DNA of 64,000 bases, taken from Massilia sp. R2A-15 (lineage in GTDB: Bacteria; Pseudomonadota; Gammaproteobacteria; Burkholderiales; Burkholderiaceae_D). Location: the NCBI RefSeq assembly GCF_030704305.1, contig NZ_CP131935.1:744001-808000 (forward strand), read 5' to 3'. Shown piece after piece: positions 1 to 64,000 of this stretch. The notes beneath the pieces are model-generated. The model searched no databases, was not told the origin of the DNA, and was given only the letters and a program-made list of their open reading frames with translations. The first letter of the stretch is position 1, and every line of letters starts with the position of its first letter. Position numbers and translations under genes: made by a program.

Positions 1-1044
1 CACATGACCGGCTTCAAGGTCATCGTCGACAAGTCCACCGTGCCGGTCGGCACCGGCGAACGGGTACGCGCCGCGCTGGCCGAGGAAATCGCCGCGCGCG
101 GATCCGACGCGACCTTCTCGGTGGTGTCGAATCCCGAATTTCTGAAAGAGGGCGCCGCGGTGGAGGACTTCATGCGCCCTGACCGCATCGTCCTTGGCCA
201 TGACGGCGACGCCGCCGGCCTGCGCGCGCGCGAGATGATGAAGAAGCTGTACGCGCCCTTCAACCGCAACCACGAACGCACCTTCTGGATGGATGTGCGC
301 TCGGCCGAATTCACCAAGTACGCGGCCAACGCGATGCTGGCGACCCGCATCTCCTTCATGAACGAACTGGCCAACCTGGCGGATCGCGTCGGCGTCGACA
401 TCGAGGCGGTGCGCCACGGGATCGGTTCCGACCCGCGCATCGGCCACAGCTTCCTGTACGCCGGCGCCGGCTACGGCGGCTCGTGCTTCCCGAAAGATGT
501 GCAGGCGCTCGAGCGCACCGCGCGCCAGTACGACCAGGACCTGCTGATCCTGCGCGCGGTGGAAGCGGTCAACGACAACCAGAAGCAGGTGCTGGGCAGG
601 AAGATCGTCGCCAGCTTCGGCGAGGACCTGGCCGGCCGCCACTTCGCGATCTGGGGCCTGGCGTTCAAGCCGAACACCGACGACATGCGCGAGGCGCCCG
701 CCCGCGTTCTGCTGGGCGAATTGCTCGCGCGCGGCGCCAGCGCGGCGGTGTACGATCCGGTTGCGATGATCGAGGCCAAGCGCGTGCTGGCGCTCGACCT
801 GGCGCCGGAGCAGCTGGCGCGCGTGCGCTTTGCCGCCAGCCCGATGGATGCGCTGGACCAGGCCGACGCGCTGGCCATCGTCACCGAATGGAAGGCATTC
901 CGCAGTCCCGACTTTGACCAGATCAAGGCGCGCCTGAAGCAGCCGGTCGTATTCGACGGCCGCAACCTGTTCGAGCCGGAGGTGATGGCCGAAGCCGGCT
1001 TCGAGTACCACGGCATCGGCCGCTCCGTGCTGACCCGGAGGTAA
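1..1044 (+). CDS. ugd: UDP-glucose 6-dehydrogenase, 3' part (5' end cut by window edge)
   Basis: Oxidises UDP-glucose to UDP-glucuronate with two NAD+ for capsule, exopolysaccharide or LPS sugars. The frame is open from base 1; the ATG at position 4 is internal, because the fragment opens at the family motif KSTVPVGT and lacks the N-terminal Rossmann fold (about 100 residues missing from a usual 440-460). The catalytic-cysteine motif GGSCFPKD is present with Cys at about codon 162 of the fragment, followed by the C-terminal UDP-binding domain ([16 protein letters not shown]). The stop overlaps the Shine-Dalgarno of hldA, which begins 4 bases later, so the two are probably co-transcribed. Function is confident; only the true start is unknown. 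Confidence 0.95.
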
Positions 1045-1048
1045 GCCG

Positions 1049-2026
1049 ATGAACGACCCCGTGCCGAGCCGCCTGCTGACACCGGACAGCAACCCGAACA
1101 TCGTCGCGCCGCAGCTGGGCGCGGTGCGCATCCTGGTGGTCGGCGACGTCATGCTGGACCGCTACTGGTTCGGCGACGTCAGCCGCATTTCGCCGGAAGC
1201 GCCGGTGCCGGTGGTGCGCATCGAGAAGCGCGAGGAGCGCCTCGGCGGCGCCGCCAACGTCGCGCGCAACGTGGCCTCGCTGGGCGCCCACTGCGGCCTG
1301 CTCGGCGTGGTCGGCGCCGACGAGGCGGGCGCGCAGGTCGAGCAGCTCCTGGGTGAGTCGAGCATCCACAGCTACCTGCAGCGCGACGAGGCCATTTCCA
1401 CCATCATCAAGCTGCGCGTGATCGGCCGCCAGCAGCAGCTGCTGCGCATCGACTTCGAGGACGCGCCGACCGACACCGTATTGCGCGACAAGCTCACCCA
1501 GTTCAACGGCGTGCTGGCCGACTACGACGTGGTGATCCTGTCCGACTACAACAAGGGCAGCCTGGTCAACGTGGCCGAGATGATCCGCGCCGCGCGCGCG
1601 GCCGGCAAGGTGGTGATGGTCGATCCGAAGGGCGACGACTTCTCGCCCTACGCCGGCGCCACCATCCTCACGCCGAACAAGTCCGAACTCAAGCGCATCG
1701 TCGGCAGCTGGAACAGCGAAGAGCAGCTGACCTCCAAGGCGCAGGCCCTGCGCGAACAGCTCGGGCTCGACGCCTTGCTGCTGACCCGCTCGGAAGAGGG
1801 CATGAGCCTGTACAGCGCCACCGAGGTGCTGCACATGCACGCCGCCGCGCGCGAGGTGTTCGACGTGTCGGGCGCGGGCGACACCGTGATCGCCACGATG
1901 GCGGCGATGCTCGGCGCCGGCATGCCGATTGCCGACGCGCTGATCACCGCCAACCGCGCCGGCGGCATCGTCGTCGGCAAGCTGGGCACGGCCACCGTCA
2001 CGCGCGAGGAACTGTTCGGCGCCTAA
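1049..2026 (+). CDS. hldA: D-glycero-beta-D-manno-heptose-7-phosphate kinase (HldA/RfaE1)
   Basis: PfkB/ribokinase-family kinase that phosphorylates D,D-heptose-7-phosphate at C1 in ADP-heptose synthesis for the LPS inner core. The 325-residue length matches a kinase-only HldA; the cytidylyltransferase half of fused HldE is absent. Visible motifs are the N-terminal GDVMLDRYWFGDV, the substrate region RLGGAANVARNV, and the C-terminal anion-hole and base motif DVSGAGDTVIA. ATG 1049 has GGAGGT at 1037-1042, overlapping the upstream stop. Many relatives carry the epimerase gene hldD directly after hldA; here a helix-hairpin-helix gene follows instead, so hldD must be elsewhere. Confidence 0.93.
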   Translation: MNDPVPSRLLTPDSNPNIVAPQLGAVRILVVGDVMLDRYWFGDVSRISPEAPVPVVRIEKREERLGGAANVARNVASLGAHCGLLGVVGADEAGAQVEQLLGESSIHSYLQRDEAISTIIKLRVIGRQQQLLRIDFEDAPTDTVLRDKLTQFNGVLADYDVVILSDYNKGSLVNVAEMIRAARAAGKVVMVDPKGDDFSPYAGATILTPNKSELKRIVGSWNSEEQLTSKAQALREQLGLDALLLTRSEEGMSLYSATEVLHMHAAAREVFDVSGAGDTVIATMAAMLGAGMPIADALITANRAGGIVVGKLGTATVTREELFGA

Positions 2027-2111
2027 TTCTTGTCAACCATGTCTTTACTGAACCGTTAAGCGGGAAGGGCGGCGCCGCCGTCCATTCCCAACAACAACGG
2101 AGATGACGGAC

Positions 2112-2555
2112 ATGATCAAGAAACTGATGCTTGCAGTGGCGACGATGATTGCCACGATGGGTTTTGCCTTTGCGCAAGTCGATGTCAACAAGGCCGACGC
2201 GGCCGCGCTCGACAGCGTGAAGGGCGTGGGGCCGAAGTTGTCGAAAGCCATCATCGACGAACGCGCCAAGGGCGGCGAGTTCAAGGACTGGGCCGACTTC
2301 GAGAAGCGGGTCAAGGGCGTGGGTCCGAAGAATGGCAAGAAGCTGTCGATGGCCGGCCTGCAAGTGGGCGGCAAGTCGATGGACGGCGCCGAGATGAAGA
2401 TGGACGCCAAGGCCAAGCCGGCCAAGGCCATGCCTGACGCCAAACCGATGCCGGAATCGAAGCCGATGCCGGAAGCCAAGCCGATGCCGCCAGCCAAGGC
2501 CCCGGCCGACATGAAGGCCAAGCCTGCCGCCGCCGGCGCCAAAGCCTCGATGTAA
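2112..2555 (+). CDS. Exported helix-hairpin-helix (ComEA-like) protein, copy 1
   Basis: 147 residues: signal peptide (MIKKLMLAV...GFAFA), then one ComEA-type HhH unit (VDVNKADAAAL, VKGVGPKLSKAI, VKGVGPKNGKKLS), then a low-complexity tail of Lys-Pro-Met-Ala repeats. ComEA proteins bind DNA without sequence specificity during uptake; many short relatives of this sort have no proven role. An ATG at 2103 is also in frame, but 2112 is preferred: GGAG lies 9 bases before it, and the next-door paralogue has ATT where 2103 would be while keeping everything around 2112. Tandem paralogue of the next gene. Confidence 0.85.
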   Translation: MIKKLMLAVATMIATMGFAFAQVDVNKADAAALDSVKGVGPKLSKAIIDERAKGGEFKDWADFEKRVKGVGPKNGKKLSMAGLQVGGKSMDGAEMKMDAKAKPAKAMPDAKPMPESKPMPEAKPMPPAKAPADMKAKPAAAGAKASM

Positions 2556-2571
2556 GCCACAGGCAACACCA

Positions 2572-2603
2572 GGGTCTGACCCCGCGGGGTCGGACCCCAG
2601 ACC
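2572..2603. repeat. Palindromic GGGGTC-type repeat, variant copy
   Basis: Divergent member of the 27-bp palindrome family seen throughout the window (arms GGGGTC.GGTCC / GGACC.GACCCC). It lies between the two helix-hairpin-helix paralogues. Confidence 0.6.
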
Positions 2604-2721
2604 CGGCTCTCGCGCCTTGAGAAGCCTCAAACCGCCAGCGTCAACTCAGCCGTCCGGCGCCCGTTGATGGTCGTGGATGGCATCCGCCGTCCTTCTTCCA
2701 ACTACAACGGAGATTACCGAC

Positions 2722-3069
2722 ATGATCAAGAAACTGATGCTTGCCGTCGCTGCAATGATTGCCACGATGGGTTTCGCCTTCGCGCAGGTCGACGTCAACA
2801 AGGCCGATGCCGCCGCATTGGACGCCGTGAAAGGAATCGGACCGAAGACAGCGAAGGCGATTGTCGACGAGCGCACCAAGGGCGGCGCCTTCAAGGACTG
2901 GGCCGATTTCGAGAAACGCGTGCAGGGCGTGGGGCCGAAGAACGCCAAGAAACTGTCGACCGCCGGGCTGATGGTGGGCGGCAAGTCCATGGATGGCGTG
3001 GAGACGGCGGTCGTGCCGAAGGCGCCGGCGAAAGCCAAGGCTGAAGCCAAGCCTGCCGCGAAGATGTAA
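2722..3069 (+). CDS. Exported helix-hairpin-helix (ComEA-like) protein, copy 2
   Basis: 115 residues and nearly identical to copy 1 over the signal peptide and HhH core (VDVNKADAAAL, GIGPKTAKAI, VQGVGPKNAKKL), but with a much shorter Lys/Ala tail. The 5' leader (ACAACGGAGATTACCGAC) is shared with copy 1, so the duplicated unit includes the ribosome-binding site and some upstream DNA. ATG 2722 is chosen from GGAG at 2709-2712 and the signal peptide; the longer frame from 2677 would start inside the duplicated leader. Role unknown beyond probable DNA binding in the periplasm. Confidence 0.85.
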   Translation: MIKKLMLAVAAMIATMGFAFAQVDVNKADAAALDAVKGIGPKTAKAIVDERTKGGAFKDWADFEKRVQGVGPKNAKKLSTAGLMVGGKSMDGVETAVVPKAPAKAKAEAKPAAKM

Positions 3070-3082
3070 GCATAGTTGTCTC

Positions 3083-3169
3083 GTCGTACCTGCGGAGGCA
3101 GGTGCCCATGCCGAGCTGGCAACACGGTCAAGCATATTCAGCATGGGTACCGGCCTTCGCCGGTACGAC
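3083..3169. repeat. Long hairpin repeat of the GTCGTACC/GGTACGAC family
   Basis: Inverted repeat with outer arms GTCGTACC (3083-3090) and GGTACGAC (3162-3169), and inner arms around GCAGGTGCCCATGC / GCATGGGTACC. The same family occurs at 46084-46171 and inside the MITE at 55947-56115. It lies between the HhH gene and cysM. Confidence 0.7.
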
Positions 3170-3253
3170 AATCGTTGGGGGACTGAGTTCTCGCAGACGC
3201 AGAAATGCATCCCGGCATACAATGGGGTCTGTACGAACTGCAAGAGAGCACCC

Positions 3254-4156
3254 ATGTCTTACAAGACCATTCAAGATACGATCGGCAACACGCCGCTGGT
3301 GCAACTGGTGCGCCTGCCTGGCGCCGACGCCGCCGCCCGCAACAACGTCATCCTCGGCAAGATGGAAGGCGACAATCCGGCCGGCTCGGTGAAAGACCGC
3401 GCGGCGATGTCGATGCTGCGCCGCGCCGAAGAACGCGGCGACATCAAGCCGGGCGACACCCTGATCGAGGCCACCAGCGGCAACACCGGCATCGCGCTGG
3501 CGATGGTCGCCGCGGTGCGCGGCTACAAGATGGTTCTGTTGATGCCCGACAACCTGTCGGTCGAGCGGCGCCAGAGCATGGCGGCCTACGGCGCCGAAAT
3601 CGTGCTCACGCCGAAAACCGGCGGCATGGAATACGCCCGCGACATGGCCGAGCAGATGCAGCGCGAAGGCAAGGGCGTCATCCTCGACCAGTTCGCCAAC
3701 CTCGACAATCCGCGCGCCCACTACGAAGGCACGGGCCCGGAAATCTGGCGCGACACCGGCGGGCGCATCACCCACTTCGTTTCCGCGATGGGCACAACCG
3801 GCACCATCATGGGCGTGTCGCAATACCTGAAGGAGCAGAACGAGGCGATCCGCATCATCGGCGCGCAGCCGGAAGAGGGGTCCTCGATTCCCGGCATCCG
3901 CAAATGGCCGGAAGCCTACATGCCGAAAATTTTCGACAAGGCGCGGGTGGACCAGGTTGAAAGCGTGAGTCAGGCCCAGGCCGAGCACATGGCGCGTCGG
4001 CTTGCTGCGGAAGAGGGAATTTTCTGCGGAATTTCGGCGGCGGGCGCCTGTGAAATCGCGTTGCGGATATCGCAGACCGTGGAGAACGCAACCATCGTGT
4101 TCATCGTATGCGACCGCGGCGATCGCTACTTGTCGACGGGCGTGTTCCCCGCCTGA
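3254..4156 (+). CDS. cysM: Cysteine synthase B (O-acetylserine sulfhydrylase)
   Basis: PLP enzyme making cysteine from O-acetylserine (CysM can also use thiosulfate). 300 residues. The PLP lysine is K47 in NPAGSVKDRA, the substrate loop is TSGNTG (74-79) and the phosphate-binding loop is GTTGTIMG. CysM rather than CysK is suggested by the length and the EGDNPAGSVKDRAAMSM context. Start ATG 3254 (MSYKTIQDTIGNTPL) is the family start; the frame stays open upstream to 2993, but that part overlaps the previous gene and a repeat. The Shine-Dalgarno (GAGAG) is weak. Confidence 0.95.
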   Translation: MSYKTIQDTIGNTPLVQLVRLPGADAAARNNVILGKMEGDNPAGSVKDRAAMSMLRRAEERGDIKPGDTLIEATSGNTGIALAMVAAVRGYKMVLLMPDNLSVERRQSMAAYGAEIVLTPKTGGMEYARDMAEQMQREGKGVILDQFANLDNPRAHYEGTGPEIWRDTGGRITHFVSAMGTTGTIMGVSQYLKEQNEAIRIIGAQPEEGSSIPGIRKWPEAYMPKIFDKARVDQVESVSQAQAEHMARRLAAEEGIFCGISAAGACEIALRISQTVENATIVFIVCDRGDRYLSTGVFPA

Positions 4157-4212
4157 ATGCTGCGCCCAGGTCCCTTCACGCGAAGGGACCCGGCGAGTAA
4201 ATCCGGTCCGGC

Positions 4213-4542
4213 TTAAGCTTGTGGCTCGCCTTCTTTTGGCTTGAACTGCTTGTCGCTGATGCGGAACTTGTTACGACGGTCGCCCATCAGGTAACGCAGG
4301 TCGCGGATCGACAGGTCGCTTACTTCGTGCATGCGGATCAGCAGCGATGCGCCGACTGGCAGGCGGTGGTGACGGATCTTCGAGATTACCGGCGGCGCCA
4401 CTTCCAGCGCGCGCGACAGCGCGGCGTCGTTTTTCAGGCGCAGGTTTTCGATGAGCGTGTCGAGCAACCGGTTAGGGTTGTATTGCAGCAGATCGTCCGA
4501 ATCCGAATCGCTGTTCATATCAATGCCGACTTGGTTTGTCAT
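4213..4542 (-). CDS. Small helix-turn-helix protein of unknown role
   Basis: About 109 residues. The middle (NRLLDTLIENLRLKNDAALSRALEVAPPVISKIR) looks like a lambda-repressor/Cro-type HTH: helix, then a LSRALEV.PPVISKIR recognition unit. A conserved LSIRDLRYLMGDRR segment and a Lys/Glu-rich tail follow. Likely DNA-binding, but target and function cannot be told. Start is uncertain: ATG 4554 abuts AGGA with no spacer, 4542 is 12 bases from it, and 4518 is also possible. Its upstream region is unusually AT-rich for this genome, in keeping with a regulated promoter. Confidence 0.7.
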   Translation of the reverse strand: MTNQVGIDMNSDSDSDDLLQYNPNRLLDTLIENLRLKNDAALSRALEVAPPVISKIRHHRLPVGASLLIRMHEVSDLSIRDLRYLMGDRRNKFRISDKQFKPKEGEPQA

Positions 4543-4554
4543 GATTTCGATCAT

Positions 4555-5017
4555 TCCTATTTTGAGTTGTCTTGCTGGTTCCTACACTCGGCGTCCGTGT
4601 GCTACAACCGTCTTAATTTTCACTTGCTGCTTGGCTTCCGAGAACAATTTGGAAAATATATACACAATTGTACAACCTTTTCCGAGTTAATACCTGACAG
4701 CAATAAAAATTCGACCGCCGAAGGCATCGCTATGTTGTTCACCTGCAACATAGCCCCAATGCAATTCTCTCACATATTCACAAATCTGAAATTGTTTTGT
4801 GGGTAAAGTTAAGTGTAGGGTAATTGTAGTTGGATTGCCGCACAATTCCGGTCTGCATACACGCGCACCATGAAATTGGCGGAGTATGTTTGGAATTTCC
4901 ATGAATTCCCCTATGTAGCGGCGAGCCTTCTCGGGATACTGAGGGGAGTATATGGAGCGGCGCGAGCCCGCAACGGTCTGTGCGCGGGCATGCCCGTTAC
5001 AGTTGATTACAAAGTTT
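4555..5017. other. AT-rich intergenic region, no supported gene
   Basis: Markedly lower GC than the surroundings. A 117-codon frame on the minus strand (4687-5040) has no recognisable domain, no good ribosome-binding site and poor codon bias, so it is not called. The stretch probably holds the promoter of the small HTH gene; nothing else specific was seen. Confidence 0.5.
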
Positions 5018-5174
5018 CCTAGTCGGCAACGCTCATGCACCGTGCGCTAGCCGCCGCGAGTTGCCCACAATCGACAACTAACATGGCATAAAAATAACTA
5101 CGATTGTAATGGCTGGTAGCCAAAAAATTATCGGTGCCCGAGCAGTGAACTGTTGCTTTCGCGGTATTTTTTTA
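5018..5174 (-). pseudogene. Decayed copy of the 3' end of mltB
   Basis: Read on the minus strand this stretch encodes TDNFLATSHYNRSYFYAM followed by LVVDCGQLAAASAR, against TDNFFAITQYNRSYFYAM and SVVELGRAIRLAR at the end of the intact mltB just downstream. Similarity extends back through KNTAKAT (QNGAEAT in mltB) to an in-frame stop at 5172-5174, and forward to a stop at 5018-5020. It therefore matches only the last 50 or so residues and cannot make a transglycosylase. It lies about 60 bases beyond the intact mltB stop in the same orientation. Most likely a remnant of a tandem duplication or of a displaced older gene end. Confidence 0.75.
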
Positions 5175-5230
5175 CCATTCCATCGAAGAGCACGCGACAC
5201 TTCGGTCTCCGTGCTTTTTCGATATCGTTG

Positions 5231-6391
5231 TTAAGCGCCGCGCGCCAGCCGGATCGCCCTGCCCAGTTCGACCACGGACATGGCATAAAAATAGCTGCGG
5301 TTGTATTGGGTGATCGCGAAAAAATTATCGGTGGCGAGCCAGTACTCGGTGGCCTCGGCGCCGTTTTGCAGGTCGATCAGGCCGAACAGGGTGCCTGGCG
5401 GCAGCGCCGCGGTGCTGGTCACACCCGCCGCGGCAAGTTGCTCCGCGGTGAACTTGGCGGCGAGGCCCTGGCCGATGAAACTTTCCCACGCCCGGCTCGG
5501 CGACACTTCGGCGGGGAACACCGCCGGCCCGCCGCGCGCACCCTGCCAGCCATGCTTGACCAGGAAATTGGCCACGCTGCCGATCGCATCGACCGGCGAA
5601 TTGCGCAAATCGACCTTGCCGTCGCCATCGAAATCAACGCCGTATTCCAGGATGCTGCCCGGCATGAACTGCGGCAGCCCGACGGCGCCGGCGAACGAGC
5701 CGACCAGCGACAGCGGATCCATGTTCGACTTGCGCGCCAGCAGCAGGGTGTTCTCCAGCTCGCTGCGGAAGAACACCTGGCGCGCTTCGCGGTTCGGCGT
5801 GTCCGGGTAGGCGAACGCCAGCGTCGTCAACACGTCCATCACGCGAAAACGCCCGGTATTGCGGCCGTACACGGTTTCGACGCCGATGATGCCGAGGATG
5901 ATTTCGGCCGGCACGCCATATTCCGCTTCAGCCCGCGCCAGCGCCGCGGCGTTCTCGTTCCAGAACGCGACGCCGGCTTCGATCCGCACCGGCTCGATGA
6001 AGCGGTCGCGGTAAGCCTGCCAGTTCTTCGGCTTGCCCGGCGGCGCCGGTTTCACCAGCTGCACCGCCGAATCGATGTAATTCACCTGCGCCATCACGTT
6101 CTTCAAGGCCTCGCGGTCGAAGCCGTGCTTCGCCACCATCTCGTCCTCGAAGTCGGCGACCGCCTTCCATTCGCGGAAGTTGACCTGCTCGCCGGCGTAA
6201 TCGATTTTTTGCGGCGCGGGCGGGGCCTTCTTCGCCTTGACCAGCTTCGACGCCTTCACGGCCTTCGCATGCATCGTGGTCTTTGTCTTCGCTTTGGCTT
6301 TGGCAGCCACCGCCAGCGGCGCGGCGGCGCAGGCCAGGGCCAGCAACAACAGGGTGGAACGGCGGGGGATAAAGCGCAGCGGGAATGTCAT
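5231..6391 (-). CDS. mltB: Membrane-bound lytic murein transglycosylase B
   Basis: Cleaves the glycan strand of peptidoglycan to 1,6-anhydro-MurNAc ends in the periplasm. 386 residues: signal peptide (about 1-29), a Lys/Ala-rich linker, then the SLT-B fold with the catalytic Glu in IIGVETVYGRNTG and the family segment GLPQFMPGS...YGVDFDGDGKVDL. No lipobox cysteine is obvious at the signal cleavage site, so it may be soluble periplasmic rather than a lipoprotein. ATG 6391 overlaps the transglutaminase stop as ATGA, so it is the last gene of a coupled four-gene run. The open frame extends upstream to 6994, but only as a shadow of the transglutaminase gene. Confidence 0.93.
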   Translation of the reverse strand: MTFPLRFIPRRSTLLLLALACAAAPLAVAAKAKAKTKTTMHAKAVKASKLVKAKKAPPAPQKIDYAGEQVNFREWKAVADFEDEMVAKHGFDREALKNVMAQVNYIDSAVQLVKPAPPGKPKNWQAYRDRFIEPVRIEAGVAFWNENAAALARAEAEYGVPAEIILGIIGVETVYGRNTGRFRVMDVLTTLAFAYPDTPNREARQVFFRSELENTLLLARKSNMDPLSLVGSFAGAVGLPQFMPGSILEYGVDFDGDGKVDLRNSPVDAIGSVANFLVKHGWQGARGGPAVFPAEVSPSRAWESFIGQGLAAKFTAEQLAAAGVTSTAALPPGTLFGLIDLQNGAEATEYWLATDNFFAITQYNRSYFYAMSVVELGRAIRLARGA

Positions 6392-8406
6392 CGGAATTTT
6401 GTCAGCAGACTTTTCAGGGTGGCGGCCAGGCTCGCGGGGGAGGGCCGGGCGCCGTATTTGTAGGCGCTGTAAAGGCGCAGGAATTGGACGGCGGCGTCTT
6501 TTTGCGCCGGCGCCAGCGGCGTGTTCGCAATCCGCGCGCGGTAGTCGTTCGGGCCTTCGTCGGCGCCGCGCGCCAGGCCGCGCCGGCTCAGCTGCAGGCA
6601 CAGCGCCGAGTATAGCGCATCGATCGGATCGCCCCGGCGCCGCACGCGCCGCGCGTGCGCCAGCGCGAGCAGCGCCGCGCACAAAGCCAGCGCGACGAAG
6701 CTGCGCCAGTCCAGCAGGGCCGCCGCGATCGATTCGACCACGCCGCGCTGGCGTTCCGGCGTGTAGTTCAGCACCCACTGGTTCCAGCCGTTGTTCAGCG
6801 CGGCCATTTCGAAGCGGACGCGCTCGAACAGCGGGCTGGCGCCGGCGCCGAAGTCGATCAAGTGGCCCAGCGCGGTCAGGCCGCCGTTGCGCGTCTGCGC
6901 GCGCCCCGCGCCTTGCTGCACCCGTTCGGGCGCCACCGCGGAAGTCGGATCGATGCGCAGCCAGCCGCGCCCCGCCAGCCACACTTCGGCCCACGCGTGC
7001 GCATCAGACTGGCGCACCGTCATGAAGCCGTCCACCGGATTGAGTTCGCCGCCCTGGTAGCCGGTCACCACGCGCGCTGGCACGCCGGCCGCGCGCATCA
7101 GCACCACGAATGCGCTGGCGTAGTGCTCGCAGAAGCCGGCGCGGGTCTCGTACAGGAATTCGTCCACGCTGTGGCGTCCCAGCGGCGGCGGATCGAGCGT
7201 GTAGGCGAAGCCTTCGGTGCGGAAGGTGTGCAGCACCGCCTTGACCCGCTGCGCCGGATCGGCATAGCCGCGCAGCTCTTCGCCCGCCGCCAGCGCGCGC
7301 GGATTGAAGCCCTCGGGCAGCGCCAGCCAGCGCGCCGCGCCCGGCAGCGCGGGGCCCGCTTCGAGCCGGTAGTCCGGATGCGAGACCGCCTCGTAGCGCA
7401 CGCGCTGGTCGATCGGGCCGAAGGCGGCAAGCTCCTGCTCGTGCGATATCGCGCTCGGGCGGCCGCTCACCTGCGGCGCCGCGTCGGGCAGGTCGAGCGC
7501 GTACAGCCAGCGCTGGCCGCTCGGCTCGAGCGTGACTTCGTGGCGCACCGCCGGCCCGCGGGTCGGATGGGCCGCGGCGCTGGCCGGGCGCAACCGCTGG
7601 ATCTGGGTCCAGGTGCGCCCGTCGAAGCGGCTCAGCACCAGGCCGCGCCAGTACAACTGCGGCTGCGCCGGCGCCGGATCGATGAAGCGCACGCGGAACG
7701 CGGTTTCGTCCGACTGCGCCAGGTGCGCCAGGTTCCCCGGCGCCATGCTGTCGGACATGCCGGTGCGGCCGGTGCCGGCATCCTCGGGCATGCCCCACAG
7801 CGGACCTGGGATGCGCGGGAACACCAGGAACAGCGCGATCCCGAGCGGCGCGGCCAGCAGCACCACGCGCGCGGCGAGCCACAGGCGGCGCCGCAGCGGT
7901 GGCACGGTGCCGGTGAACTGGAACGACAGCTGGGCCGTGAACAGCACCACGGTCGAGGCGACCATCATCAGCGCCGTGCCGATGCCCTGCGCGTAGAAGA
8001 AGGTCGTCAGCAGCAGGAAGAAACAGAGGAAGATCACCACGTACAGGTCGCGCCGGGCGCGCATTTCGAGCATCTTGAAGGCGACCAGCAGCACCAGCAG
8101 CGCGACGCCGGCTTCGCGTCCGAGCACGGTGTGAAAGGTCAGCCAGACGCCGCCCGCCGCCGCCACGGCCAGCGGCAGCAGCAGCGCCGAGGGAGGCAGC
8201 CGGGTGCCGCGCACGGTGATCGCCGCGCGCCACGCCAGCGTCGTCGCGCACAGCGCCGTTACCCACAGCGGCAGGTGCAGTGCGTGCGGCGCGAGCACCA
8301 GCAGCGCGCCTGCCAGCAGCGTCAGGGTGTCGGCCTTGTCGCGCGGCATGCGCAGCACGAAGCCGCTCCAGCGCGCGCGCAGCGACGACAGCGTCGGCCG
8401 CTTCAT
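6388..8406 (-). CDS. TgpA-family membrane transglutaminase (DUF3488-transglutaminase core-DUF4129)
   Basis: 672 residues. The N-terminal third is a bundle of hydrophobic helices (DUF3488-like). A periplasmic transglutaminase/cysteine-protease core follows, with the triad Cys in GFCEHYASAF, His in SDAHAWAEVW and Asp in RIDPTSA; then one more membrane helix (SFVALALCAALLALA) and a cytoplasmic DUF4129-like tail. Relatives such as TgpA of Pseudomonas are envelope proteins, essential in that species; the substrate is unknown. It follows moxR and a DUF58 gene, the standard neighbourhood, and overlaps both the DUF58 gene (ATGA at 8403-8406) and mltB (ATGA at 6388-6391). Confidence 0.92.
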   Translation of the reverse strand: MKRPTLSSLRARWSGFVLRMPRDKADTLTLLAGALLVLAPHALHLPLWVTALCATTLAWRAAITVRGTRLPPSALLLPLAVAAAGGVWLTFHTVLGREAGVALLVLLVAFKMLEMRARRDLYVVIFLCFFLLLTTFFYAQGIGTALMMVASTVVLFTAQLSFQFTGTVPPLRRRLWLAARVVLLAAPLGIALFLVFPRIPGPLWGMPEDAGTGRTGMSDSMAPGNLAHLAQSDETAFRVRFIDPAPAQPQLYWRGLVLSRFDGRTWTQIQRLRPASAAAHPTRGPAVRHEVTLEPSGQRWLYALDLPDAAPQVSGRPSAISHEQELAAFGPIDQRVRYEAVSHPDYRLEAGPALPGAARWLALPEGFNPRALAAGEELRGYADPAQRVKAVLHTFRTEGFAYTLDPPPLGRHSVDEFLYETRAGFCEHYASAFVVLMRAAGVPARVVTGYQGGELNPVDGFMTVRQSDAHAWAEVWLAGRGWLRIDPTSAVAPERVQQGAGRAQTRNGGLTALGHLIDFGAGASPLFERVRFEMAALNNGWNQWVLNYTPERQRGVVESIAAALLDWRSFVALALCAALLALAHARRVRRRGDPIDALYSALCLQLSRRGLARGADEGPNDYRARIANTPLAPAQKDAAVQFLRLYSAYKYGARPSPASLAATLKSLLTKFR

Positions 8407-9389
8407 GGCTGCTCCGCCGCGATGCCGTGCAGCGCCAGCGCGCGCAGGCAGGCCGCCTGGTGCGCCGCGCCCAGGCCCGCTGGGTAGTCCTGCGCGCCGA
8501 TGCGAAATCCGTACGGCAGGCCGCGCTGCTCCGCCTGCAGCACCCAGCGCGTCATGCGCGACAGGCGCAGTTCGAGGTGCATCTGCACCGGCAGCGCATT
8601 GAAGTCGAGCACCAGTTCATCGGCGCCGCCGCCTTCGAAGTGCTTGGTCACCAGCTGGCCGCCGTCGGCCAGGTCGAGCCGCGCGATCTGGCGCCACGCC
8701 AGGCTGCGCATCGAATCGCCCGGCTGGTAATTGCGGATGCCGGCGAAGTCGTCGTCGCCGGCGCCGCCGCGGCCGTCGGCGCGCGCCACGCCGGCCACCG
8801 GCAGCGGCGGCGCATCGGCTTCCGGAAACGGGTAGACCAGCGCGCGCATGTCCGGCTGCCAGTAGGCCCAGGCGCGAAACAGCCCGAGCGGAAAGCGCGA
8901 CACCAGCCGCACGCGCGGCGCGCGCAGCCAGCCGCGCTCCCCGGCCGCAATGGTCAGATCGATCACGGTGCTGGCGCCGGCCGCCACGTCGGCCAGGTAG
9001 CGCGGCCCGTCGTCGCGCAGGAAATCGACGCCGATCGCGTAGCGGTCCAGCGCGCTGCGGTTCACCAGCGTCATCTCGAAGCGCGCTTCCGATCCGGCGA
9101 ACACGCTCGGCGCGCGCCCGCCGCGCACGTACAGCTGCCCGAGGTTGCGATAGGTGAGATACATGTCGGCCACCGCGCAGGTGGCGAGCAGGAAGGTCAG
9201 GGCGAATCCGAGCGCGAGGTTGTAGTTGGTCGCGCCCACCAGCAGCACCAGCAACAGGAAGGCGAAGCCGACGCCGGCGTTGGTGGGCAGGATGTACACG
9301 CGGCGCCTGTGCAGGAACATCTCGCCGCGCTCGAAGCCGCGCGGCTTGAACATCCACTGCCTGGCCCTGCGGCGCAATGCGGCGATCAT
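8403..9389 (-). CDS. DUF58 (VWA-like) membrane protein
   Basis: 328 residues. Two N-terminal membrane helices (GVGFAFLLLVLLVGA and LALGFALTFLLATCAV) precede a soluble domain carrying the DUF58 signature DFAGIRNYQPGDSMRSLAWRQIAR. DUF58 proteins work with MoxR AAA+ ATPases in maturing or assembling partner proteins; the exact job here is inferred from that pairing. ATG 9389 (MIAALRRRARQWMF) begins 8 bases after the moxR stop. An in-frame extension to 10457 runs antisense-free through moxR in another frame and is not real. Confidence 0.9.
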   Translation of the reverse strand: MIAALRRRARQWMFKPRGFERGEMFLHRRRVYILPTNAGVGFAFLLLVLLVGATNYNLALGFALTFLLATCAVADMYLTYRNLGQLYVRGGRAPSVFAGSEARFEMTLVNRSALDRYAIGVDFLRDDGPRYLADVAAGASTVIDLTIAAGERGWLRAPRVRLVSRFPLGLFRAWAYWQPDMRALVYPFPEADAPPLPVAGVARADGRGGAGDDDFAGIRNYQPGDSMRSLAWRQIARLDLADGGQLVTKHFEGGGADELVLDFNALPVQMHLELRLSRMTRWVLQAEQRGLPYGFRIGAQDYPAGLGAAHQAACLRALALHGIAAEQP

Positions 9390-9397
9390 GCCTGGCC

Positions 9398-10318
<921 letters not shown>

Positions 10319-10468
10319 GTGCTTGTCTTTTCTGAATGATGTGGCGGCGTGGTAGATTAGCGCCATACCGATTTAATTGATTCGTCATCGCTACCGGTCC
10401 GAAGATTCTATAAGAGAACGGCGGGTCCGGCATGATATTGATGGCATCAGGACACAAAACTTACGCAC

Positions 10469-11398
10469 ATGAGCACTGCCATCTACAGCCACGCCGATTG
10501 CCTGCGCCACGAAATGGGCGACTGGCACCCGGAATCGCCGGACCGCCTGCGCGCCATCGACGATCAGTTGATCCGCTCGGGCATCGACGGCCTGGTCGAG
10601 CGCCGCGAAGGACCGCTGGCCGAACTGCCGGCGCTGCTGCGCAATCACAGCGAGGCGGCGATCGCGCTGCTGCGCGACAACCTGCCCGGCACGGGCGAGT
10701 ACTACCCGCTCGACGCCGACACCCTGATCAACGAGCACAGCTACCAGGCGGCGCTGCGCGCGGCGGGCACCGCGATGGCCGCCACCGATGCGGTGCTGGC
10801 CGGCGACATCGCCAACGCCTTCTGCGCGATCCGCCCGCCCGGCCACCACGCGCGCCCGGTCGGGGCGATGGGATTCTGCCTGTTTAACAACGTCGCGCTG
10901 GCCGCGCGCCACGCGCTGGACGGCCACGGGCTGGACCGCGTGGCGATCATCGATTTCGACGTCCATCACGGCAACGGCACGGCCGAAGCGTTCCGCGACG
11001 ATCCGCGCGTGCTGATGGCGAGCTTTTTCCAGCATCCCTTCTATCCCTACACCGAGCCCGAGCCGATCACTGCCAACTGCGTCAACATCCCGGTGCCGGC
11101 GCGCAGCGGCGGGGACGCCGTGCGCGCCGTGGTGCAGGAATACTGGCTGCCGGCGCTGCACGCGTTCAAGCCGCAGATGATCTTCATCTCGGCCGGCTTC
11201 GACGCCCACCGCGAGGACGACCTCGGCGAAATGGCGCTGGTGGAGTCCGATTACGCCTGGATGACGCGCCAGATCATGGCCGTCGCGCGCGAGCACGCGC
11301 AGGGCCGCATCGTCAGCTGCCTCGAAGGCGGCTACAACCTGTCGGCGCTGGGCCGCAGCGTGGTCGCGCACGTCAGGGCGCTCGCGGAACTCGACTAG
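10469..11398 (+). CDS. Histone-deacetylase-family (HDAC/AcuC-like) amidohydrolase
   Basis: 309 residues of a zinc-dependent deacetylase/amidohydrolase. Active-site motifs are RPPGHHA (tandem His), DFDVHHGNGT (zinc-binding Asp/His), SAGFDAHRED (third zinc ligand) and the late LEGGYNL. Bacterial relatives deacetylate acetyl-CoA synthetase (AcuC) or acetylpolyamines; the substrate cannot be chosen from sequence. The Shine-Dalgarno is poor (AGGA about 20 bases upstream). Divergent from moxR with about 150 bases between them. Confidence 0.92.
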   Translation: MSTAIYSHADCLRHEMGDWHPESPDRLRAIDDQLIRSGIDGLVERREGPLAELPALLRNHSEAAIALLRDNLPGTGEYYPLDADTLINEHSYQAALRAAGTAMAATDAVLAGDIANAFCAIRPPGHHARPVGAMGFCLFNNVALAARHALDGHGLDRVAIIDFDVHHGNGTAEAFRDDPRVLMASFFQHPFYPYTEPEPITANCVNIPVPARSGGDAVRAVVQEYWLPALHAFKPQMIFISAGFDAHREDDLGEMALVESDYAWMTRQIMAVAREHAQGRIVSCLEGGYNLSALGRSVVAHVRALAELD

Positions 11399-11464
11399 TC
11401 CGCAGAACTCGGCGGCCCCGGTCGTTGTCTAAACAGGGGACCGGTCGGTTACTGGGAGGACGGC

Positions 11465-12658
11465 ATGCGTGGTTCGCGGCGAGTGCTGATGGCGATGGCG
11501 ATTGGCGCGCTGGCCGGCGCGCTGGCCTGGCTGGCCCGCGGCGACCGGACCGCTACGGCGCCGGCGCAATCCACAACGCTGGCCGCGCCGGCCCGCGCCG
11601 AACGTCCATCCGCGCCGCCGGTTGCCGCGGCGCCCGCACTGATCCGCCGCCAACTGGTCGAAGATCTTCGCCTGGCCGACTACACCTATTGCAGCTATCG
11701 CGAATCGAGCAAATATCCCCACGATTCCCGCCCGGTTTCCGAGCAGCCCGACCAGGTCTATCCCAACGCGCCCGTCACCGGCAGCCACGCGCTGCGGCTC
11801 GAAGGCGGCGACACCGACCCCGGCGTTCAGATCCAGACTTCGCAAACGCGCGTCCACCTTGCGGCCGGCGAGACCGTGGCGTTCTCGCTGCGCGCCCTCG
11901 ATGCCGCGGGCAGAGCGCTGCCGCTGGTGGTGACGCGCGCGGTGGCGCAAGGATTGCCGGTGCCCGGCCGCCGGCCCGGGGCCCAGGCCACGCTGGCGTT
12001 CGCCGACGCCGGCGACGGCGCGCTCGCCGCCACGCTGGCGCCGGCCCAGTCCGGGCTCGCCGCGTTCGCCGGCACCATCCGCGCCGACGTGCGCTACCGC
12101 GTGGCCGGGCGCGCCGGTGTCGTGCTGTTCGACGTGATCTATTCTCCCGAAGCGCCCGGCGCCTGGACCGGCCAGGTGCGCGAAGCAGTCGAAAACGGTT
12201 CGCTCAATTTCTACCTGGGCGCCGACATCCGTCACGCCGGCCGCTACATCGTCACCGGCCGCGTCGACGACGCCAGCGGCCGCCCATTCGCCGTGGTGAC
12301 CTTCAACGACATGTTAGGCGAGGGCGCCAACGACGTGCGCCTGACCGTGTTCGGCAAGCTGCTGCGCGACGGCGAACCGGCGCTGCCGCTGTCGCTGCGC
12401 GATGTGGACGGCTACCTGCTGAAGGAAAACACCGACCCCGACCGCGAGCTGATGCCGCGCCTTGAAGGCCGCACCGCGGTGGCGGCGCATCCCTTGAGCG
12501 CGTTCTCGGACGCCGAATGGCAGAGCGAGGAGCGCAGCCGCTACCTCGCCGAGTTCGGCAGGAGCCGGGACAAGGCGCGCGCCGCGCTGGCTGCGTTCGA
12601 TCCGCAAGCGGAACTGCCGCCCAGCGGCTGCGCCGTCAATCGGGCGAACCAGCGCTAG
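11465..12658 (+). CDS. Exported protein of unknown function
   Basis: 397 residues with a Tat-free signal or anchor helix (MRGSRRVLMAMAIGALAGALAWLA). An Ala/Pro-rich linker and a mostly beta-type periplasmic region follow (repeated short strands such as YRVAGRAGVVLFDVIYS and GRYIVTGRVDDASGRPFAVVTF), ending in a charged helix. No family recognised. GGGAGGAC 5-10 bases before ATG 11465 is a strong ribosome-binding site. It precedes a second exported protein by 39 bases, so the pair is probably one transcript and may act together outside the cytoplasm. Confidence 0.75.
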   Translation: MRGSRRVLMAMAIGALAGALAWLARGDRTATAPAQSTTLAAPARAERPSAPPVAAAPALIRRQLVEDLRLADYTYCSYRESSKYPHDSRPVSEQPDQVYPNAPVTGSHALRLEGGDTDPGVQIQTSQTRVHLAAGETVAFSLRALDAAGRALPLVVTRAVAQGLPVPGRRPGAQATLAFADAGDGALAATLAPAQSGLAAFAGTIRADVRYRVAGRAGVVLFDVIYSPEAPGAWTGQVREAVENGSLNFYLGADIRHAGRYIVTGRVDDASGRPFAVVTFNDMLGEGANDVRLTVFGKLLRDGEPALPLSLRDVDGYLLKENTDPDRELMPRLEGRTAVAAHPLSAFSDAEWQSEERSRYLAEFGRSRDKARAALAAFDPQAELPPSGCAVNRANQR

Positions 12659-12697
12659 GCAATATTGTCTAAATTAGAGCGACCCTGGGAGAACAAC

Positions 12698-13576
12698 ATG
12701 AACAAGATGATGCGGCTGGTAATGTGGCTGGGTGTATTGCTGAGCTGCGCGGCGGCCGGCGCCACCGATTACACGCTCTGGATCAACGGCCGCGGTTCCG
12801 GCGGCGTGGTCGGCAACTACGACGACTTTTCGTACTGGGGCCCGGCCCGGTTCAACGCCGGCGTCAACAAGAAGGCCGTCAACTGGGACGGCTACAACAG
12901 CATCGCCTCGCAGAACGGCATCATCCGCAATGCGCTCGACTGCTTCTGCACCGGCACGAACTGGTGCTTCATCGCCACCTACAGCGCCGGCGATCCGATG
13001 ATGGGCTACGCGCTGGCGAACTACGGCGGCTCCACGCGCCATGTCAAGAATGCCACACCAAACGCGGCCGGCGTGTGCGCCAGCGTTGGCAGCACCACGC
13101 AAACCGGCTGGAACATCCGCTGGGTGCGCGCGGCGGCCGGCGCGGCCGGGGGCAGCGAGCTGTCCGACGCCGGGCGCTGGACCACGGGCGAGCCGTTGGT
13201 GCACGACATGCGAACCACGACGATGCGCGCGATGTACAACCACAACAACACGCGCGGCCTGAAGTTCTACATGTATGCAGGCGCGAAGGGCACGCTGTAT
13301 TCCGGCATCCTGCCCGGCCAGGACGACGAAGTGATTGCCTACCACAGCTCGGGCGCGGTGTCCGGCACCGATGGCGGCGCCTACTGCAATCCGCGCGACT
13401 GGTGGTGCAACGACCTGCGGATGCACGAAGAGGTCAACGAGGGCGGCTGGCCGAAGTGGACCAACCATGATGTCTGGTACCGCGACGACGCCGAATACTT
13501 CAACCACTACCTGCGCGGCAACTGGGAAGGCATTACCGCCCCGATGCGCGCCGACATGGAAGCGTACGCGAAGTAG
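12698..13576 (+). CDS. Exported protein with possible serine-hydrolase features
   Basis: 292 residues: signal peptide (MNKMMRLVMWLGVLLSCAAAGA), then a Trp/Tyr/Asn-rich globular domain with six or more cysteines (CFCTGTNWC, CNPRDWWC). The stretch CFIATYSAGDPMMGYAL resembles an alpha/beta-hydrolase nucleophile elbow (small-x-Ser-x-Gly). A later GQDDEVIAYHSS and the His in WPKWTNHDVW could supply an acid and a base; this is an inference, not a family match. ATG 12698 has GGGAG 7 bases upstream; an in-frame extension to 12665 has no site. Paired with the preceding exported gene. Confidence 0.75.
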   Translation: MNKMMRLVMWLGVLLSCAAAGATDYTLWINGRGSGGVVGNYDDFSYWGPARFNAGVNKKAVNWDGYNSIASQNGIIRNALDCFCTGTNWCFIATYSAGDPMMGYALANYGGSTRHVKNATPNAAGVCASVGSTTQTGWNIRWVRAAAGAAGGSELSDAGRWTTGEPLVHDMRTTTMRAMYNHNNTRGLKFYMYAGAKGTLYSGILPGQDDEVIAYHSSGAVSGTDGGAYCNPRDWWCNDLRMHEEVNEGGWPKWTNHDVWYRDDAEYFNHYLRGNWEGITAPMRADMEAYAK

Positions 13577-13580
13577 CCCC

Positions 13581-13808
13581 TCAGGTCCCTTTTGCGGCGG
13601 CGGCGCCGGCGGTGGCGTCCATGACGGCGGACTGGCGCTTTTCCCGCGCCGTCATGCGCTTGGCCTTGATCACCACCACCGGCATGCGGGCGTTCGCCAC
13701 CGTCTCGCGCGGCGCCGGCCTGGCCGTGCTGTCGGGCAGCGCGGCGACCACGCAACCGGCGACCACGACCACGGCGAAAATGGTTTCCATGTGTTTCTGT
13801 GCGCTCAT
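13581..13808 (-). CDS. Small exported or anchored protein
   Basis: 75 residues. A hydrophobic N-terminal segment (ETIFAVVVVAGCVVAAL) could be a signal peptide or single anchor. It is followed by a short basic region containing VVVIKAKRMTAREKRQ and an Ala-rich end. GGGAGG lies 8 bases upstream of ATG 13808 (minus strand), which argues for a real gene despite its size. Convergent with the exported gene ending at 13576. Function unknown. Confidence 0.6.
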   Translation of the reverse strand: MSAQKHMETIFAVVVVAGCVVAALPDSTARPAPRETVANARMPVVVIKAKRMTAREKRQSAVMDATAGAAAAKGT

Positions 13809-13930
13809 CGCCAGACCCTCCCAAAGATGGGTCTATTGTTCTTCTTTCCGTACGCCAACTTACTGCGTTACATCAAGTTCTCGATGAACCCGTAAAATAG
13901 CGGGATTACTTGAGATTTTGAAAGCACAGC

Positions 13931-14878
13931 ATGTCGATACAATGGTACCCGGGCCACATGAACGCCGCCCGCAAGAAGGCGGCGGAGCAGATGGAGAACA
14001 CCGACCTGGTGATCGAAGTGCTCGACGCGCGCCTGCCCGAGGCCAGCTGCAACCCGATGGTCGAGGAGCTGCGCCTGTTCCGCCAGCGTCCCTGCCTGAA
14101 GATCCTCAACAAGGTGGACCTGGCCGATCCGGTGGCGACCGCCGCCTGGAGCGCCTACTACGACGCCCAGGAAGGCGTGACGGCCTACCCGATGACGACC
14201 AAGAAGCCGGCCGACGTCGCGCGCATTCCCGACCTGTGCCAGTCGCTGGCGCCGCACCGCGGCGTGCCGACCAAGCCGCTGCGCATCATGATCATGGGCA
14301 TTCCCAACGTTGGTAAATCGACCCTGATGAACGCGCTGCTGAAGAAAAAAGTGGCCAAGGTGGGCGACGAGCCGGCCGTCACCAAGATGCAGCAGAAGCT
14401 CTACCTGGGCAAGAACACCATCCTGGTCGACACGCCGGGCATGCTGTGGCCGAAGATTGCGCTGGCCAGCGACGGCCTGATGCTCGCCGCCAGCCACGCG
14501 ATCGGATCGAACGCGCTGATCGAAGACGAGGTGGCGGTGTTCCTGGCCGAGGTGCTGCTCGAGCGCTATCCGCAGCTGCTGACGGCGCGCTACGGTTTCA
14601 AGCTCGAAGGCATGGACGGCATCGCCGTGATCGAAGGCGTGGCGGCGCGGCGCGGCTACCGGCAGAAGGGCGGCGACCTCGATTTCGAGAAGGCGGCGCA
14701 CACCTTCCTGCAGGATTACCGCACCGGCGCGCTGGGACGCATCAGCCTCGAGACGCCGGAGACGCGCGCGAAGGCGCTGGCCGAGCATGCGGCCGCGATG
14801 GCGGAGAAGGCTGCGAAGGCTGCGGCGATCGCCGCCGAAAAGGCCGCCAACGCAGCGCGCGGCAAACGCGGCTCGTAA
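13931..14878 (+). CDS. ylqF: Ribosome biogenesis GTPase YlqF/RbgA
   Basis: 315 residues with the circularly permuted GTPase order typical of RbgA: G4 (LNKVDLAD) comes before G1 (GIPNVGKSTLMNAL) and G3 (VDTPGMLWPK). The N terminus MSIQWYPGHMNAARKK is the family start. The C-terminal domain that contacts the 50S subunit is followed by an Ala/Lys-rich tail (AAAMAEKAAKAAAIAAEKAA). In Bacillus, RbgA is needed for late 50S assembly. Stands alone, with its own upstream region; a TAAAAT at 13893-13898 is a possible -10. Confidence 0.93.
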   Translation: MSIQWYPGHMNAARKKAAEQMENTDLVIEVLDARLPEASCNPMVEELRLFRQRPCLKILNKVDLADPVATAAWSAYYDAQEGVTAYPMTTKKPADVARIPDLCQSLAPHRGVPTKPLRIMIMGIPNVGKSTLMNALLKKKVAKVGDEPAVTKMQQKLYLGKNTILVDTPGMLWPKIALASDGLMLAASHAIGSNALIEDEVAVFLAEVLLERYPQLLTARYGFKLEGMDGIAVIEGVAARRGYRQKGGDLDFEKAAHTFLQDYRTGALGRISLETPETRAKALAEHAAAMAEKAAKAAAIAAEKAANAARGKRGS

Positions 14879-14888
14879 CACACAAAAT

Positions 14889-14953
14889 GGGGTCAGGTCC
14901 GCAGGACCAGACCCCGATGCTGCCGACGCCGGGGTCTGGTCCCGCGGACCTTA
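14889..14953. repeat. Two palindromic repeats, opposite orientation
   Basis: Copy 14889-14915 (arms GGGGTCAGGTCC / GGACCAGACCCC, centre GCA) and a second, opposite-orientation copy at 14931-14953 whose last bases are degraded (CTTACG in place of CTGACCCC). They sit between the convergent ylqF and ygiD-like genes and could form one large cruciform. Confidence 0.8.
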
Positions 14954-14965
14954 CGCCATCTTGCG

Positions 14966-15781
14966 TTAGTCGGCGGCCTTGCCGAACCTGAAGCTCGACA
15001 CCGCCAGGCTGCCGAAGAAATCGTCTTCGTGGTACACGCACGCAGCCTCTTCGTTTTCCGCCGCCCCCAGCGCCACCATCAGCGGCACCAGGTGATCCTC
15101 GCGCGGATGCGCCAGCCGCGCGTAGGGCGCCTCGCTCCAGTGCATCAGCGCGACACTGCGCTCGGCCGGCGTCAGCTTCAGCAGCACATGCTGCAGCCAC
15201 GCGTCGAATTCATGCGACGATTTCTGCCCGCCGGGCCCGAACTGGCGCAGGTTGTGGTAACTGAGCCCGCTGCCGATGATCAGGACGCCCTCGTCGCGCA
15301 AAGGCGCCAGCGCGCGCCCGATCTCCAGGTGCGTCTTCGGATCGTAGCCATGCTTGATCGACAGCTGCACCACCGGCATGTCCGCCTCGGGATACACCGG
15401 GTACAGCATCGAGAACGTCCCGTGGTCATAGCCGCGCAGCGGATCCAGGCTGACGGCGTGGCCCGACTTGGCCGCCAGGTCCGCCACCCGCTGCGCCAGC
15501 TCGGGCAAGCCGGGCGCCGGATACTTGACCTGGTAGGTGTGTGGCGGGAAGCCACCGTAGTCGTAGATCATGCCGGGCGCCGTCCCGGACGAGACCATGA
15601 ACTCGTCTTCCTCCCAGTGGCTGGTGACGACCAGCACTGCCTTCGGCCGCGCGCCGACCTGGCGCTTCATGTCCACCAGCGACGCTTCCAGCTTGTCGTA
15701 GGTGGTTCCGTACTGCTCCTTCATGAATGGCCACGGTCCGCCGCCGTGCGAGACGAAGAAAGTGGGCAGGGTGTGGCTCAT
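14966..15781 (-). CDS. ygiD: 4,5-DOPA-type extradiol ring-cleavage dioxygenase (YgiD/LigB family)
   Basis: 271 residues. Metal ligands expected of the family are visible in FVSHGGGPWPF, VVTSHWEED, YDHGTFSMLYPVYPEADMPVVQLS and GSGLSYHNLRQFG. These enzymes open catecholic rings with non-haem Fe or Zn; YgiD cleaves L-DOPA in vitro, and the natural substrate is uncertain. ATG 15781 is the conserved start (MSHTLPTFFVSHGGGP). An inverted repeat about 40 bases upstream could be an operator. Confidence 0.9.
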   Translation of the reverse strand: MSHTLPTFFVSHGGGPWPFMKEQYGTTYDKLEASLVDMKRQVGARPKAVLVVTSHWEEDEFMVSSGTAPGMIYDYGGFPPHTYQVKYPAPGLPELAQRVADLAAKSGHAVSLDPLRGYDHGTFSMLYPVYPEADMPVVQLSIKHGYDPKTHLEIGRALAPLRDEGVLIIGSGLSYHNLRQFGPGGQKSSHEFDAWLQHVLLKLTPAERSVALMHWSEAPYARLAHPREDHLVPLMVALGAAENEEAACVYHEDDFFGSLAVSSFRFGKAAD

Positions 15782-15818
15782 GATGGCTCCTGAAAGTGGG
15801 GATGAGACTATATTGTAC

Positions 15819-15830
15819 TAGTTAGAACTA
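15819..15830. promoter_or_regulatory. Inverted repeat TAGTT-AG-AACTA, possible operator of the ygiD-like gene
   Basis: Perfect 5-2-5 inverted repeat in an AT-rich patch 38-49 bases upstream of the ygiD-like start. Shape and position suit a MarR, HxlR or TetR-type dimer site, but no regulator gene is adjacent. Confidence 0.4.
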
Positions 15831-15853
15831 ATTTTGGCTCGCGGCTTGAACAT

Positions 15854-15896
15854 GGGGTCAGGTCCTTCGAAGCGACGGGGACGCCTGGTCCCCGTC
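15854..15896. repeat. Degenerate palindromic repeat with strong hairpin
   Basis: Starts with one arm of the 27-bp family (GGGGTCAGGTCC, 15854-15865), then has a separate stem GACGGGGAC / GGTCCCCGTC around a GCCT loop (15874-15896). Upstream of the cobalamin riboswitch transcript. Confidence 0.5.
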
Positions 15897-15934
15897 TTTG
15901 TCGCCGCCGCCGGGCGAATCCTCATTGTTACGTT

Positions 15935-15940
15935 TATAAT
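15935..15940 (+). promoter_or_regulatory. Candidate -10 box for the riboswitch transcript
   Basis: TATAAT about 10 bases before the start of the conserved cobalamin riboswitch. No convincing -35 was seen 17 bases upstream. Confidence 0.4.
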
Positions 15941-15949
15941 AGACGCGTT

Positions 15950-16245
15950 TTGGTGCCCGTTCGCGTGATCACGCGGACAGTTAAACGGGAAACACCAGGC
16001 GGCGGCGCCATGCTTCGGCGCCGCGGTCCAAAGGTGTGCTGCCCCCGCAACGGTAAACAAGCGTCGCCGCGAATACGGCGACTGGCTGCCTCGAACACCA
16101 CTGTGCGTGCATAGGAAGGTGAGGCGGTCCGACTTGCGAGCCCGGATACCGGCCAGGACAGGTGGAAGCGTTCGCACTGCGGCCGCTTCCGTTGAATCCG
16201 GCTTGCGGGGACGCACGGCCGGGGACTTTTTCGAAGACCTTCACA
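15950..16245 (+). ncRNA. Cobalamin riboswitch controlling btuB
   Basis: Adenosylcobalamin-sensing leader. The conserved core GCCCCCGCAACGGTAA lies near 16038-16053, and the B12-box region AGCCCGGATACCGGCC at 16139-16154. A hairpin with stem GGAAGCG (16164-16170) / CGCTTCC (16184-16190) follows. No U-tract follows that hairpin, so control is probably at translation, with the btuB ribosome-binding region (GGGGAC near 16221-16226) occluded when ligand is bound. The first gene is a TonB receptor and the second a cobalamin-type binding protein, consistent with B12 feedback on B12 uptake. Boundaries are approximate. Confidence 0.92.
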
Positions 16246-18210
16246 ATGACTTTTCAAGCAGCACCGCTGTCCGCGCGCGCCATTCGTCCGCTCGCCCTCG
16301 CCATTTCCCTGTGCTTCATCGGCCCCGCGGCCTTCGCGCAAGACATCCCGTCGGTGCAGATCACCGGCGCGCGCTTTGCCAGCGCACCCGAACTGGCGCC
16401 GATCGGCGCCACCGTCATCACCGCCGACGAGATCCGCCGCGCCGGCGTGGCCGACGTCAACCAGGCGATCCGCAAGATCGGCGGCGTGGTGGGCCGCCAG
16501 AGCCTCGATTCGAGCCCCGACTTCTCGCTCGACCTGCGCGGCTTCGGCGCCAACAGCGGCCAGAACATGGTGATCATGCTCGACGGCGTGCGCATGAGCG
16601 AAAACGAGCTGGCCAACCCGGTGCTGTCGACCATTCCGATCGAAACCGTCGAGCGCATCGAGATCGTCCGCGGCGGCAGCGCCGTGCTGTATGGCGAAGG
16701 CGCCACCGCCGGCGTGATCCAGATCGTCACCAGGCGGCCCGGCAAGAACGGCGGGCGCGGTTCGGTCAGCGCCGAAATTGGCCAGTTCAAATCGCACGAC
16801 GTGCGTGCATCGGCCTCGCGCAGCTTTGGCGCCGTGTCGATCGACGCGGCGATCGACAACCAGGCCACCGACAACTACCGCGCCAACGCCGACTTCCGCC
16901 AGACCGCCTTCAGCGGCGGCGCGCAGTGGCTGGTGGGCGCCGGCCGCGTCGGCCTGCGCATCGACAGCGCGCGCCAGGATTCGCGCTTCCCGGGATCGCT
17001 GACGCTGGCCCAGTTCCAGGCCGACCCGCGCCAGACGACGACGCCGAACGACCACGGTTCGCTCGACTCGGACCGCATCAGCGCCTTCATCGACCAGCGC
17101 ATCGGCGGCGTGGATCTCGCGGCCGAACTGTCGCATCGCGAGAAGACCGTCAAGTCCCATTACGAATCGAGCTTCGGCATCACCGACCTGTCGTACGACA
17201 GCGAGCAGACCCAGTTCTCGCCGCGCCTGCGCCACCTCGCGCAGTTCGGCGCCATGCTCAATGAAGCGATCGCCGGCGTCGACCTGATTCGCTGGAAGCG
17301 CGTGACGCACAGCGATTTCTCGGCCGCCGACGCGCGCCAGGACTCGAAGGCGATCTATCTGCGCGACGAGGTGCGCTGGGACGCCGCGCACAACGGCCGC
17401 TTCTCGGCCGGCGCGCGCCATGAAGTGTTCGACAAGGACTACGCTGATCCCCTCGGTTTCCCGCCAGTGAACGAGTCCACCGCGCAAACCCAGAACGCGT
17501 GGGACGCGCAGGGCAGCTACGACGTGCTGCCGCACGTGACGCTGCATGCCAAAGCGGGGCAGAGCTACCGCATGGCCAACGCCGACGAAAACAGCTACCG
17601 CTCATCGATCACGGTATTGAAGGCACAGACCTCGCATGATCTCGAAGTGGGCGTCACGATCGGCGGCGCCGGGCGCCAGGTCAGCGCGCGCGCGTTCCGC
17701 CACAAGCTGACGAACGAGATCTTCTTCGATCCGACGCTGGGATTCGGCGGCATCAACACCAACCTCGATCCGACGCGGCGCGAAGGCTTGGAGGTGGACG
17801 CCGAAACGCGCCTTGGCGGTGATTGGCGCGTCAGCGGCCACCTGCAGCACGTGAAGGCCACGTTCAGCGAAGGTCTGAACGCGGGGCGCGAGATGGTGCT
17901 GGTGCCGAAGGACCTGTTGACAGCGCGCCTGACCTGGGCGCCGGCCGCGGGCCACAGCGCCGACGTTGGCGTGCAGTGGACCGGCAGCCAGCGTTACGGC
18001 AGTGACTTCACCAACGCCTGCGCGGCGCGCATTCCGTCGCACGCGACGCTCGACGCGCGCTACGCACGAAAGATCGGCGCGTGGGAGCTGGCGCTGTCGG
18101 GGCAGAACCTGGCCGACAAGCGGTTCTTCAGCAACGCCTTCGGCTGCCAGTCCGGGATCTATCCCGAGAACGGCCGCCAGCTGAAACTCGCCGCCCGCTA
18201 TGACTTCTAG
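16246..18210 (+). CDS. btuB: TonB-dependent outer-membrane receptor, BtuB-like
   Basis: 654 residues. Signal peptide ends at AFAQ (about residue 27). A short region after it (DIPSVQITGAR) precedes the plug domain (TVITADEIRRAGVADVNQAIRKIGGV, LRGFGANSGQNMVIMLDGVRMSE, VERIEIVRGGSAVLYGEGATAGVIQIVTR); a 22-strand-type barrel runs to the C-terminal aromatic YDF. Assignment to cobalamin uptake rests on the riboswitch directly upstream and the binding protein downstream. ATG 16246 is the start; earlier in-frame codons lie inside the riboswitch. Its stop overlaps the next gene's start. Confidence 0.9.
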   Translation: MTFQAAPLSARAIRPLALAISLCFIGPAAFAQDIPSVQITGARFASAPELAPIGATVITADEIRRAGVADVNQAIRKIGGVVGRQSLDSSPDFSLDLRGFGANSGQNMVIMLDGVRMSENELANPVLSTIPIETVERIEIVRGGSAVLYGEGATAGVIQIVTRRPGKNGGRGSVSAEIGQFKSHDVRASASRSFGAVSIDAAIDNQATDNYRANADFRQTAFSGGAQWLVGAGRVGLRIDSARQDSRFPGSLTLAQFQADPRQTTTPNDHGSLDSDRISAFIDQRIGGVDLAAELSHREKTVKSHYESSFGITDLSYDSEQTQFSPRLRHLAQFGAMLNEAIAGVDLIRWKRVTHSDFSAADARQDSKAIYLRDEVRWDAAHNGRFSAGARHEVFDKDYADPLGFPPVNESTAQTQNAWDAQGSYDVLPHVTLHAKAGQSYRMANADENSYRSSITVLKAQTSHDLEVGVTIGGAGRQVSARAFRHKLTNEIFFDPTLGFGGINTNLDPTRREGLEVDAETRLGGDWRVSGHLQHVKATFSEGLNAGREMVLVPKDLLTARLTWAPAAGHSADVGVQWTGSQRYGSDFTNACAARIPSHATLDARYARKIGAWELALSGQNLADKRFFSNAFGCQSGIYPENGRQLKLAARYDF

Positions 18211-19141
18211 CCGAAGCCCGCTGCCGTTGGGGTCAGGTCCTGCGCGACCTGACCCCATCTTGGGCGCCGCCGTCGGAATAGCCGCAGCGTTGCTCTGCGC
18301 GCCATTGCTGGCCAGCGCCGCCATCACGGTTGTGGACGACGCCGGCCGCGCCGTCACGCTGGCTGCGCCGGCCCAGCGCATCGTCTCCATGGCCCCGCAC
18401 GTGACCGAACTGCTGTTCGCCGCCGGCGGGGGCGAGCGCATCGTCGGCGCGATCAACTTCAGCGACTACCCGGAAGCGGCGAAGAAGATCCCGCTGGTCG
18501 GCAGCAACGCCCAGATCGACATGGAACGCGTGATCGCGCTGAAGCCGGACCTGCTGGTGGTCTGGCAGAGTGGTAACACCGGACGCCAGCTCGAACAGCT
18601 TGGGAAGCTCGGCATTCCCGTGTTCTACAGCGAGCCGCACAAGCTCGACCAGGTGGCCGACAGCTTGACGCGCTTTGGCCGCCTGCTCGGCACCGAAAAG
18701 GCTGCAGCAAGCTCGGCGGCGCAATACCGCGCCAGCATCGCCAGCCTGGGCGCGCGCTACGCCAGGCGGCCGCCGGTGCGGGTGTTCTACCAGATCTGGG
18801 ACAAGCCCCTGTACACCCTGAGCGGCAAGCACATCATCGACGACGCGATCCGCCTGTGCGGCGGCAGAAACATCTTCGCCGACCTGAACGTGGTGGCGCC
18901 GTCGGTCAGCACCGAGGCGGTGCTGCAGGCCAATCCGGAAGCGATTGTCGGGGGCGACCAGCACGAACCGGACGACGCCGGCATCGCCATCTGGAAGCCC
19001 TACCGCAGCCTGCTCGCGGTCGAGCGCGGCAACCTGTTCCGGCTCGAAGGCGAGCTGCTGACCCGGCCCGGGCCGCGCATGGCGCAGGGCGTGGCCCAGC
19101 TGTGCGAAAAAATCGAGCTGGCGCGTCAACGTCGCAAGTAG
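18200..19141 (+). CDS. btuF: Cobalamin-type periplasmic binding protein (BtuF-like)
   Basis: 313 residues of a class III (helical-backbone) ABC binding protein: PAQRIVSMAPHVTELLFAAGGGERIVGAINFSDYPEAA, VIALKPDLLVVWQ and a typical long central helix. ATG 18200 overlaps the btuB stop by 11 bases. The N-region of the signal peptide is odd: codons 10-19 (LGSGPARPDP) are encoded by a copy of the genome's palindromic repeat (18229-18256), and the true hydrophobic core (GIAAALLCAPLLASA) only follows. A TTG at codon 21 could be a secondary start that excludes the repeat. No BtuC/BtuD genes are in the window. Confidence 0.88.
   Translation: MTSSRSPLPLGSGPARPDPILGAAVGIAAALLCAPLLASAAITVVDDAGRAVTLAAPAQRIVSMAPHVTELLFAAGGGERIVGAINFSDYPEAAKKIPLVGSNAQIDMERVIALKPDLLVVWQSGNTGRQLEQLGKLGIPVFYSEPHKLDQVADSLTRFGRLLGTEKAAASSAAQYRASIASLGARYARRPPVRVFYQIWDKPLYTLSGKHIIDDAIRLCGGRNIFADLNVVAPSVSTEAVLQANPEAIVGGDQHEPDDAGIAIWKPYRSLLAVERGNLFRLEGELLTRPGPRMAQGVAQLCEKIELARQRRK
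18229..18256. repeat. Palindromic repeat inside the btuF signal-peptide region
   Basis: Perfect inverted arms GGGGTCAGGTC / GACCTGACCCC, in frame with btuF, adding about ten residues before the signal-peptide core. Confidence 0.85.
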
Positions 19142-19249
19142 CATCGCGTTAAAGACGTAAGCATTTGCAATATTCCAGCCGGGCTCCGCAGGGATGGTCG
19201 AAAAAGTGGTAATCTCGCGGTCGTTCGCTTAACCTTTATAAGGACACAC

Positions 19250-19909
19250 ATGCGTTACCTGCGATTCGCTGTAGCCGCCCTCGGGCTGGTCGCCTCCACC
19301 GCGTTTGCCTCGCCGGCCGATCCGAAGCTGGGCACCGACTACGTTCAGCTGGCCAGCCCGCAGCCGGTGCAAGCCGTCGGCAAGAAGGTCGAAGTCATCG
19401 AATTCTTCATGTATCACTGCCCGCATTGCAACGTGCTGGAACCATTCCTGGCCGAATGGGTCAAAAAGCGTAGCAACGACATCGTGTTCAAGCGCGTGCA
19501 CATGCCGTTCACCGGCGCCAACGACCCGGAAGCGCATCTGTACCTGACGCTCGAAGCGATGGGCAAGCTCGACGAAATGCACGCCAAGGTATTCAAGGCG
19601 ATCCACGTCGACCGGATGCGTCCTACCGAGCCGGCGCTGATCGATTTCGTTGTGAAGAACGGCGTCGACAAGGCCAAGTTCATGGACACGTGGAATTCGT
19701 TCGGCGTGATGACCAAGCTCAAGCGCCTGCAGTCGATCCTGAATGCGTACAAGGTCGATTCGGTGCCGACGCTGGTCATCGACGGTAAGCTGATGACCTC
19801 GCCGTCGGTGGTTGGCGCCAGCAATCCGAGCATGGATGAAGCGTCGCTGTCGCGCGCCACCATCCAGGCGCTGGACAACATCGTGACGAAAGTGGCGAAA
19901 TCGAAATGA
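19250..19909 (+). CDS. dsbA: Thiol:disulfide interchange protein DsbA
   Basis: 219 residues with signal peptide (MRYLRFAVAALGLVASTAFA). A thioredoxin fold with inserted helical domain follows: active site CPHC in FFMYHCPHCNVLEP, cis-proline in VDSVPTLVIDGK. Introduces disulfides into exported proteins and is reoxidised by DsbB (not in the window). AAGGA lies 7-11 bases before ATG 19250. The stop overlaps the next start as ATGA. Confidence 0.95.
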   Translation: MRYLRFAVAALGLVASTAFASPADPKLGTDYVQLASPQPVQAVGKKVEVIEFFMYHCPHCNVLEPFLAEWVKKRSNDIVFKRVHMPFTGANDPEAHLYLTLEAMGKLDEMHAKVFKAIHVDRMRPTEPALIDFVVKNGVDKAKFMDTWNSFGVMTKLKRLQSILNAYKVDSVPTLVIDGKLMTSPSVVGASNPSMDEASLSRATIQALDNIVTKVAKSK

Positions 19910-20226
19910 ACGAAGTCGAAGGCAAGGTCCTCAATATGTACGACAAGTCCCGGCCTGTCGAGGAGGACTTGTTCGAGACTAGCCACGTGAACCAGGTCGC
20001 ATGGACGCTGGCGGTGCTGTTCGGCGGGCTGGTGATCTGGCTGATGATCGCGCTGGTCAACGCCGAGAACCAGCGCTATGCCCTGGTGACCAAGAAGTGC
20101 GCCGATCCGCTGTTCAAGGGCGAGATCGACCAGCAGTGCCTGGTGATGGTGCAGTCGCGCGACCACTGGTGGGAACACTTGGGCTACGCGATGACGCACG
20201 TGCGCCAGACGGCGCTGAAGAAGTAA
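19906..20226 (+). CDS. Single-span membrane protein coupled to dsbA
   Basis: 106 residues: an acidic cytoplasmic N terminus (about 1-28), one membrane helix (VAWTLAVLFGGLVIWLMIALV), then about 55 residues with two cysteines (KKCADPLF, QQCLVMVQ), probably periplasmic. ATG 19906 overlaps the dsbA stop (ATGA), so translation is coupled; ATG 19936 is an alternative. Not a family I recognise. The two cysteines in a presumably oxidising compartment and the coupling make a link with DsbA possible, though untested. A strong terminator follows immediately. Confidence 0.7.
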   Translation: MNEVEGKVLNMYDKSRPVEEDLFETSHVNQVAWTLAVLFGGLVIWLMIALVNAENQRYALVTKKCADPLFKGEIDQQCLVMVQSRDHWWEHLGYAMTHVRQTALKK

Positions 20227-20230
20227 AAAA

Positions 20231-20256
20231 ACTCCGCCGCGGCGGAGTTTTTTTCT
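20231..20256 (+). terminator. Rho-independent terminator of dsbA and its partner
   Basis: Perfect 18-bp GC-rich palindrome ACTCCGCC-GC-GGCGGAGT (20231-20248) followed by seven T and preceded by six A, so it may work in both directions. Confidence 0.9.
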
Positions 20257-20276
20257 GCTGCGTGTTTCGCAACGTC

Positions 20277-20357
20277 GGGGTCTGGTCCCGCGGACCTGAC
20301 CCCATTTTGGCGTGCGTCCCGTCCCAAGATGGTGTCAGGTCCGCAGGACCAGACCCC
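20277..20357. repeat. Two palindromic repeats in inverted orientation
   Basis: Copies at 20277-20303 (GGGGTCTGGTCC orientation) and 20331-20357 (opposite, one arm mutated to GGTGTC). The second copy contains the stop codon and last codons of the histidine kinase on the minus strand. Confidence 0.85.
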
Positions 20358-21687
20358 CGGCCGGCAGCGCGATGACGAAGCGCGCGCCGCCCAGCGCCGA
20401 TTGGTCGGCGAGGATCGTCCCGCCGTGCAGCTCCACCGCCTTGCGCGCTATCGACAGGCCCAGGCCGAAGCCGCCGGTGGCACGGTCGCGGCTGCGGTCG
20501 AGGCGGTAGAACGGCTCGAAGATGCGGTCTCGCTCCATGTCCGGGATGCCGGGCCCATCGTCGTCCACCACGATCTCGACGCCGGAGCCATCGCGGCGCG
20601 CGCGTAAAATTATGCGAGATTTCGCATATTTTTCCGCATTGCGCAGCAGGTTGCTGACGGCGCGCATCAGCAGCCGCTGGTCGCCCTCGATCATTCCCAG
20701 CGCCGCATCGATATCGGTGTGGAGCTTGCGGTTCGCCGCTGCGGGGGCTGACCCCGCGGGCTCAGATCCTGGTGTGGAGTTGGCGCAGTCACGCAGCGCC
20801 AGAGCCAGGTCGAAAGGCGCCCTGGCCACGGTCTCGCGGGCGCCCATCTTCGCCATGCCCAGCAGCTCGCCCACCAATGCATTCAGTTCCGCCAGGTCCG
20901 CCTCCATCGCCGCGATGCGCGGCTCCAGCGACCCGTCCGGCGCCTTCGCCCGCAACAGCTCCAGGGCAAACTCGAGCCGCGCGATCGGCGTGCGCAATTC
21001 ATGCGAGACCGAGTGCAGCAGGTTCGCCTGCGACTCCACCAGCCCCTCGATGCGCCCGGCCATGTGGTTGATGCGCTCGGCGAGCGGGTAGATGCTGGCG
21101 CTGGGCTTGACCTTCGCGCGCGCCGACAGCTTGCCGGCGCCAAACTCGTCGGCGACGGCCGACAGCGACTGCAGCCCGCGCCAGTGCGCGCGCGACCACA
21201 GCGCGATCGGAATCAGGAGCGCCAGCGCGACGATCGCGTAGCGCAGCGCCTCCATCTCCAGCGCCAAGCCGACGTCGATCGGCAGGTTCTGCGCGTGGAT
21301 CACTTCGTCGGCACTGCCGATGTAGCGGTCGCCGGCCAGGTCCACGCGCCGGAAGAACGCCTTGTGGGCCGCGTCGAGCACCACGTCGCCGCGCTCGAGC
21401 GCCGCTTGCCCGTGGGCCGGCACGGCGTTGCGCGCCCGCGCCAGCGGCACCAGCTCGAGGTTCGCGCGCGAGACCTCGCGCACCTTGTTCAGCCGCACCA
21501 GCCACTCGTCGGCGGGCGCCTTGTCGACATATTGTTCGAGCAGGAAAATCTCCGCCGCCGCCTGGCGGCGCGCGATGTCGTCGAGCGGATCGCCGAACAG
21601 GCGGCTGATGGCAAAATAAATGACGAAGGCCGCCACGGTGATCGACAGCGTCACCAGCACAAAGAAACGGAAGAAAAGGCGATTCAC
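20335..21687 (-). CDS. Two-component sensor histidine kinase
   Basis: About 450 residues: membrane helix (FFVLVTLSITVAAFVIYFAI), a periplasmic region of about 140 residues, a second helix (ALRYAIVALALLIPIALW), HAMP-like linker, HisKA with phospho-His in SVSHELRTPIARLEF, and HATPase with N box (LLRNAEKY), G1 (DDDGPGIP) and G2 (GGFGLGLSIA). Start taken as GTG 21687 (VNRLFFRFF), just before the first helix; no ATG fits. Two repeat intrusions: a degenerate palindrome (20743-20772) encodes STPGSEPAGSAPAA in the ATPase region, and another supplies the final GLVLRT and stop. Its likely partner regulator lies 2.5 kb upstream. Confidence 0.88.
   Translation of the reverse strand: MNRLFFRFFVLVTLSITVAAFVIYFAISRLFGDPLDDIARRQAAAEIFLLEQYVDKAPADEWLVRLNKVREVSRANLELVPLARARNAVPAHGQAALERGDVVLDAAHKAFFRRVDLAGDRYIGSADEVIHAQNLPIDVGLALEMEALRYAIVALALLIPIALWSRAHWRGLQSLSAVADEFGAGKLSARAKVKPSASIYPLAERINHMAGRIEGLVESQANLLHSVSHELRTPIARLEFALELLRAKAPDGSLEPRIAAMEADLAELNALVGELLGMAKMGARETVARAPFDLALALRDCANSTPGSEPAGSAPAAANRKLHTDIDAALGMIEGDQRLLMRAVSNLLRNAEKYAKSRIILRARRDGSGVEIVVDDDGPGIPDMERDRIFEPFYRLDRSRDRATGGFGLGLSIARKAVELHGGTILADQSALGGARFVIALPAGGLVLRT
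20743..20772. repeat. Degenerate palindromic repeat within the histidine-kinase gene
   Basis: GGGGGCTGACCCCGCGGGCTC resembles a decayed copy of the 27-bp family and encodes a Ser/Pro/Gly/Ala-rich insert between HisKA and the N box. Confidence 0.5.
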
Positions 21688-21838
21688 GCCGCGGCCATTC
21701 TCGAAACCATCGATCTCTCCTCGGCCAGCATTGTAATCCGGAAACTCGCCATTACAAATTGATGACAATTGGCCGACAAATCGCGGCTGAATCGATGGCG
21801 GCAATCCGCTATGCTGGGTGCATTAGCGTTTTCCGTTT

Positions 21839-21875
21839 GCCCGCCCGGTACGCCAATGCCGGCGGGCTCTTTTTA
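21839..21875 (+). terminator. Terminator-like hairpin upstream of the 21931 gene (possible attenuator)
   Basis: Stem GCCCGCC (21839-21845) / GGCGGGC (21861-21867) followed by TCTTTTTA. It lies 55 bases before the start of a plus-strand gene, with no plus-strand gene ending just before it, so it could end a short leader transcript. Confidence 0.55.
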
Positions 21876-21930
21876 TTCGCAACGCGTCGGGCCGCCGGTG
21901 GCGCCGGACGCGTGTTTGGGAGGACATTTC

Positions 21931-22305
21931 ATGGCCTCATCCGAAAAATTGATCGGCGCGGCGTCCATGGCCGCGTCGATGTTGCTGACCGCCGACTTCA
22001 TCGCGATGGCGCAGGCGGCCGACTGCGCCGACCTGAGCAACCGCCTGTACATAATCGACAAGACCATGGTGTTCTGGGACCGCGCCGGCCACTGTCCCGA
22101 CAACAGCTACGGCCGCATCCTGTTTGGCGCCACGCCGCAGCAAGTGCTGTGTTCGCTCAGCGATTCGATCGCCGGTCCCAGGACAAGCTGCAACGACGAG
22201 TCGTCGCGCCCGCTGTTTGCGACCATCACCTCCAACCTAGACAAGAGCGACCTGGGGCTGGGCGGCGCGCACCAGGTCGAGCCGATCGCGGTTCCGCCGC
22301 ATTAG
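21931..22305 (+). CDS. Small exported protein of unknown function
   Basis: 124 residues: signal peptide (SMAASMLLTADFIAMAQAA), then a small domain with four cysteines (DCADLSN, GHCPDNS, VLCSLSD, SCNDESS), suggesting disulfides. GGGAGG lies 7 bases before ATG 21931; the frame is open to 21769 but has no site there. No family recognised. Its last codons (QVEPIAVPPH and stop) are part of a 106-base direct duplication just downstream. It sits between the sensor kinase and mipA on the opposite strand to the kinase. Confidence 0.75.
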   Translation: MASSEKLIGAASMAASMLLTADFIAMAQAADCADLSNRLYIIDKTMVFWDRAGHCPDNSYGRILFGATPQQVLCSLSDSIAGPRTSCNDESSRPLFATITSNLDKSDLGLGGAHQVEPIAVPPH

Positions 22306-22467
22306 CGAAAAATGGGGTCAGGTCCGCAGGACCAGACCCCGATGCTGACCGCGGCGCGTGGATGGCTGGAGTCCGCAGCAGGTCGAGCCGATCGCGGTTC
22401 CGCCGCATTAGCGAAAAACGGGGTCAGGTCCGCAGGACCAGACCCCGATGCTGACCGCGGCGCGTGA
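22273..22467. repeat. 106-bp direct tandem duplication
   Basis: Unit 22273-22378 is repeated from 22379 to about 22467 with very few changes. Each unit has the last ten codons of the 21931 gene plus one 27-bp palindrome (22314-22340 and 22420-22446). A third, opposite palindrome follows at 22474-22500. Confidence 0.85.
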
Positions 22468-22473
22468 ATAACT

Positions 22474-22500
22474 GGGGTCTGGTCCCGCGGACCTGACCCC
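22474..22500. repeat. Palindromic repeat, GGGGTCTGGTCC orientation
   Basis: Full 27-bp copy closing the repeat cluster before mipA. Confidence 0.85.
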
Positions 22501-22606
22501 ATCGTTGAAAAACTGCGGCGCCAGCAATGGCCGCGAAACTGAGGAATTTGAAGGGGAGGCGACTGTCACCGTAGAATACCGGCACGCGAACTCAAGCACA
22601 CACCAC

Positions 22607-23467
22607 ATGAAACGATATCTTTGCCTCGCGCTGGCGGCCGCATCGGGTGCGGCCGCGGCGCAAACGCCGGCGTTGAACCGGATGCCCGACGGCAGCCGCG
22701 ACCTGTACCTGGGCCTGGGTGCAGCGTCGGCGCCGCGCTATGAGGGCGCAAGCGCGCGCAAGGTGTCGGCCTGGCCGGTGGTGCAGTTCGAGTGGAGCAA
22801 CGGCGTGTTCGTTTCGGGCGCGAGCGCCGGTATGCACCTGTCCAGCGAACCGTCGCTCGAGTACGGGCCCTTGCTGGCCCTGCAGCCGCGCCGCAACGAC
22901 AACGGCAGTGCCGGCGGCATCGGCGGCGTCGACAGCGCCCGACCTCCCGCGCTGATTTCGCCGCCCATGATCGCCCAGCGCGCCACCCGCGGCGGCGACG
23001 GCCTTGCCGGCATGGATCCGATCGCAACGCGCGTCCAAGCCGGCGCCTTTCTCAACCTGGCGCTCACCCCACGCCTTCGTCTGACCAATAACCTGCTCGC
23101 CGGTTCCGGCAACGCGCGCAAGGGTGCGACCTGGAGCGCCGGGCTGCAGCACGTCGCCGCCGGATTGCCGGCGCATCATACGGTGGCGCTGAGCGCGGGG
23201 CTGACGCTGGCCAACCACGCCCACGGCCAGGCGTTCTTCGGCGTGTCCGAGGCCGAATCGGCACGCAGCGGCTATCCGGCGTACCGCGCCGGCGCCGGCA
23301 TCGAGGACTTCCACCTCGGCGCGCGCTGGAACTGGGCGCTGGCGCCGGCCTGGCTCGTCACCTCGAACCTGCAGGCGACGCGCCTGGCGGGCAGCGCCAA
23401 AGACAGCCCGCTGGTTCAGCGGCCAACCAACTTGACGGTCTCGACCGCACTTGCCTACAGGTTCTGA
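22607..23467 (+). CDS. mipA: MipA/OmpV-family outer-membrane protein
   Basis: 286 residues. Signal peptide MKRYLCLALAAASGAAAAQ, then a beta-barrel of the MipA/OmpV family: DLYLGLGAASAPRYEGASARKVSAWPVVQFEW, FLNLALTPRLRLTNNLL, C-terminal ...LTVSTALAYRF ending in Phe. E. coli MipA scaffolds the MltA-PBP1B complex; OmpV relatives are often controlled by a neighbouring two-component system linked to envelope stress or cationic peptides, and such a system flanks this gene. ATG 22607 starts the signal peptide. The next gene begins 4 bases after its stop. Confidence 0.85.
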   Translation: MKRYLCLALAAASGAAAAQTPALNRMPDGSRDLYLGLGAASAPRYEGASARKVSAWPVVQFEWSNGVFVSGASAGMHLSSEPSLEYGPLLALQPRRNDNGSAGGIGGVDSARPPALISPPMIAQRATRGGDGLAGMDPIATRVQAGAFLNLALTPRLRLTNNLLAGSGNARKGATWSAGLQHVAAGLPAHHTVALSAGLTLANHAHGQAFFGVSEAESARSGYPAYRAGAGIEDFHLGARWNWALAPAWLVTSNLQATRLAGSAKDSPLVQRPTNLTVSTALAYRF

Positions 23468-23471
23468 TCCG

Positions 23472-24170
23472 ATGTCCCTGACCCGCCCACTCGTCCTGAT
23501 TGCTGCCTTGCTGCTGGCCGCCGGCCAGGCGGCCGCGCAGGCGCAGGGCGCCGAGTGGGTCAGCTACCGCGACGCCTACCGGGCCATGGTGGTATTCGAA
23601 AAGTACGGCAAGCCCAAGCACCTGATCCAGAGCCAGCTGCAGGTCGTGCCGCGCACGCGGGGCGTCCTGCGCGAGGGGCTGCGGCTGGCGCTGGAAGGCA
23701 AGTCGACGCAGCTGAACCTGGCGCTCGACGCGACCGGGCGTACCGTGTTTCCGCTGCTGAAAGCCGCCTACGACGACAACGCCGCGCTGGTGCTCGATCA
23801 CAATATCGGCCAGTTCACCGTGCGGCCGCGCGTGACGCTGGCGGTGCGCGCGGACGGCATCTACGAGGCGGCCGAGTTGCGCGACGCGTGCGAGCAGGCG
23901 CTGAACTTCGCCCGCTACGTCGAGGCGTCGGCGCGCGGCCTCGCGTGCGTGGGTGTGCGTTTCGGGTTCGGCCGCAAGGGCGCGGCGCCGGCGGTCCGGA
24001 TACGCAACGGCGAGTCGGCGACGCCGCTGGCGGCGGTGGAGGGGCCGGTGTTTGCCGATGACCCCGATGACGGCTTCCACACGGTGCTGGTGCGCTTTGC
24101 GGACTTGCCGGCGCATTCCCAGGTGGTGACCCGGCAGGCGCCGCAAGCGGTCGTGCCGGTGTTCGAGTAG
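23472..24170 (+). CDS. Exported protein of unknown function following mipA
   Basis: 232 residues: signal peptide (MSLTRPLVLIAALLLAAGQAAAQ), then a mixed alpha/beta domain with two cysteines (LRDACEQALNFARYV, ARGLACVGVRFGF) and strands such as RPRVTLAVRADGIYEAAEL. No family assigned with confidence. It starts 4 bases after the mipA stop and ends at the base before the convergent response-regulator stop, so it belongs to the mipA transcript and may share its envelope function. Confidence 0.78.
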   Translation: MSLTRPLVLIAALLLAAGQAAAQAQGAEWVSYRDAYRAMVVFEKYGKPKHLIQSQLQVVPRTRGVLREGLRLALEGKSTQLNLALDATGRTVFPLLKAAYDDNAALVLDHNIGQFTVRPRVTLAVRADGIYEAAELRDACEQALNFARYVEASARGLACVGVRFGFGRKGAAPAVRIRNGESATPLAAVEGPVFADDPDDGFHTVLVRFADLPAHSQVVTRQAPQAVVPVFE

Positions 24171-24857
24171 TCAGCCCCAGGCGGTCGGCGAAAACAGATA
24201 GCCTTCGCCCCAAACCGTCTTGATTTTTTCCGAGCTGGCGTCGTCGAAGCGGCGGCGCAGTTTGGAGATGCCGTTGTCGATGCTGCGGTCGAGGCCGTCG
24301 AATTCGATGTTGCGCATCTTTTTCAGCAGCGCGTCGCGCGACAGCACCTGGCCGGCGGCACTGGCCAGCACCTGCAGCAGCTTGTACTCCGTATTGCTCA
24401 GTACGCAGGGCACGCCGCGCCAGGTGACGCTGCGTTCGCTCGGCGTGATGGTGAGCGCGCCGAACACCAGCGGCTGGCCGTCGCCGGCCGGCTGCGGACT
24501 GGCGCGCCGCATCAGCGCGCGCAGGCGGGCCAGCAGCACGCGCGGCTGGACCGGCTTGTTGAGGAAATCGTCGGCGCCCTGTTCCAGCCCCGACACCTCG
24601 TCGTAGGAATCTTCGCGCGCGGTCAGGATCAGGATCGGCGCGCTGGTGATGGCGCGCAACTGGCGGCACACCACCATGCCGTCCAGGCCGGGCAGCATCA
24701 GGTCGAGCACGATGATGTCGGGCGCGATGTCGGCGAAGCGGGCCAGCGCCTGGTCGCCGCGCGCGACGGTCTCCACGGCGAACTCGTAGCCGCTCAAATA
24801 TTCGGTGACAAGCTCGGCGAGCCTGACGTCGTCTTCCACCAGCATGACTCGAAACAT
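24171..24857 (-). CDS. OmpR-family response regulator
   Basis: 228 residues: receiver domain with the acidic pair in VEDD, phospho-Asp in IIVLDLMLPG, Thr in ILTARE and Lys in LNKPV; then a winged-helix DNA-binding domain (LSNTEYKLLQVLASAAGQVLSRDALL...RSIDNGISKLRRRF...TVWGEGYLF). GAGGAG lies 7 bases before ATG 24857. Likely the partner of the sensor kinase that ends at 20335, on the same strand but separated by three plus-strand genes, and a likely regulator of mipA, by analogy with other OmpV loci. Confidence 0.92.
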   Translation of the reverse strand: MFRVMLVEDDVRLAELVTEYLSGYEFAVETVARGDQALARFADIAPDIIVLDLMLPGLDGMVVCRQLRAITSAPILILTAREDSYDEVSGLEQGADDFLNKPVQPRVLLARLRALMRRASPQPAGDGQPLVFGALTITPSERSVTWRGVPCVLSNTEYKLLQVLASAAGQVLSRDALLKKMRNIEFDGLDRSIDNGISKLRRRFDDASSEKIKTVWGEGYLFSPTAWG

Positions 24858-24951
24858 GGGCAATCTCCTCGCCCGCTATTGTAGAGGAAACATCGCCGAT
24901 AAACCGGGGGCAGACCTCCATTTCGCGTTTGCCTGCGCCCGGATTGACAAC

Positions 24952-25034
24952 GGGGACTGGTCCTGCGGACTTGTCCCCATTTTTTGAGATGACGATCGCA
25001 GAAAGATGGGGTCAGGTCCGCGGGACCAGACCCC
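24952..25034. repeat. Two palindromic repeats in inverted orientation
   Basis: Copies at 24952-24978 (variant GGGGACTGGTCC / GGACTTGTCCCC, followed by a T run) and 25008-25034. Both lie between the response regulator and the GGDEF-EAL gene. Confidence 0.8.
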
Positions 25035-25053
25035 AACGATTCGCGCATCGCGC

Positions 25054-27438
25054 CTAGTGCGACAGCCGCGTGTCCGCCGACACCATCTGCCGCAGGCCGT
25101 CGCGCGGCAGGGCGGGGCTGAAGTAGAAGCCCTGCATCTGGTCGCAGCCGTGATCGCGCAGGAAGGAGATTTGTTCGCGCGTTTCCACGCCCTCCGCGAT
25201 CACCTTCATCTGCAGGTTGTGGCCGAGGGCGATGATGGCGCGCGTGATGACCGCGTTGCCGTTCAGGCCGACGTCGCTGAGGAATGAGCGGTCGATCTTG
25301 ATGAAGTCGAGGGGAAATTTCTGCAGGTGGCTCAGGCTCGAATAGCCGGTGCCGAAATCGTCGATCGACAGCCGCACGCCCAGCGCCTTGAGCAGCGTGA
25401 GCGTCTCGACAGCTTCCTGCGGCTGGTCCATCAGCTGGCTTTCCGTCACCTCCAGTTCGAGCGATGCGGGATCGACTTGGTACTGCTCGAGCATCTTGCC
25501 CAGCCGGTCGACGAATTGGCGTTGGCGCAGCTGGCGCGCCGACAGGTTGACCGAAATGACGAAATCCTTCACGCCTTCGGCCTGCATCTGCTTGAGCGTT
25601 TCGCACACCTTGGTCAGGACCAGCTCGCCGAGCGGGACGATCAGGCCGGTTTCCTCGGCGACCGGGATGAAGCGGCCGGGCAGGATCACCCCCTTGTCGG
25701 GATGGCTCCAGCGCACCAGCGCTTCGGCGCCGACGATCTTGCCGGTGCGCAGGTCCACCTTGGGCTGGTAGCCGACCACCATTTCGTCGTCGTGGATGGC
25801 GCGCGAGAGGCTCGCCTCGAGCAGCAACTGCTCGTGCACCGCCTGGTTCAGGTCAGGGGAGTAGAACTGGCAGTTGTTCTTGCCCATGGTCTTGGCGTGG
25901 TACATGGCGGCGTCGGCCGCGCGCATGACCCGTTCGGCGCTGTCGCCGTCGCGCGGGAACAGGCTGACGCCGATGCTCACGCCCGGCACGATGTCGTTGC
26001 CGTCCACCACCACCGGCGCGCTGACATGGTGGCGGATGCGTTCGACCAGCTCGGCCACGCGCGCCGCGCTCGGCTCGTTGTTGATCACCAGCACGAACTC
26101 ATCGCCGCCGACGCGCGCCACGGTGTCGTCCTCGCGCACGCCCGCGCGCAGGCGCCCGGCGATTTCGCGCAGCACCTGGTCGCCGGCCTCGTGGCCGAAG
26201 GTGTCGTTGATGTACTTGAAGTTGTCGAGATCGAGGAAGGCCACCGCGCCCAGCGCGTGCTCGCGCACTGCGTCTTCGATGGCGAAGCGCAGCCGGTCCT
26301 GCAGCAAGGTCCGGTTGGCAAGTCCCGTCAGGGGATCGTGATGGGCCATGTGCTGCAGCCGCCGCTCGTAGTGCTTGGCCTCGGTGATGTCGTTGATGAC
26401 GCCGACAAAGTGCGTCACCTCGCCGTGGTTGTTGACCACCGGGTCGATGCGCAGGTCGTTCCAGAAGATGTCGCCGTTTTTCCTGGCGTTGCGCACGATC
26501 GCATGCACGCTCTCGTGGCGCTTGAGCGCCTCGTGGATGCGCTCGTGCTCGTGCACGTCGCAGCCTTCCACCCGCATGAAGCGCGGGTCGCGGCCCTTGA
26601 CTTCCTGCAGCGTGTAGCCGGTGGTCTGCTCGAACGCGGGATTGACGTACTCGATCGGGTACTCATGGTCCTTGCAGCAGGTAATCACGATTGCGTTGAC
26701 GCTGGAAAAGATGGCGCGCTCGCGCAGCAGCAGTCCCAGTTCGGCCTCCTTGCGCGCGGAAATATCGAGGCCGGTGCCGAACACGCAGGGAATCCCGCCC
26801 AGGCTGGTGAGCGCACAGTGGAACAGGAAAGCGGTGCGCTTGCCATGTTTGCCGATCAGTTCCGCCTCGTGGATCGACGTGCCATGATCGAACACGTCGA
26901 GGATGTCCTTGACGATCTTCTGCCGTTCCTTTGGGTCGAAGAACAGCTGTACATCGACCGTCGGCAGTTCCTCGCTCGACATTTCCAGCGCGGCCTCGAG
27001 CTGGTGGTTCCACAGCATCAGGTGGCCGCTCTGGTCGATCACGTAGAACACGCAGGGCAGGCCTTCGATGATGTCGGCAACCGGGAGATCCTGGATCAGC
27101 GCGTAGCGTGGCGGCACGATGCCGGCGCGCGGCGCGACGATGACGCTGTAGGAGTCGGGATTGTCAGGGGACAGCGACTGCGGCGCGATGGTCACGCGAA
27201 CCGGGATGCGCCGGCCGTCCATGCTGGTCAGGTGTCCGGTGGCCTCCGATTCCCCGGAGAGCGGCAGCGACGGCCCGTGGCCGCCAGCCTCGTCGAAGGC
27301 GATGACCCGGTCGAGCCGGCTTCCGCGGATGTCGGACGCGGCGTAGCCGGCCATCTTTTCGCAGGCCTTGTTCCAGCTCTGGATCGTGCCGGCCGCATCG
27401 ACAACGAAGACGGCGATCGGCAGCGGGGAGACGTCCAA
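25054..27438 (-). CDS. PAS-PAS-PAS-GGDEF-EAL cyclic-di-GMP signalling protein
   Basis: About 794 residues: three PAS-type sensor modules (opening PIAVFVVDAAGTIQSWNKAC; then YVIDQSGHLMLWN; then VITCCKDHEYPIEYVNPAFEQTTGYT with a PAC segment), GGDEF domain with intact VGGDEFVLV, and EAL domain with intact GAEALVRW, NLSARQL and DDFGTGYSSL. Both catalytic motifs are intact, so it may both make and break c-di-GMP. No membrane helix is seen, so it should be cytosolic. Start: TTG 27438 has AAGGAGG 5 bases upstream; the open frame to 27567 begins inside the sodB terminator. Confidence 0.9.
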   Translation of the reverse strand: MDVSPLPIAVFVVDAAGTIQSWNKACEKMAGYAASDIRGSRLDRVIAFDEAGGHGPSLPLSGESEATGHLTSMDGRRIPVRVTIAPQSLSPDNPDSYSVIVAPRAGIVPPRYALIQDLPVADIIEGLPCVFYVIDQSGHLMLWNHQLEAALEMSSEELPTVDVQLFFDPKERQKIVKDILDVFDHGTSIHEAELIGKHGKRTAFLFHCALTSLGGIPCVFGTGLDISARKEAELGLLLRERAIFSSVNAIVITCCKDHEYPIEYVNPAFEQTTGYTLQEVKGRDPRFMRVEGCDVHEHERIHEALKRHESVHAIVRNARKNGDIFWNDLRIDPVVNNHGEVTHFVGVINDITEAKHYERRLQHMAHHDPLTGLANRTLLQDRLRFAIEDAVREHALGAVAFLDLDNFKYINDTFGHEAGDQVLREIAGRLRAGVREDDTVARVGGDEFVLVINNEPSAARVAELVERIRHHVSAPVVVDGNDIVPGVSIGVSLFPRDGDSAERVMRAADAAMYHAKTMGKNNCQFYSPDLNQAVHEQLLLEASLSRAIHDDEMVVGYQPKVDLRTGKIVGAEALVRWSHPDKGVILPGRFIPVAEETGLIVPLGELVLTKVCETLKQMQAEGVKDFVISVNLSARQLRQRQFVDRLGKMLEQYQVDPASLELEVTESQLMDQPQEAVETLTLLKALGVRLSIDDFGTGYSSLSHLQKFPLDFIKIDRSFLSDVGLNGNAVITRAIIALGHNLQMKVIAEGVETREQISFLRDHGCDQMQGFYFSPALPRDGLRQMVSADTRLSH

Positions 27439-27550
27439 CTCGACCTCCTTGCACGCATGGAGTGAGAAAAGCGGCGCTGACGAGGCATGATAGCGCACCG
27501 CCGTAAACGTGGCGCAAGATTGGTGCCGGGTCGATCTAGTTGACGCTGAA

Positions 27551-27578
27551 AAACAAACGGCCCGCACGTGGCGGGCCG
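27551..27578 (-). terminator. Terminator of sodB
   Basis: Stem CGGCCCGC / GCGGGCCG (27558-27578) followed on the minus strand by TTTGTTTTT, 25 bases past the sodB stop. Confidence 0.85.
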
Positions 27579-27602
27579 CTCATCATGTCCGGAGGACGGG
27601 AA

Positions 27603-28181
27603 TCAGGCTGCGTTCTTGGCGCAAGCGTCCCAGTTGACCAGGTTCCAGAAGCCTTCGACGTACTTGGCGCGCGCGTTGCGGTAGTCGATGTAGTAGGCGT
27701 GCTCCCACACGTCGCAGGTCAGCAGCGGCTTGTCGCCGGTCGTCAGCGGGCAGCCGGCGTTAGAGGTGTTGACGATGTCCACCGAACCGTCGGCCTTTTG
27801 CACCAGCCAGGTCCAGCCCGAACCGAAGTTGCCCAGCGCCGACTTGGTGAACTCTTCCTTGAACTTGTCGAACGAGCCCCACTTGGCGTTGATCGCGTCA
27901 GCGACCTTGCCCGTTGGCGCGCCGCCGCCGGCCGGCTTCATGCCGTTCCAGTAGAAGGTGTGGTTCCATACCTGCGCCGCATTGTTGAAGATGCCGCCGG
28001 ACGATTTCTTGACGATCTCTTCCAGGGACATGTTCTCGAACTCGGTGCCCTTGATCAGGTTGTTCAGGTTGGTCACATAGGTCGCGTGGTGCTTGCCGTA
28101 GTGGTACTCGAGCGTTTCTTTGGAAATGGTCGGCGCCAGGGCGTCCATCGCGTACGGCAGGGGTGGCAGAGTATGTTCCAT
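27603..28181 (-). CDS. sodB: Iron superoxide dismutase
   Basis: 192 residues. Metal ligands in [11 protein letters not shown] (His), [10 protein letters not shown] (His), and [13 protein letters not shown] (Asp and His). The [14 protein letters not shown] and [29 protein letters not shown] signatures fit the Fe/cambialistic class. Dismutates superoxide in the cytosol. AAAGGAC about 7 bases upstream of ATG 28181. Downstream of xseA on the same strand with its own terminator. Confidence 0.95.
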
Positions 28182-28277
28182 GTCTTGTCCTTTTGTTGAT
28201 TGGAAACGCGTTGATAATACTGAAACGACGCTTATTGTAAAACGGATGCCGCTTCGTTGCTGATTTGTTCTCGCCGG

Positions 28278-29639
28278 CTATTCGAGCAGTCCCTGCACGC
28301 TGGCCACGCCCACTTCGGCGCTGCCTTCGGCCAGGCGTACGGTGAGCTTGTCGTTGACCCTGATCGCATACGGCGAGCGCAACACCTTGCCGGCGCCGTC
28401 GCGCACGATGGCGTAGCCGCGCTCGAGCGTGCGCTGCGGATTGAGCAGCTCGAGCTGCGCCGCCAGCGCGCCCAGCGCATGGCGCCGCGCCCCGAGCTGG
28501 CTGGCGAAGCTGGCGCCCAGGTGGCGCTGCTGGGAGGCGATTTCGGCGCGCCAGCCGCGCACGTCGGGACGGTGGCGCGACCAGCGCGCGCGCAGCTGTT
28601 CCAGCGTAAAGCTGTGGCGGTTGACCGGCGCGCGCACCGCATGCGTCATCGCGGTGGACAGCGCCAGCAGCTGCAGGCGCTGGTGGCCGATCCGCGCCGA
28701 CGGGCTCTGCAGCCGGCGCGCCCAGTTGTCCAGGTTCAGGTTCGCTTCCGACAGGGTGCGCCGCATCGCGCGCTTGAGGTCGATGCAGTCGGCCGACAGC
28801 GAGGCCATCCAGTCGGCGCGCGGCGTGGCCGCCAGTTCGGCCGCCGCGGTGGGCGTCGCCGCTCGCACGTCGGCGGCGAAGTCGGCGATGGTGAAGTCGG
28901 TCTCGTGGCCCACGCCGGCGATCACCGGCATGCTGCAGGCGGCGATCGCGCGCGCGACGATTTCTTCGTTGAAGCTCCACAGGTCTTCGATCGAGCCGCC
29001 GCCGCGGCACACCAGCAGCACGTCCACCTCGGCGCGGCGCGAGGCGCTGTGGATCGCGTCGGCAATCCGCTCGGCCGCGCCCTGGCCCTGCACCGGGCTC
29101 GGGTAGAGCACGATGCGCACGTGGGGGGCGCGCCGTCGCAGCGCGCTGAGTATGTCGCGCAGCGCCGCCGCCTGCGGGCTGGTGACGATGCCCACACTGC
29201 GTGTAAACAGCGGAAGAGGGCGCTTGCGCTCCTCGTCGAACAAGCCTTGCGCGCCCAGCTTTTCCTTGAGCCGCAGGAAAGCCTCGAACAGGGCGCCCAC
29301 GCCGGCGCGCCGGATCGCTTCCACGTTGATCTGGTAGTCGCCGCGCGCGCCGTACAGCGTGACGAGCGCGCGCACCTCGACCTTGTCGCCCTCGCGCGGA
29401 ATGAAGCCGGCGTACTGGGCGCGGCCGCGGAACATCACCGCGCGCACCTGCGCCGCATCGTCCTTCAGCGTGAAATACCAGTGGCCGGAACTGGCGCGCG
29501 TGAAGTTCGAGATCTCGCCGCCGATCCAGGTCAGGGGGAAACTGCGCTCGAGCAGGCGCGCGACCTGCTGGTTCAGCGCGGTGACCGTCAGGACGGGTGG
29601 GGCGGCAACTGGGGCGTCAGGGTCGAAGAGGCTGTGCAT
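28278..29639 (-). CDS. xseA: Exodeoxyribonuclease VII large subunit
   Basis: 453 residues: N-terminal OB-fold ([28 protein letters not shown]...GHWYFTLKD), catalytic region with [30 protein letters not shown] and [15 protein letters not shown], then a long coiled-coil and a short C-terminal beta segment. With XseB it degrades single-stranded DNA into oligonucleotides; xseB is not in the window. ATG 29639 chosen over an upstream in-frame TTG at 29660. Its upstream side faces the DnaA-box array. Confidence 0.93.
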
Positions 29640-29751
29640 GGGGCTGGAATCTGTCCACAAAAATTTCTGGCGGTCATGCTTATGTCACAAATTGTTCAAG
29701 ACTTCAAGCATTTCTTGTCAAGTGCCTGATTTTAAAAGGGAAAACGGCATG

Positions 29752-29849
29752 CCTCATTTTCTCGCAGGAATGAAAAAGCCTTACGGATCAAGGACTTTGG
29801 CCACACCCCGCGCACTTGCTCACAAAGTTGTCCACATTTTCTGTGGCAA
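29752..29849 (+). repeat. DnaA-box element, copy 1 (most diverged)
   Basis: CCTCATTTTCTCGCAGG start at 29752, ATCAA at 29787, box TTGTCCACA at 29828-29836, flanked by CACA (29821) and TGTGG (29842). Confidence 0.7.
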
Positions 29850-29889
29850 AGCGCGGCGCGCCGCTGTGGAAAACCAGCGTTTTTTGCTG

Positions 29890-29987
29890 CCTCTTTTTTA
29901 AGCGTCAAAAAATTTCTCAATGGAATCAACCACTTCGCATGGGGTTGAGCCCATTGCTCACAATCTTATCCACAAAAGGTGTGCAGA
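29890..29987 (+). repeat. DnaA-box element, copy 2
   Basis: CCTC start at 29890, ATCAA at 29925, box TTATCCACA at 29966-29974, followed by TGTGCAGAAAG. Confidence 0.8.
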
Positions 29988-30071
29988 AAGCCGTCGGGGA
30001 TTGAAATCGCTGAGCCGAACAGCATGACACAAACCGAAATTTCGTGGTTTTCTCCACAAAACGGCCGGGTG

Positions 30072-30170
30072 CCTTGTTTTTGCGCAAGGGAAAAATATGC
30101 ATATGAATCAAGGTGATGAGAGGCGGTGGAGGTCCTTGCGCACAATCTTATCCACAAAAATTGTGCAGAA
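30072..30170 (+). repeat. DnaA-box element, copy 3
   Basis: CCTTGTTTTTGCGCA at 30072, ATCAA at 30107, box TTATCCACA at 30148-30156, flanked by a perfect 7-bp inverted repeat GCACAAT / ATTGTGC. Confidence 0.85.
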
Positions 30171-30240
30171 CATCGCCGCAGGGGCAGGAAGCATGGCAAA
30201 CTCTTCTGATTGTCGGATTTTCCCCCAAAATTCCCCGCTG

Positions 30241-30340
30241 CCTCGTTTTTGCGCAGTGCAAAATTTTCCTTACGAATCAACGAACTTTCCTACAGTTAAG
30301 GTTCTTGCGCACATTCTTATCCACAAAAAATGTGCAGAAC
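30241..30340 (+). repeat. DnaA-box element, copy 4
   Basis: CCTCGTTTTTGCGCA at 30241, ATCAA at 30276, box TTATCCACA at 30317-30325, flanked by a perfect 7-bp inverted repeat GCACATT / AATGTGC. Confidence 0.85.
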
Positions 30341-30479
30341 GACTGGACGGCCATTCCTTCGTCCAAACTGAACGAAAACTCTCGTCCGTGGATAACTTCC
30401 GGGCGTTTGGCGGCTAGGATCCCGCCTCGGCCGCAAAAAATTGGCCGAAACGCCTTTTCGACGTTCATTTCATGCTCTG

Positions 30480-30579
30480 CCGTTTTTTCTCGCAGTAGGA
30501 ATTTTCCTATATAAATCAAGGAGCTTTCCTAGTGTCAAAGTTCTTGCGCACAATCTTATCCACAAAAAATGTGCAGAAA
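30480..30579 (+). repeat. DnaA-box element, copy 5
   Basis: Start at 30480 (CCGTTTTTTCTCGCAG), ATCAA at 30515, box TTATCCACA at 30556-30564, arms GCACA / TGTGC. Confidence 0.85.
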
Positions 30580-30712
30580 GGTGGACAAGTGCGCCGACCG
30601 AACGATCTCACCTCAATCGCCCCGAATCGCCTGATGTTCCGACCCGTTCCGGGCGTCCAACGGAGCAAAACATCCCGTCTTAGGGGCATTTTGACGATGA
30701 TTTCTCACGCTG

Positions 30713-30812
30713 CCTGATTTTTGCGCATGGGTAATTTATTCTTTAAAATCAACGGTCTTTCCTAGAGTCAAATTCCTTGCGCACAATGTTGTCCACAGAA
30801 GATGTGCAGAAC
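30713..30812 (+). repeat. DnaA-box element, copy 6
   Basis: CCTGATTTTTGCGCA at 30713, ATCAA at 30748, box TTGTCCACA at 30789-30797, arms GCACA / TGTGC. Confidence 0.85.
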
Positions 30813-30849
30813 TGTGCAACATCTGAGTGTTTCCACAGATCAATGCAAT

Positions 30850-30983
30850 GGGGTCAGGTCCGCAGGACCAGACCCCGATGCTGCCGGCGCCGCGTCACGA
30901 AGTCCGGGGTCTGGTCCTGCGGACCTGACCCCATTTTGCATCGAGCCCCTCAGGCCGGGGTCTGGTCCTGCGGACCTGACCCC
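30850..30983. repeat. Cluster of three palindromic repeats within the DnaA-box array
   Basis: Copies at 30850-30876, 30906-30932 and 30957-30983; the first is opposite to the other two. They enlarge the spacer between element copies 6 and 7. Confidence 0.9.
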
Positions 30984-31122
30984 ATCTTTATCAACAGCGC
31001 TACAGCTGCCCACCGTTTTCACTGGCCCGGCACGGAAACGACGGACAAAGCATCGGTGCCGGACGAGAAAGGGGCGCTAAAAGTTGGCCCTGGGACGTTT
31101 TTCTTCAACAATCCTCCACCTG

Positions 31123-31222
31123 CCTCGTTTTTGCGCAGCAAGATTTTTCCCTTAAGAATCAACGCTCTTTCCCATAGTCAAATTCCTTGCGCACAATCTT
31201 ATCCACAGAAGATGTGCAGAAC
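31123..31222 (+). repeat. DnaA-box element, copy 7 (next to exbB)
   Basis: CCTCGTTTTTGCGCA at 31123, ATCAA at 31158, box TTATCCACA at 31199-31207, arms GCACA / TGTGC. Its box lies about 95 bases before the exbB start. Confidence 0.85.
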
Positions 31223-31228
31223 TATACT
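31199..31228 (+). promoter_or_regulatory. Candidate exbB promoter overlapping a DnaA box
   Basis: TATACT at 31223-31228 is a good -10. The position 17-18 bases upstream where a -35 would be is occupied by the DnaA box, not by a TTGACA-like hexamer. DnaA could therefore activate or repress here. Inferred from spacing only. Confidence 0.4.
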
Positions 31229-31302
31229 TGCCGTTCAGCTGGCAACAAGTTACATTGCCGCATTCACCAGTTTGTCGTTCCACCTTATTCTCAGGAGTTC
31301 CT

Positions 31303-31908
31303 TTGCTCGCCATTCTTCAAGCTGCAGGCTGGCCAATCTGGCTGTTGCTGATTGCCTCCGTCGTCGCCCTGGCCCTGATTTTCGAGCGCCTGATTTACCT
31401 GCGCCGCGCCAAGATCCTGCCGAAGCAGCTGCTCGCCGAGGTCATCCGCGTGTATCACAACGGCCAGATCACGCCCGACATCATCGACAAGCTCGAGCAC
31501 AGCTCGCCGCTGGGCGCCGTGCTGGCCGCCGCGCTGCGCAACATCGACGCCCCGCGCGACGTGATGAAGGAATCGATCGAGGAGGCCGGCCGCGGCGTGG
31601 CCCACGTGCTCGAGCGCTTCCTGACCACCCTCGGCACCATCGCCTCGCTGGCGCCGCTGATGGGCCTGTTCGGCACCGTGGTCGGCATGATCGAAATTTT
31701 TGGCGCGCAAAATTCTTCCGGCACCAACCCGGCCCAGCTCGCGCACGGCATTTCTGTGGCGCTGTATAACACCGGCTTCGGTCTGGCCATCGCGATGCCG
31801 GCCCTGGTGTTCTACCGTCACTTCCGCGCGCTGGTCGATTCCTTCATCATCGACATGGAACTGCAGGCGGTGAAATTCGTCGACGTCGTCCACGGTGCCC
31901 GCAAATGA
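31303..31908 (+). CDS. exbB: ExbB/TolQ-family proton-channel protein
   Basis: 201 residues with three membrane segments: near the N terminus (GWPIWLLLIASVVALALIF), and a pair around LGTIASLAPLMGLFGTVVGMIEIF and ISVALYNTGFGLAIAMPALVFY, the MotA/TolQ/ExbB signature. With ExbD it powers TonB. Start is TTG 31303, with CAGGAG 5-7 bases upstream; the in-frame extension to 31228 has no site. ATGA overlap with exbD. First gene of the run to kdsB. Confidence 0.92.
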   Translation: MLAILQAAGWPIWLLLIASVVALALIFERLIYLRRAKILPKQLLAEVIRVYHNGQITPDIIDKLEHSSPLGAVLAAALRNIDAPRDVMKESIEEAGRGVAHVLERFLTTLGTIASLAPLMGLFGTVVGMIEIFGAQNSSGTNPAQLAHGISVALYNTGFGLAIAMPALVFYRHFRALVDSFIIDMELQAVKFVDVVHGARK

Positions 31909-32351
31909 TCGATTTCCGGCGCGGCCGCAAACGCGAGGATCCGGAAATTAACCTGATCCCGTTCATCGACGTGCTGCTGGTGGTGCTGATCTTCCTGATG
32001 GTCACCACCACCTACAGCAAGTTCACCGAACTGCAGATCACGCTGCCGACCGCCGACGCCGAGAAGGCGCTCGACCGGCCGTTTGAAATCAACGTGACCG
32101 TCGACGCCAAGGGCAACTACACGGTCAACAACCAGCCGGTGTCGTTCCACACGGTGGCCGGCCTGGCCGACGACCTGAAGGCCGCCGCGAAAGCCGGTGC
32201 GCCGAACGCGACCGCGGCCAACAGCCCGGTGGTGATCGTCAACGCCGACCAGTTCGCGATGCACCAAATGGTCATCAACGTGCTCGAGGCGGCGCGCATC
32301 GCCGGCTACGACAAGCTGACCTTCGCGGCCCAGACCGCCGGCAAGAAGTAA
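31905..32351 (+). CDS. exbD: ExbD/TolR-family protein
   Basis: 148 residues: short cytoplasmic N terminus, one membrane helix with the proton-path Asp (INLIPFIDVLLVVLIFLMVTTTY), and a periplasmic domain. Works with ExbB to couple the proton gradient to TonB; the btuB receptor in this window is one possible client. ATG 31905 overlaps the exbB stop. Confidence 0.93.
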   Translation: MIDFRRGRKREDPEINLIPFIDVLLVVLIFLMVTTTYSKFTELQITLPTADAEKALDRPFEINVTVDAKGNYTVNNQPVSFHTVAGLADDLKAAAKAGAPNATAANSPVVIVNADQFAMHQMVINVLEAARIAGYDKLTFAAQTAGKK

Positions 32352-32386
32352 GGCCACGCGGGCGAACCGGTTTCGCCCGCCCGCGC

Positions 32387-33412
32387 ATGTCCGCATCCAA
32401 TCCTTCCCTCGAAGCCATCCTCACCCGCGCCTGGCTGCGCCGCGGCCCGCTGGCCTGCGCGCTGTGGCCGCTGTCGCTGGTCTTTCGCGCGCTCTCGGGC
32501 CTGCGCGTGCTGCTGTTTCGCGCCGGCGTCCTCAAGTCGCACAGGCTGCCCGTGCCGGTGGTCGTGGTCGGCAACATCTTCATCGGCGGCACCGGCAAGA
32601 CGCCGCTGACGATCTGGCTGGCCGAGGTCCTGCGCGCGGCCGGCTTCACGCCCGGGATCATCTCGCGCGGCCACGGGGGCGACGGCAGCGTGCCGCGCGA
32701 AGTCACGCTCGATGCGCTGGCCGGCGAGGTCGGCGACGAACCCTTGCTGATCGCGCGCCGCAGCGGCTGCCCGGTGATGGTTGGGCGCGACCGGCCGCAG
32801 GCGGGCAGGGCGCTGCTGGCGGCGCACCCGAACGTGAACGTCATCATCAGCGACGACGGCCTGCAGCATTACGCCTTGCATCGCGACGTGGAAATCGTGC
32901 TGTTCGACGGCCGCGGCGCCGGCAACGGCTGGCTGCTGCCGGCCGGTCCGCTGCGCGAGCCGGTGTCGCGCCGGCGCGACTTCACCGTGGTCAACGCGCC
33001 GCAGATGCCAGGCAACGTCGGCGGCCGGCCGTTTCGCATGCAGCTGGCCGGCAGGTTCGCCGAGCGCCTGGCGCAGCCGGCCGAACGCGTCGCGCTGACC
33101 GCGCTGGCCGGCAGGCGCATTGTCGCCGCGGCCGGCATCGGGAACCCGGGCCGCTTCTTCGCGATGCTGCGCGCCGAAGGCCTGGACTTCGCCGAGCTGC
33201 CGCTGCCGGACCACCACGACTTCCTCGACCAGCGGTTCGCGCGGGTCGACGCCGACATCATCCTGATCACCGAGAAGGATGCAGTAAAATGTAGGCAAAT
33301 TGAAAATCTCAGCAACGACCCGAGACTGTGGGTCGTTCCGGTGACGGCGCAATTAGACGCCGCGCTGGCCGAACAAATTGTGGAGAAATGTCGTGGATGC
33401 TCGACTGCTTGA
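32387..33412 (+). CDS. lpxK: Tetraacyldisaccharide 4'-kinase (lipid A)
   Basis: 341 residues. Walker A in [21 protein letters not shown], then RGHGG and DDGLQHYAL motifs of LpxK. Adds the 4'-phosphate to lipid A precursor on the inner-membrane cytoplasmic face; an N-terminal hydrophobic helix is present. Starts 35 bases after exbD; its end overlaps the Trm112-like gene. Confidence 0.94.
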
Positions 33413-33563
33413 TATCCTGGTCTGCCCGCTGTGCAAGGGACCGCTCGAATATGACAAAAAGGCGCAGGAACTGATCTGCAAGGGTGACCGCCTGGCCTAC
33501 CCGATCCGCGACGGCATTCCGATCATGTGGGCCGACGAGGCGCGCAAGGTCGAACCGGCGTGA
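33393..33563 (+). CDS. Trm112-family small zinc-type protein (YcaR-like)
   Basis: 56 residues: [44 protein letters not shown], the Trm112 fold. One CxxC pair (CPLC) and a later single Cys are seen rather than four cysteines. In eukaryotes Trm112 activates methyltransferases; bacterial copies almost always sit between lpxK and kdsB, as here. Start GTG 33393 with GGAGAA 5-10 bases upstream, inside the lpxK 3' end. Its stop overlaps the kdsB start (GTGA). Confidence 0.9.
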
Positions 33564-34327
33564 CGTCGCCCGGCGTGAAGTTTACCGTCATCATCCCGGC
33601 GCGCCTGGCCTCGACCCGGCTGCCGAACAAGCCGCTCGCCGACCTGGGCGGCAAGCCGATGGTGGTGCGCGTGGCCGAACGGGCCGCCGAATCGGGCGCG
33701 TCGCGCATCATCGTCGCCACCGACCACGCCGACATCGCAGCCGCCTGCGCGGCGCATGGCGTCGAAGTGTGCATGACGCGCGCCGACCATCCGTCCGGCA
33801 CCGACCGCATCGCCGAGGTGGCGCGGGCGCTGAACCTGGCGCCGGACGAAGTGGTGGTCAACCTGCAGGGCGACGAGCCGCTGATCGATCCTTCGCTGCT
33901 GACCGCCTGCGCCAGCCGCATCTCGGCCGACGTGCCGATGGCCACGTGCGCCCATCCGATCGGCGAGGCCGCCGACGTATTCAACCCCAACGTGGTGAAG
34001 GTGGTGCTGGACAAGGCCGGCCGCGCGCTGTACTTCTCCCGCGCGGCCATCCCGTGGCACCGCGACGGCTTCGCGCAGTCGCAGCAGGCGCTCCCAAGCG
34101 GCTACGCGCCGCTGCGCCACATCGGCCTGTATGCCTACAGCAACGCCTTCCTGCAACTGTATCCCGGGCTCGATCCGGCTCCGCTGGAAGCGGTCGAAGC
34201 GCTCGAGCAGTTGCGCGTCCTGTGGCACGGCTATCCGATCGCCGTGCACATCACCGATGCCGCGCCGGCCGCCGGGGTCGATACCCCGGACGACCTGGAA
34301 CGCGTGCGCCGCCATTACCCCGGCTGA
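33560..34327 (+). CDS. kdsB: 3-deoxy-manno-octulosonate cytidylyltransferase
   Basis: 255 residues. [31 protein letters not shown] is the nucleotide-binding start of Kds[21 protein letters not shown] and FSRAAIPW follow. Activates Kdo as CMP-Kdo for the LPS inner core, the step linking to lpxK. GTG 33560 overlaps the upstream stop. Confidence 0.95.
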
Positions 34328-34466
34328 CCACAGCCAACAAAAATAAATAACCGGCAATTTTGATATTGGCGTTGACGATGACTTTTGTGGTAAGTTTCGT
34401 TCCAAGGTAGTCAGATATGCATCAACGCTTCGGTGCCACCAAAAAATTATTCAACATCTGTTTTAG

Positions 34467-35132
<666 letters not shown>

Positions 35133-35145
35133 AGCCAACAAAACC

Positions 35146-35172
35146 AGCGGACTTCGTGTCCGCTATTTTTTT
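35146..35172 (+). terminator. Terminator of adk
   Basis: Stem AGCGGAC / GTCCGCT around a TTCGT loop, followed by ATTTTTTT, 14 bases after the adk stop. Confidence 0.9.
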
Positions 35173-35324
35173 GGCCGCTGCAGATGGATTGGCCAGGGTT
35201 TGCCGCCCTCGCACCAGGTTTTGGATTCAAGGTTTAGCAGTACGCAGTAAGGTTGGCCGCTCTTTCCGGGCGGGCTGTCGAAGTGTGTTTTTGTGTTACT
35301 TGATAAGAAAACTAAGGGGACGAA

Positions 35325-37556
35325 ATGGTAGCAAATCCACTGATTTATGCAGTCGTATGTGGTGTCATCGCAGTAGTGTACGGATTGTGGTCGCGCAGCT
35401 GGATCCTGCGGCAGGATGCCGGCAACGCGCGCATGCAGGAGATCGCCCAGGCGATCCAGGAAGGGGCCGCGGCATACCTCGCGCGCCAGTATCGCACCAT
35501 CGCGATCGTCGGCGTGGCGCTGTTCATCGCCATCTTCGTCCTCCTCGGATGGCAGACGGCATTCGGATTTCTGATCGGCGCGGTGCTCTCGGGCGCCTGC
35601 GGCTTCATTGGCATGAACGTGTCGGTGCGGGCCAACGTGCGCACCGCGCAGGCGGCCACGCGCAGCATGAACGACGCGCTCGACGTGGCCTTCAAGGGCG
35701 GCGCCATCACCGGCCTGCTGGTGGTCGGCCTGGGCCTGCTGGGCGTGAGCCTGTTCTACTGGATGCTGACCGCGCAGGCGGCCGGCAGCGCGCTGTCCGC
35801 GCATGACATCATCAAGCCGCTGATCGGCCTGGCGTTCGGCGCCTCGCTGATCTCGATCTTCGCGCGTCTTGGCGGCGGCATTTTCACCAAGGGCGCCGAC
35901 GTCGGCGCCGACCTGGTGGGAAAAGTCGAAGCGGGCATTCCCGAGGACGACCCGCGCAATCCGGCGGTGATCGCCGATAACGTGGGCGACAACGTCGGCG
36001 ACTGCGCCGGCATGGCCGCCGACCTGTTCGAGACCTACGTGGTCACGCTGATCGCCACCATGCTGCTGGGCGCCTTGACGTTTATGGGCGCCGACACGGG
36101 CACCGCCATGCTCTATCCGCTGCTGCTCGGCGCCGTGTCGATCATCGGCTCCATCGTCGGCTGCGCGTTGGTCAAGGCCAAGCCGGGCAAGAAAATCATG
36201 TCGGCGCTGTACACCGGCTTGTGGTGGGCTGCCGGCCTGTCGCTGATTGGTTTCGCCGCCGTTACCTGGTACATGTGGGCTCCCGACATGCGCATGAAGA
36301 TGATGGGCTGCGCGCTGGTCGGCATCGTCCTCACCGGCCTGATGGTCTACATCACCGAGTACTACACCGGCACCGATTTCCATCCGGTGCGCCACATCGC
36401 CGAAGCATCGACCACCGGCCACGGCACCAACATCATCGCCGGCCTGGGCGTGTCGATGAAGTCGACCGCGTATCCGGTGCTGGCGGTGTGCGCCGCGATC
36501 CTCGCGTCCTACCAGATGGGCCAGTTGTACGGCATCGCGATTGCCGCCACCTCGATGCTGTCGATGGCCGGCATCATCGTCGCGCTCGACGCCTACGGTC
36601 CGATCACCGACAACGCCGGCGGCATCGCCGAGATGTCGCACATGCCCGACTCGGTGCGCGCGATCACCGATCCGCTCGACGCGGTCGGCAACACCACCAA
36701 GGCCGTCACCAAGGGTTATGCGATCGGATCGGCCGGCCTGGCCGCGCTGGTGCTGTTCGCCGATTACACGCACGCGCTGGAGTCGGCCGGCCACGTCGTC
36801 TCGTTCGAACTAGCCAACCCGATGGTCATCGTCGGCCTGTTCATCGGCGGTCTGATTCCTTACCTGTTCGGCGCGATGGCGATGGAAGCGGTGGGGCGCG
36901 CGGCCGGCGCCGTGGTGGTGGAAGTGCGCCGCCAGTTCCGCGACATCAAGGGCATCATGGACGGCAGCGGCAAGCCGGAGTACGACAAGGCGGTGGACAT
37001 GCTGACCGCGTCGGCGATCAAGGAAATGATCATCCCGTCGCTGCTGCCGGTGCTGGTGCCGATCGTGGTCGGCATGCTGCTCGGACCGATGGCGCTGGGC
37101 GGCCTGCTGATGGGCACCATCATCACCGGCCTGTTCGTCGCGATCTCGATGACGACCGGCGGCGGTGCGTGGGACAACGCCAAGAAGTACATCGAAGACG
37201 GCAATTTCGGCGGCAAGGGCTCCGAGGCGCACAAGGCCGCGGTGACCGGCGACACGGTGGGCGACCCGTACAAGGATACGGCAGGTCCTGCGGTGAACCC
37301 GCTGATCAAGATCATCAACATCGTCGCGCTGCTGCTGGTGCCGCTGCTGCCGGCGACTGGCTGGATTGCGGTGACGGCGCCTGCGGCCGCGGTGCATGCG
37401 CCGGCCGTGGCGCCAGCGCCTGTCGTCGCGCCAATGGCGATGCCGACCAGCGAGACGGCCGAGCCGAAGCCGCTGGCGCCTGAAGTCGCGCCGGCGACGG
37501 ATCCGACGAAGCCGATGCCGAAGAGCGAGACGGAGGAGCCGAAGCCGCTGAAGTAA
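35325..37556 (+). CDS. hppA: Proton-translocating membrane pyrophosphatase, K+-independent type
   Basis: 743 residues with about 15-16 membrane helices. Catalytic motifs: [45 protein letters not shown], and a second acidic cluster near [24 protein letters not shown] carries Lys where K+-dependent enzymes have Ala, marking the K+-independent H+ pump. Odd: about 55 extra residues at the C terminus (from [15 protein letters not shown]) made of Pro/Ala/Glu/Lys with two copies of a SETxEPKPL motif, not part of the usual fold. AAGGGGAC precedes ATG 35325. Confidence 0.94.
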
Positions 37557-37564
37557 TTGAAGTC

Positions 37565-37590
37565 GGGTCAGGCCCGCCGGGCCTGACCCC
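37565..37590. repeat. Palindromic repeat, perfect-arm variant
   Basis: GGGTCAGGCCC / GGGCCTGACCC around GCC, 8 bases after the pyrophosphatase stop; might act as a weak transcription end. Confidence 0.75.
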
Positions 37591-37668
37591 GCAATTCTAG
37601 CCGCAGCCTGAATCGACGCTGCGGCGATTCGGCAGCCAGCATCAAAACCGGGGTCAGGTCCAGCGGAC

Positions 37669-38961
37669 TGTTTTGTAGGGAGACATGGGTAACACTTTGT
37701 CGGGGGACATAGGTAACACTTTTATCATCATCGTACTTTCCGATAAATGTGGAGCGTACGATGCCTTGGATGGAGTGTTCTCAGATGTCCTCACGGCTTG
37801 AATTTGTGCGGTTGGCCCAAGCTCACGACGCCAATATCTCAGCGCTTTGTACGGCGTTCGGCATAAGCAGGAAGACTGGCTACAAATGGCTGCAGCGCCA
37901 TGAATTAGGCGGCGTCGATGGTTTGGCAAACCGTTCACGCCGTCCTTCCAACTCGCCAGGGCGAAGCAGCAGAGATGTTGAAGCGACGATCGTCGACCTG
38001 CATCGTGCGTATCCTTGCTGGGGGGCGCGTAAACTGAAGGCGCTTCTGCCAGACGGGTTTCCCGACCTTCACCACTCCACGATTGATTCCATCCTTCGGC
38101 GCAATGGCTGCGAGTTGGTCCCTTTGACCAACCCTGGCAAGCTTGCGTTGAGCAGGTTTGAACACGAAGCGCCGAACCTGCTTTGGCAAATGGACTTCAA
38201 AGGTCATTTCCCGCTCACTGACGCTGCTGCCAGACGCTGTCACCCGTTGACCGTTCTCGACGACCATTCGCGCTTTAATATCTGCCTGATCGCCTGTTCC
38301 GCAGAGTCTGGCGAGCAGGTACAGACTGCCTTGATCCAGGCATTCAGGAAGTATGGCTTACCTCAGCGGATCACCTGCGATAACGGTCCGCCGTGGGGAA
38401 CTGCCGGACGCGGGACTGTGTCGGCCCTGGAGGCCTGGATGATACGACTCGGTGTTCGCGTCGGCCACAGCACGCCATACCATCCGCAAACGCAAGGCAA
38501 GGACGAGCGGTTTCACCGCACCTTAAAGCGCGAATTGTTGGAGCGCTACGGGTTCAACTCGATTGAGCTTTGCCAAGCCAGTTTTGATCGCTGGCGCGAC
38601 GAGTACAACCTTATTCGGCCCCACCAAGCCTTAGGGCAATGTCCCCCCGTTTCCCGGTATTCGGTCAGCGGCCGCGCCTATCCGGAGTCATTGCCCACGA
38701 TTGAGTACGAACCCGAAGACGAGGTGCGCATGGTGCGGCGCACCGGCCGGATCAAATACAACAGCGACGAACACTTTATCGGCGAGGGATTGAAAGGACA
38801 GCCCGTGGCGGTGCGTCAGTCCGCTATTGATGGAGTCATGGACGTCTTCTACTGCAGCCAGAAAATTCGCACGCTCGACCTTAGAAAAACCGCCTAAAAT
38901 CGAACTTCATGTGTAACCCATGTCCCCCGACAAAGTGTTACCCATGTCCCCCGGCCATACA
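37669..38961 (+). mobile_element. IS481-family insertion sequence, 1293 bp, intact
   Basis: Termini TGTTTTGTAGGGAGACATGG (left) and, on the other strand, TGTATGGCCGGGGGACATGG (right) begin an imperfect inverted repeat of about 60 bp that aligns without gaps and contains a direct repeat of GACATgGGTAACACTTT. A 5-bp target duplication CGGAC is present at 37664-37668 and 38962-38966. One intact transposase gene inside. The clean duplication and intact ends suggest a fairly recent insertion. Confidence 0.93.
37761..38897 (+). CDS. IS481-family transposase
   Basis: 378 residues: N-terminal HTH (ISALCTAFGISRKTGYKWLQR, a second HTH-like region around the Tyr-Pro-Cys-Trp-Gly motif), then the rve DDE core: D in LLWQMDFKGHF, D in ITCDNGPPW, E in HPQTQGKDERFHRTLKREL. 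A C-terminal beta region follows. ATG 37761 with GGAG 6 bases upstream; an in-frame GTG at 37749 is less likely. Single frame, no frameshift. Confidence 0.94.
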   Translation: MPWMECSQMSSRLEFVRLAQAHDANISALCTAFGISRKTGYKWLQRHELGGVDGLANRSRRPSNSPGRSSRDVEATIVDLHRAYPCWGARKLKALLPDGFPDLHHSTIDSILRRNGCELVPLTNPGKLALSRFEHEAPNLLWQMDFKGHFPLTDAAARRCHPLTVLDDHSRFNICLIACSAESGEQVQTALIQAFRKYGLPQRITCDNGPPWGTAGRGTVSALEAWMIRLGVRVGHSTPYHPQTQGKDERFHRTLKRELLERYGFNSIELCQASFDRWRDEYNLIRPHQALGQCPPVSRYSVSGRAYPESLPTIEYEPEDEVRMVRRTGRIKYNSDEHFIGEGLKGQPVAVRQSAIDGVMDVFYCSQKIRTLDLRKTA

Positions 38962-39035
38962 CGGACCTGACCCCACTTTTACGCTTGAACTGAGACTGTC
39001 GTGAATATACAATGTCTCTACATTGGAGGCACTTC

Positions 39036-39287
39036 ATGGAACTCTCGATCCAAAAATGGGGAAATAGCGCGGCGGTCCGACTCCCATCTGCCTTGCTGAC
39101 GCAGATAGGTGTATCGCTTGGCGATAAACTGGTCGTCGATGTGAAACCGGACGGCATGATGCTGCGCCCTGCGCGCAAGAGCTATGCACTGTCCGACTTG
39201 ATGGCGCAGTGCGATCTGACCGCGGAACCGCCTGCGGATCTGGCGGAGTGGGATGCAATCGAGCGGGTAGGCCACGAAGCATGGTGA
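39036..39287 (+). CDS. mazE: MazE-family antitoxin (AbrB/SpoVT-type)
   Basis: 83 residues: MELSIQKWGNSAAVRLPSALLTQIGVSLGDKLVVDV is the swapped-hairpin DNA-binding domain; the C-terminal part (ADLAEWDAIERVGHEAW) should bind and cover the toxin. GGAGG about 7 bases before ATG 39036. Overlaps mazF by 7 bases; the pair should be autoregulated. Confidence 0.93.
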   Translation: MELSIQKWGNSAAVRLPSALLTQIGVSLGDKLVVDVKPDGMMLRPARKSYALSDLMAQCDLTAEPPADLAEWDAIERVGHEAW

Positions 39288-39631
39288 GGCGCCAGGGCTT
39301 CAATCGGGGTGACATCGTTCGGGTGAACCTGAATCCGACCTTCGGGCATGAACAGCAAGGCGACTTTCGCCCGGTACTGGTGCTCTCTCCCGCGGCCTTC
39401 AACCTGATGGGAGTGGCGTTGGTTGCTCCGATTACGCAAGGAGGCGATTTCGCCCGCTATGCCGGCTTCGCGGTGCCATTGTCCGGTTCCGGCACCGAGA
39501 CGCAGGGAGTGGCATTGGTTAATATGGTGCGCACCCTGGACCTCGCGGCGCGGCACGGGAAGAAGATCGAGGTCGCGCCGGAATTTGTCGTTGAAGATGC
39601 CTTGGCGCGCTTGCGCGCAATACTTGAATAG
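39281..39631 (+). CDS. mazF: MazF-family mRNA interferase toxin
   Basis: 116 residues: FNRGDIVRVNLNPTFGHEQQGDFRPVLVLSP is the PemK/MazF opening, with VALVNMVRTLDLAARHGKKIE in the second half. Cleaves RNA at short sequences when not bound by MazE. ATG 39281 is in the last codons of mazE. The pair lies directly after the IS element. Confidence 0.93.
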   Translation: MVRRQGFNRGDIVRVNLNPTFGHEQQGDFRPVLVLSPAAFNLMGVALVAPITQGGDFARYAGFAVPLSGSGTETQGVALVNMVRTLDLAARHGKKIEVAPEFVVEDALARLRAILE

Positions 39632-39643
39632 CTGGATCGCGTT

Positions 39644-40705
39644 TCAAATCGCCGCGGCGATCGCCTTGCCCACATCGGTGGTGCTGGCCGTCCCGCCCAT
39701 ATTCGGCGTCCGCGGCCCCTCCACCAGGCATTTCTCCAGCGCCCGCACGATCGCATCATGCGCTTCCGTGTGGCCCAAAAAATCCAGCATCATCGCGCCC
39801 GACCAGATCATCGCGATCGGATTGGCGATGTTCTTGCCGTAGATGTCAGGCGCCGATCCGTGCACCGGCTCGAACAGCGACGGAAATTTGCGCTCCGGGT
39901 TCAAACTGGCCGACGGCGCGATGCCGATCGTGCCCGTGCACGCCGGCCCCAGGTCCGACAAGATATCGCCGAACAGGTTCGACGCCACCACCACGTCGAA
40001 GCGCTCCGGCGACAGCACGAAGCGCGCGCACAGGATATCGATGTGGTACTTGTCCCAGCGGACGTCCGGGTAGAAAAGCGCCATCGTCTCCACGCGCTCG
40101 TCCCAGTACGGCATCGAGATGGAGATGCCGTTCGACTTGGTGGCCGACGTCAGGTGCTTCTTCGGCCGGCGCTGCGCCAGCTCGAACGCGTACTTCAGGA
40201 TGCGGTCGGTGCCGTGGCGGCTGAACACGGCCTGCTGCATCACCACTTCGCGCTCGGTGCCTTCGAAGCTGCGCCCGCCGACGGCCGAATATTCGCCCTC
40301 GGTGTTTTCGCGCACCACGTAGAAATCGATGTCGCCCGGCTTCTTGTTGGCCAGCGGGCAGGGCACGCCGGGCATCAGGCGCACCGGGCGCAGGTTCACG
40401 TACTGGTCGAACTCGCGCCGGAATTTGATCAGCGAACCCCACAGCGACACGTGGTCCGGCACCTTTTGTGGCCAGCCGACCGCGCCGAACATGATCGCGT
40501 CGAATCCCGACAGCTGGGCGAACCAGTCGTCCGGCATCATCTGGCCATACTCCTCGAAGTAGTCGCAGTTGGCCCACTCGAAGGTGGTGAATTCGAGGCC
40601 GATGCCGAAACGCTCCGCCGCCGCCTGCACCGCGCGCAGGCCTTCGGGCATGACTTCCTTGCCGATGCCGTCGCCGGCCAGTACCGCGATGCGGTGGGTC
40701 TTCAT
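39644..40705 (-). CDS. Tartrate/D-malate dehydrogenase family (TtuC/DmlA)
   Basis: 353 residues of the isocitrate/isopropylmalate dehydrogenase superfamily: IAVLAGDGIGKEVMPEGL, the substrate loop LRPVRLMPGVPCPL, VVRENTEGEYS, the metal-binding ASNLFGDILSDLGPA and the NAD-binding HGSAPDIYGKNIANP. The LRPV...PCPL loop and length fit TtuC/DmlA (D-malate, L-tartrate) rather than LeuB. NAD- and Mn-dependent oxidative decarboxylation expected; the precise substrate is open. Confidence 0.9.
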   Translation of the reverse strand: MKTHRIAVLAGDGIGKEVMPEGLRAVQAAAERFGIGLEFTTFEWANCDYFEEYGQMMPDDWFAQLSGFDAIMFGAVGWPQKVPDHVSLWGSLIKFRREFDQYVNLRPVRLMPGVPCPLANKKPGDIDFYVVRENTEGEYSAVGGRSFEGTEREVVMQQAVFSRHGTDRILKYAFELAQRRPKKHLTSATKSNGISISMPYWDERVETMALFYPDVRWDKYHIDILCARFVLSPERFDVVVASNLFGDILSDLGPACTGTIGIAPSASLNPERKFPSLFEPVHGSAPDIYGKNIANPIAMIWSGAMMLDFLGHTEAHDAIVRALEKCLVEGPRTPNMGGTASTTDVGKAIAAAI

Positions 40706-40732
40706 GCGCTTCCTTTCGAGAGTGACCTTTAA

Positions 40733-41254
40733 TTATGCAACAAATCGCATAATCGCCGACACCAGCGACATTTCGTCCGACTCCCCCGAGTGGCGCTCGC
40801 CGTTGACGAAGAAGGCCGGCGTTTCGACCACGCCGAGGTGAGTGCCGCCGGCCGCGACCTGCTCGATGCGGTCCATGAAGCGCCGGCTCGCCAGGTCCAG
40901 CTGCAGCATGTCGACATCGAGCCCGAGGCGCGCGCCGAGCACCGGGATCAGCGCCGGCTCGAATCGCTCCTGCAGCGCGAACAGCGCGTCGTGCATGTCC
41001 CAGAAGCGGCCCTGCGCCGCCGCCGCTTCCGCTGCTTCGGCCGCCACTTCGGCGTAAGGGTGCTTGCCGGTCAGCGGGAACGGCCGGAACACGAAGCACA
41101 GCTGGCTGCCCAGCCGGTGCTGCAGGTCCTTCACCGCCGCGTGCGCCTGTTTGCTGAACGGGCACTGGTAATCGCCGTATTCGACCAATACGATGCCGGC
41201 GTCCTTGCTGCCCTGCATGTGGTCGTCGTGATGAATCGAAACTGTCGGACTCAT
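40733..41254 (-). CDS. DsbA-like thioredoxin-fold protein with CPFS site
   Basis: 173 residues: VEYGDYQCPFSKQAHAAVKDL at the N terminus, helical insertion, then VETPAFFVNGERH with the cis-Pro region, as in the thioredoxin_4 group. The active site is CPFS, so the second cysteine is missing: it may act as a monothiol reductase or on glutathione mixed disulfides, not as an oxidase. No signal peptide, so cytosolic. Follows the TtuC-like gene in the other direction of transcription order (upstream of it), with 27 bases between. Confidence 0.85.
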   Translation of the reverse strand: MSPTVSIHHDDHMQGSKDAGIVLVEYGDYQCPFSKQAHAAVKDLQHRLGSQLCFVFRPFPLTGKHPYAEVAAEAAEAAAAQGRFWDMHDALFALQERFEPALIPVLGARLGLDVDMLQLDLASRRFMDRIEQVAAGGTHLGVVETPAFFVNGERHSGESDEMSLVSAIMRFVA

Positions 41255-41328
41255 GTTGTGCCTCCCTTGAAGTCGCGCCTTCGTTGCGTATACTTTAAGC
41301 CCGAACCCGCCATTTTTGGAGGTTTATC

Positions 41329-41523
41329 ATGACACGCAAATACATCGACTGCCGCGAGGTTCCCAGCGAGTCGAAGTGCTCGGTGACAATCGCCGCCGAC
41401 ACCGAGAAAGAGCTGATGGATGTGGCGGTCCAGCACGCCGTCAGCGTACACGGCCACCAGGACACGCCGGAATTTCGCCAGGCGCTCACCAAGGCGATCC
41501 ACACCGGCACGCCGCCGGCCTAG
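41329..41523 (+). CDS. DUF1059 small protein
   Basis: 64 residues: MTRKYIDCREVPSESKCSVTIAADTEKELMDVAVQHAVSVHG, the DUF1059 pattern. GGAGG lies 6-7 bases before ATG 41329. Function unknown. Divergent from the CPFS protein and convergent with the acyl-CoA hydrolase. Confidence 0.88.
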   Translation: MTRKYIDCREVPSESKCSVTIAADTEKELMDVAVQHAVSVHGHQDTPEFRQALTKAIHTGTPPA

Positions 41524-41527
41524 CTGC

Positions 41528-42826
41528 TCAGAACACGCACATCCTGTCGGCCGCCGCGCGCAGTTCGGCGCGAAAGTCCGGATGGGCGATGGCGATCAGT
41601 TCGCGCGCGCGCTGGCGGGCTGATTTGCCGCGCAGCTGAGCCACGCCGAACTCAGTCACCACGTAGTTGACGTCGTTCTTGCTGGTGGTGGCGTGGGTGC
41701 CGGGCGTGAGCATGGGGACGATGCGCGAGACGGCGCCGTCCTTGGCGGTCGACGGCAGCACGATGAAGGACTGGCCGCCGCGCGAGCGGTTGGCCGCCCG
41801 CACGAAATCGACCTGGCCGCCGGTGCCGGAGTAGGGCAGGTGGGCGATGCTCTCTGAGCCGCACTGGCCCAGCAGGTCGACCTGCAGGCTGGCGTTGATC
41901 GACACCAGCTTGTCGTTCAGCCCAGCGTTGTAGGGATCGTTGGTGAAGTTCGACGGATGCATCTCGAGCATCGGGTTGTGGTGCATGAACTGGTAAAGCT
42001 TGCGCGAACCGAGCGCGAAGGTCGCCACCATCTTCCCGGGCAGCAGCGTCTTCTTGCGGTTCGTCACCGCGCCCGCCTCGATCAGGGTCAGGATGCCGTC
42101 GCCGATCATCTCGGTGTGCACGCCGAGGTCGCGCTTGGCGGTCAGCTGCATCACCACCGCGTCCGGAATGCCGCCGTAGCCGATCTGCAGCGTCGAGCCG
42201 TCCTCGATCATGTCCGCCACATACTTGCCGATCGGCTCCTGCACCGCGCCAATCTTTGGCAGTCCCACCTCGAGGATCGGCTCATCGTTCTCGACCAGTG
42301 CATGCACCTGGGACACATGCACGTGGCACTGGCCGTGCGCGAACGGCACGTTGGGATTGACCTCCAACACCACCGCGCGCGCTTTTGCGATCGCCGCCAT
42401 CGTGTAGTCGGTGCCGAGGCTGACGGAAAAGAAGCCCTGCTCGTTCATGCTCGACGCCATCGCGAACACCACATCGGCGGGCATGAGGCCGCGCTCGATC
42501 AGGATCGGAATCTCTGAGAAATAATTCGGGATGAAATCGCACCAGCCGGCCTGGCCGCCAGCGCGCGAAGCGCCGCCGAAAAACAGCGCGGCATGGCGCA
42601 CGTGGTGGGCCGTTTCGCTGTCGAAATAGCCGAACTTGCGCATCGCCAGGATCTGCGCGACCTTGATGTCGTTGAAGCGGCAACGCTGCTCGGACAGCGC
42701 GGTGAGCAGGGTGGGCGGCTCGCCCACGCCGGTCGGCACGATGATCATGTCGCCGTCGCGCAGCAGGTCGAGCGCGTCGGCCGCGCCCATGCGTTTGCTC
42801 TGGTACAGCTGGTGTGCCGTTTGCAT
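41528..42826 (-). CDS. Acetyl-CoA hydrolase/CoA-transferase family protein
   Basis: 432 residues. Two Rossmann-like halves; PTGVGEPPTLLTAL near the start; the catalytic Glu is expected in LGVHTEMIGDGILTL, with GYGGIPDAV just before; C-terminal GTGGQVDFVRAANRSRGGQSFIVLPSTAKDG and YVVTEFGVAQLRGKSARQRA. Members include acetyl-CoA hydrolase, succinate CoA-transferase and 4-hydroxybutyrate CoA-transferase; the subgroup cannot be set here. Confidence 0.9.
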   Translation of the reverse strand: MQTAHQLYQSKRMGAADALDLLRDGDMIIVPTGVGEPPTLLTALSEQRCRFNDIKVAQILAMRKFGYFDSETAHHVRHAALFFGGASRAGGQAGWCDFIPNYFSEIPILIERGLMPADVVFAMASSMNEQGFFSVSLGTDYTMAAIAKARAVVLEVNPNVPFAHGQCHVHVSQVHALVENDEPILEVGLPKIGAVQEPIGKYVADMIEDGSTLQIGYGGIPDAVVMQLTAKRDLGVHTEMIGDGILTLIEAGAVTNRKKTLLPGKMVATFALGSRKLYQFMHHNPMLEMHPSNFTNDPYNAGLNDKLVSINASLQVDLLGQCGSESIAHLPYSGTGGQVDFVRAANRSRGGQSFIVLPSTAKDGAVSRIVPMLTPGTHATTSKNDVNYVVTEFGVAQLRGKSARQRARELIAIAHPDFRAELRAAADRMCVF

Positions 42827-42890
42827 CGCCGTCTCCTCGTTATGGGGAAATACTAACGCAGGAAACTGACCCCGGGCTTACTCGGCGGCC

Positions 42891-42917
42891 GGGGTCTGGT
42901 CCCGCGGACCTGACCCC
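42891..42917. repeat. Palindromic repeat, single copy
   Basis: Full copy in GGGGTCTGGTCC orientation between the divergent CoA hydrolase and small exported genes. Confidence 0.9.
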
Positions 42918-42971
42918 ATTTTGACGTTGCGGGTGCGCGCCATTTCCCCCAAAAGTGCTAATGTTGGAATC

Positions 42972-43361
42972 ATGAACACCCTGAAGCCCGCCCTGATCGC
43001 CTTGCTGATCGCTTGCACCTGCGCCTATGCGCAACAGGAGCCCGCGCCCGCGCCAGAGCGCTCTGCCGTCCCCGAGGTCAAGCCGCCGCCCAAGCGCAAG
43101 CCGCTCAAGCGCCGCTCGGTTCAGCAGGTGATCGAGCCGACCCCGCGCATCGTGACCGAACCCTATCGCCCCGTCCTCGAAGTCCGGCCCTCCGCACCAT
43201 TGTCGCAGCCCATCCCCGGCCCGGTGCGCATGAACAGCTGCGACGGCGCCGGCTGCACCGACACCAACGGCAACCGCTTCAACGGCGGCATCGGCACCAC
43301 CCTGATCGGCCCGCAGGGCCAGCTGTGCAACAAGGGCCTGGTGAACGCCCAGTGCTTTTAG
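42972..43361 (+). CDS. Small exported basic/proline-rich protein
   Basis: 129 residues: signal peptide (MNTLKPALIALLIACTCAYAQ), a Pro/Lys/Arg-rich linker (EVKPPPKRKPLKRRS), then a short Cys-containing domain (MNSCDGAGCTDTNGNRFNGGIGTTLIGPQGQLCNKGLVNAQCF) with four cysteines at the end. Not a named family I recognise. ATG 42972 fits the signal peptide; the ribosome-binding site is weak. Confidence 0.75.
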   Translation: MNTLKPALIALLIACTCAYAQQEPAPAPERSAVPEVKPPPKRKPLKRRSVQQVIEPTPRIVTEPYRPVLEVRPSAPLSQPIPGPVRMNSCDGAGCTDTNGNRFNGGIGTTLIGPQGQLCNKGLVNAQCF

Positions 43362-43398
43362 TCGCTGTCCGGCGCAAAGTTCGCTACAATCCTGCAGG

Positions 43399-43420
43399 TT
43401 GACGTTTACGTAAACGTTAA
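43399..43420. promoter_or_regulatory. LiuR-like palindromic operator upstream of the SDR gene
   Basis: ACGTTTACGTAAACGT at 43402-43417 is a perfect 16-bp palindrome in a 22-base near-palindrome starting TTGACG, which could itself be the -35. This pattern resembles the MerR-family LiuR site known for branched-chain amino-acid and acyl-CoA catabolism genes. 26 bases before the SDR start. Confidence 0.6.
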
Positions 43421-43442
43421 ATCGAACATTCAGGGGAAATCC

Positions 43443-44201
43443 ATGCAAATTCAGGACAATGTCTTCATCATCACCGGTGGTGCATCCGGCCTCGGCGCCG
43501 CGACCGCGCGCATGATCGTCGAAGCCGGCGGCAAGGTCGTGCTGGCCGACGTGCAGGTCGAAGCCGGCACCGCGCTGGCCGCCGAACTCAAGGGCCGCTT
43601 CGTCAAGTGCGACGTCACCTCCGAAGCCGATGGCATGGCGGTCGTCGCCGCGGCGCAGGAAATGGGCACGCTGCGCGGCCTGGTCAACTGCGCCGGCGTC
43701 GCGCCTGCTGTGAAGACCGTCGGCAAGGACGGCGCGCATCCGCTGGACGTTTTCCAGCGCACCGTCAACATCAACCTGGTCGGCACCTTCAACATGGCGC
43801 GCCTGGCGGCGGACGCAATGGGCAAGACCGAAGCAGGCGAGTCGGGCGAGCGCGGCATCATCATCAACACCGCGTCGGTCGCGGCCTACGACGGCCAGAT
43901 CGGCCAGGCGGCCTACGGCTCGTCGAAGGCGGCGGTGGTCGGCCTGACCCTGCCGATGGCGCGCGACCTGGCGCGCAGCGGCATCCGCGTGATGACCATC
44001 GCGCCGGGCATCTTCGAGACGCCGATGCTGATGGGGATGCCGGAAGAAGTGCGCGACGCGCTGGGCAAGATGGTGCCGTTCCCGCCGCGCCTGGGCCGTC
44101 CGAACGAGTACGCCCACCTGGCGCGCACGATCATCGAAAACACCATGCTCAATGGCGAAACGATCCGCCTGGACGGCGCGATCCGCATGCAGCCGAAGTA
44201 A
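43443..44201 (+). CDS. Short-chain dehydrogenase, 3-hydroxyacyl-CoA dehydrogenase type
   Basis: 252 residues: NAD-binding TGGASGLGAATAR with Asp at the end of strand 2 (VVLADVQ), so NAD preference; NCAGVAPA; catalytic Ser-Tyr-Lys in TASVAAYDGQIGQAAYGSSKAAV. The insert AVKTVGKDGAHPLDVFQRT and PGIFETPMLMGMPEEVRDALGKMVPFPPRLG match the HSD17B10-like type II 3-hydroxyacyl-CoA dehydrogenases. The LiuR-like site upstream supports a role in fatty-acid or isoleucine breakdown. AGGGGAAATCC precedes the ATG. Confidence 0.9.
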   Translation: MQIQDNVFIITGGASGLGAATARMIVEAGGKVVLADVQVEAGTALAAELKGRFVKCDVTSEADGMAVVAAAQEMGTLRGLVNCAGVAPAVKTVGKDGAHPLDVFQRTVNINLVGTFNMARLAADAMGKTEAGESGERGIIINTASVAAYDGQIGQAAYGSSKAAVVGLTLPMARDLARSGIRVMTIAPGIFETPMLMGMPEEVRDALGKMVPFPPRLGRPNEYAHLARTIIENTMLNGETIRLDGAIRMQPK

Positions 44202-44236
44202 ACGTTTGCACAATTTGATGTAGGATGCCAACAGCT

Positions 44237-44263
44237 GGGGTCAGGTCCGATGGATCTGGCCCC
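44237..44263. repeat. Palindromic repeat, variant copy with T run
   Basis: Arms GGGGTCAGGTCC / GGATCTGGCCCC around GAT, followed by GATTTTTT; could end the SDR transcript. Confidence 0.75.
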
Positions 44264-44292
44264 GATTTTTTACAGCCGCTGTTGGAGATTCG

Positions 44293-46071
44293 ATGATTAC
44301 TTTGAGGACGCTGGCCCTTGCGGCCGCGCTGACGGGCGCTTTTGCCCACCTGCCCGCGCGGGCGCAGACCACGCAGGAGGCGCCGGAAGTCGCCACCGCC
44401 TTCCAGGACAAGACCGGCTGGGCCGCGAAGAAGTACATGGTGGCCGCGGCCAATCCGCTGGCCGTGGACGCCGGCTACCAGATGCTCAAAAAAGGCGGCA
44501 CCGCCATCGACGCGGCGATCGCGACCCAGATGGTGCTCACGCTGGTCGAGCCGCAATCGTCGGGCATCGGCGGCGGCGCCTTCCTGATGTACTACGACGG
44601 CAAGCACGTACAAGCCTTCGACGGCCGCGAGACCGCGCCGGCCACGGCCGACGAACACCTGTTCCAGAATCCCGACGGCACGCCGCTGTCGCGCGTGGCC
44701 GGCGTGGTGGGCGGACGCTCTGTCGGCGCGCCCGGCGTGCTGCGCATGCTCGAACTGGCGCACAAGCAGCACGGCAAGCTGCCGTGGAAAACGCTGTTCG
44801 AGCCGGCCATCCGCCTGGCCGAACACGGCTTCGCGGTCAGCCAGCGCCTGAACGGCCTGCTGATGTTCGACCAGCACATCCGCAAGGACCCGGTGGCCGC
44901 GAAGTATTTCTACGACGCCGAGATGAACCCGCGTCCGATCGGCTACATCCTCAGGAACCCGGCGCTGGCGAAGACCATGCGCGAGATCGCCCAGGGCGGG
45001 GCCAATGTTTTCTACACCGGCCACATCGCGCGCGACATCGCGGCCAAGGTGGCGGCCCATCCGACCAATCCCGGCAAGCTGACGGCGAGCGACATCGCCG
45101 GCTACCAGCCCAAACTGCGCACGCCGGTGTGCAGCGACTACCGCGCGTGGACCGTGTGCGGCATGCCGCCGCCGTCGTCAGGCGGCATCGCCGTGGCGCA
45201 GATGCTCGGCATTCTCGAAACGCGCGACATGCGCGCGCTGGCGCCGGCGGCCGGCGAAGTGCCTGGCGCCGAGGCGCTGCACCTGTTCACCGAAGCGGGG
45301 CGACTGGCCTACGCGGACCGCAACCGCTACGCCGCCGACACCGATTTCGTGCCGCTGCCGGGCCGCGGCGTGCCAGGCCTGATCGACAAGAACTACCTGG
45401 CCCAGCGCGCCATGCTGATCGGCGAAAAGTCGATGGGCGTCGCGCCCGCCGGCCGTCCGCCCGGCATGGACGTGGCGTGGGGCGCCGACACCGCGATCGA
45501 CAATCCGTCCACCTCGCACCTGGTGGTGGTGGACAGCCACGGCGCCGGCCTGTCGATGACGACCACGGTGGAAGATCTGTTCGGCTCGCGCCAGATGGTC
45601 GATGGCTTCATCCTGAACAACCAGCTGACCGACTTCTCGTTCGACTCGGTGGACAAGGACGGCCCGATCGCCAACCGGGTCCAGGCCGGCAAGCGGCCGC
45701 GCAGCGCCATGTCGCCGACCATCGTGTTCGACAAGGGCACGGGCAAGCTGGTGCTGGCGGTCGGCTCGCCGGGCGGGCCGGCGATCATCAACTACGTCGC
45801 CAAGGTGCTGGTGGGGACGCTGGACTGGAACCTGAACGTGCAGCAGGCCATCGCGCTGCCCAACTTCGGCAGCAAGAACGGCCCGACCGAACTGGAAGAG
45901 CGGCGCTTCCCCGCGGCGACCATCGACGCGCTCAAGGCGCGCGGGCACACGGTGCGCCTGACCGAGCAGAACTCCGGGCTGCACGGCATCCAGCGCCTGT
46001 CGATCCACGGGCAGGATTTCTGGTTCGGCGGCGCCGATCCGCGCCGCGAAGGCGTGGCCAAAGGCGACTGA
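44293..46071 (+). CDS. ggt: Gamma-glutamyltransferase
   Basis: 592 residues: signal peptide (MITLRTLALAAALTGAFAHLPARA), then an N-terminal-nucleophile hydrolase. The large-subunit motif GIGGGAFLMYYDGK and Arg in FDGRETAP bind gamma-glutamyl substrate. The autoprocessing and catalytic Thr is T407 in NPSTSHLVVVD, followed by SMTTTVEDLFGSRQ. Cleaves and transfers the gamma-glutamyl group of glutathione in the periplasm. ATG 44293 fits the signal peptide. Confidence 0.93.
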   Translation: MITLRTLALAAALTGAFAHLPARAQTTQEAPEVATAFQDKTGWAAKKYMVAAANPLAVDAGYQMLKKGGTAIDAAIATQMVLTLVEPQSSGIGGGAFLMYYDGKHVQAFDGRETAPATADEHLFQNPDGTPLSRVAGVVGGRSVGAPGVLRMLELAHKQHGKLPWKTLFEPAIRLAEHGFAVSQRLNGLLMFDQHIRKDPVAAKYFYDAEMNPRPIGYILRNPALAKTMREIAQGGANVFYTGHIARDIAAKVAAHPTNPGKLTASDIAGYQPKLRTPVCSDYRAWTVCGMPPPSSGGIAVAQMLGILETRDMRALAPAAGEVPGAEALHLFTEAGRLAYADRNRYAADTDFVPLPGRGVPGLIDKNYLAQRAMLIGEKSMGVAPAGRPPGMDVAWGADTAIDNPSTSHLVVVDSHGAGLSMTTTVEDLFGSRQMVDGFILNNQLTDFSFDSVDKDGPIANRVQAGKRPRSAMSPTIVFDKGTGKLVLAVGSPGGPAIINYVAKVLVGTLDWNLNVQQAIALPNFGSKNGPTELEERRFPAATIDALKARGHTVRLTEQNSGLHGIQRLSIHGQDFWFGGADPRREGVAKGD

Positions 46072-46083
46072 CTTCCTTTGGCT

Positions 46084-46171
46084 GTCGTTCCTGCGCAGGC
46101 AGGAACCCATGCTGAGCAACGCGAAGTCGGTATAGGTTCCTGCCAAGGGGGGCGCCGAGCCCAGGAACGAC
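46084..46171. repeat. Hairpin repeat, GTCGTTCC/GGAACGAC variant
   Basis: Outer arms GTCGTTCCTG (46084) / CAGGAACGAC (to 46171), inner segment GCAGGAACCCATGCTGAG: a variant of the long-hairpin family at 3083 and inside the MITE. Confidence 0.7.
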
Positions 46172-46244
46172 AAGCGGAAAAACGTGTCCCCGGTTTTGTA
46201 ACTTTTGCTAGCCGGGCAACCCCACTCCCTGCTAATCTTGCAGC

Positions 46245-47414
46245 ATGGGAATACAAGAAAAAACCGGACTCATTCTGACCGGGGGAGGGGCGCGCGCCGC
46301 TTACCAGGTGGGCGTGCTCCAGGCGATTTCCCAACTATTGTGGGAACAGGGCTGGTCACCGGCGCGCAATCCGTTCGACATCATTTGCGGCACCTCCGCC
46401 GGCGCGATCAACGCCACCGCGCTGGCCTGCCGCGCCGACAATTTCGGCGAGGGCGTCCAGGCGCTGCTCGACGTATGGGAAAACTTCACCGCCGAACAGG
46501 TCTACCGCGCCGATTCGATCGGCGTACTGCGCTCGGGCGCGCGCTGGCTGTCGCTGCTGTCATTCGGCTGGCTGCTGCGCAAATGGCGCGCGGCGCCTCC
46601 CAGTTCGCTGCTCGACAACACGCCGCTGGCCGGCCTGCTGCACCGCATGCTCGACCTGCCGCGCCTCGACGCCGCGCTGTCCGAAGGGCTGCTGCACGCG
46701 GTCGCCGTCACCGCCTCGTCGTACACGGTCGGCCACCACATCACCTTCTACCAGAGCGCGGTCGAGGTGGCGCCGTGGATCCGCATGCAGCGCGTGGCGA
46801 TGCAGGACCAGATCGGCGTCGAGCACCTGCTGGCGTCGTCGGCGATCCCCTTCATTTTTCCGGCCGTGCCGCTGTACCTGGGCGGGCGCCAGGAATACTG
46901 CGGCGACGGTTCGATGCGCCAGCTGGCGCCGATCTCGCCGGCGATCCACCTTGGCGCCACCAGGGTGCTGGTGGTCGGCGCCGGCCGCATGAACGAGCCG
47001 GTGCGCAGCGCGCCGCAGGCTGCGCGCTATCCGAGCCTGGCGCAAATCGCCGGCCACGCGATGTCGTCGATCTTCCTCGACAGCCTGGCCGTGGACGTCG
47101 AGCGCCTGAACCGCATCAACGCCACCTTGTCGATGATGCCGCCCGAGCACCATGCGAAGACGACCCTCAAGCCGGTGGAGCTGCTGGTGATCGCGCCGTC
47201 CGAGCGCCTCGACGACATCGCCGCGCGCCACGTCGCCAGCTTGCCCGGGCCGGTGCGCGCGCTGCTGTCGGGGATCGGCGCCACCGAGGCGCGCGGCTCG
47301 GCGCTGGCGTCCTACCTGCTGTTCGAGTCGAGCTTCACGCGCGAACTGATCGAGCTGGGCAAGCGCGACACCCACGCGCGCGCGGCCGACGTGCTGGCTT
47401 TTTTCGGGGACTAG
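46245..47414 (+). CDS. Patatin-like phospholipase
   Basis: 389 residues. Oxyanion loop [14 protein letters not shown], nucleophile Ser in [11 protein letters not shown], catalytic Asp in [13 protein letters not shown]-terminal half helical. A cytosolic Ser-Asp dyad acyl hydrolase; the lipid is not predictable. No signal peptide. Ends 1 base before the sensor kinase ATG, so probably co-transcribed with it. Confidence 0.92.
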
Positions 47415-47415
47415 C

Positions 47416-50400
47416 ATGACGTTTCATCCCCTCCGCCTGTGCGCCGCGCTGCTGCTGGCCTTGTCCTTGCTGTGCGCCGCCGGCGCCCATGCGGCGCCGG
47501 CGCGCAGCTTGCGCTTCGAGCAGCTGTCGGTCGAACACGGACTGGCGCAGGAATCGATCCTGGCGATCATCCAGGATGGCGACGGCTTCATGTGGTTCGG
47601 CAGCCAGTCGGGCCTGTCGCGCTTCGACGGCTACCGCGTGACCACCTATCGCAACGAGGCCGGCAATCCCGCCAGCCTGGTGAACAACTGGGTGCGCGTG
47701 CTGCACATCGACAGCGTCGGCCGGCTCTGGATCGGCACCGACGGGGGGCTCGACCGCTTCGATCCCGAGACCCAGACCTTCACCCATTACGATCCGCAGG
47801 AGCCGGTCAAGCGCGGCAACGGCAACCGCCACATCCACGCGCTGCTCGACGACGGCAAGGACGGACTGTGGATCGCCACCGCCGACGGCCTGCAGCACTT
47901 CGACATGAAGACCGGCGCCTTCAAGGTGTGGCGCCACGTCGCCGGCATGCCGCAAAGCCTGGCCGACGACAAGGTCAACGCGCTGGCGCTCGACGCCGGC
48001 GGGCGCCTGTGGATCGGCACCGACTCGGGCCTCGACAGCCTGGCTCCGGGGGCGCGCGGGTTCGAGCATCACGCCGTGGCCGGCGGCGGCGCCAAGCTCA
48101 ATACCGTCTCGGCGCTGCTGGCCGACGCCAACCAGACGCTGTGGATCGGTAGCCTGGACGGGCTGGAGATGTGGAAGCCGTCGGCCGGCCCGGCCGCGCG
48201 CCGCCTGCTCGGCCCCGCGGAGGGCGTTGCGCGCAGCAAGGTGACGGTGCTGTTCCAGGACGCCGACGCCACCATCTGGGCCGGCACCCACGACGATGGA
48301 CTGTACCGCTGGCTGCCGCAGCTGCGCCGCTTTGCAAACTACCGCAGCCAGCCGGGCGATGGCCACAGCCTGGCCGACAATTACGTCTCTTCGATGTTTC
48401 GCGACCGTCTCGGCACTTTCTGGGTGGGCACCTGGTACGCGGGCGTGAGCCGGGTCGACCTGGGCAGCGGCGGGTTCACCCGCATCGTCAGGCAGGCGGG
48501 CGGGCAGGGCGCGCTGTCGGACAACAAGGTGCGCGCGATCGTCGGCGACGGCGCCGGCAAGGTGTGGCTGGGCACCAACGACGGCATCGACCGCTACGAT
48601 CCGGTCACCGCCACGACCGAAGTGTGGCGCCATGACCCGGACAATCCGAACAGCCTGTCGGACGCGCTGGTGAATGCATTGGCGCTCGACCGCAATGGCG
48701 TGCTGTGGGCCGGCGGGCGCTCCGGCGTCACCAGCTTCGACCCGGCCAAGGGACGCTTCACGCGCCAGTTGCTGGCGGCCGGCGACCCGGCCGGCGAAAC
48801 CGTGCGCGGCATGCTGGCCGACCGCGCGGGCGTGCTGTGGATCTCGTCGCTCGGCGGCCTGCACCGGCTCGATCCGGCCACGCGCAAGGTCAGGACCTAC
48901 CAGCACCACCCGGCCGACCCGGACAGCCTGGCCGACAACGTCGCGCGCACCATTCTCGAGGACCGCCGCGGACAGCTGTGGATCGGCACCTTCGACGGGC
49001 TCGACCTGCTGGACCGCGCCACCGGCAAGTTCCGCCACTTCCGCCATGATCCGGCAGACCCGGCCAGCATTAACCACGACGAGGTGCACTACCTGCTGGA
49101 GGACCACCGGGGCGACATCTGGGTCGGCACCGCGGGTGGCCTGAACAAGATGATCCAGGACCGGGGCGGGGTGAAGTTCAAGCGCTATTCTTCCGCCGAC
49201 GGCCTGGCCGACGACGCGGTGGCGGCGATGCTGGAAGACGATGACGGCAACATCTGGGTCAGCTCCACCACCGGCCTGTCGCGCCTGAACCCGGCCACCG
49301 GCAAGTGGCGCACCTACAACGGCGCCGACGGCACCATCGAAGGCGCCTACTTCGACGGCTCCGCGTTCAAGTCGCGCGACGGCACGCTGTACTTCGGCGG
49401 CTTCAACGGCATCACCGCCTTCCACCCGCGCGCCATCAGCGACAACCTGATTGCGCCGCGCGCGGTGATCACCGGCTTCCAGGTATTCAACAAGCCGGTG
49501 CAGCAGGTCCATCCCGGCCTGCTGAAAGGGCCGATCGAGCACGCCTCCGAGATCACGCTCGACGCCGCCGACTCGGTGTTCTCGCTCGAATTTTCGGCGC
49601 TGCACTACGCCGCGCCGCAGCGCAACCGCTTCGCCTACCAGCTGGTCGGGTTCGACGAGAACTGGGTCGCCACCGACGCCTCCAGGCGCTTTGCGACCTA
49701 CACCAACCTCGATCCGGGCACCTACACCTTCAAGGTGAAGGCGGCCAACAAGGACGGCGTCTGGAGCGCGTCCGGCGCCACGCTCTCGATCGTGATCCGG
49801 CCGCCGTTCTGGAAGACCTGGTGGTTCCGCACGATGATGGGCATGTTCGTTCTGGGCAGCGCCTACGCGGCTTTTCGCTTCCGCATGCGCGGGCTGCGGC
49901 GCCAGAAGGACCTGCTCGAACAGCAGGTGCACGCGCGCACCGCCGAAATCGGCCAGCAGAACCGCCTGCTCGAACGCCAGAAGCTCGAACTGGACATGCG
50001 CCGCGTCGAAGCCGAATCGCAGCGCGCCGAAGCCGAGCAGCGCCGCCGCGACGCCGAGCGCCAGAAGGAGGAAGTCGAGCTGCAGAAGGAGAATGTCGAA
50101 CTGGCCCACCGCAACATCTCGATCCTGTCCGAGATCGGCCGCGAACTGACCGCCACGCTCGACATGGAAACGATCATGGATACGGTGTACCGCCACGTCC
50201 AGCACCTGATGGATGCGCGCATCTTCGGCATCGGCATTTACCGCGAGGACCTCGGCGTCATCGAGTTCCCGTTCGCGATCGACCAGGGCATGCGCTCGCC
50301 GCGCTACACGCGCCCGGTGGACCAGCCGAACCAGCTGGCGGTGTGGTGCCTGACGCACCGGCGCGAGGTGTTCATCAACGACATCGAGGCCGAATACGAC

Positions 50401-52317
50401 AACTACATCGAACACCCGGCGCCCGGCCCGCTGGCCCATGTTCCCCGGGCCGACGGCAGCGCCTCCTCGGTGGCGATGTCGACGATGTACGTGCCTTTGA
50501 TCGTCAAGGAGCGCGTGATGGGCGTGCTGTGCGTGCAGAGCATCGAGAAGAATGCGTACCGGCGCGTGCACCTCGACATGCTGCAGACGCTGGCCGCGCA
50601 CGCCGCCGTCGCGCTGGACAATGCGCGCGCCTACCGCCAGCTCGAAGAGATGGAAAAGCGGGTGCGCCTGAACACCGACGAACTGGCGCAGGCCAACCGC
50701 GCCTTGCAGGACAACGATGAGCGCCTGCGCCTGGCCAAGCAGCGCGCCGAGGATGCGACGCGCCAGAAGTCGGAATTTTTGGCCAACATGAGCCACGAGA
50801 TGCGCACCCCGCTGGCCGGCGTGATCGGCATGCTCGGCTTCGCGCTGCGCGACGCCCGGCTGCATGACGGCACCCGCGAACAGATCCTGCGCGGCCAGGC
50901 CAACGCCCAGGCGCTGCTGGCGATCATCAACGACCTGCTCGACTTCTCCAAGATCGAGGCGGGCAAGCTGACCATCGAGAACATCGACTTCGCGCTGTCG
51001 GCCACGCTGGAACACGTGGTCAGCCTGTTCGAGGAGCAGGCCGCGGCGCACAGCATCGGCTTCGACATCGAGCTGGCGCCGGACCTGCCGCGCTTCGTCG
51101 TGGGCGACCCGACGCGCCTGCGCCAGGTGCTGGTCAACCTGGTCGGCAACGCCTTCAAATTCACCCAGCGCGGCAGCGTCAGCGTGCAGGTCGAGGCGTT
51201 GCCGGCCGACCCGGCGCGGCCGAACATCAACATGATACGGTTTTCGGTCAAGGACACCGGAATCGGTATCGCATCCGATGCGCTGGGGCGCCTGTTCCAG
51301 AAATTCGAGCAGGCCGACAGCACCACCACGCGGCGCTACGGCGGCAGCGGTCTGGGACTGGCGATCTGCCGCCAGCTGGTCGAGCTGATGGGCGGGACCA
51401 TCGGCGTGGAAAGCGAAGAGGGCGCGGGCAGCTGTTTCAGCTTCGTGCTGCCGCTGGCCGACGGCGTGCGTCCGCCCGTGGTCGAGCCTGCGCCTCGCGC
51501 GCCGCACAGCCACCGTCTGCGCGTGCTGTGCGCCGAGGACTTCCCGACCAACCAGATCATCATCCGCATGATGCTGCAGGAGCTGGGTCACCAGGCCGAC
51601 ATCGTCGACAACGGCCAGCTGGCGCTGGCGGCCTGCGCGCGCACCCGCTACGACCTGATCCTGATGGACGGGCGCATGCCGGAGCTCGATGGCGCCAGCG
51701 CCACGCGCATCATCCGCGCCGGCGGCCCGCCCGAGGCGCCGGTGCGCGATCGCGACCTGATGATCATCGCGCTCACCGCCAACGCCAGCGAAGAAGACCG
51801 GGCGCGCTACCTGGCAAGCGGCATGGACGACTTCCTGTCCAAGCCGATCGACGAGGCGGCGCTGCACGATCAGTTGAGCCGTGCGATCGAACGCCAGCTG
51901 GCGCGCGGCGTCGCCCTGGCCACGATGCCCGCGGCGCCGGCCGGCGCTCCCGGCATCGCGGACCTCGATGCGATGTTCGGCGTGCTGACCGGGCCGACGC
52001 CGCTGGCGGTGGCGGTGGCGCAGAACGCCGGGCGCCGCACCACCGACCTGAAGGCGCGCCTGCGCAGCGCCTTCGCCGGCGACCTGCCGGGACGGCGCGC
52101 GCAGCTGGAGCAGGCGCTGTCGGACCAGGACCACGACACCGCGGCGCGCGTGCTGCATGGGCTCAAGGGCAGTGCCGCCTACCTCGATGCGACCGAACTG
52201 CACCTGCTGTGCGGCGAGCTCGAACTGGCCGCCGACCAGCGCCAGTGGGGAGTGATCGGCGCCGCCATGCCGCGGCTACGCCGGCTGCTCGACCGGTTCG
52301 AAGATGGCGCTGCCTGA
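47416..52317 (+). CDS. Hybrid sensor histidine kinase with beta-propeller sensor (two-component regulator propeller type)
   Basis: 1633 residues: signal peptide (1-27); two seven-bladed-type propellers made of repeated xGLWIGTxxGLxRxD units (to about 640); Y_Y_Y domain (about 700-795); membrane helix (WFRTMMGMFVLGSAYAAF); long coiled coil of charged residues (about 825-895); GAF domain (about 900-1080); HisKA with H1127 in NMSHEMRTPLAG; HATPase; receiver with D1418 in LILMDGRMPEL; Hpt with H1581 in VLHGLKGSA. A complete phosphorelay in one chain, sensing in the periplasm. The final output partner may be the next gene or a distant regulator. Ligand unknown; SusR/HTCS-type relatives sense carbohydrates. 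Confidence 0.93.
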   Translation: MTFHPLRLCAALLLALSLLCAAGAHAAPARSLRFEQLSVEHGLAQESILAIIQDGDGFMWFGSQSGLSRFDGYRVTTYRNEAGNPASLVNNWVRVLHIDSVGRLWIGTDGGLDRFDPETQTFTHYDPQEPVKRGNGNRHIHALLDDGKDGLWIATADGLQHFDMKTGAFKVWRHVAGMPQSLADDKVNALALDAGGRLWIGTDSGLDSLAPGARGFEHHAVAGGGAKLNTVSALLADANQTLWIGSLDGLEMWKPSAGPAARRLLGPAEGVARSKVTVLFQDADATIWAGTHDDGLYRWLPQLRRFANYRSQPGDGHSLADNYVSSMFRDRLGTFWVGTWYAGVSRVDLGSGGFTRIVRQAGGQGALSDNKVRAIVGDGAGKVWLGTNDGIDRYDPVTATTEVWRHDPDNPNSLSDALVNALALDRNGVLWAGGRSGVTSFDPAKGRFTRQLLAAGDPAGETVRGMLADRAGVLWISSLGGLHRLDPATRKVRTYQHHPADPDSLADNVARTILEDRRGQLWIGTFDGLDLLDRATGKFRHFRHDPADPASINHDEVHYLLEDHRGDIWVGTAGGLNKMIQDRGGVKFKRYSSADGLADDAVAAMLEDDDGNIWVSSTTGLSRLNPATGKWRTYNGADGTIEGAYFDGSAFKSRDGTLYFGGFNGITAFHPRAISDNLIAPRAVITGFQVFNKPVQQVHPGLLKGPIEHASEITLDAADSVFSLEFSALHYAAPQRNRFAYQLVGFDENWVATDASRRFATYTNLDPGTYTFKVKAANKDGVWSASGATLSIVIRPPFWKTWWFRTMMGMFVLGSAYAAFRFRMRGLRRQKDLLEQQVHARTAEIGQQNRLLERQKLELDMRRVEAESQRAEAEQRRRDAERQKEEVELQKENVELAHRNISILSEIGRELTATLDMETIMDTVYRHVQHLMDARIFGIGIYREDLGVIEFPFAIDQGMRSPRYTRPVDQPNQLAVWCLTHRREVFINDIEAEYDNYIEHPAPGPLAHVPRADGSASSVAMSTMYVPLIVKERVMGVLCVQSIEKNAYRRVHLDMLQTLAAHAAVALDNARAYRQLEEMEKRVRLNTDELAQANRALQDNDERLRLAKQRAEDATRQKSEFLANMSHEMRTPLAGVIGMLGFALRDARLHDGTREQILRGQANAQALLAIINDLLDFSKIEAGKLTIENIDFALSATLEHVVSLFEEQAAAHSIGFDIELAPDLPRFVVGDPTRLRQVLVNLVGNAFKFTQRGSVSVQVEALPADPARPNINMIRFSVKDTGIGIASDALGRLFQKFEQADSTTTRRYGGSGLGLAICRQLVELMGGTIGVESEEGAGSCFSFVLPLADGVRPPVVEPAPRAPHSHRLRVLCAEDFPTNQIIIRMMLQELGHQADIVDNGQLALAACARTRYDLILMDGRMPELDGASATRIIRAGGPPEAPVRDRDLMIIALTANASEEDRARYLASGMDDFLSKPIDEAALHDQLSRAIERQLARGVALATMPAAPAGAPGIADLDAMFGVLTGPTPLAVAVAQNAGRRTTDLKARLRSAFAGDLPGRRAQLEQALSDQDHDTAARVLHGLKGSAAYLDATELHLLCGELELAADQRQWGVIGAAMPRLRRLLDRFEDGAA

Positions 52318-52359
52318 ACGCGCCAGCCGATATAATCGAACCGGATGACGGGAGACGCG

Positions 52360-53049
52360 ATGAAGGTGCTGGTGGTTGACGACGACGTGGTGTCGCGCAT
52401 GGTGCTGATGCACCTGGTCGACAGCTGCGGCGCGTACGAAATTTTCGAAGCCGAGGACGGAGCGGAGGCCTGGCGCCAGCTGCAGGAAGGGCTGCGGCCG
52501 TCGATCTGCTTCTGCGACCTGCGCATGCCCAATATGGACGGCATGGCGCTGCTGGCGCGCGTCAAGGCGGAACCCGCGCTCGATGACATGCGCTTCGTGC
52601 TGGCGTCGTCGGCCAACGACCACGCGACGATGGCGCAGGCCAGCAGCCTGGGAGCGGCCGGCTACATCGTCAAGCCCTTCGAGCAGGACCTGGTGCTTGC
52701 GCAACTGGCGGGACTGCGGCCGCGGATGGACGACGCGGCCGAAAGCCCGCCGGCCACCATGCAGCGCCTCGGCATCGACAGCGCGCGGCTGCTGGCCTAT
52801 CTCGCGGGTTTCGAGAATCAGCTCGCGGCGGCGGCGCACGAGCTGGCCGCGGCCGATGACGGCGAGGTGCGGGCGCGGATCGACAAGCTGCACGCGGGGT
52901 GCGTGACGCTGGGACTGGAAGGCGCGGCGGCGCGGCTGCAGGCGCTGGCGCAGGGCGAGATCGACGGGCCACGCATCCAGTCGGCGCTCGGCGCGGCGCG
53001 CGAGGCGGTGGGGCAGCAGACAGAGCGCGTGCGCAAGCTGCAAGACTGA
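52360..53049 (+). CDS. Receiver-Hpt response-regulator protein
   Basis: 229 residues: receiver domain (acidic residues in VVDDDVVSR, phospho-Asp in ICFCDLRMPNMDG, Ser in VLASSAND, Lys in IVKPFEQ); then a helical domain resembling Hpt with His in IDKLHAGCVTLGLEGAAARLQAL. No DNA-binding domain. Start ATG 52360 with GGGAG 5 bases upstream; ATG 52345 is also in frame. Placed 42 bases after the hybrid kinase, it may extend or branch that phosphorelay. Confidence 0.85.
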   Translation: MKVLVVDDDVVSRMVLMHLVDSCGAYEIFEAEDGAEAWRQLQEGLRPSICFCDLRMPNMDGMALLARVKAEPALDDMRFVLASSANDHATMAQASSLGAAGYIVKPFEQDLVLAQLAGLRPRMDDAAESPPATMQRLGIDSARLLAYLAGFENQLAAAAHELAAADDGEVRARIDKLHAGCVTLGLEGAAARLQALAQGEIDGPRIQSALGAAREAVGQQTERVRKLQD

Positions 53050-53053
53050 GCAT

Positions 53054-53133
53054 GGGGTCAGGTCCGCAGGACCAGACCCCGGCATTCCAGCGTCGCGGGA
53101 TTTATCGGGGTCTGGTCCTGCGGACCTGACCCC
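53054..53133. repeat. Two palindromic repeats in inverted orientation
   Basis: Full copies at 53054-53080 and 53107-53133, after the receiver-Hpt gene. Confidence 0.9.
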
Positions 53134-53242
53134 ATTTTGCGGTAACGCTTCCCGTGTCCAGAATAAGCTTGATGTTGTGATTGTTTAGAATTAAAGTATT
53201 CGCCAGCAGCCAGTCTGACCGATACCTCAATCCAAGGCGACC

Positions 53243-54877
53243 ATGACAAGCGTGATGCCCGCAGCACTGAGCCCTTCCGCCCACCAGGACGATTTCGCGC
53301 GCGCGCACCTGCCGCCGCCCGAGGAGTGGCCCGAATTCCGTTTCGACCTGCCCGCATTGCAGTACCCCGAGCGCCTGAACTGCGTTGCCGAACTGCTCGA
53401 CGCGGCGGTCGCGCGCGGCCGCGGCGAACGGATCGCCGTCTATGGCGCCCACGAAACCCTGACCTACGCCCAGCTGACGGCGCGGGTGGACCGCATCGCC
53501 CACGTGCTGCGACGCGACCTCGGACTCGTGCCCGGCAACCGCGTGCTGCTGCGCGGCGCGAACAATCCGACCATGGCCGCCAGCATCCTCGCCGTGATCA
53601 AGTGCGGCTGCATCGCCGTGCCGACCATGCCGCTGCTGCGCGCGCGCGAGCTGGGCAAGATCATCGACAAGGCAAAAGTGGACGCTGTGCTGTGCGCCGC
53701 CGGCCTGCGCGCCGAACTCGATGGGATGGACCGCCTGCCGCCGGCGCTGTACTTCGACGCGCCCGTCGACCCGGACTCGCTCGAATCGCGCATGGCGCGC
53801 CACGACGAGCCGTTCGCCCCGTGCGACACCGCCGCCGACGACGTCTGCCTGATCAGCTTCACCTCGGGCACCACCGGCATCCCGAAAGGCACCATGCAAT
53901 TCCACCGCGACGTGCTGGCGATCTGCGACTGCTTCCCGCCGCACACGCTCGGCTCGCGCGAGGACGACATCTTCATCGGCACGCCGCCGCTGGCGTTCAC
54001 CTTCGGCCTGGGCGGGCTGCTGCTGTTCCCCCTGCGCGTCGGCGCGGCCGGCGTGCTGCTCGAAAAACTCACGCCCGAGACGCTGCTGGCCGCGATCGCC
54101 CAGTATCGCGCGACGATCTGCTTTACCGCGCCGACCTTCTATCGCCAGATGGCGCCGCTGGCGCACAAGTTCGACCTGGCCAGCCTGCGCCAGACCGTGT
54201 CGGCCGGCGAAGCGCTGCCGCTGGCGACGCGCGACGCCTGGCGCGAAGCGACCGGCCTCGAGATGGTCGACGGGATCGGCGCCACCGAACTGCTGCACAT
54301 CTTCATCTCCGCCGCCGGCGCCGACGTGCGGCCCGGCGCGACCGGCAAGCCCGTGCCCGGCTACCAGGCCTGCATCCTCGACAGCGACGGCAAGCCGGTG
54401 GGCCCGGGCGTGATCGGGCGCCTGGCGGTGAAGGGGCCGACCGGCTGCCGCTACCTGGCCGACGAGCGCCAGCGCGATTATGTCGTCGACGGCTGGAACC
54501 TGACCGGCGACGCCTACGAAATGGACGCCGACGGCTATTTCCACTATCGCTCGCGCACCGACGACATGATCATCTCGGCCGGCTACAACATCGCCGGCGT
54601 CGAGGTGGAGGAGGCGCTGCTGCGCCATCCGGCGGTGGCCGAATGCGGCGTGGTCGGCCGGCCCGACGAGGAGCGCGGGCAGGTGGTCGAAGCGTTTGTG
54701 GTGCTCAAGCCCGGCGTCGAGCCGTCGCCCGAGACGGCCGTCGCGCTGCAGGATTTCGTCAAGCAGTCGATCGCTCCGTACAAGTACCCGCGCTCGGTGC
54801 GCTTCCTCGACAAGCTTCCGCGCACCGAAACGGGCAAGCTGCAGCGCTTCAAGCTGCGCAGCGGCGATGCCGGATAA
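53243..54877 (+). CDS. 2-aminobenzoate/benzoate-type CoA ligase
   Basis: 544 residues, AMP-forming acyl-CoA synthetase: P-loop LISFTSGTTGIPKGTMQFHRD, A4-A5 region APTFYRQMAPL and VDGIGATELLHIF, A7 LTGDAYEMDADGYFHYRSRTDDMIISAGYNIAGVEVEE, A10 Lys in LPRTETGKLQRFKLR. The N-terminal HLPPPEEWPEF and overall pattern match aminobenzoate-CoA ligases. Followed by a MarR regulator, the usual arrangement for aromatic-acid activation. Later steps of a ring-cleavage pathway are not in the window. Confidence 0.87.
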   Translation: MTSVMPAALSPSAHQDDFARAHLPPPEEWPEFRFDLPALQYPERLNCVAELLDAAVARGRGERIAVYGAHETLTYAQLTARVDRIAHVLRRDLGLVPGNRVLLRGANNPTMAASILAVIKCGCIAVPTMPLLRARELGKIIDKAKVDAVLCAAGLRAELDGMDRLPPALYFDAPVDPDSLESRMARHDEPFAPCDTAADDVCLISFTSGTTGIPKGTMQFHRDVLAICDCFPPHTLGSREDDIFIGTPPLAFTFGLGGLLLFPLRVGAAGVLLEKLTPETLLAAIAQYRATICFTAPTFYRQMAPLAHKFDLASLRQTVSAGEALPLATRDAWREATGLEMVDGIGATELLHIFISAAGADVRPGATGKPVPGYQACILDSDGKPVGPGVIGRLAVKGPTGCRYLADERQRDYVVDGWNLTGDAYEMDADGYFHYRSRTDDMIISAGYNIAGVEVEEALLRHPAVAECGVVGRPDEERGQVVEAFVVLKPGVEPSPETAVALQDFVKQSIAPYKYPRSVRFLDKLPRTETGKLQRFKLRSGDAG

Positions 54878-54884
54878 GGACCAC

Positions 54885-55376
54885 ATGCAGGACCGCGATA
54901 TCGACCTGGCCACCCGCCTGACCCAGGACCATCACCAGTCGCTCAAGCTGTGGCTGCGCATGCTGTCGTGCACGACGCGCATCGAGAACGAAATCCGCAC
55001 GCGGCTGCGCGCAACCTTCGGCATCACGCTGCCGCGCTTCGACCTGATGGCGCAGCTCGAACGCCATCCGGACGGGCTGCGCATGGGCGAGCTGTCGAAG
55101 CGCATGATGGTCACCGGCGGGAACATCACCGGCATCACCGACCAGCTGGAGCAGGAAAAGCTGGTGGTGCGCGTTCCCGACCCGAAGGACCGCCGTGCCT
55201 ACAGCGTGATGCTGACGCCGGCCGGGCGCCGCGCGTTCTCCGACATGGCGGCCGTGCACGAGGGTTGGGTGGCCGACCTGCTGAAGGACATTCCGCCCGA
55301 AGACAAGGGCACCCTGATAGAGCTGCTATCGCAAATGAAGCAGCACCTGAACGCCGCGGACGACAAAACCACATGA
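54885..55376 (+). CDS. MarR-family regulator
   Basis: 163 residues: winged-helix with MGELSKRMMVTGGNITGITDQLEQEKLVVRVPDPKDRRAYSVMLTPAGRRAF. MarR proteins next to aminobenzoate-CoA ligases often respond to the aryl-CoA product. ATG 54885 has AAGGA just upstream (short spacer); ATG 54867, which overlaps the ligase stop, is possible and would add six residues. Its stop overlaps the next start (ATGA). Confidence 0.9.
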   Translation: MQDRDIDLATRLTQDHHQSLKLWLRMLSCTTRIENEIRTRLRATFGITLPRFDLMAQLERHPDGLRMGELSKRMMVTGGNITGITDQLEQEKLVVRVPDPKDRRAYSVMLTPAGRRAFSDMAAVHEGWVADLLKDIPPEDKGTLIELLSQMKQHLNAADDKTT

Positions 55377-55894
55377 CTACACTTGAAACACCCAACCTTT
55401 ATTTACGCCGCTTCACGCTGGACGATGCGCAGGCCTACTTGCCGCTGGTGTCGATGCCTGAAGTCCTGCGTTACATCGGCGAACCTGCGCAGACATCGGT
55501 GGAAGGCGCTCGCCAGATATTGCTGAATTATCCGATGCGCCACTACGAAGTGCATGGGTTTGGGCGAATGGCCTGCGTGGAGAAGAGCTCGGGACGGCTG
55601 GTGGGATTCAGCGGCTTGAAGTTTGTCGAACATTTGCAGGAGGTCGACATCGGCTATCGCTTCCTGCCCGAGTGCTGGGGAAAAGGTTATGCGACCGAGA
55701 GTGCGCGGGCGCTGCTGCAAGACGGCGTGCGAACGCACCGGCTCGAACGCATCGTCGGCCTGGTCATGCCGGAAAACCTGGCGTCGGCGCGCGTGCTGTC
55801 CAAGCTGGGGCTCAGCTTCGAACGCACGATCCGCGAAGACGACACCGATGTGCACTTGTACGCCTGCCAGGTGGGCGTGAACGCGCCGGACTGA
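55373..55894 (+). CDS. GNAT-family N-acetyltransferase (RimJ/L-like)
   Basis: 173 residues: TPNLYLRRFTLDDAQAYLPLVSMPEVLRYIG opening; acetyl-CoA loop in FLPECWGKGYATESARALL (Q/RxxGxG/A-type), VMPENLASARVLSKLGLSFERTI. Acetyl-CoA-dependent transfer to an unknown amine. ATG 55373 overlaps the MarR stop (coupled), but a role in aromatic metabolism is not implied by the family. Confidence 0.88.
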   Translation: MTTLETPNLYLRRFTLDDAQAYLPLVSMPEVLRYIGEPAQTSVEGARQILLNYPMRHYEVHGFGRMACVEKSSGRLVGFSGLKFVEHLQEVDIGYRFLPECWGKGYATESARALLQDGVRTHRLERIVGLVMPENLASARVLSKLGLSFERTIREDDTDVHLYACQVGVNAPD

Positions 55895-55919
55895 TCGATC
55901 GCTCGCGCGTTCAAAAAAT

Positions 55920-55946
55920 GGGGGGCAGGTCCGCAGGACCAGACCC
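55920..55946. repeat. Palindromic repeat, target of the MITE
   Basis: GGGGGCAGGTCC / GGACCAGACCC; its right arm was duplicated when the MITE inserted (second copy of the arm at 56116-56126). Confidence 0.85.
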
Positions 55947-56115
55947 TAATGCCGTTAAGTTAAGCCGTCGTACCTGCGCAGGCAGGTACCCATACTGAGC
56001 GTGCTTTACCTCGTCGGCATGCTCAGTATGGGTACCCGCCTGCGCGGGTACGACGGTTTTTCAAGCTGACGCGCCTCCGTGCAGTGCTGATTTACTCCTT
56101 AACTTAACGGCATTA
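55947..56115. mobile_element. MITE of 169 bp with perfect 18-bp terminal inverted repeats
   Basis: Ends TAATGCCGTTAAGTTAAG (55947-55964) and CTTAACTTAACGGCATTA (56098-56115) are exact reverse complements. Flanks GGACCAGACCC (55936-55946) and GAACCAGACCC (56116-56126) are an 11-bp target duplication with one mismatch. No coding capacity. Target-duplication length points to an IS4-type source (inference). Its interior carries a long-hairpin repeat. Confidence 0.9.
55965..56060. repeat. Long hairpin repeat nested in the MITE
   Basis: Arms of about 36 bases starting CCGTCGTACCTGCGCAGG and ending CCTGCGCGGGTACGACGG pair with only two mismatches. Same family as 3083-3169. Confidence 0.85.
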
Positions 56116-56160
56116 GAACCAGACCCGGCTTCGTGACGCGGCCGTCGTCTCATCTTGTCG

Positions 56161-56910
56161 CTAGCGGCCGCCCGACACGTCGATGAAGCTGCCGGTGGTG
56201 TACGACGCCTGCGCCGACAGCAGCCAGAGCACCGCTTCCGCCACTTCCTCCGCCAAACCTCCGCGTCCCATCGGCACCGATCCCTGCAAGCGCTCGACCC
56301 GCCCCGGCTCACCGCCGCTCGCATGCATTTCGGTGCGAATCAGGCCAGGCCGCACGCCGTTGACGCGGATGCCTTCGGCCGCCACTTCCTTCGACAGGCC
56401 GATGGTCAGCGCGTCGACGGCGGCCTTGGAGGCGGCGTAGTCCACGTACTCGCCGGCCGAACCGAGCACCGCGGCGCGCGACGAGATGTTGACGATGGCG
56501 CCGCCATTGCCGCCGTGCGCAGTCGACATCCGCCGCACCGCTTCGCGCGCGCACAGGAAGCTGCCGGTCACGTTGGTGGCCAAGATGCGTTCGATGCGCG
56601 CCACGTCCATCTGATCGACCCGCATCTGCTTGCCGAGGATGGCCGCATTGTTGACCAGCGCATCGAGCCGGCCGAAGCGCGCGTCGATTTCGGCGAACAT
56701 GCGCAGCACCTCTGCTTCGCGTGCGACGTCGGCCTGGATCGCCATCGCGCTGCCGCCCGCCTGTTCGATCGCGCCGGCCACCGCCATCGCGGCGTCGGCA
56801 TCGCGCAGGTAGTTGATGCACACGGTGTAGCCGCGCCGGCCCGCCAGCAGCGCGCAGGCCGCGCCGATGCCGCGGCCGCCGCCGGTGATGAGGACGAGGG
56901 GAGGAGCCAT
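56161..56910 (-). CDS. Short-chain dehydrogenase/reductase (FabG-like)
   Basis: 249 residues: TGGGRGIGAACALLAGRRG cofactor motif, Asn-Tyr after strand 2 (CINYLRD, suggesting NADPH), NNAAILGK, catalytic Ser-Tyr-Lys in NISSRAAVLGSAGEYVDYAASKAAV, C-terminal TTGSFIDVSGGR. Substrate not predictable. ATG 56910 with GAGGAG 2-8 bases upstream; the open frame to 58086 is a shadow of the mscS gene. Confidence 0.92.
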   Translation of the reverse strand: MAPPLVLITGGGRGIGAACALLAGRRGYTVCINYLRDADAAMAVAGAIEQAGGSAMAIQADVAREAEVLRMFAEIDARFGRLDALVNNAAILGKQMRVDQMDVARIERILATNVTGSFLCAREAVRRMSTAHGGNGGAIVNISSRAAVLGSAGEYVDYAASKAAVDALTIGLSKEVAAEGIRVNGVRPGLIRTEMHASGGEPGRVERLQGSVPMGRGGLAEEVAEAVLWLLSAQASYTTGSFIDVSGGR

Positions 56911-57042
56911 GGCGCCGAGAATATCACGGCATCCTGGCTGTTGCACTGCGGAATAGAAAAGACGAGATTCTGGCTCAGCCTGTAACCTGCTGCCGAGAGC
57001 GCCTGATCCTTCGGGACGGTCGCAGCTGTATAGGAGTGCAAT

Positions 57043-58173
57043 TTGAAATTCGAAAAAATCCTCGTCCCCTTCGCCGGCATCGACGCCGGCAACTGGCTGA
57101 TGGCACTGGTCGTTGCGGTGGTCAGCTTCGTCGTCATCCATGGCGCCGTGATCCTGTTCCGGCGCCGCCTGTGCAAGCTGGGCGAGGACGGCCGCGCCGA
57201 CCGCCCGGCCGCGGAACTGCTCAAGGCCACCCTCGCGCGCACCAGCAACCTGGCCGTCATCGTCACGTCGCTGCTCGTGGGCCTGACGGTGCTGGACCTG
57301 GCGCCGCCCTGGGACGAGCGTCTGCGCCACCTGTGGTTCATCGCCCTGGGCGCGCAGCTGGCGCTGTACCTGGACCGCGCGATCAGCGTCGGCGCGAAGC
57401 GTTACTTCCATCGCCATGCCGCCGATCCCGATGCGCCGTCCACGGTGGCGCACACGCTGATGGTGTGGGCGATCAAGACCATGCTGTGGGTGATGTTCGC
57501 GCTGGCGATGCTGTCCAACCTCGGTATCAACGTGTCGGCCTTCGTCGCCAGCCTGGGGATCGGCGGCATCGCGGTGGCGCTGGCGGTGCAGAACATCCTC
57601 GGCGACTTGTTCGCATCCTTGTCGATCGCGGTGGACAAGCCGTTCGAGGTGGGCGACGCGATCAGCGTGGCGGGCTTTTCCGGCAAGGTGGAGCACGTCG
57701 GGCTGAAGACGACGCGCATCCGCGCCGACAGCGGCGAGCAGATCGTCATCGCCAACGCCGAACTGCTGAAAAACACCGTGCGCAATTTCAAGCGCATGTC
57801 GAACCGGCGCGTGCAGTTCTCGCTGATGGCCGATCCGTCCACGCCGCCGGCGTTGGCGCGCAAGGTGCCGGGCGTTCTGCGCGCGATCATCGAACGCCAG
57901 CCGGACGTGCGCTTCGACCGCGTGCACCTCAAGAAAGTGGCGCAGGACGCGCTGGAATTCGAGCTGGTGTTCTTCGTGCTGGACGCCGCCTACGGCAAGT
58001 TCATGGATACGCAGCAGGCGATCCTGCTCGAAGCGATGGAAGCGTTCGAGGAGATGGGCGTGTCGAGCGGCGGTCCGGCGCAGCACCTGGTGCTGGAACG
58101 GCGCGACGGCGAGGCGGGCAGGGCGCCGGCCGCATTCAAGCCGGTGGCCGCGGCGTTACACACGGCGCGTTGA
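57043..58173 (+). CDS. MscS-family mechanosensitive channel
   Basis: 376 residues: four membrane helices, with the pore helix in ASLGIGGIAVALAVQNILGDLFASLSIAVDKPFEVGDAI. The Gly/Ala-rich TM3 and the beta domain (GKVEHVGLKTTRIRADSGEQIVIANAELLKNTVRNF) are the MscS hallmarks. Releases solutes on hypo-osmotic shock. Start is TTG 57043, with AGGAG 6 bases upstream; no ATG is near. Confidence 0.92.
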   Translation: MKFEKILVPFAGIDAGNWLMALVVAVVSFVVIHGAVILFRRRLCKLGEDGRADRPAAELLKATLARTSNLAVIVTSLLVGLTVLDLAPPWDERLRHLWFIALGAQLALYLDRAISVGAKRYFHRHAADPDAPSTVAHTLMVWAIKTMLWVMFALAMLSNLGINVSAFVASLGIGGIAVALAVQNILGDLFASLSIAVDKPFEVGDAISVAGFSGKVEHVGLKTTRIRADSGEQIVIANAELLKNTVRNFKRMSNRRVQFSLMADPSTPPALARKVPGVLRAIIERQPDVRFDRVHLKKVAQDALEFELVFFVLDAAYGKFMDTQQAILLEAMEAFEEMGVSSGGPAQHLVLERRDGEAGRAPAAFKPVAAALHTAR

Positions 58174-58249
58174 TCTGCGGGTGAAGTCCTACAGGCAATC
58201 GTGCGCTTTGCCGAGCATGTTATAAATCTTCATCGACAGGGAGGACGCG

Positions 58250-58429
58250 ATGAACGAACAGCATGCCCCACGCACAGACACGGAAACGGCCCGCCAGGTG
58301 GATGAGGGAATCGCGATGAAGCGCGCCTTCGGCGACGATGTCGCGCGCAAATTCCTTCTGCTGCGCGGCATCGACCCGGACCTCACCGAGCGCGTGCTGA
58401 CTGCGCCGCGGGAGCAGTTGCGGCACTAG
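58250..58429 (+). CDS. Small hypothetical protein, 59 residues
   Basis: Reads MNEQHAPRTDTETARQVDEG, then IAMKRAFGDDVARKFLLLRG and IDPDLTERVLTAPREQLRH. GGGAGG lies 6 bases before ATG 58250. Codon use is GC-biased like real genes here. Mostly helical, charged and soluble; no family recognised. Confidence 0.65.
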   Translation: MNEQHAPRTDTETARQVDEGIAMKRAFGDDVARKFLLLRGIDPDLTERVLTAPREQLRH

Positions 58430-58459
58430 CCATCTTTCTAACGCTCAACCTTCGATGCC

Positions 58460-58485
58460 GGGGGCTGGTCCGCGGACCGGACCCC
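58460..58485. repeat. Palindromic repeat, variant copy
   Basis: GGGGGCTGGTCC / GGACCGGACCCC followed by ATTTTC, downstream of the 59-residue gene. Confidence 0.75.
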
Positions 58486-58648
58486 ATTTTCGCAGCGCGC
58501 TCAAATATTGGGCGGGTGCTGCAACCTTTGTGAGAAATTGAGCCGAGATAATCCTGCTCGTCGGTGGCACATAAGGGACGCAAACGTCAAACATTCATGA
58601 GGCAACGAAGTTAGCCAAGAAATCGATTTTGCAGCAAGGGGAAAAGCC

Positions 58649-58855
58649 GTGAACAATCTGATTGAGGTGGACAGCCTGCCCGAGTTCGATGCCGCTGAAT
58701 TTTTGGATTCCCCAGAGACCATCGCCGCTTATCTTAGCGAAATTATCCTGGAAGACGATGCCGGCTTGCTTGCATCGGCGCTAGGAGATATCGCGCGCGC
58801 CGAAGGGATGACGGAGATTGCGAGGAAGGCTGGAATTACCCGCGAAGCGTTGTAG
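58649..58855 (+). CDS. Truncated HigA-like addiction-module antidote
   Basis: 68 residues: FDAAEFLDSPETIAAYLSEIILEDDAGLLASALGDIARAEGMTEIARKAGITREAL matches the first two thirds of HigA-type antidotes, up to the start of the recognition helix. These proteins normally run about 30 residues further (YKALS...). A stop replaces that part and no toxin gene is adjacent, so this is probably a decayed remnant. GGGG-AAAAGCC upstream of the GTG/ATG is a weak site. Confidence 0.65.
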   Translation: MNNLIEVDSLPEFDAAEFLDSPETIAAYLSEIILEDDAGLLASALGDIARAEGMTEIARKAGITREAL

Positions 58856-58988
58856 CTGCCGTACATCGTGAATCCGCGGCGGATCGCGCCTCCCACGACG
58901 CAGTGCATGCCTGCCCGCGCGGACGAGGTACCGGCAGAGCCGTCGATGTTTGCGCGCACTTCCGGGCGTCAAGATTGTCGTGCGCGCG

Positions 58989-59846
58989 TTAGTCCCCGCC
59001 GGTCACGAAGGCTCCGATTAGCCGGTTAAATGTCCGCGGGTGCGTGATGTTCATCCCATGCGATGCGCCGGCAATGGATCGTTTGTCCACCTGGCCGATC
59101 CAGCCCGCAAGCTTTTCGATGTTGTCGCGGTACATGCGGGGGCTTTTTTCGCCTCCGATCAGCAAGGTCCGGCATTTCACATCCGTAGCGCCGATGCGCG
59201 TAAAAGCTGGCAATGGATCGCGAAACTGCATTGGCAGGGTGGCCGCATTGGCAATTGCCATTGTGCGGAAATTGGCGGAGCTCCTCCGCCAGATACCGGG
59301 CATGCTGACCGAATCGACGAACAATTCCAGTCCGGCCTCAATCTCACCGCTTTCGATCAGACCGGCGGCTTTCCCGCGAAGGGCGATTGTCGCGGGCGGT
59401 AGCGCTGCTTCCGCCACGCCGTCGATCTGCAAGGGGCCCGCGGGATCGGCCAGCGTCAGCGTTTTTACCAGCGCCGGATATTGGCGCGCCAGATGGAATG
59501 CGACGCAGCCCCCGCGCGAGTGACCCACCAGGTGAACCGGCCCGGCGTCCATGCCTGCGATAAACTCGGCGAGCTCCGCGACGTGCGTGCTCCAGCTGAA
59601 CGGGCTTTCGGCGCCACCATCCGGCACCGGCCAATAATGGCTGAGGCTGACTGAAACGCAGGAGAAATGCTTCGAAAGAACTTCGGCCTGACCGGCCCAA
59701 TAGCGGTAGTCGCACAGCGAACCGTGAACAAACACCAGCGGCGCTCCCGATCCGGAAACCACGAAGGGCATGCGGACGCCGGAGGCGAGGGTGGCAACGC
59801 TCAAGTCCGGGCTGGCGAAAATGGGTCGATCGATCCGTGCGTTCAT
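58989..59846 (-). CDS. Alpha/beta hydrolase
   Basis: 285 residues: LVFVHGSLCDYRYW (oxyanion HG), nucleophile Ser in LVGHSRGGCVAF, acid near TLLIGGEKSPRMY, catalytic His in IAGASHGMNITHP. Substrate unknown. Divergent from the LysR-type regulator with about 90 bases between starts, so probably its target. GGAGCCC upstream of ATG 59846. Confidence 0.92.
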   Translation of the reverse strand: MNARIDRPIFASPDLSVATLASGVRMPFVVSGSGAPLVFVHGSLCDYRYWAGQAEVLSKHFSCVSVSLSHYWPVPDGGAESPFSWSTHVAELAEFIAGMDAGPVHLVGHSRGGCVAFHLARQYPALVKTLTLADPAGPLQIDGVAEAALPPATIALRGKAAGLIESGEIEAGLELFVDSVSMPGIWRRSSANFRTMAIANAATLPMQFRDPLPAFTRIGATDVKCRTLLIGGEKSPRMYRDNIEKLAGWIGQVDKRSIAGASHGMNITHPRTFNRLIGAFVTGGD

Positions 59847-59936
59847 GAATGGGCTCCTTTCCCATACTATGCCCGATGGCGCCGCCTAAGAAAATCGCAT
59901 AATATTGATCGCATCTATCTGATTATCTGATACCAA

Positions 59937-60788
59937 ATGAAAGCACTCGACCTGGACGTCCTCGCGATGATGGTGGCAGTGGCCGATACGGGGAACATCA
60001 GCCGGGCGGCGGAAGTCGTTCATCGCTCGCAATCGGCGGTGAGCATGCAGATCAAGACGCTTGAAACCGCGATCGGCAAGCCCTTGTTCGTGCGCAGGCC
60101 CAGGAGCGTCACGCCGACGCAGGATGGCGAGATCCTGCTGACGTTTGCGCGGCGCATGCTGGCACTGCGCGATGAAGCGTGGGCCGCGGTTGTGCAGCCC
60201 GACGTCACCGGTCGCGTCGTCATTGGCGTGCCCGACGACTATGCGTCATCGCTCTTGCCGTCGATCCTCAAGAAATTTTCCGCGACCTACCCGAAGGTGG
60301 AGATCCAGGTGGTTGGGCTACCGAGTGTGGCGCTCGCGCCCATGGTGAAAGACGGATCGGTCGACCTGGTCTGCGCGACGCGCGTGAAAGGCCTGTCGGG
60401 AGAGTTCATCCGGTTCGAACCGATGGTCTGGGCGGCCAATCCCAGTGCCCACGACATCTGGCGCGAGCGGCCGCTGCCGATCGCCGTTTTCCTGCCGGGC
60501 AGCGTGGCGCGGGAAAACGCGGTGCGCAGCCTTGAGCGAGCGCACATCCCGTATCGGACTTCGTATGAGAGCCCAAGCCTGATGGGGCTGCTGAGCATGG
60601 TCGAAGCGGGGCTCGCGGTGGCGCCGCTCGCGCGCTGTGCCGTTCCCGCTCACCTTACCCTGCTCGGCCAGGCGCAGGGATTGCCGGAAATTGATCCGCT
60701 GGAGCTTGTCCTGGCGCGCAGCACGAAATCGAAGCGCCCGCCGTGCGACTTCCTCGCCGAAAAGATCATGTTGGAGTTACGGCGCTGA
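59937..60788 (+). CDS. LysR-family transcriptional regulator
   Basis: 283 residues: N-terminal HTH (LAMMVAVADTGNISRAAEVVHRSQSAVSMQIKTLETAIGKPLFVRR) and effector-binding domain (VIGVPDDYASSLLPSILKKFSATYPKVEIQV). Expected to control the divergent alpha/beta hydrolase and itself from the AT-rich gap. No Shine-Dalgarno is obvious; ATG 59937 is the conserved start. Confidence 0.93.
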   Translation: MKALDLDVLAMMVAVADTGNISRAAEVVHRSQSAVSMQIKTLETAIGKPLFVRRPRSVTPTQDGEILLTFARRMLALRDEAWAAVVQPDVTGRVVIGVPDDYASSLLPSILKKFSATYPKVEIQVVGLPSVALAPMVKDGSVDLVCATRVKGLSGEFIRFEPMVWAANPSAHDIWRERPLPIAVFLPGSVARENAVRSLERAHIPYRTSYESPSLMGLLSMVEAGLAVAPLARCAVPAHLTLLGQAQGLPEIDPLELVLARSTKSKRPPCDFLAEKIMLELRR

Positions 60789-60800
60789 GATTGCGGTCGG

Positions 60801-62042
60801 CTAGCGCGATTGTTCCGTGTCTTTGAAGGACCTCCAGATTGCGAGATCGTAGGCAATCTTCAGCGCCCCGCAGGCCACCAGCGGAGCGGCAAGGTATCCG
60901 GCGGCGAAAAGGCCTGCTCCGATGACGGGGCCGGCAGCGGACGCCAGGCTTCGAGGAACGGCGGTGAAACTCGCGGCGGCCGTGCGTTCGGCCGGAGTGA
61001 CAACCGACATGACGAAGGCGCTGCGCGCCGGCACGTCCATGGACGACAGCAGCGCGCGGACGATCAGCAAGCCAAGTGCGAGCCCGATCGATGGCGCGAA
61101 TGCAGCGCCGATCAGGCACAGGCTCGCCGGAATGTGGGTGAACACCATCGTATTGACCAAGCCGATTCGCCGCGCCAGCGGAGGCGCCGCGAGTTGCGAG
61201 GCGGCGGCGCAGAGTCCGGACCAAAAAAAGAATTGGCCAGCCGAAGCGAGCGACATGTCGAAGCGTTTGAACAGCCATAGCGCAAGCAAGGCGTTGACGA
61301 CAAGCCCACCCGCGAAGGAGTCGACGGAGAAAAGGGCCGCCAAACGGATGACGGTGGGCCGCGATTGCCCAAGGCTGGTCCGTGGTCTCGGGGACGCTTC
61401 GCGGGGAGTGGGAATCGATCGATAAAGCATCCACACTCCACATCCCACTAGTCCATAGAACGCGAACATGCAGCGCAGGCCATCCACCGCCGAGAACCCG
61501 GTTGCCATGGAAATGTGGGGTGGCAGGGCTGCAGCGAGGGCCCCCAGCGCAGCGGAAAAGGAGCCAATAAGGCTGTATTGGGCGAACAGGGAAGTCCGGG
61601 CGTCGCCATCGGCGGACTCAGCCAGTCGGGCGTGCTCGAGCGGCAGGAACACGCTGACATCCCCTGAGCTTGGATTGAGGGTGCCGACGAAGGCGATCAG
61701 CAGCAACGGCCAGAACGTCGAGGCCAGACCGAAGGCGAAGCCGGTGGCGGCCATGAGGATCGCCGCGCCGGATATGAGGCTGTGGTGGTGGACGCGGTGG
61801 CCCCATGCACCGACGGCCATCGTCGCGCAGGCCGATCCAAGCAGGGTCGCCGTCGCCAGGACGCCCACCTCCCATGCTCCGAATCCCAGGGCGAGCAGAT
61901 ACGCAGGCAGCAAGATCGCGACATAGCCGTCGGCGAATGCCCGAAGAGCGCGCGCGAGCAGCAGCGGCAGGGCGGATGGATGGGCGCCTCGCGGAAGGAG
62001 AATGCGGGCGATCTTCAAGATGGCGCCGATCCTGAAGCGCAC
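60801..62042 (-). CDS. Major facilitator superfamily transporter
   Basis: 413 residues with about 12 hydrophobic segments; RAFADGYVAILLPAYLLALGFGAWEVGVL and GAWGHRVHHHSL (loop 2-3 region) near the start, AAPPLARRIGLVNTMVF at the second half's equivalent loop. Efflux or uptake substrate unknown. Start GTG 62042 has AAGGA only 3 bases upstream, so a later TTG (codon 9) is possible. Convergent with the LysR gene. Confidence 0.85.
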   Translation of the reverse strand: MRFRIGAILKIARILLPRGAHPSALPLLLARALRAFADGYVAILLPAYLLALGFGAWEVGVLATATLLGSACATMAVGAWGHRVHHHSLISGAAILMAATGFAFGLASTFWPLLLIAFVGTLNPSSGDVSVFLPLEHARLAESADGDARTSLFAQYSLIGSFSAALGALAAALPPHISMATGFSAVDGLRCMFAFYGLVGCGVWMLYRSIPTPREASPRPRTSLGQSRPTVIRLAALFSVDSFAGGLVVNALLALWLFKRFDMSLASAGQFFFWSGLCAAASQLAAPPLARRIGLVNTMVFTHIPASLCLIGAAFAPSIGLALGLLIVRALLSSMDVPARSAFVMSVVTPAERTAAASFTAVPRSLASAAGPVIGAGLFAAGYLAAPLVACGALKIAYDLAIWRSFKDTEQSR

Positions 62043-62439
62043 TCTTCCTTGATGTGTCGGTGGGATCGGACTTGGGAGTTTTGTTCAGCAGGCATAAACG
62101 CTAATTTAGGGGCTCGCTGGAGGAGTGGCAAGTAAAACCGGCGGTACCAGCAAGCACTGGCGGGCTTTGTTCTTCGCGCTTCGCCTTGTTCCTGTTGGTC
62201 GGATCAGCGCTTTCCTGTGCGGAGCTGGATGCCCGCTTCGCAGTGCGACAGGCGCCCATCGAAGCCCCAGGGCCAACGACAACAAGGCAGCGTTAGCGGC
62301 CCCTCAACCATGCTTCTTCCGGCAAGAAGCTGTCCTTGCGATGCCTGCGGCGTATTCTGAGAGTATGCCCATCGATAGACCAGCGGACATCAACTGGTGC
62401 TTTCCGAACCGCTCCAACGGTTCGGGTCTTGAGGGACAG
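62043..62439. other. Intergenic region, no supported gene
   Basis: A 114-codon plus-strand frame (62125-62469) has no domain or ribosome-binding site and runs into the 3' end of the HNH gene, so it is not called. No repeat of the two families was seen. The stretch marks the passage from GC-rich to low-GC DNA. Confidence 0.5.
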
Positions 62440-63357
62440 CTATTCTCCGATAATTTTCGCCCCTTTTGAGCGATTACATTTCCAACACAAAGTTTGAAGG
62501 TTTTCTTCTGATGTGATCCCCCCCTTAGCAAGGGGCCTGATATGGTCAATCTCAAGTAAAAGGTTTTTCTCGTCCGAAGTCGACAGGTTGCAAATCTTGC
62601 AGGTAAAATTGTCCCGGTTCTTAATTTTTTCCCGTAAGCTCGGCGTCATTAGCGCGCGCTGTCCCGCGACGCTATTCCGAAATTTGACCAGTGTGCTCAG
62701 GTACGCAATGAATCTATCCAGATTTCCTAGATCGAGTTTTATATCACACCTGGCCGAACTATTGCCTCCCGCGGAAACATACTGGAAGGTATAGACAGGA
62801 AAATACAAATCGCTTAAATCAATCTTGTTGAACCCCAGTTCCTTTATTAACCTGTTCCGGCTGAAACAGTATATCGCGAAGGGTACCTCGTTATTAATAC
62901 TTGATACGATTTCATCCCTCTCATTTTCCAGTAAGAATTTTCCTTGCTCAGCTGCCGAAAAGTTGTTGATCACTTCCTCAAACTTCGACAGTGTCTCTTC
63001 ACTTGGTTTGATGTCAAAATATTTGCAAAGATACTTAAAAGGCTGATTGCTCGCATTTTTACAGACCGTCGCAGAGCAATTGTGTACCCAACTACTTCTC
63101 ACAACCTCTTGCCACTTCGTCCTCTTCATGTTGTAGCGGCTATTGTCACGTAGATCACTTTGACCGTAATCGACTGATGTAACATATGAGTATGTCGATT
63201 TCAAATTCTCTATGTGGTCGTTTAGCTCGTTACAGTTGTCGGTGTGCTGACTAATACCGATTTTGGTTTGCAGGAATTTTTTGCTCCCAAAATATATAAA
63301 GGCATAAATTTGGTACGTTACAAGCAGTAATGCCACTAAAATAAAAATCTCTAACAA
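62440..63357 (-). CDS. Membrane-anchored HNH endonuclease, low GC
   Basis: 305 residues: N-terminal membrane helix (LEIFILVALLLVTYQIYAFIYF), a central region of about 200 residues without a known match, and a C-terminal HNH domain: CKICNLSTSDEKN, EIDHIRPLAKGG, SEENLQTLCWKCNRSKGAK, with two CxxC pairs for zinc and DH...N as catalytic residues. TTG 63357 has AAAGGAG 6-7 bases upstream. GC is far below the neighbours, so it was probably acquired by transfer. A nuclease tied to the membrane suggests a defence role against incoming DNA, but this is inference. Confidence 0.85.
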   Translation of the reverse strand: MLEIFILVALLLVTYQIYAFIYFGSKKFLQTKIGISQHTDNCNELNDHIENLKSTYSYVTSVDYGQSDLRDNSRYNMKRTKWQEVVRSSWVHNCSATVCKNASNQPFKYLCKYFDIKPSEETLSKFEEVINNFSAAEQGKFLLENERDEIVSSINNEVPFAIYCFSRNRLIKELGFNKIDLSDLYFPVYTFQYVSAGGNSSARCDIKLDLGNLDRFIAYLSTLVKFRNSVAGQRALMTPSLREKIKNRDNFTCKICNLSTSDEKNLLLEIDHIRPLAKGGITSEENLQTLCWKCNRSKGAKIIGE

Positions 63358-64000
63358 TTACCGCTCCTTTAAAGTTCTGTCGGAAAAACGTACCCGGCAT
63401 GTAAATCCGCGTTTTTCGGGTCTGTACCACATCTAACAATCGAGCGACATTTGACGTATCGTTCTGTAGTAAATCCACAGTCGGGTCTAAGATAAGGCCT
63501 GTCAGGTGCAGCGGCAGTTGGTTGCCAATGCCGGATTCTGCGGCACTCGGATGAGAGCTGGCATAGTGGAAGTTTAACCTCAAGCAAGACACGTGTCCAT
63601 TATGCAATAGTCGTTCGATAGAAGGGATTCTTGTTGAGCTTTCCCGGTATCTAACGTCACCTGAACGACGTGGCACGGTTCGGTTTACGTCGAAATTCCA
63701 CTAACGCTGCGAAGCGGTGACATCTTGCTTCGTCGCGTCCCAAGGCCGCGCTGCGAGCGCAAACGGGGGCAGTGCCGAACAAAACACCCGAAATGAATAA
63801 TCGTGCGCCGTGCATACGAGTCATGTTGTTACTTTGGGTGAAGTAGCTCGCGGTGTGGAGGGGCACCGTCGCCAACGCGGCATCTTTGCCTTTGGAGCGG
63901 GCAGGCGCGCAGGGCGAGTGTATGCCCGTCCATTTGGATCTCTTAGGGCATGGGCTAATTGGTGTTCGATCAGGTCGGTGCGTTCGCCGAGACGTGATCT
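63358..64000. other. Window end, no supported gene
   Basis: Frames on the minus strand (63251-63676, 63657-63875) have no recognisable domain, no good ribosome-binding site and atypical composition. GC rises again toward the end. Possibly decayed remains around the HNH insertion. Confidence 0.4.

Follow-up and report, generated by a model that had tools for sequence, protein, structure and literature searches.

What is a dense row of DnaA boxes doing between xseA and exbB in Massilia sp. R2A-15? The locus lies in a 64,000-nucleotide stretch of contig NZ_CP131935.1 (positions 744,001 to 808,000), referred to here as the window, and the genome is a single contig of 5,028,452 bp. The original prediction, made from the sequence letters, described seven copies of an element with a strong DnaA box and proposed a titration, reactivation or replication-timing locus, like datA or DARS in concept, or an uncharacterised element that spreads locally. 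We found all seven of its unit starts and box positions to be correct, as are ATCAA at +35 and the box at +76 in every unit and the two variants of the strong box (TTATCCACA in five units, TTGTCCACA in two). The CCT described at position 0 is present in six units, while unit 5 (30480) begins with CCG. The array is indeed far from dnaA, which sits at 4,153 kb with the array at 774–775 kb. Seven copies of TTRTCCACA in 1,471 bp are far beyond chance, as 2,000 dinucleotide shuffles averaged 0.02 copies and never gave more than one. No further TTRTCCACA was found anywhere in the 64-kb window.

The array is formed by seven units of about 100 bp, all in the same orientation and with fixed internal spacing, in the intergenic region between xseA and an exbB/tolQ-type gene. 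Alignment of the units shows that each is wider than was originally described, as two further DnaA boxes flank the strong one. Each unit contains three 9-mer boxes in the order weak box III, 3 bp, strong box II, 5 bp and opposed box I. Box III (TTGCGCACA or TTGCTCACA) ends 3 bp before strong box II (TTATCCACA or TTGTCCACA), and box I, which starts 14 bp past the start of box II, is a DnaA box on the other strand (TGTGCAGAA in units 2–7, TGTGGCAAA in unit 1). Upstream of the boxes is an AATCAA-type candidate site resembling the IHF consensus WATCAANNNNTTR, with 1–2 mismatches in the window units. All seven units also carry a 15-bp G-N13-C element with an A/T centre that is Fis-like, the Fis consensus being a loose one. 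Unit 1 is the most divergent of the seven, and the linker between its boxes III and II is AAG, which other families have more often than any other linker (20 of 67). See Table 1 for the coordinates of all features.

Table 1. Features of the array and its neighbours, in window coordinates. Bits are scores with the 35-bp core matrix built from 67 cores of other families.
Feature	Position	Strand	Fis-like element	IHF-like site	Box III	Box II	Opposed box I	Bits	Remarks
xseA, exodeoxyribonuclease VII large subunit	28278..29660	-							Left neighbour; NCBIfam TIGR00237, 465 bits (cut-off 180)
Inverted IHF-like site CAAGTGCCTGATT	29719..29731	-							Upstream of unit 1; 1 mismatch to WATCAANNNNTTR; outside the span originally described
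Unit 1	29751..29850	+	29751-29765	29786-29798 (2 mismatches)	TTGCTCACA 29816-29824	TTGTCCACA 29828-29836	TGTGGCAAA 29842-29850	32.8	
Unit 2	29889..29988	+	29889-29903	29924-29936	29954-29962	TTATCCACA 29966-29974	29980-29988	34.8	
Unit 3	30071..30170	+	30071-30085	30106-30118	30136-30144	30148-30156	30162-30170	38.8	
Unit 4	30240..30339	+	30240-30254	30275-30287	30305-30313	30317-30325	30331-30339	34.5	
Unit 5	30479..30578	+	30479-30493	30514-30526	30544-30552	30556-30564	30570-30578	37.4	
Unit 6	30712..30811	+	30712-30726	30747-30759	30777-30785	TTGTCCACA 30789-30797	30803-30811	33.4	
Unit 7	31122..31221	+	31122-31136	31157-31169	31187-31195	31199-31207	31213-31221	37.5	Adjoins exbB
TATACT, possible -10 element	31223-31228								Directly after unit 7; from reading of the sequence
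exbB/tolQ-type gene, from putative start codon	31303..31908	+							Right neighbour; best NCBIfam match TolQ, 78.9 bits, under the cut-off of 221 and so assigned to family only
exbD/tolR-type gene	31905-32351								Follows the exbB/tolQ-type gene
lpxK	32387-33412								After the exbD/tolR-type gene; above NCBIfam cut-off

The arrangement of the three boxes is that of the E. coli DnaA-reactivating loci. DARS1 and DARS2 each have three core boxes for DnaA, spaced identically in the two loci, and box I points the other way from boxes II and III (PMC5742627; papers are cited here by accession). With gaps given in bp, the DARS1 core reads TTATCCACT-5-TGTGGATAA-3-TGTGTATTA and the DARS2 core reads TTATTCACC-5-TGTGGATAG-3-TGTGAAGAA. 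Read on the other strand, window units 3, 4, 5 and 7 are TTCTGCACA-5-TGTGGATAA-3-TGTGCGCAA, with the same gaps as both E. coli cores; in units 1, 2 and 6 the letters differ, but the gaps do not. All seven units have box I facing boxes II and III, and all seven have 5 bp between boxes I and II and 3 bp between boxes II and III.

We also scanned a total of 48,008 bp, taken from around eight E. coli loci bound by DnaA, with a 35-bp matrix built from 67 cores of other families and no E. coli sequence. DARS1 ranked first (32.9 bits) and the DARS2 core second (21.9), followed by datA (10.4), polA (7.1), purH (2.0), nrdA (-3.1), nrdD (-4.5) and oriC (-6.4). Secondary places were a second site in the DARS2 region (6.6) and a shifted reading of DARS1 (6.3). 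Another three-box set in the DARS2 region (L047, about 967–1001) was considered as the core and rejected, as the sequence replaced in PMC4585315 and the matrix both lead to L047 651–685. Within the window, the seven units score 32.8–38.8 bits and the next best place 1.1. It is the opposed box I that makes the difference. Because the training cores were filtered for the full triple and the E. coli sequences were known beforehand, the test is independent but not blind.

Other DnaA-binding loci share parts of this anatomy. Clusters of several strong DnaA boxes away from oriC occur in Bacillus and Streptomyces; the boxes of the window differ in forming repeated three-box units with IHF-like sites. 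E. coli datA combines an IHF site with DnaA boxes and a 3-bp double box, as the window units do with their IHF-like site, but has no opposed box I at 5 bp. Inside a window unit, no IHF-like site lies between the boxes; a datA-type layout is possible between neighbouring units. The promoter double boxes of nrdA, polA and purH are placed head to tail 3 bp apart, like boxes III and II (PMC11317965), but they too have no opposed box at 5 bp, and their matrix scores stand against at least 32.8 bits in the window.

In DARS2, IHF and Fis are accessory proteins that stimulate the reactivation complex (PMC10380432, PMC5742627). Both DARS2 and the window units are intergenic, and in both the IHF-like sites, and Fis-like ones too, lie towards box III. 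The placement of these sites differs. In the window's family the direct IHF-like site is 42 bp from box II, whereas in E. coli DARS2 an inverted site is at -99 and a direct site at -83, with 3 bp between the two, in agreement with the 3 bp published for IBS1 and IBS2 (PMC4245941). The Fis-like element is at -78 or -77 in the order, compared with a Fis consensus at -137 in E. coli DARS2, and the order of the IHF and Fis elements in other families also differs from DARS2. Around E. coli DARS1, a search allowing up to 1 mismatch found no IHF-like site. Furthermore, the locus differs from those of E. coli in location (xseA-exbB rather than uvrB or mutH) and in copy number, with seven units in one array.

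The accessory motifs recur at set distances. With up to 2 mismatches allowed, 59 of 71 family units have the direct IHF-like site at -42, and 39 still have it when the limit is 1. These rates are biased upwards, as are all from the 71 units, because family loci L016–L041 were picked by their match to the box pattern. Among 67 relatives of other families, the set filtered for the full triple that also gave the matrix, 45 have an IHF-like site in inverted orientation between -111 and -107 relative to box II (at most 1 mismatch), while other position bins average 0.4 and never exceed 3. The inverted site upstream of unit 1 is, by its motif and place, the counterpart of this site. The G-N13-C element is found at -78 in 46 of the 67 and at -77 in 53 of the 71, or in 36 and 35, respectively, under a stricter Fis rule. 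At the level of the motif, IHF-like sites lie at a set distance from the core, as the IHF sites of DARS2 do, though at distances other than those of E. coli.

The host genome encodes the proteins that such an element would use. It has genes for IHF alpha and IHF beta, both above cut-offs, and for two HU-type proteins whose best models are HU models (under cut-offs). It also encodes DnaA, a homologue of Fis (37% identity, E 5e-18) and a short protein related to DnaA, probably Hda. PMC4245941 describes the DARS2 core and Fis as confined to gamma-proteobacteria related to E. coli, a confinement into which the Fis homologue of this host does not fit. As regards the core, that description counts against the DARS reading. 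Elsewhere, DARS-like sequences are described as conserved across many proteobacteria (PMC10380432) or in beta- or gamma-proteobacteria near E. coli (PMC5742627). A DARS at xseA-exbB or in Oxalobacteraceae is not named in the literature titles and abstract openings searched, and an earlier mention is possible.

We then looked at the same place in other genomes. A box-pair pattern with up to 2 mismatches matched 31 of 60 relatives, compared with 2 of 60 for the reversed control (G020 and G038, one match each). Among 30 loci selected by the pattern, 22 have both xseA and exbB, four have one of them and four have neither. For a sample not selected by motif, an XseA protein search of 150 genomes of the order gave 145 matches, of which 101 have exbB beside xseA. 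In these 101 genomes, the full triple is present in 69, boxes III and II in 18, boxes II and I in nine, a single box in two and none in three. At least one genome in 28 of 36 families has the full triple. Conservation between xseA and exbB in relatives, which the original prediction proposed to look for, is thus found far beyond the family. Where exbB was absent from the stretch examined, 12 of 44 genomes keep a I-II core within 1 kb of xseA, the 44 including contig ends.

Box spacing in the xseA-exbB gaps was counted with no triple filter and so is free of the weakness of the matrix test; the own-genome locus (L048) was left out. Loci L018, L037 and L038 were dropped as duplicates. Outside the window's family, TTATCCACA occurs 90 times on the forward strand versus five on the reverse. 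Seventy-one of the 90 have TGTG exactly 5 bp after the box (next commonest 3 bp, four cases), and 77 have CACA exactly 3 bp before it (next commonest 1 bp, five cases). Nearly every core-bearing genome outside the family has one copy. Judged from these sequences, the locus is a conserved element of DARS type in the order Burkholderiales, amplified sevenfold in this genome.

The distance from the array to dnaA is not conserved, ranging from 0.17 to 0.97 of the half-chromosome in 14 of 16 genomes (G018 and G163, on several contigs, were left out, and three have a rounded genome size). It was measured to dnaA and not to a proven oriC. Fifteen 20-kb samples of GC skew were too noisy for oriC to be placed firmly. 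With dnaA as the reference, then, these 14 genomes have no fixed relative distance of the kind known for E. coli DARS. Among E. coli strains the distance from DARS to oriC is fixed (PMC4585315), a trait of that species and not a defining one. The unfixed dnaA distance, the different order and distances of the IHF and Fis elements and the genera lacking an exact triple all oppose a strict equivalence with DARS.

Three-box cores are also found at other loci. The own genome has three further triples. One, at 4,247,452, lies between hemE and priA; the other two, at 2,362,366 and 2,365,808, are next to a gene for a UvrD-like helicase. We examined 30 of 150 hemE loci; 27 have priA in reach, and 13 of the 27, own genome included, have a triple between the two genes (5 families). 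Class-wide, a related pattern with up to 1 mismatch occurs in 196 of 276 genomes (reversed control 0), with at least four copies in 12. We looked among these for an array elsewhere in the class and rejected the two candidates, f88 genomes with 7 and 8 triples (1 mismatch allowed), as these are scattered save for one pair 401 bp apart. Triples at other loci and across the class indicate that cores of DARS type are common and that the tandem array is the special feature.

Amplification is a matter of the window's family. The exact pattern CACANNNTTRTCCACANNNNNTGTG is present in 133 of 145 family genomes, and its reversed control in none. Counted anywhere in the genome, it has at least four copies in 60 of the 145 and none in 12; these 12, together with the 32 of 101 xseA-exbB genomes that have no perfect triple, make the element seem dispensable. 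Seven copies occur in eight of nine genomes of genus g5, and in three g5 genomes that we rechecked all seven exact copies are in one cluster. Arrays were seen in Janthinobacterium, Duganella, Pseudoduganella and Massilia (named contigs). Since a single copy at this place is the usual state in more distant relatives, the array looks like an amplified replication control element; on sequence grounds, the seven copies look like a family-level amplification of a DARS-type element that is mostly single-copy in other families.

We tried 28 loci (27 from a set of 30, and L031), six of which proved incomplete. Sixteen complete arrays are from Janthinobacterium; seven units are present in 12 of them, six in two, five in one and four in one, and the alignment covers the 12 exact seven-unit arrays. 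Invariant positions make up 92% of the cores, 73% of the Fis-like elements, 70% of the IHF sites, 40% of the other unit positions and 33% of the spacers, and the between-unit distances are identical in 11 of the 12. With near-invariant cores and drifting spacers, these 12 arrays are under constraint unit by unit.

Whether the unit spreads locally, as originally suggested, has a mixed answer. One relative (G017) carries a clear tandem duplication with a 246-bp period, 4.4 copies and 88% matches, which shows how copies can arise, but the Janthinobacterium arrays mostly keep their units and distances between species. A 106-bp unit query against the 5.03-Mb own genome recovered six of the seven units and one 23-bp match (E 0.86). 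Unit 1 was too divergent for the query, so that this search is not very sensitive; within its reach, the whole unit occurs at this locus and no other, although the three cores with other flanks mentioned above do exist elsewhere in the genome. A mobile element was rejected, as this query finds no second locus for the whole unit in its own genome.

Of the functions originally proposed, reactivation in the manner of DARS is strongly favoured by the anatomy, that is, by the three-box geometry and gaps of DARS1 and DARS2 and by the IHF-like and Fis-like sites. We consider it probable, with real room for doubt, that seven compact elements of DARS type stand in tandem here and would turn ADP-DnaA into ATP-DnaA. 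In E. coli, ADP-DnaA molecules on boxes I and II interact head to head, and box III supports the complex (PMC10380432, PMC5742627). By this model, two DnaA molecules would bind boxes III and II of each unit head to tail across the 3-bp gap, and a third would bind opposed box I across the 5-bp gap. This would bring the DnaA molecules of boxes I and II together head to head, the arrangement that causes ADP-DnaA to lose its ADP in E. coli. Formation of the complex would be helped by IHF, which would bend the DNA at the AATCAA site, and probably by Fis bound to the G-N13-C element. Released apo-DnaA would reload with ATP, and the ATP-DnaA would fire oriC. Seven units would give a higher reactivation capacity, with the repeat number setting that capacity, and the array would incidentally offer 21 boxes to DnaA. 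We infer the binding of DnaA, IHF and Fis at the array, nucleotide exchange there and an effect on initiation, and the replication-timing role named in the original prediction would follow in the same conditional sense.

The anatomy also bears on what else the array might be. If it were mainly a sink, holding DnaA on its 21 boxes and delaying initiation until it is itself replicated, with the nucleotide state unchanged, its dense strong and weak boxes would be expected; double boxes with 2- or 3-bp gaps are preferred DnaA targets in E. coli (PMC11317965), and E. coli evidence in PMC12371093 can be counted for a sink as well. However, a sink needs neither an opposed box at exactly 5 bp nor an IHF-like site at a fixed distance nor a single orientation (90 versus 5), and the one copy usual outside the family offers little to one. 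Titration as the main role is rather unlikely. We hold it quite improbable that the array chiefly lets DnaA regulate exbB or xseA and so couples an envelope operon or exonuclease VII to the cell cycle. The array does occupy the promoter region of xseA as well as that of exbB, a possible exbB promoter (TATACT right behind box I) overlaps with unit 7, and E. coli DARS1 lies upstream of uvrB, a reported DnaA target (PMC11317965). Against regulation, box II is anywhere between 48 and 530 bp away from exbB (alignment start) in 67 relatives, the units extend about 1.5 kb upstream, the I-II core stays near xseA in 12 of the 44 genomes with no exbB in the stretch, and further triples lie at hemE-priA and beside the UvrD-like gene. 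Titration and exbB control may each coexist with a DARS function.

Inactivation in the manner of datA, with IHF bending the array and ATP-DnaA on either side hydrolysing its ATP, would make use of the IHF-like site and the DnaA boxes at a fixed distance from it, and within the array an IHF-like site does have its own core on one side and that of the unit before it on the other. Yet datA itself scores 10.4 bits and has no opposed box I at this position, and we regard this reading as very improbable. Hardly credible is a small repeat multiplying locally, or a structured RNA, in which the DnaA boxes are incidental: copy number varies between species and G017 has its tandem copies, but the unit query finds no second locus in the own genome and the cores are conserved while the spacers drift. 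A structured RNA was rejected on its own account as well, since five position pairs next to CACA/TGTG can base-pair no more often than independence predicts. An Rfam search of 29600–31400, with E values of up to 10 admitted, yielded 17 matches, most of them on the GGGGTCAGGTCC palindrome; no family reached its gathering score.

The DARS-type reading turns a pile of DnaA boxes into a precise and falsifiable three-box prediction. DARS reactivation has been worked out in E. coli, and similar sequences in other proteobacteria are mentioned in the papers cited here. If the reading is true, a DARS locus would be named for the whole order, one that can be found by xseA-exbB synteny and has a single-copy form elsewhere in the order. 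In Oxalobacteraceae, we tentatively suggest, as a possibility we would not yet favour, that the number of DARS units (up to seven, IHF-equipped and near-constant in some genera) sets the level of ATP-DnaA and hence the initiation mass, perhaps with the units acting together in one IHF-bent superstructure. Under the DARS-type reading, the locus would also offer a natural dosage series, from 1 to 7 units, for relating DARS copy number to initiation mass, and the same series would let one ask how the positions of IHF and Fis tune the core.

Beyond the array, the host chromosome carries further copies of the three-box core (DnaA boxes III, II and an opposed box I, with gaps of 3 and 5 bp), listed in the table below together with the other features described here. 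The two cores of locus L216 are separated by 3.4 kb. A triple in the hemE-priA interval, where L218 lies, was present in 13 of the 27 examined genomes with priA in reach, counting the host's own, and this site is possibly a second conserved DARS locus.

Features of the host genome and of the array spacer
Feature	Position	Description
L218	G000:C1:4247452	full three-box core, hemE-priA interval
L216	G000:C1:2362366 and 2365808	two three-box cores, flanking a UvrD-like helicase gene on both sides
Palindromic repeat around GGGGTCAGGTCC-GGACCAGACCCC	window 30847-30988	3 copies, spacer separating units 6 and 7
L214	G000:C1:4445058-4446202	DnaA-box cluster, seven TTATCCACA and several variants in 1.1 kb

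Genome-wide, the exact three-box core was not found in five of eight genomes of genus g26 (G029, G224, G253, G266 and G277) or in five of seven of genus g6, both within the host's family, which may reflect either loss or divergence. In the relative G017, the array (L020, G017:C28) holds a clear 246-bp tandem repeat of 4.4 copies with the spacers inside the repeat; this is a recent duplication.

The palindrome in the host array is a REP-like dispersed repeat with no relation to the DnaA units. GGGGTCAGGTCC has 17 matches across the window (for example, at 14889, 22314, 37650 and 53054) and 38 in a 300 kb genome-wide sample, one stretch of which overlaps the window. The IHF beta gene was also observed, just ~32 kb off the array (G000:C1:741645-741914).

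Inspection of the 1.1-kb DnaA-box cluster L214, which lies ~292 kb away from dnaA beside a nitronate monooxygenase gene and a phosphorylase-family gene, revealed no three-box core. L214 is a candidate for oriC or for a second control locus.
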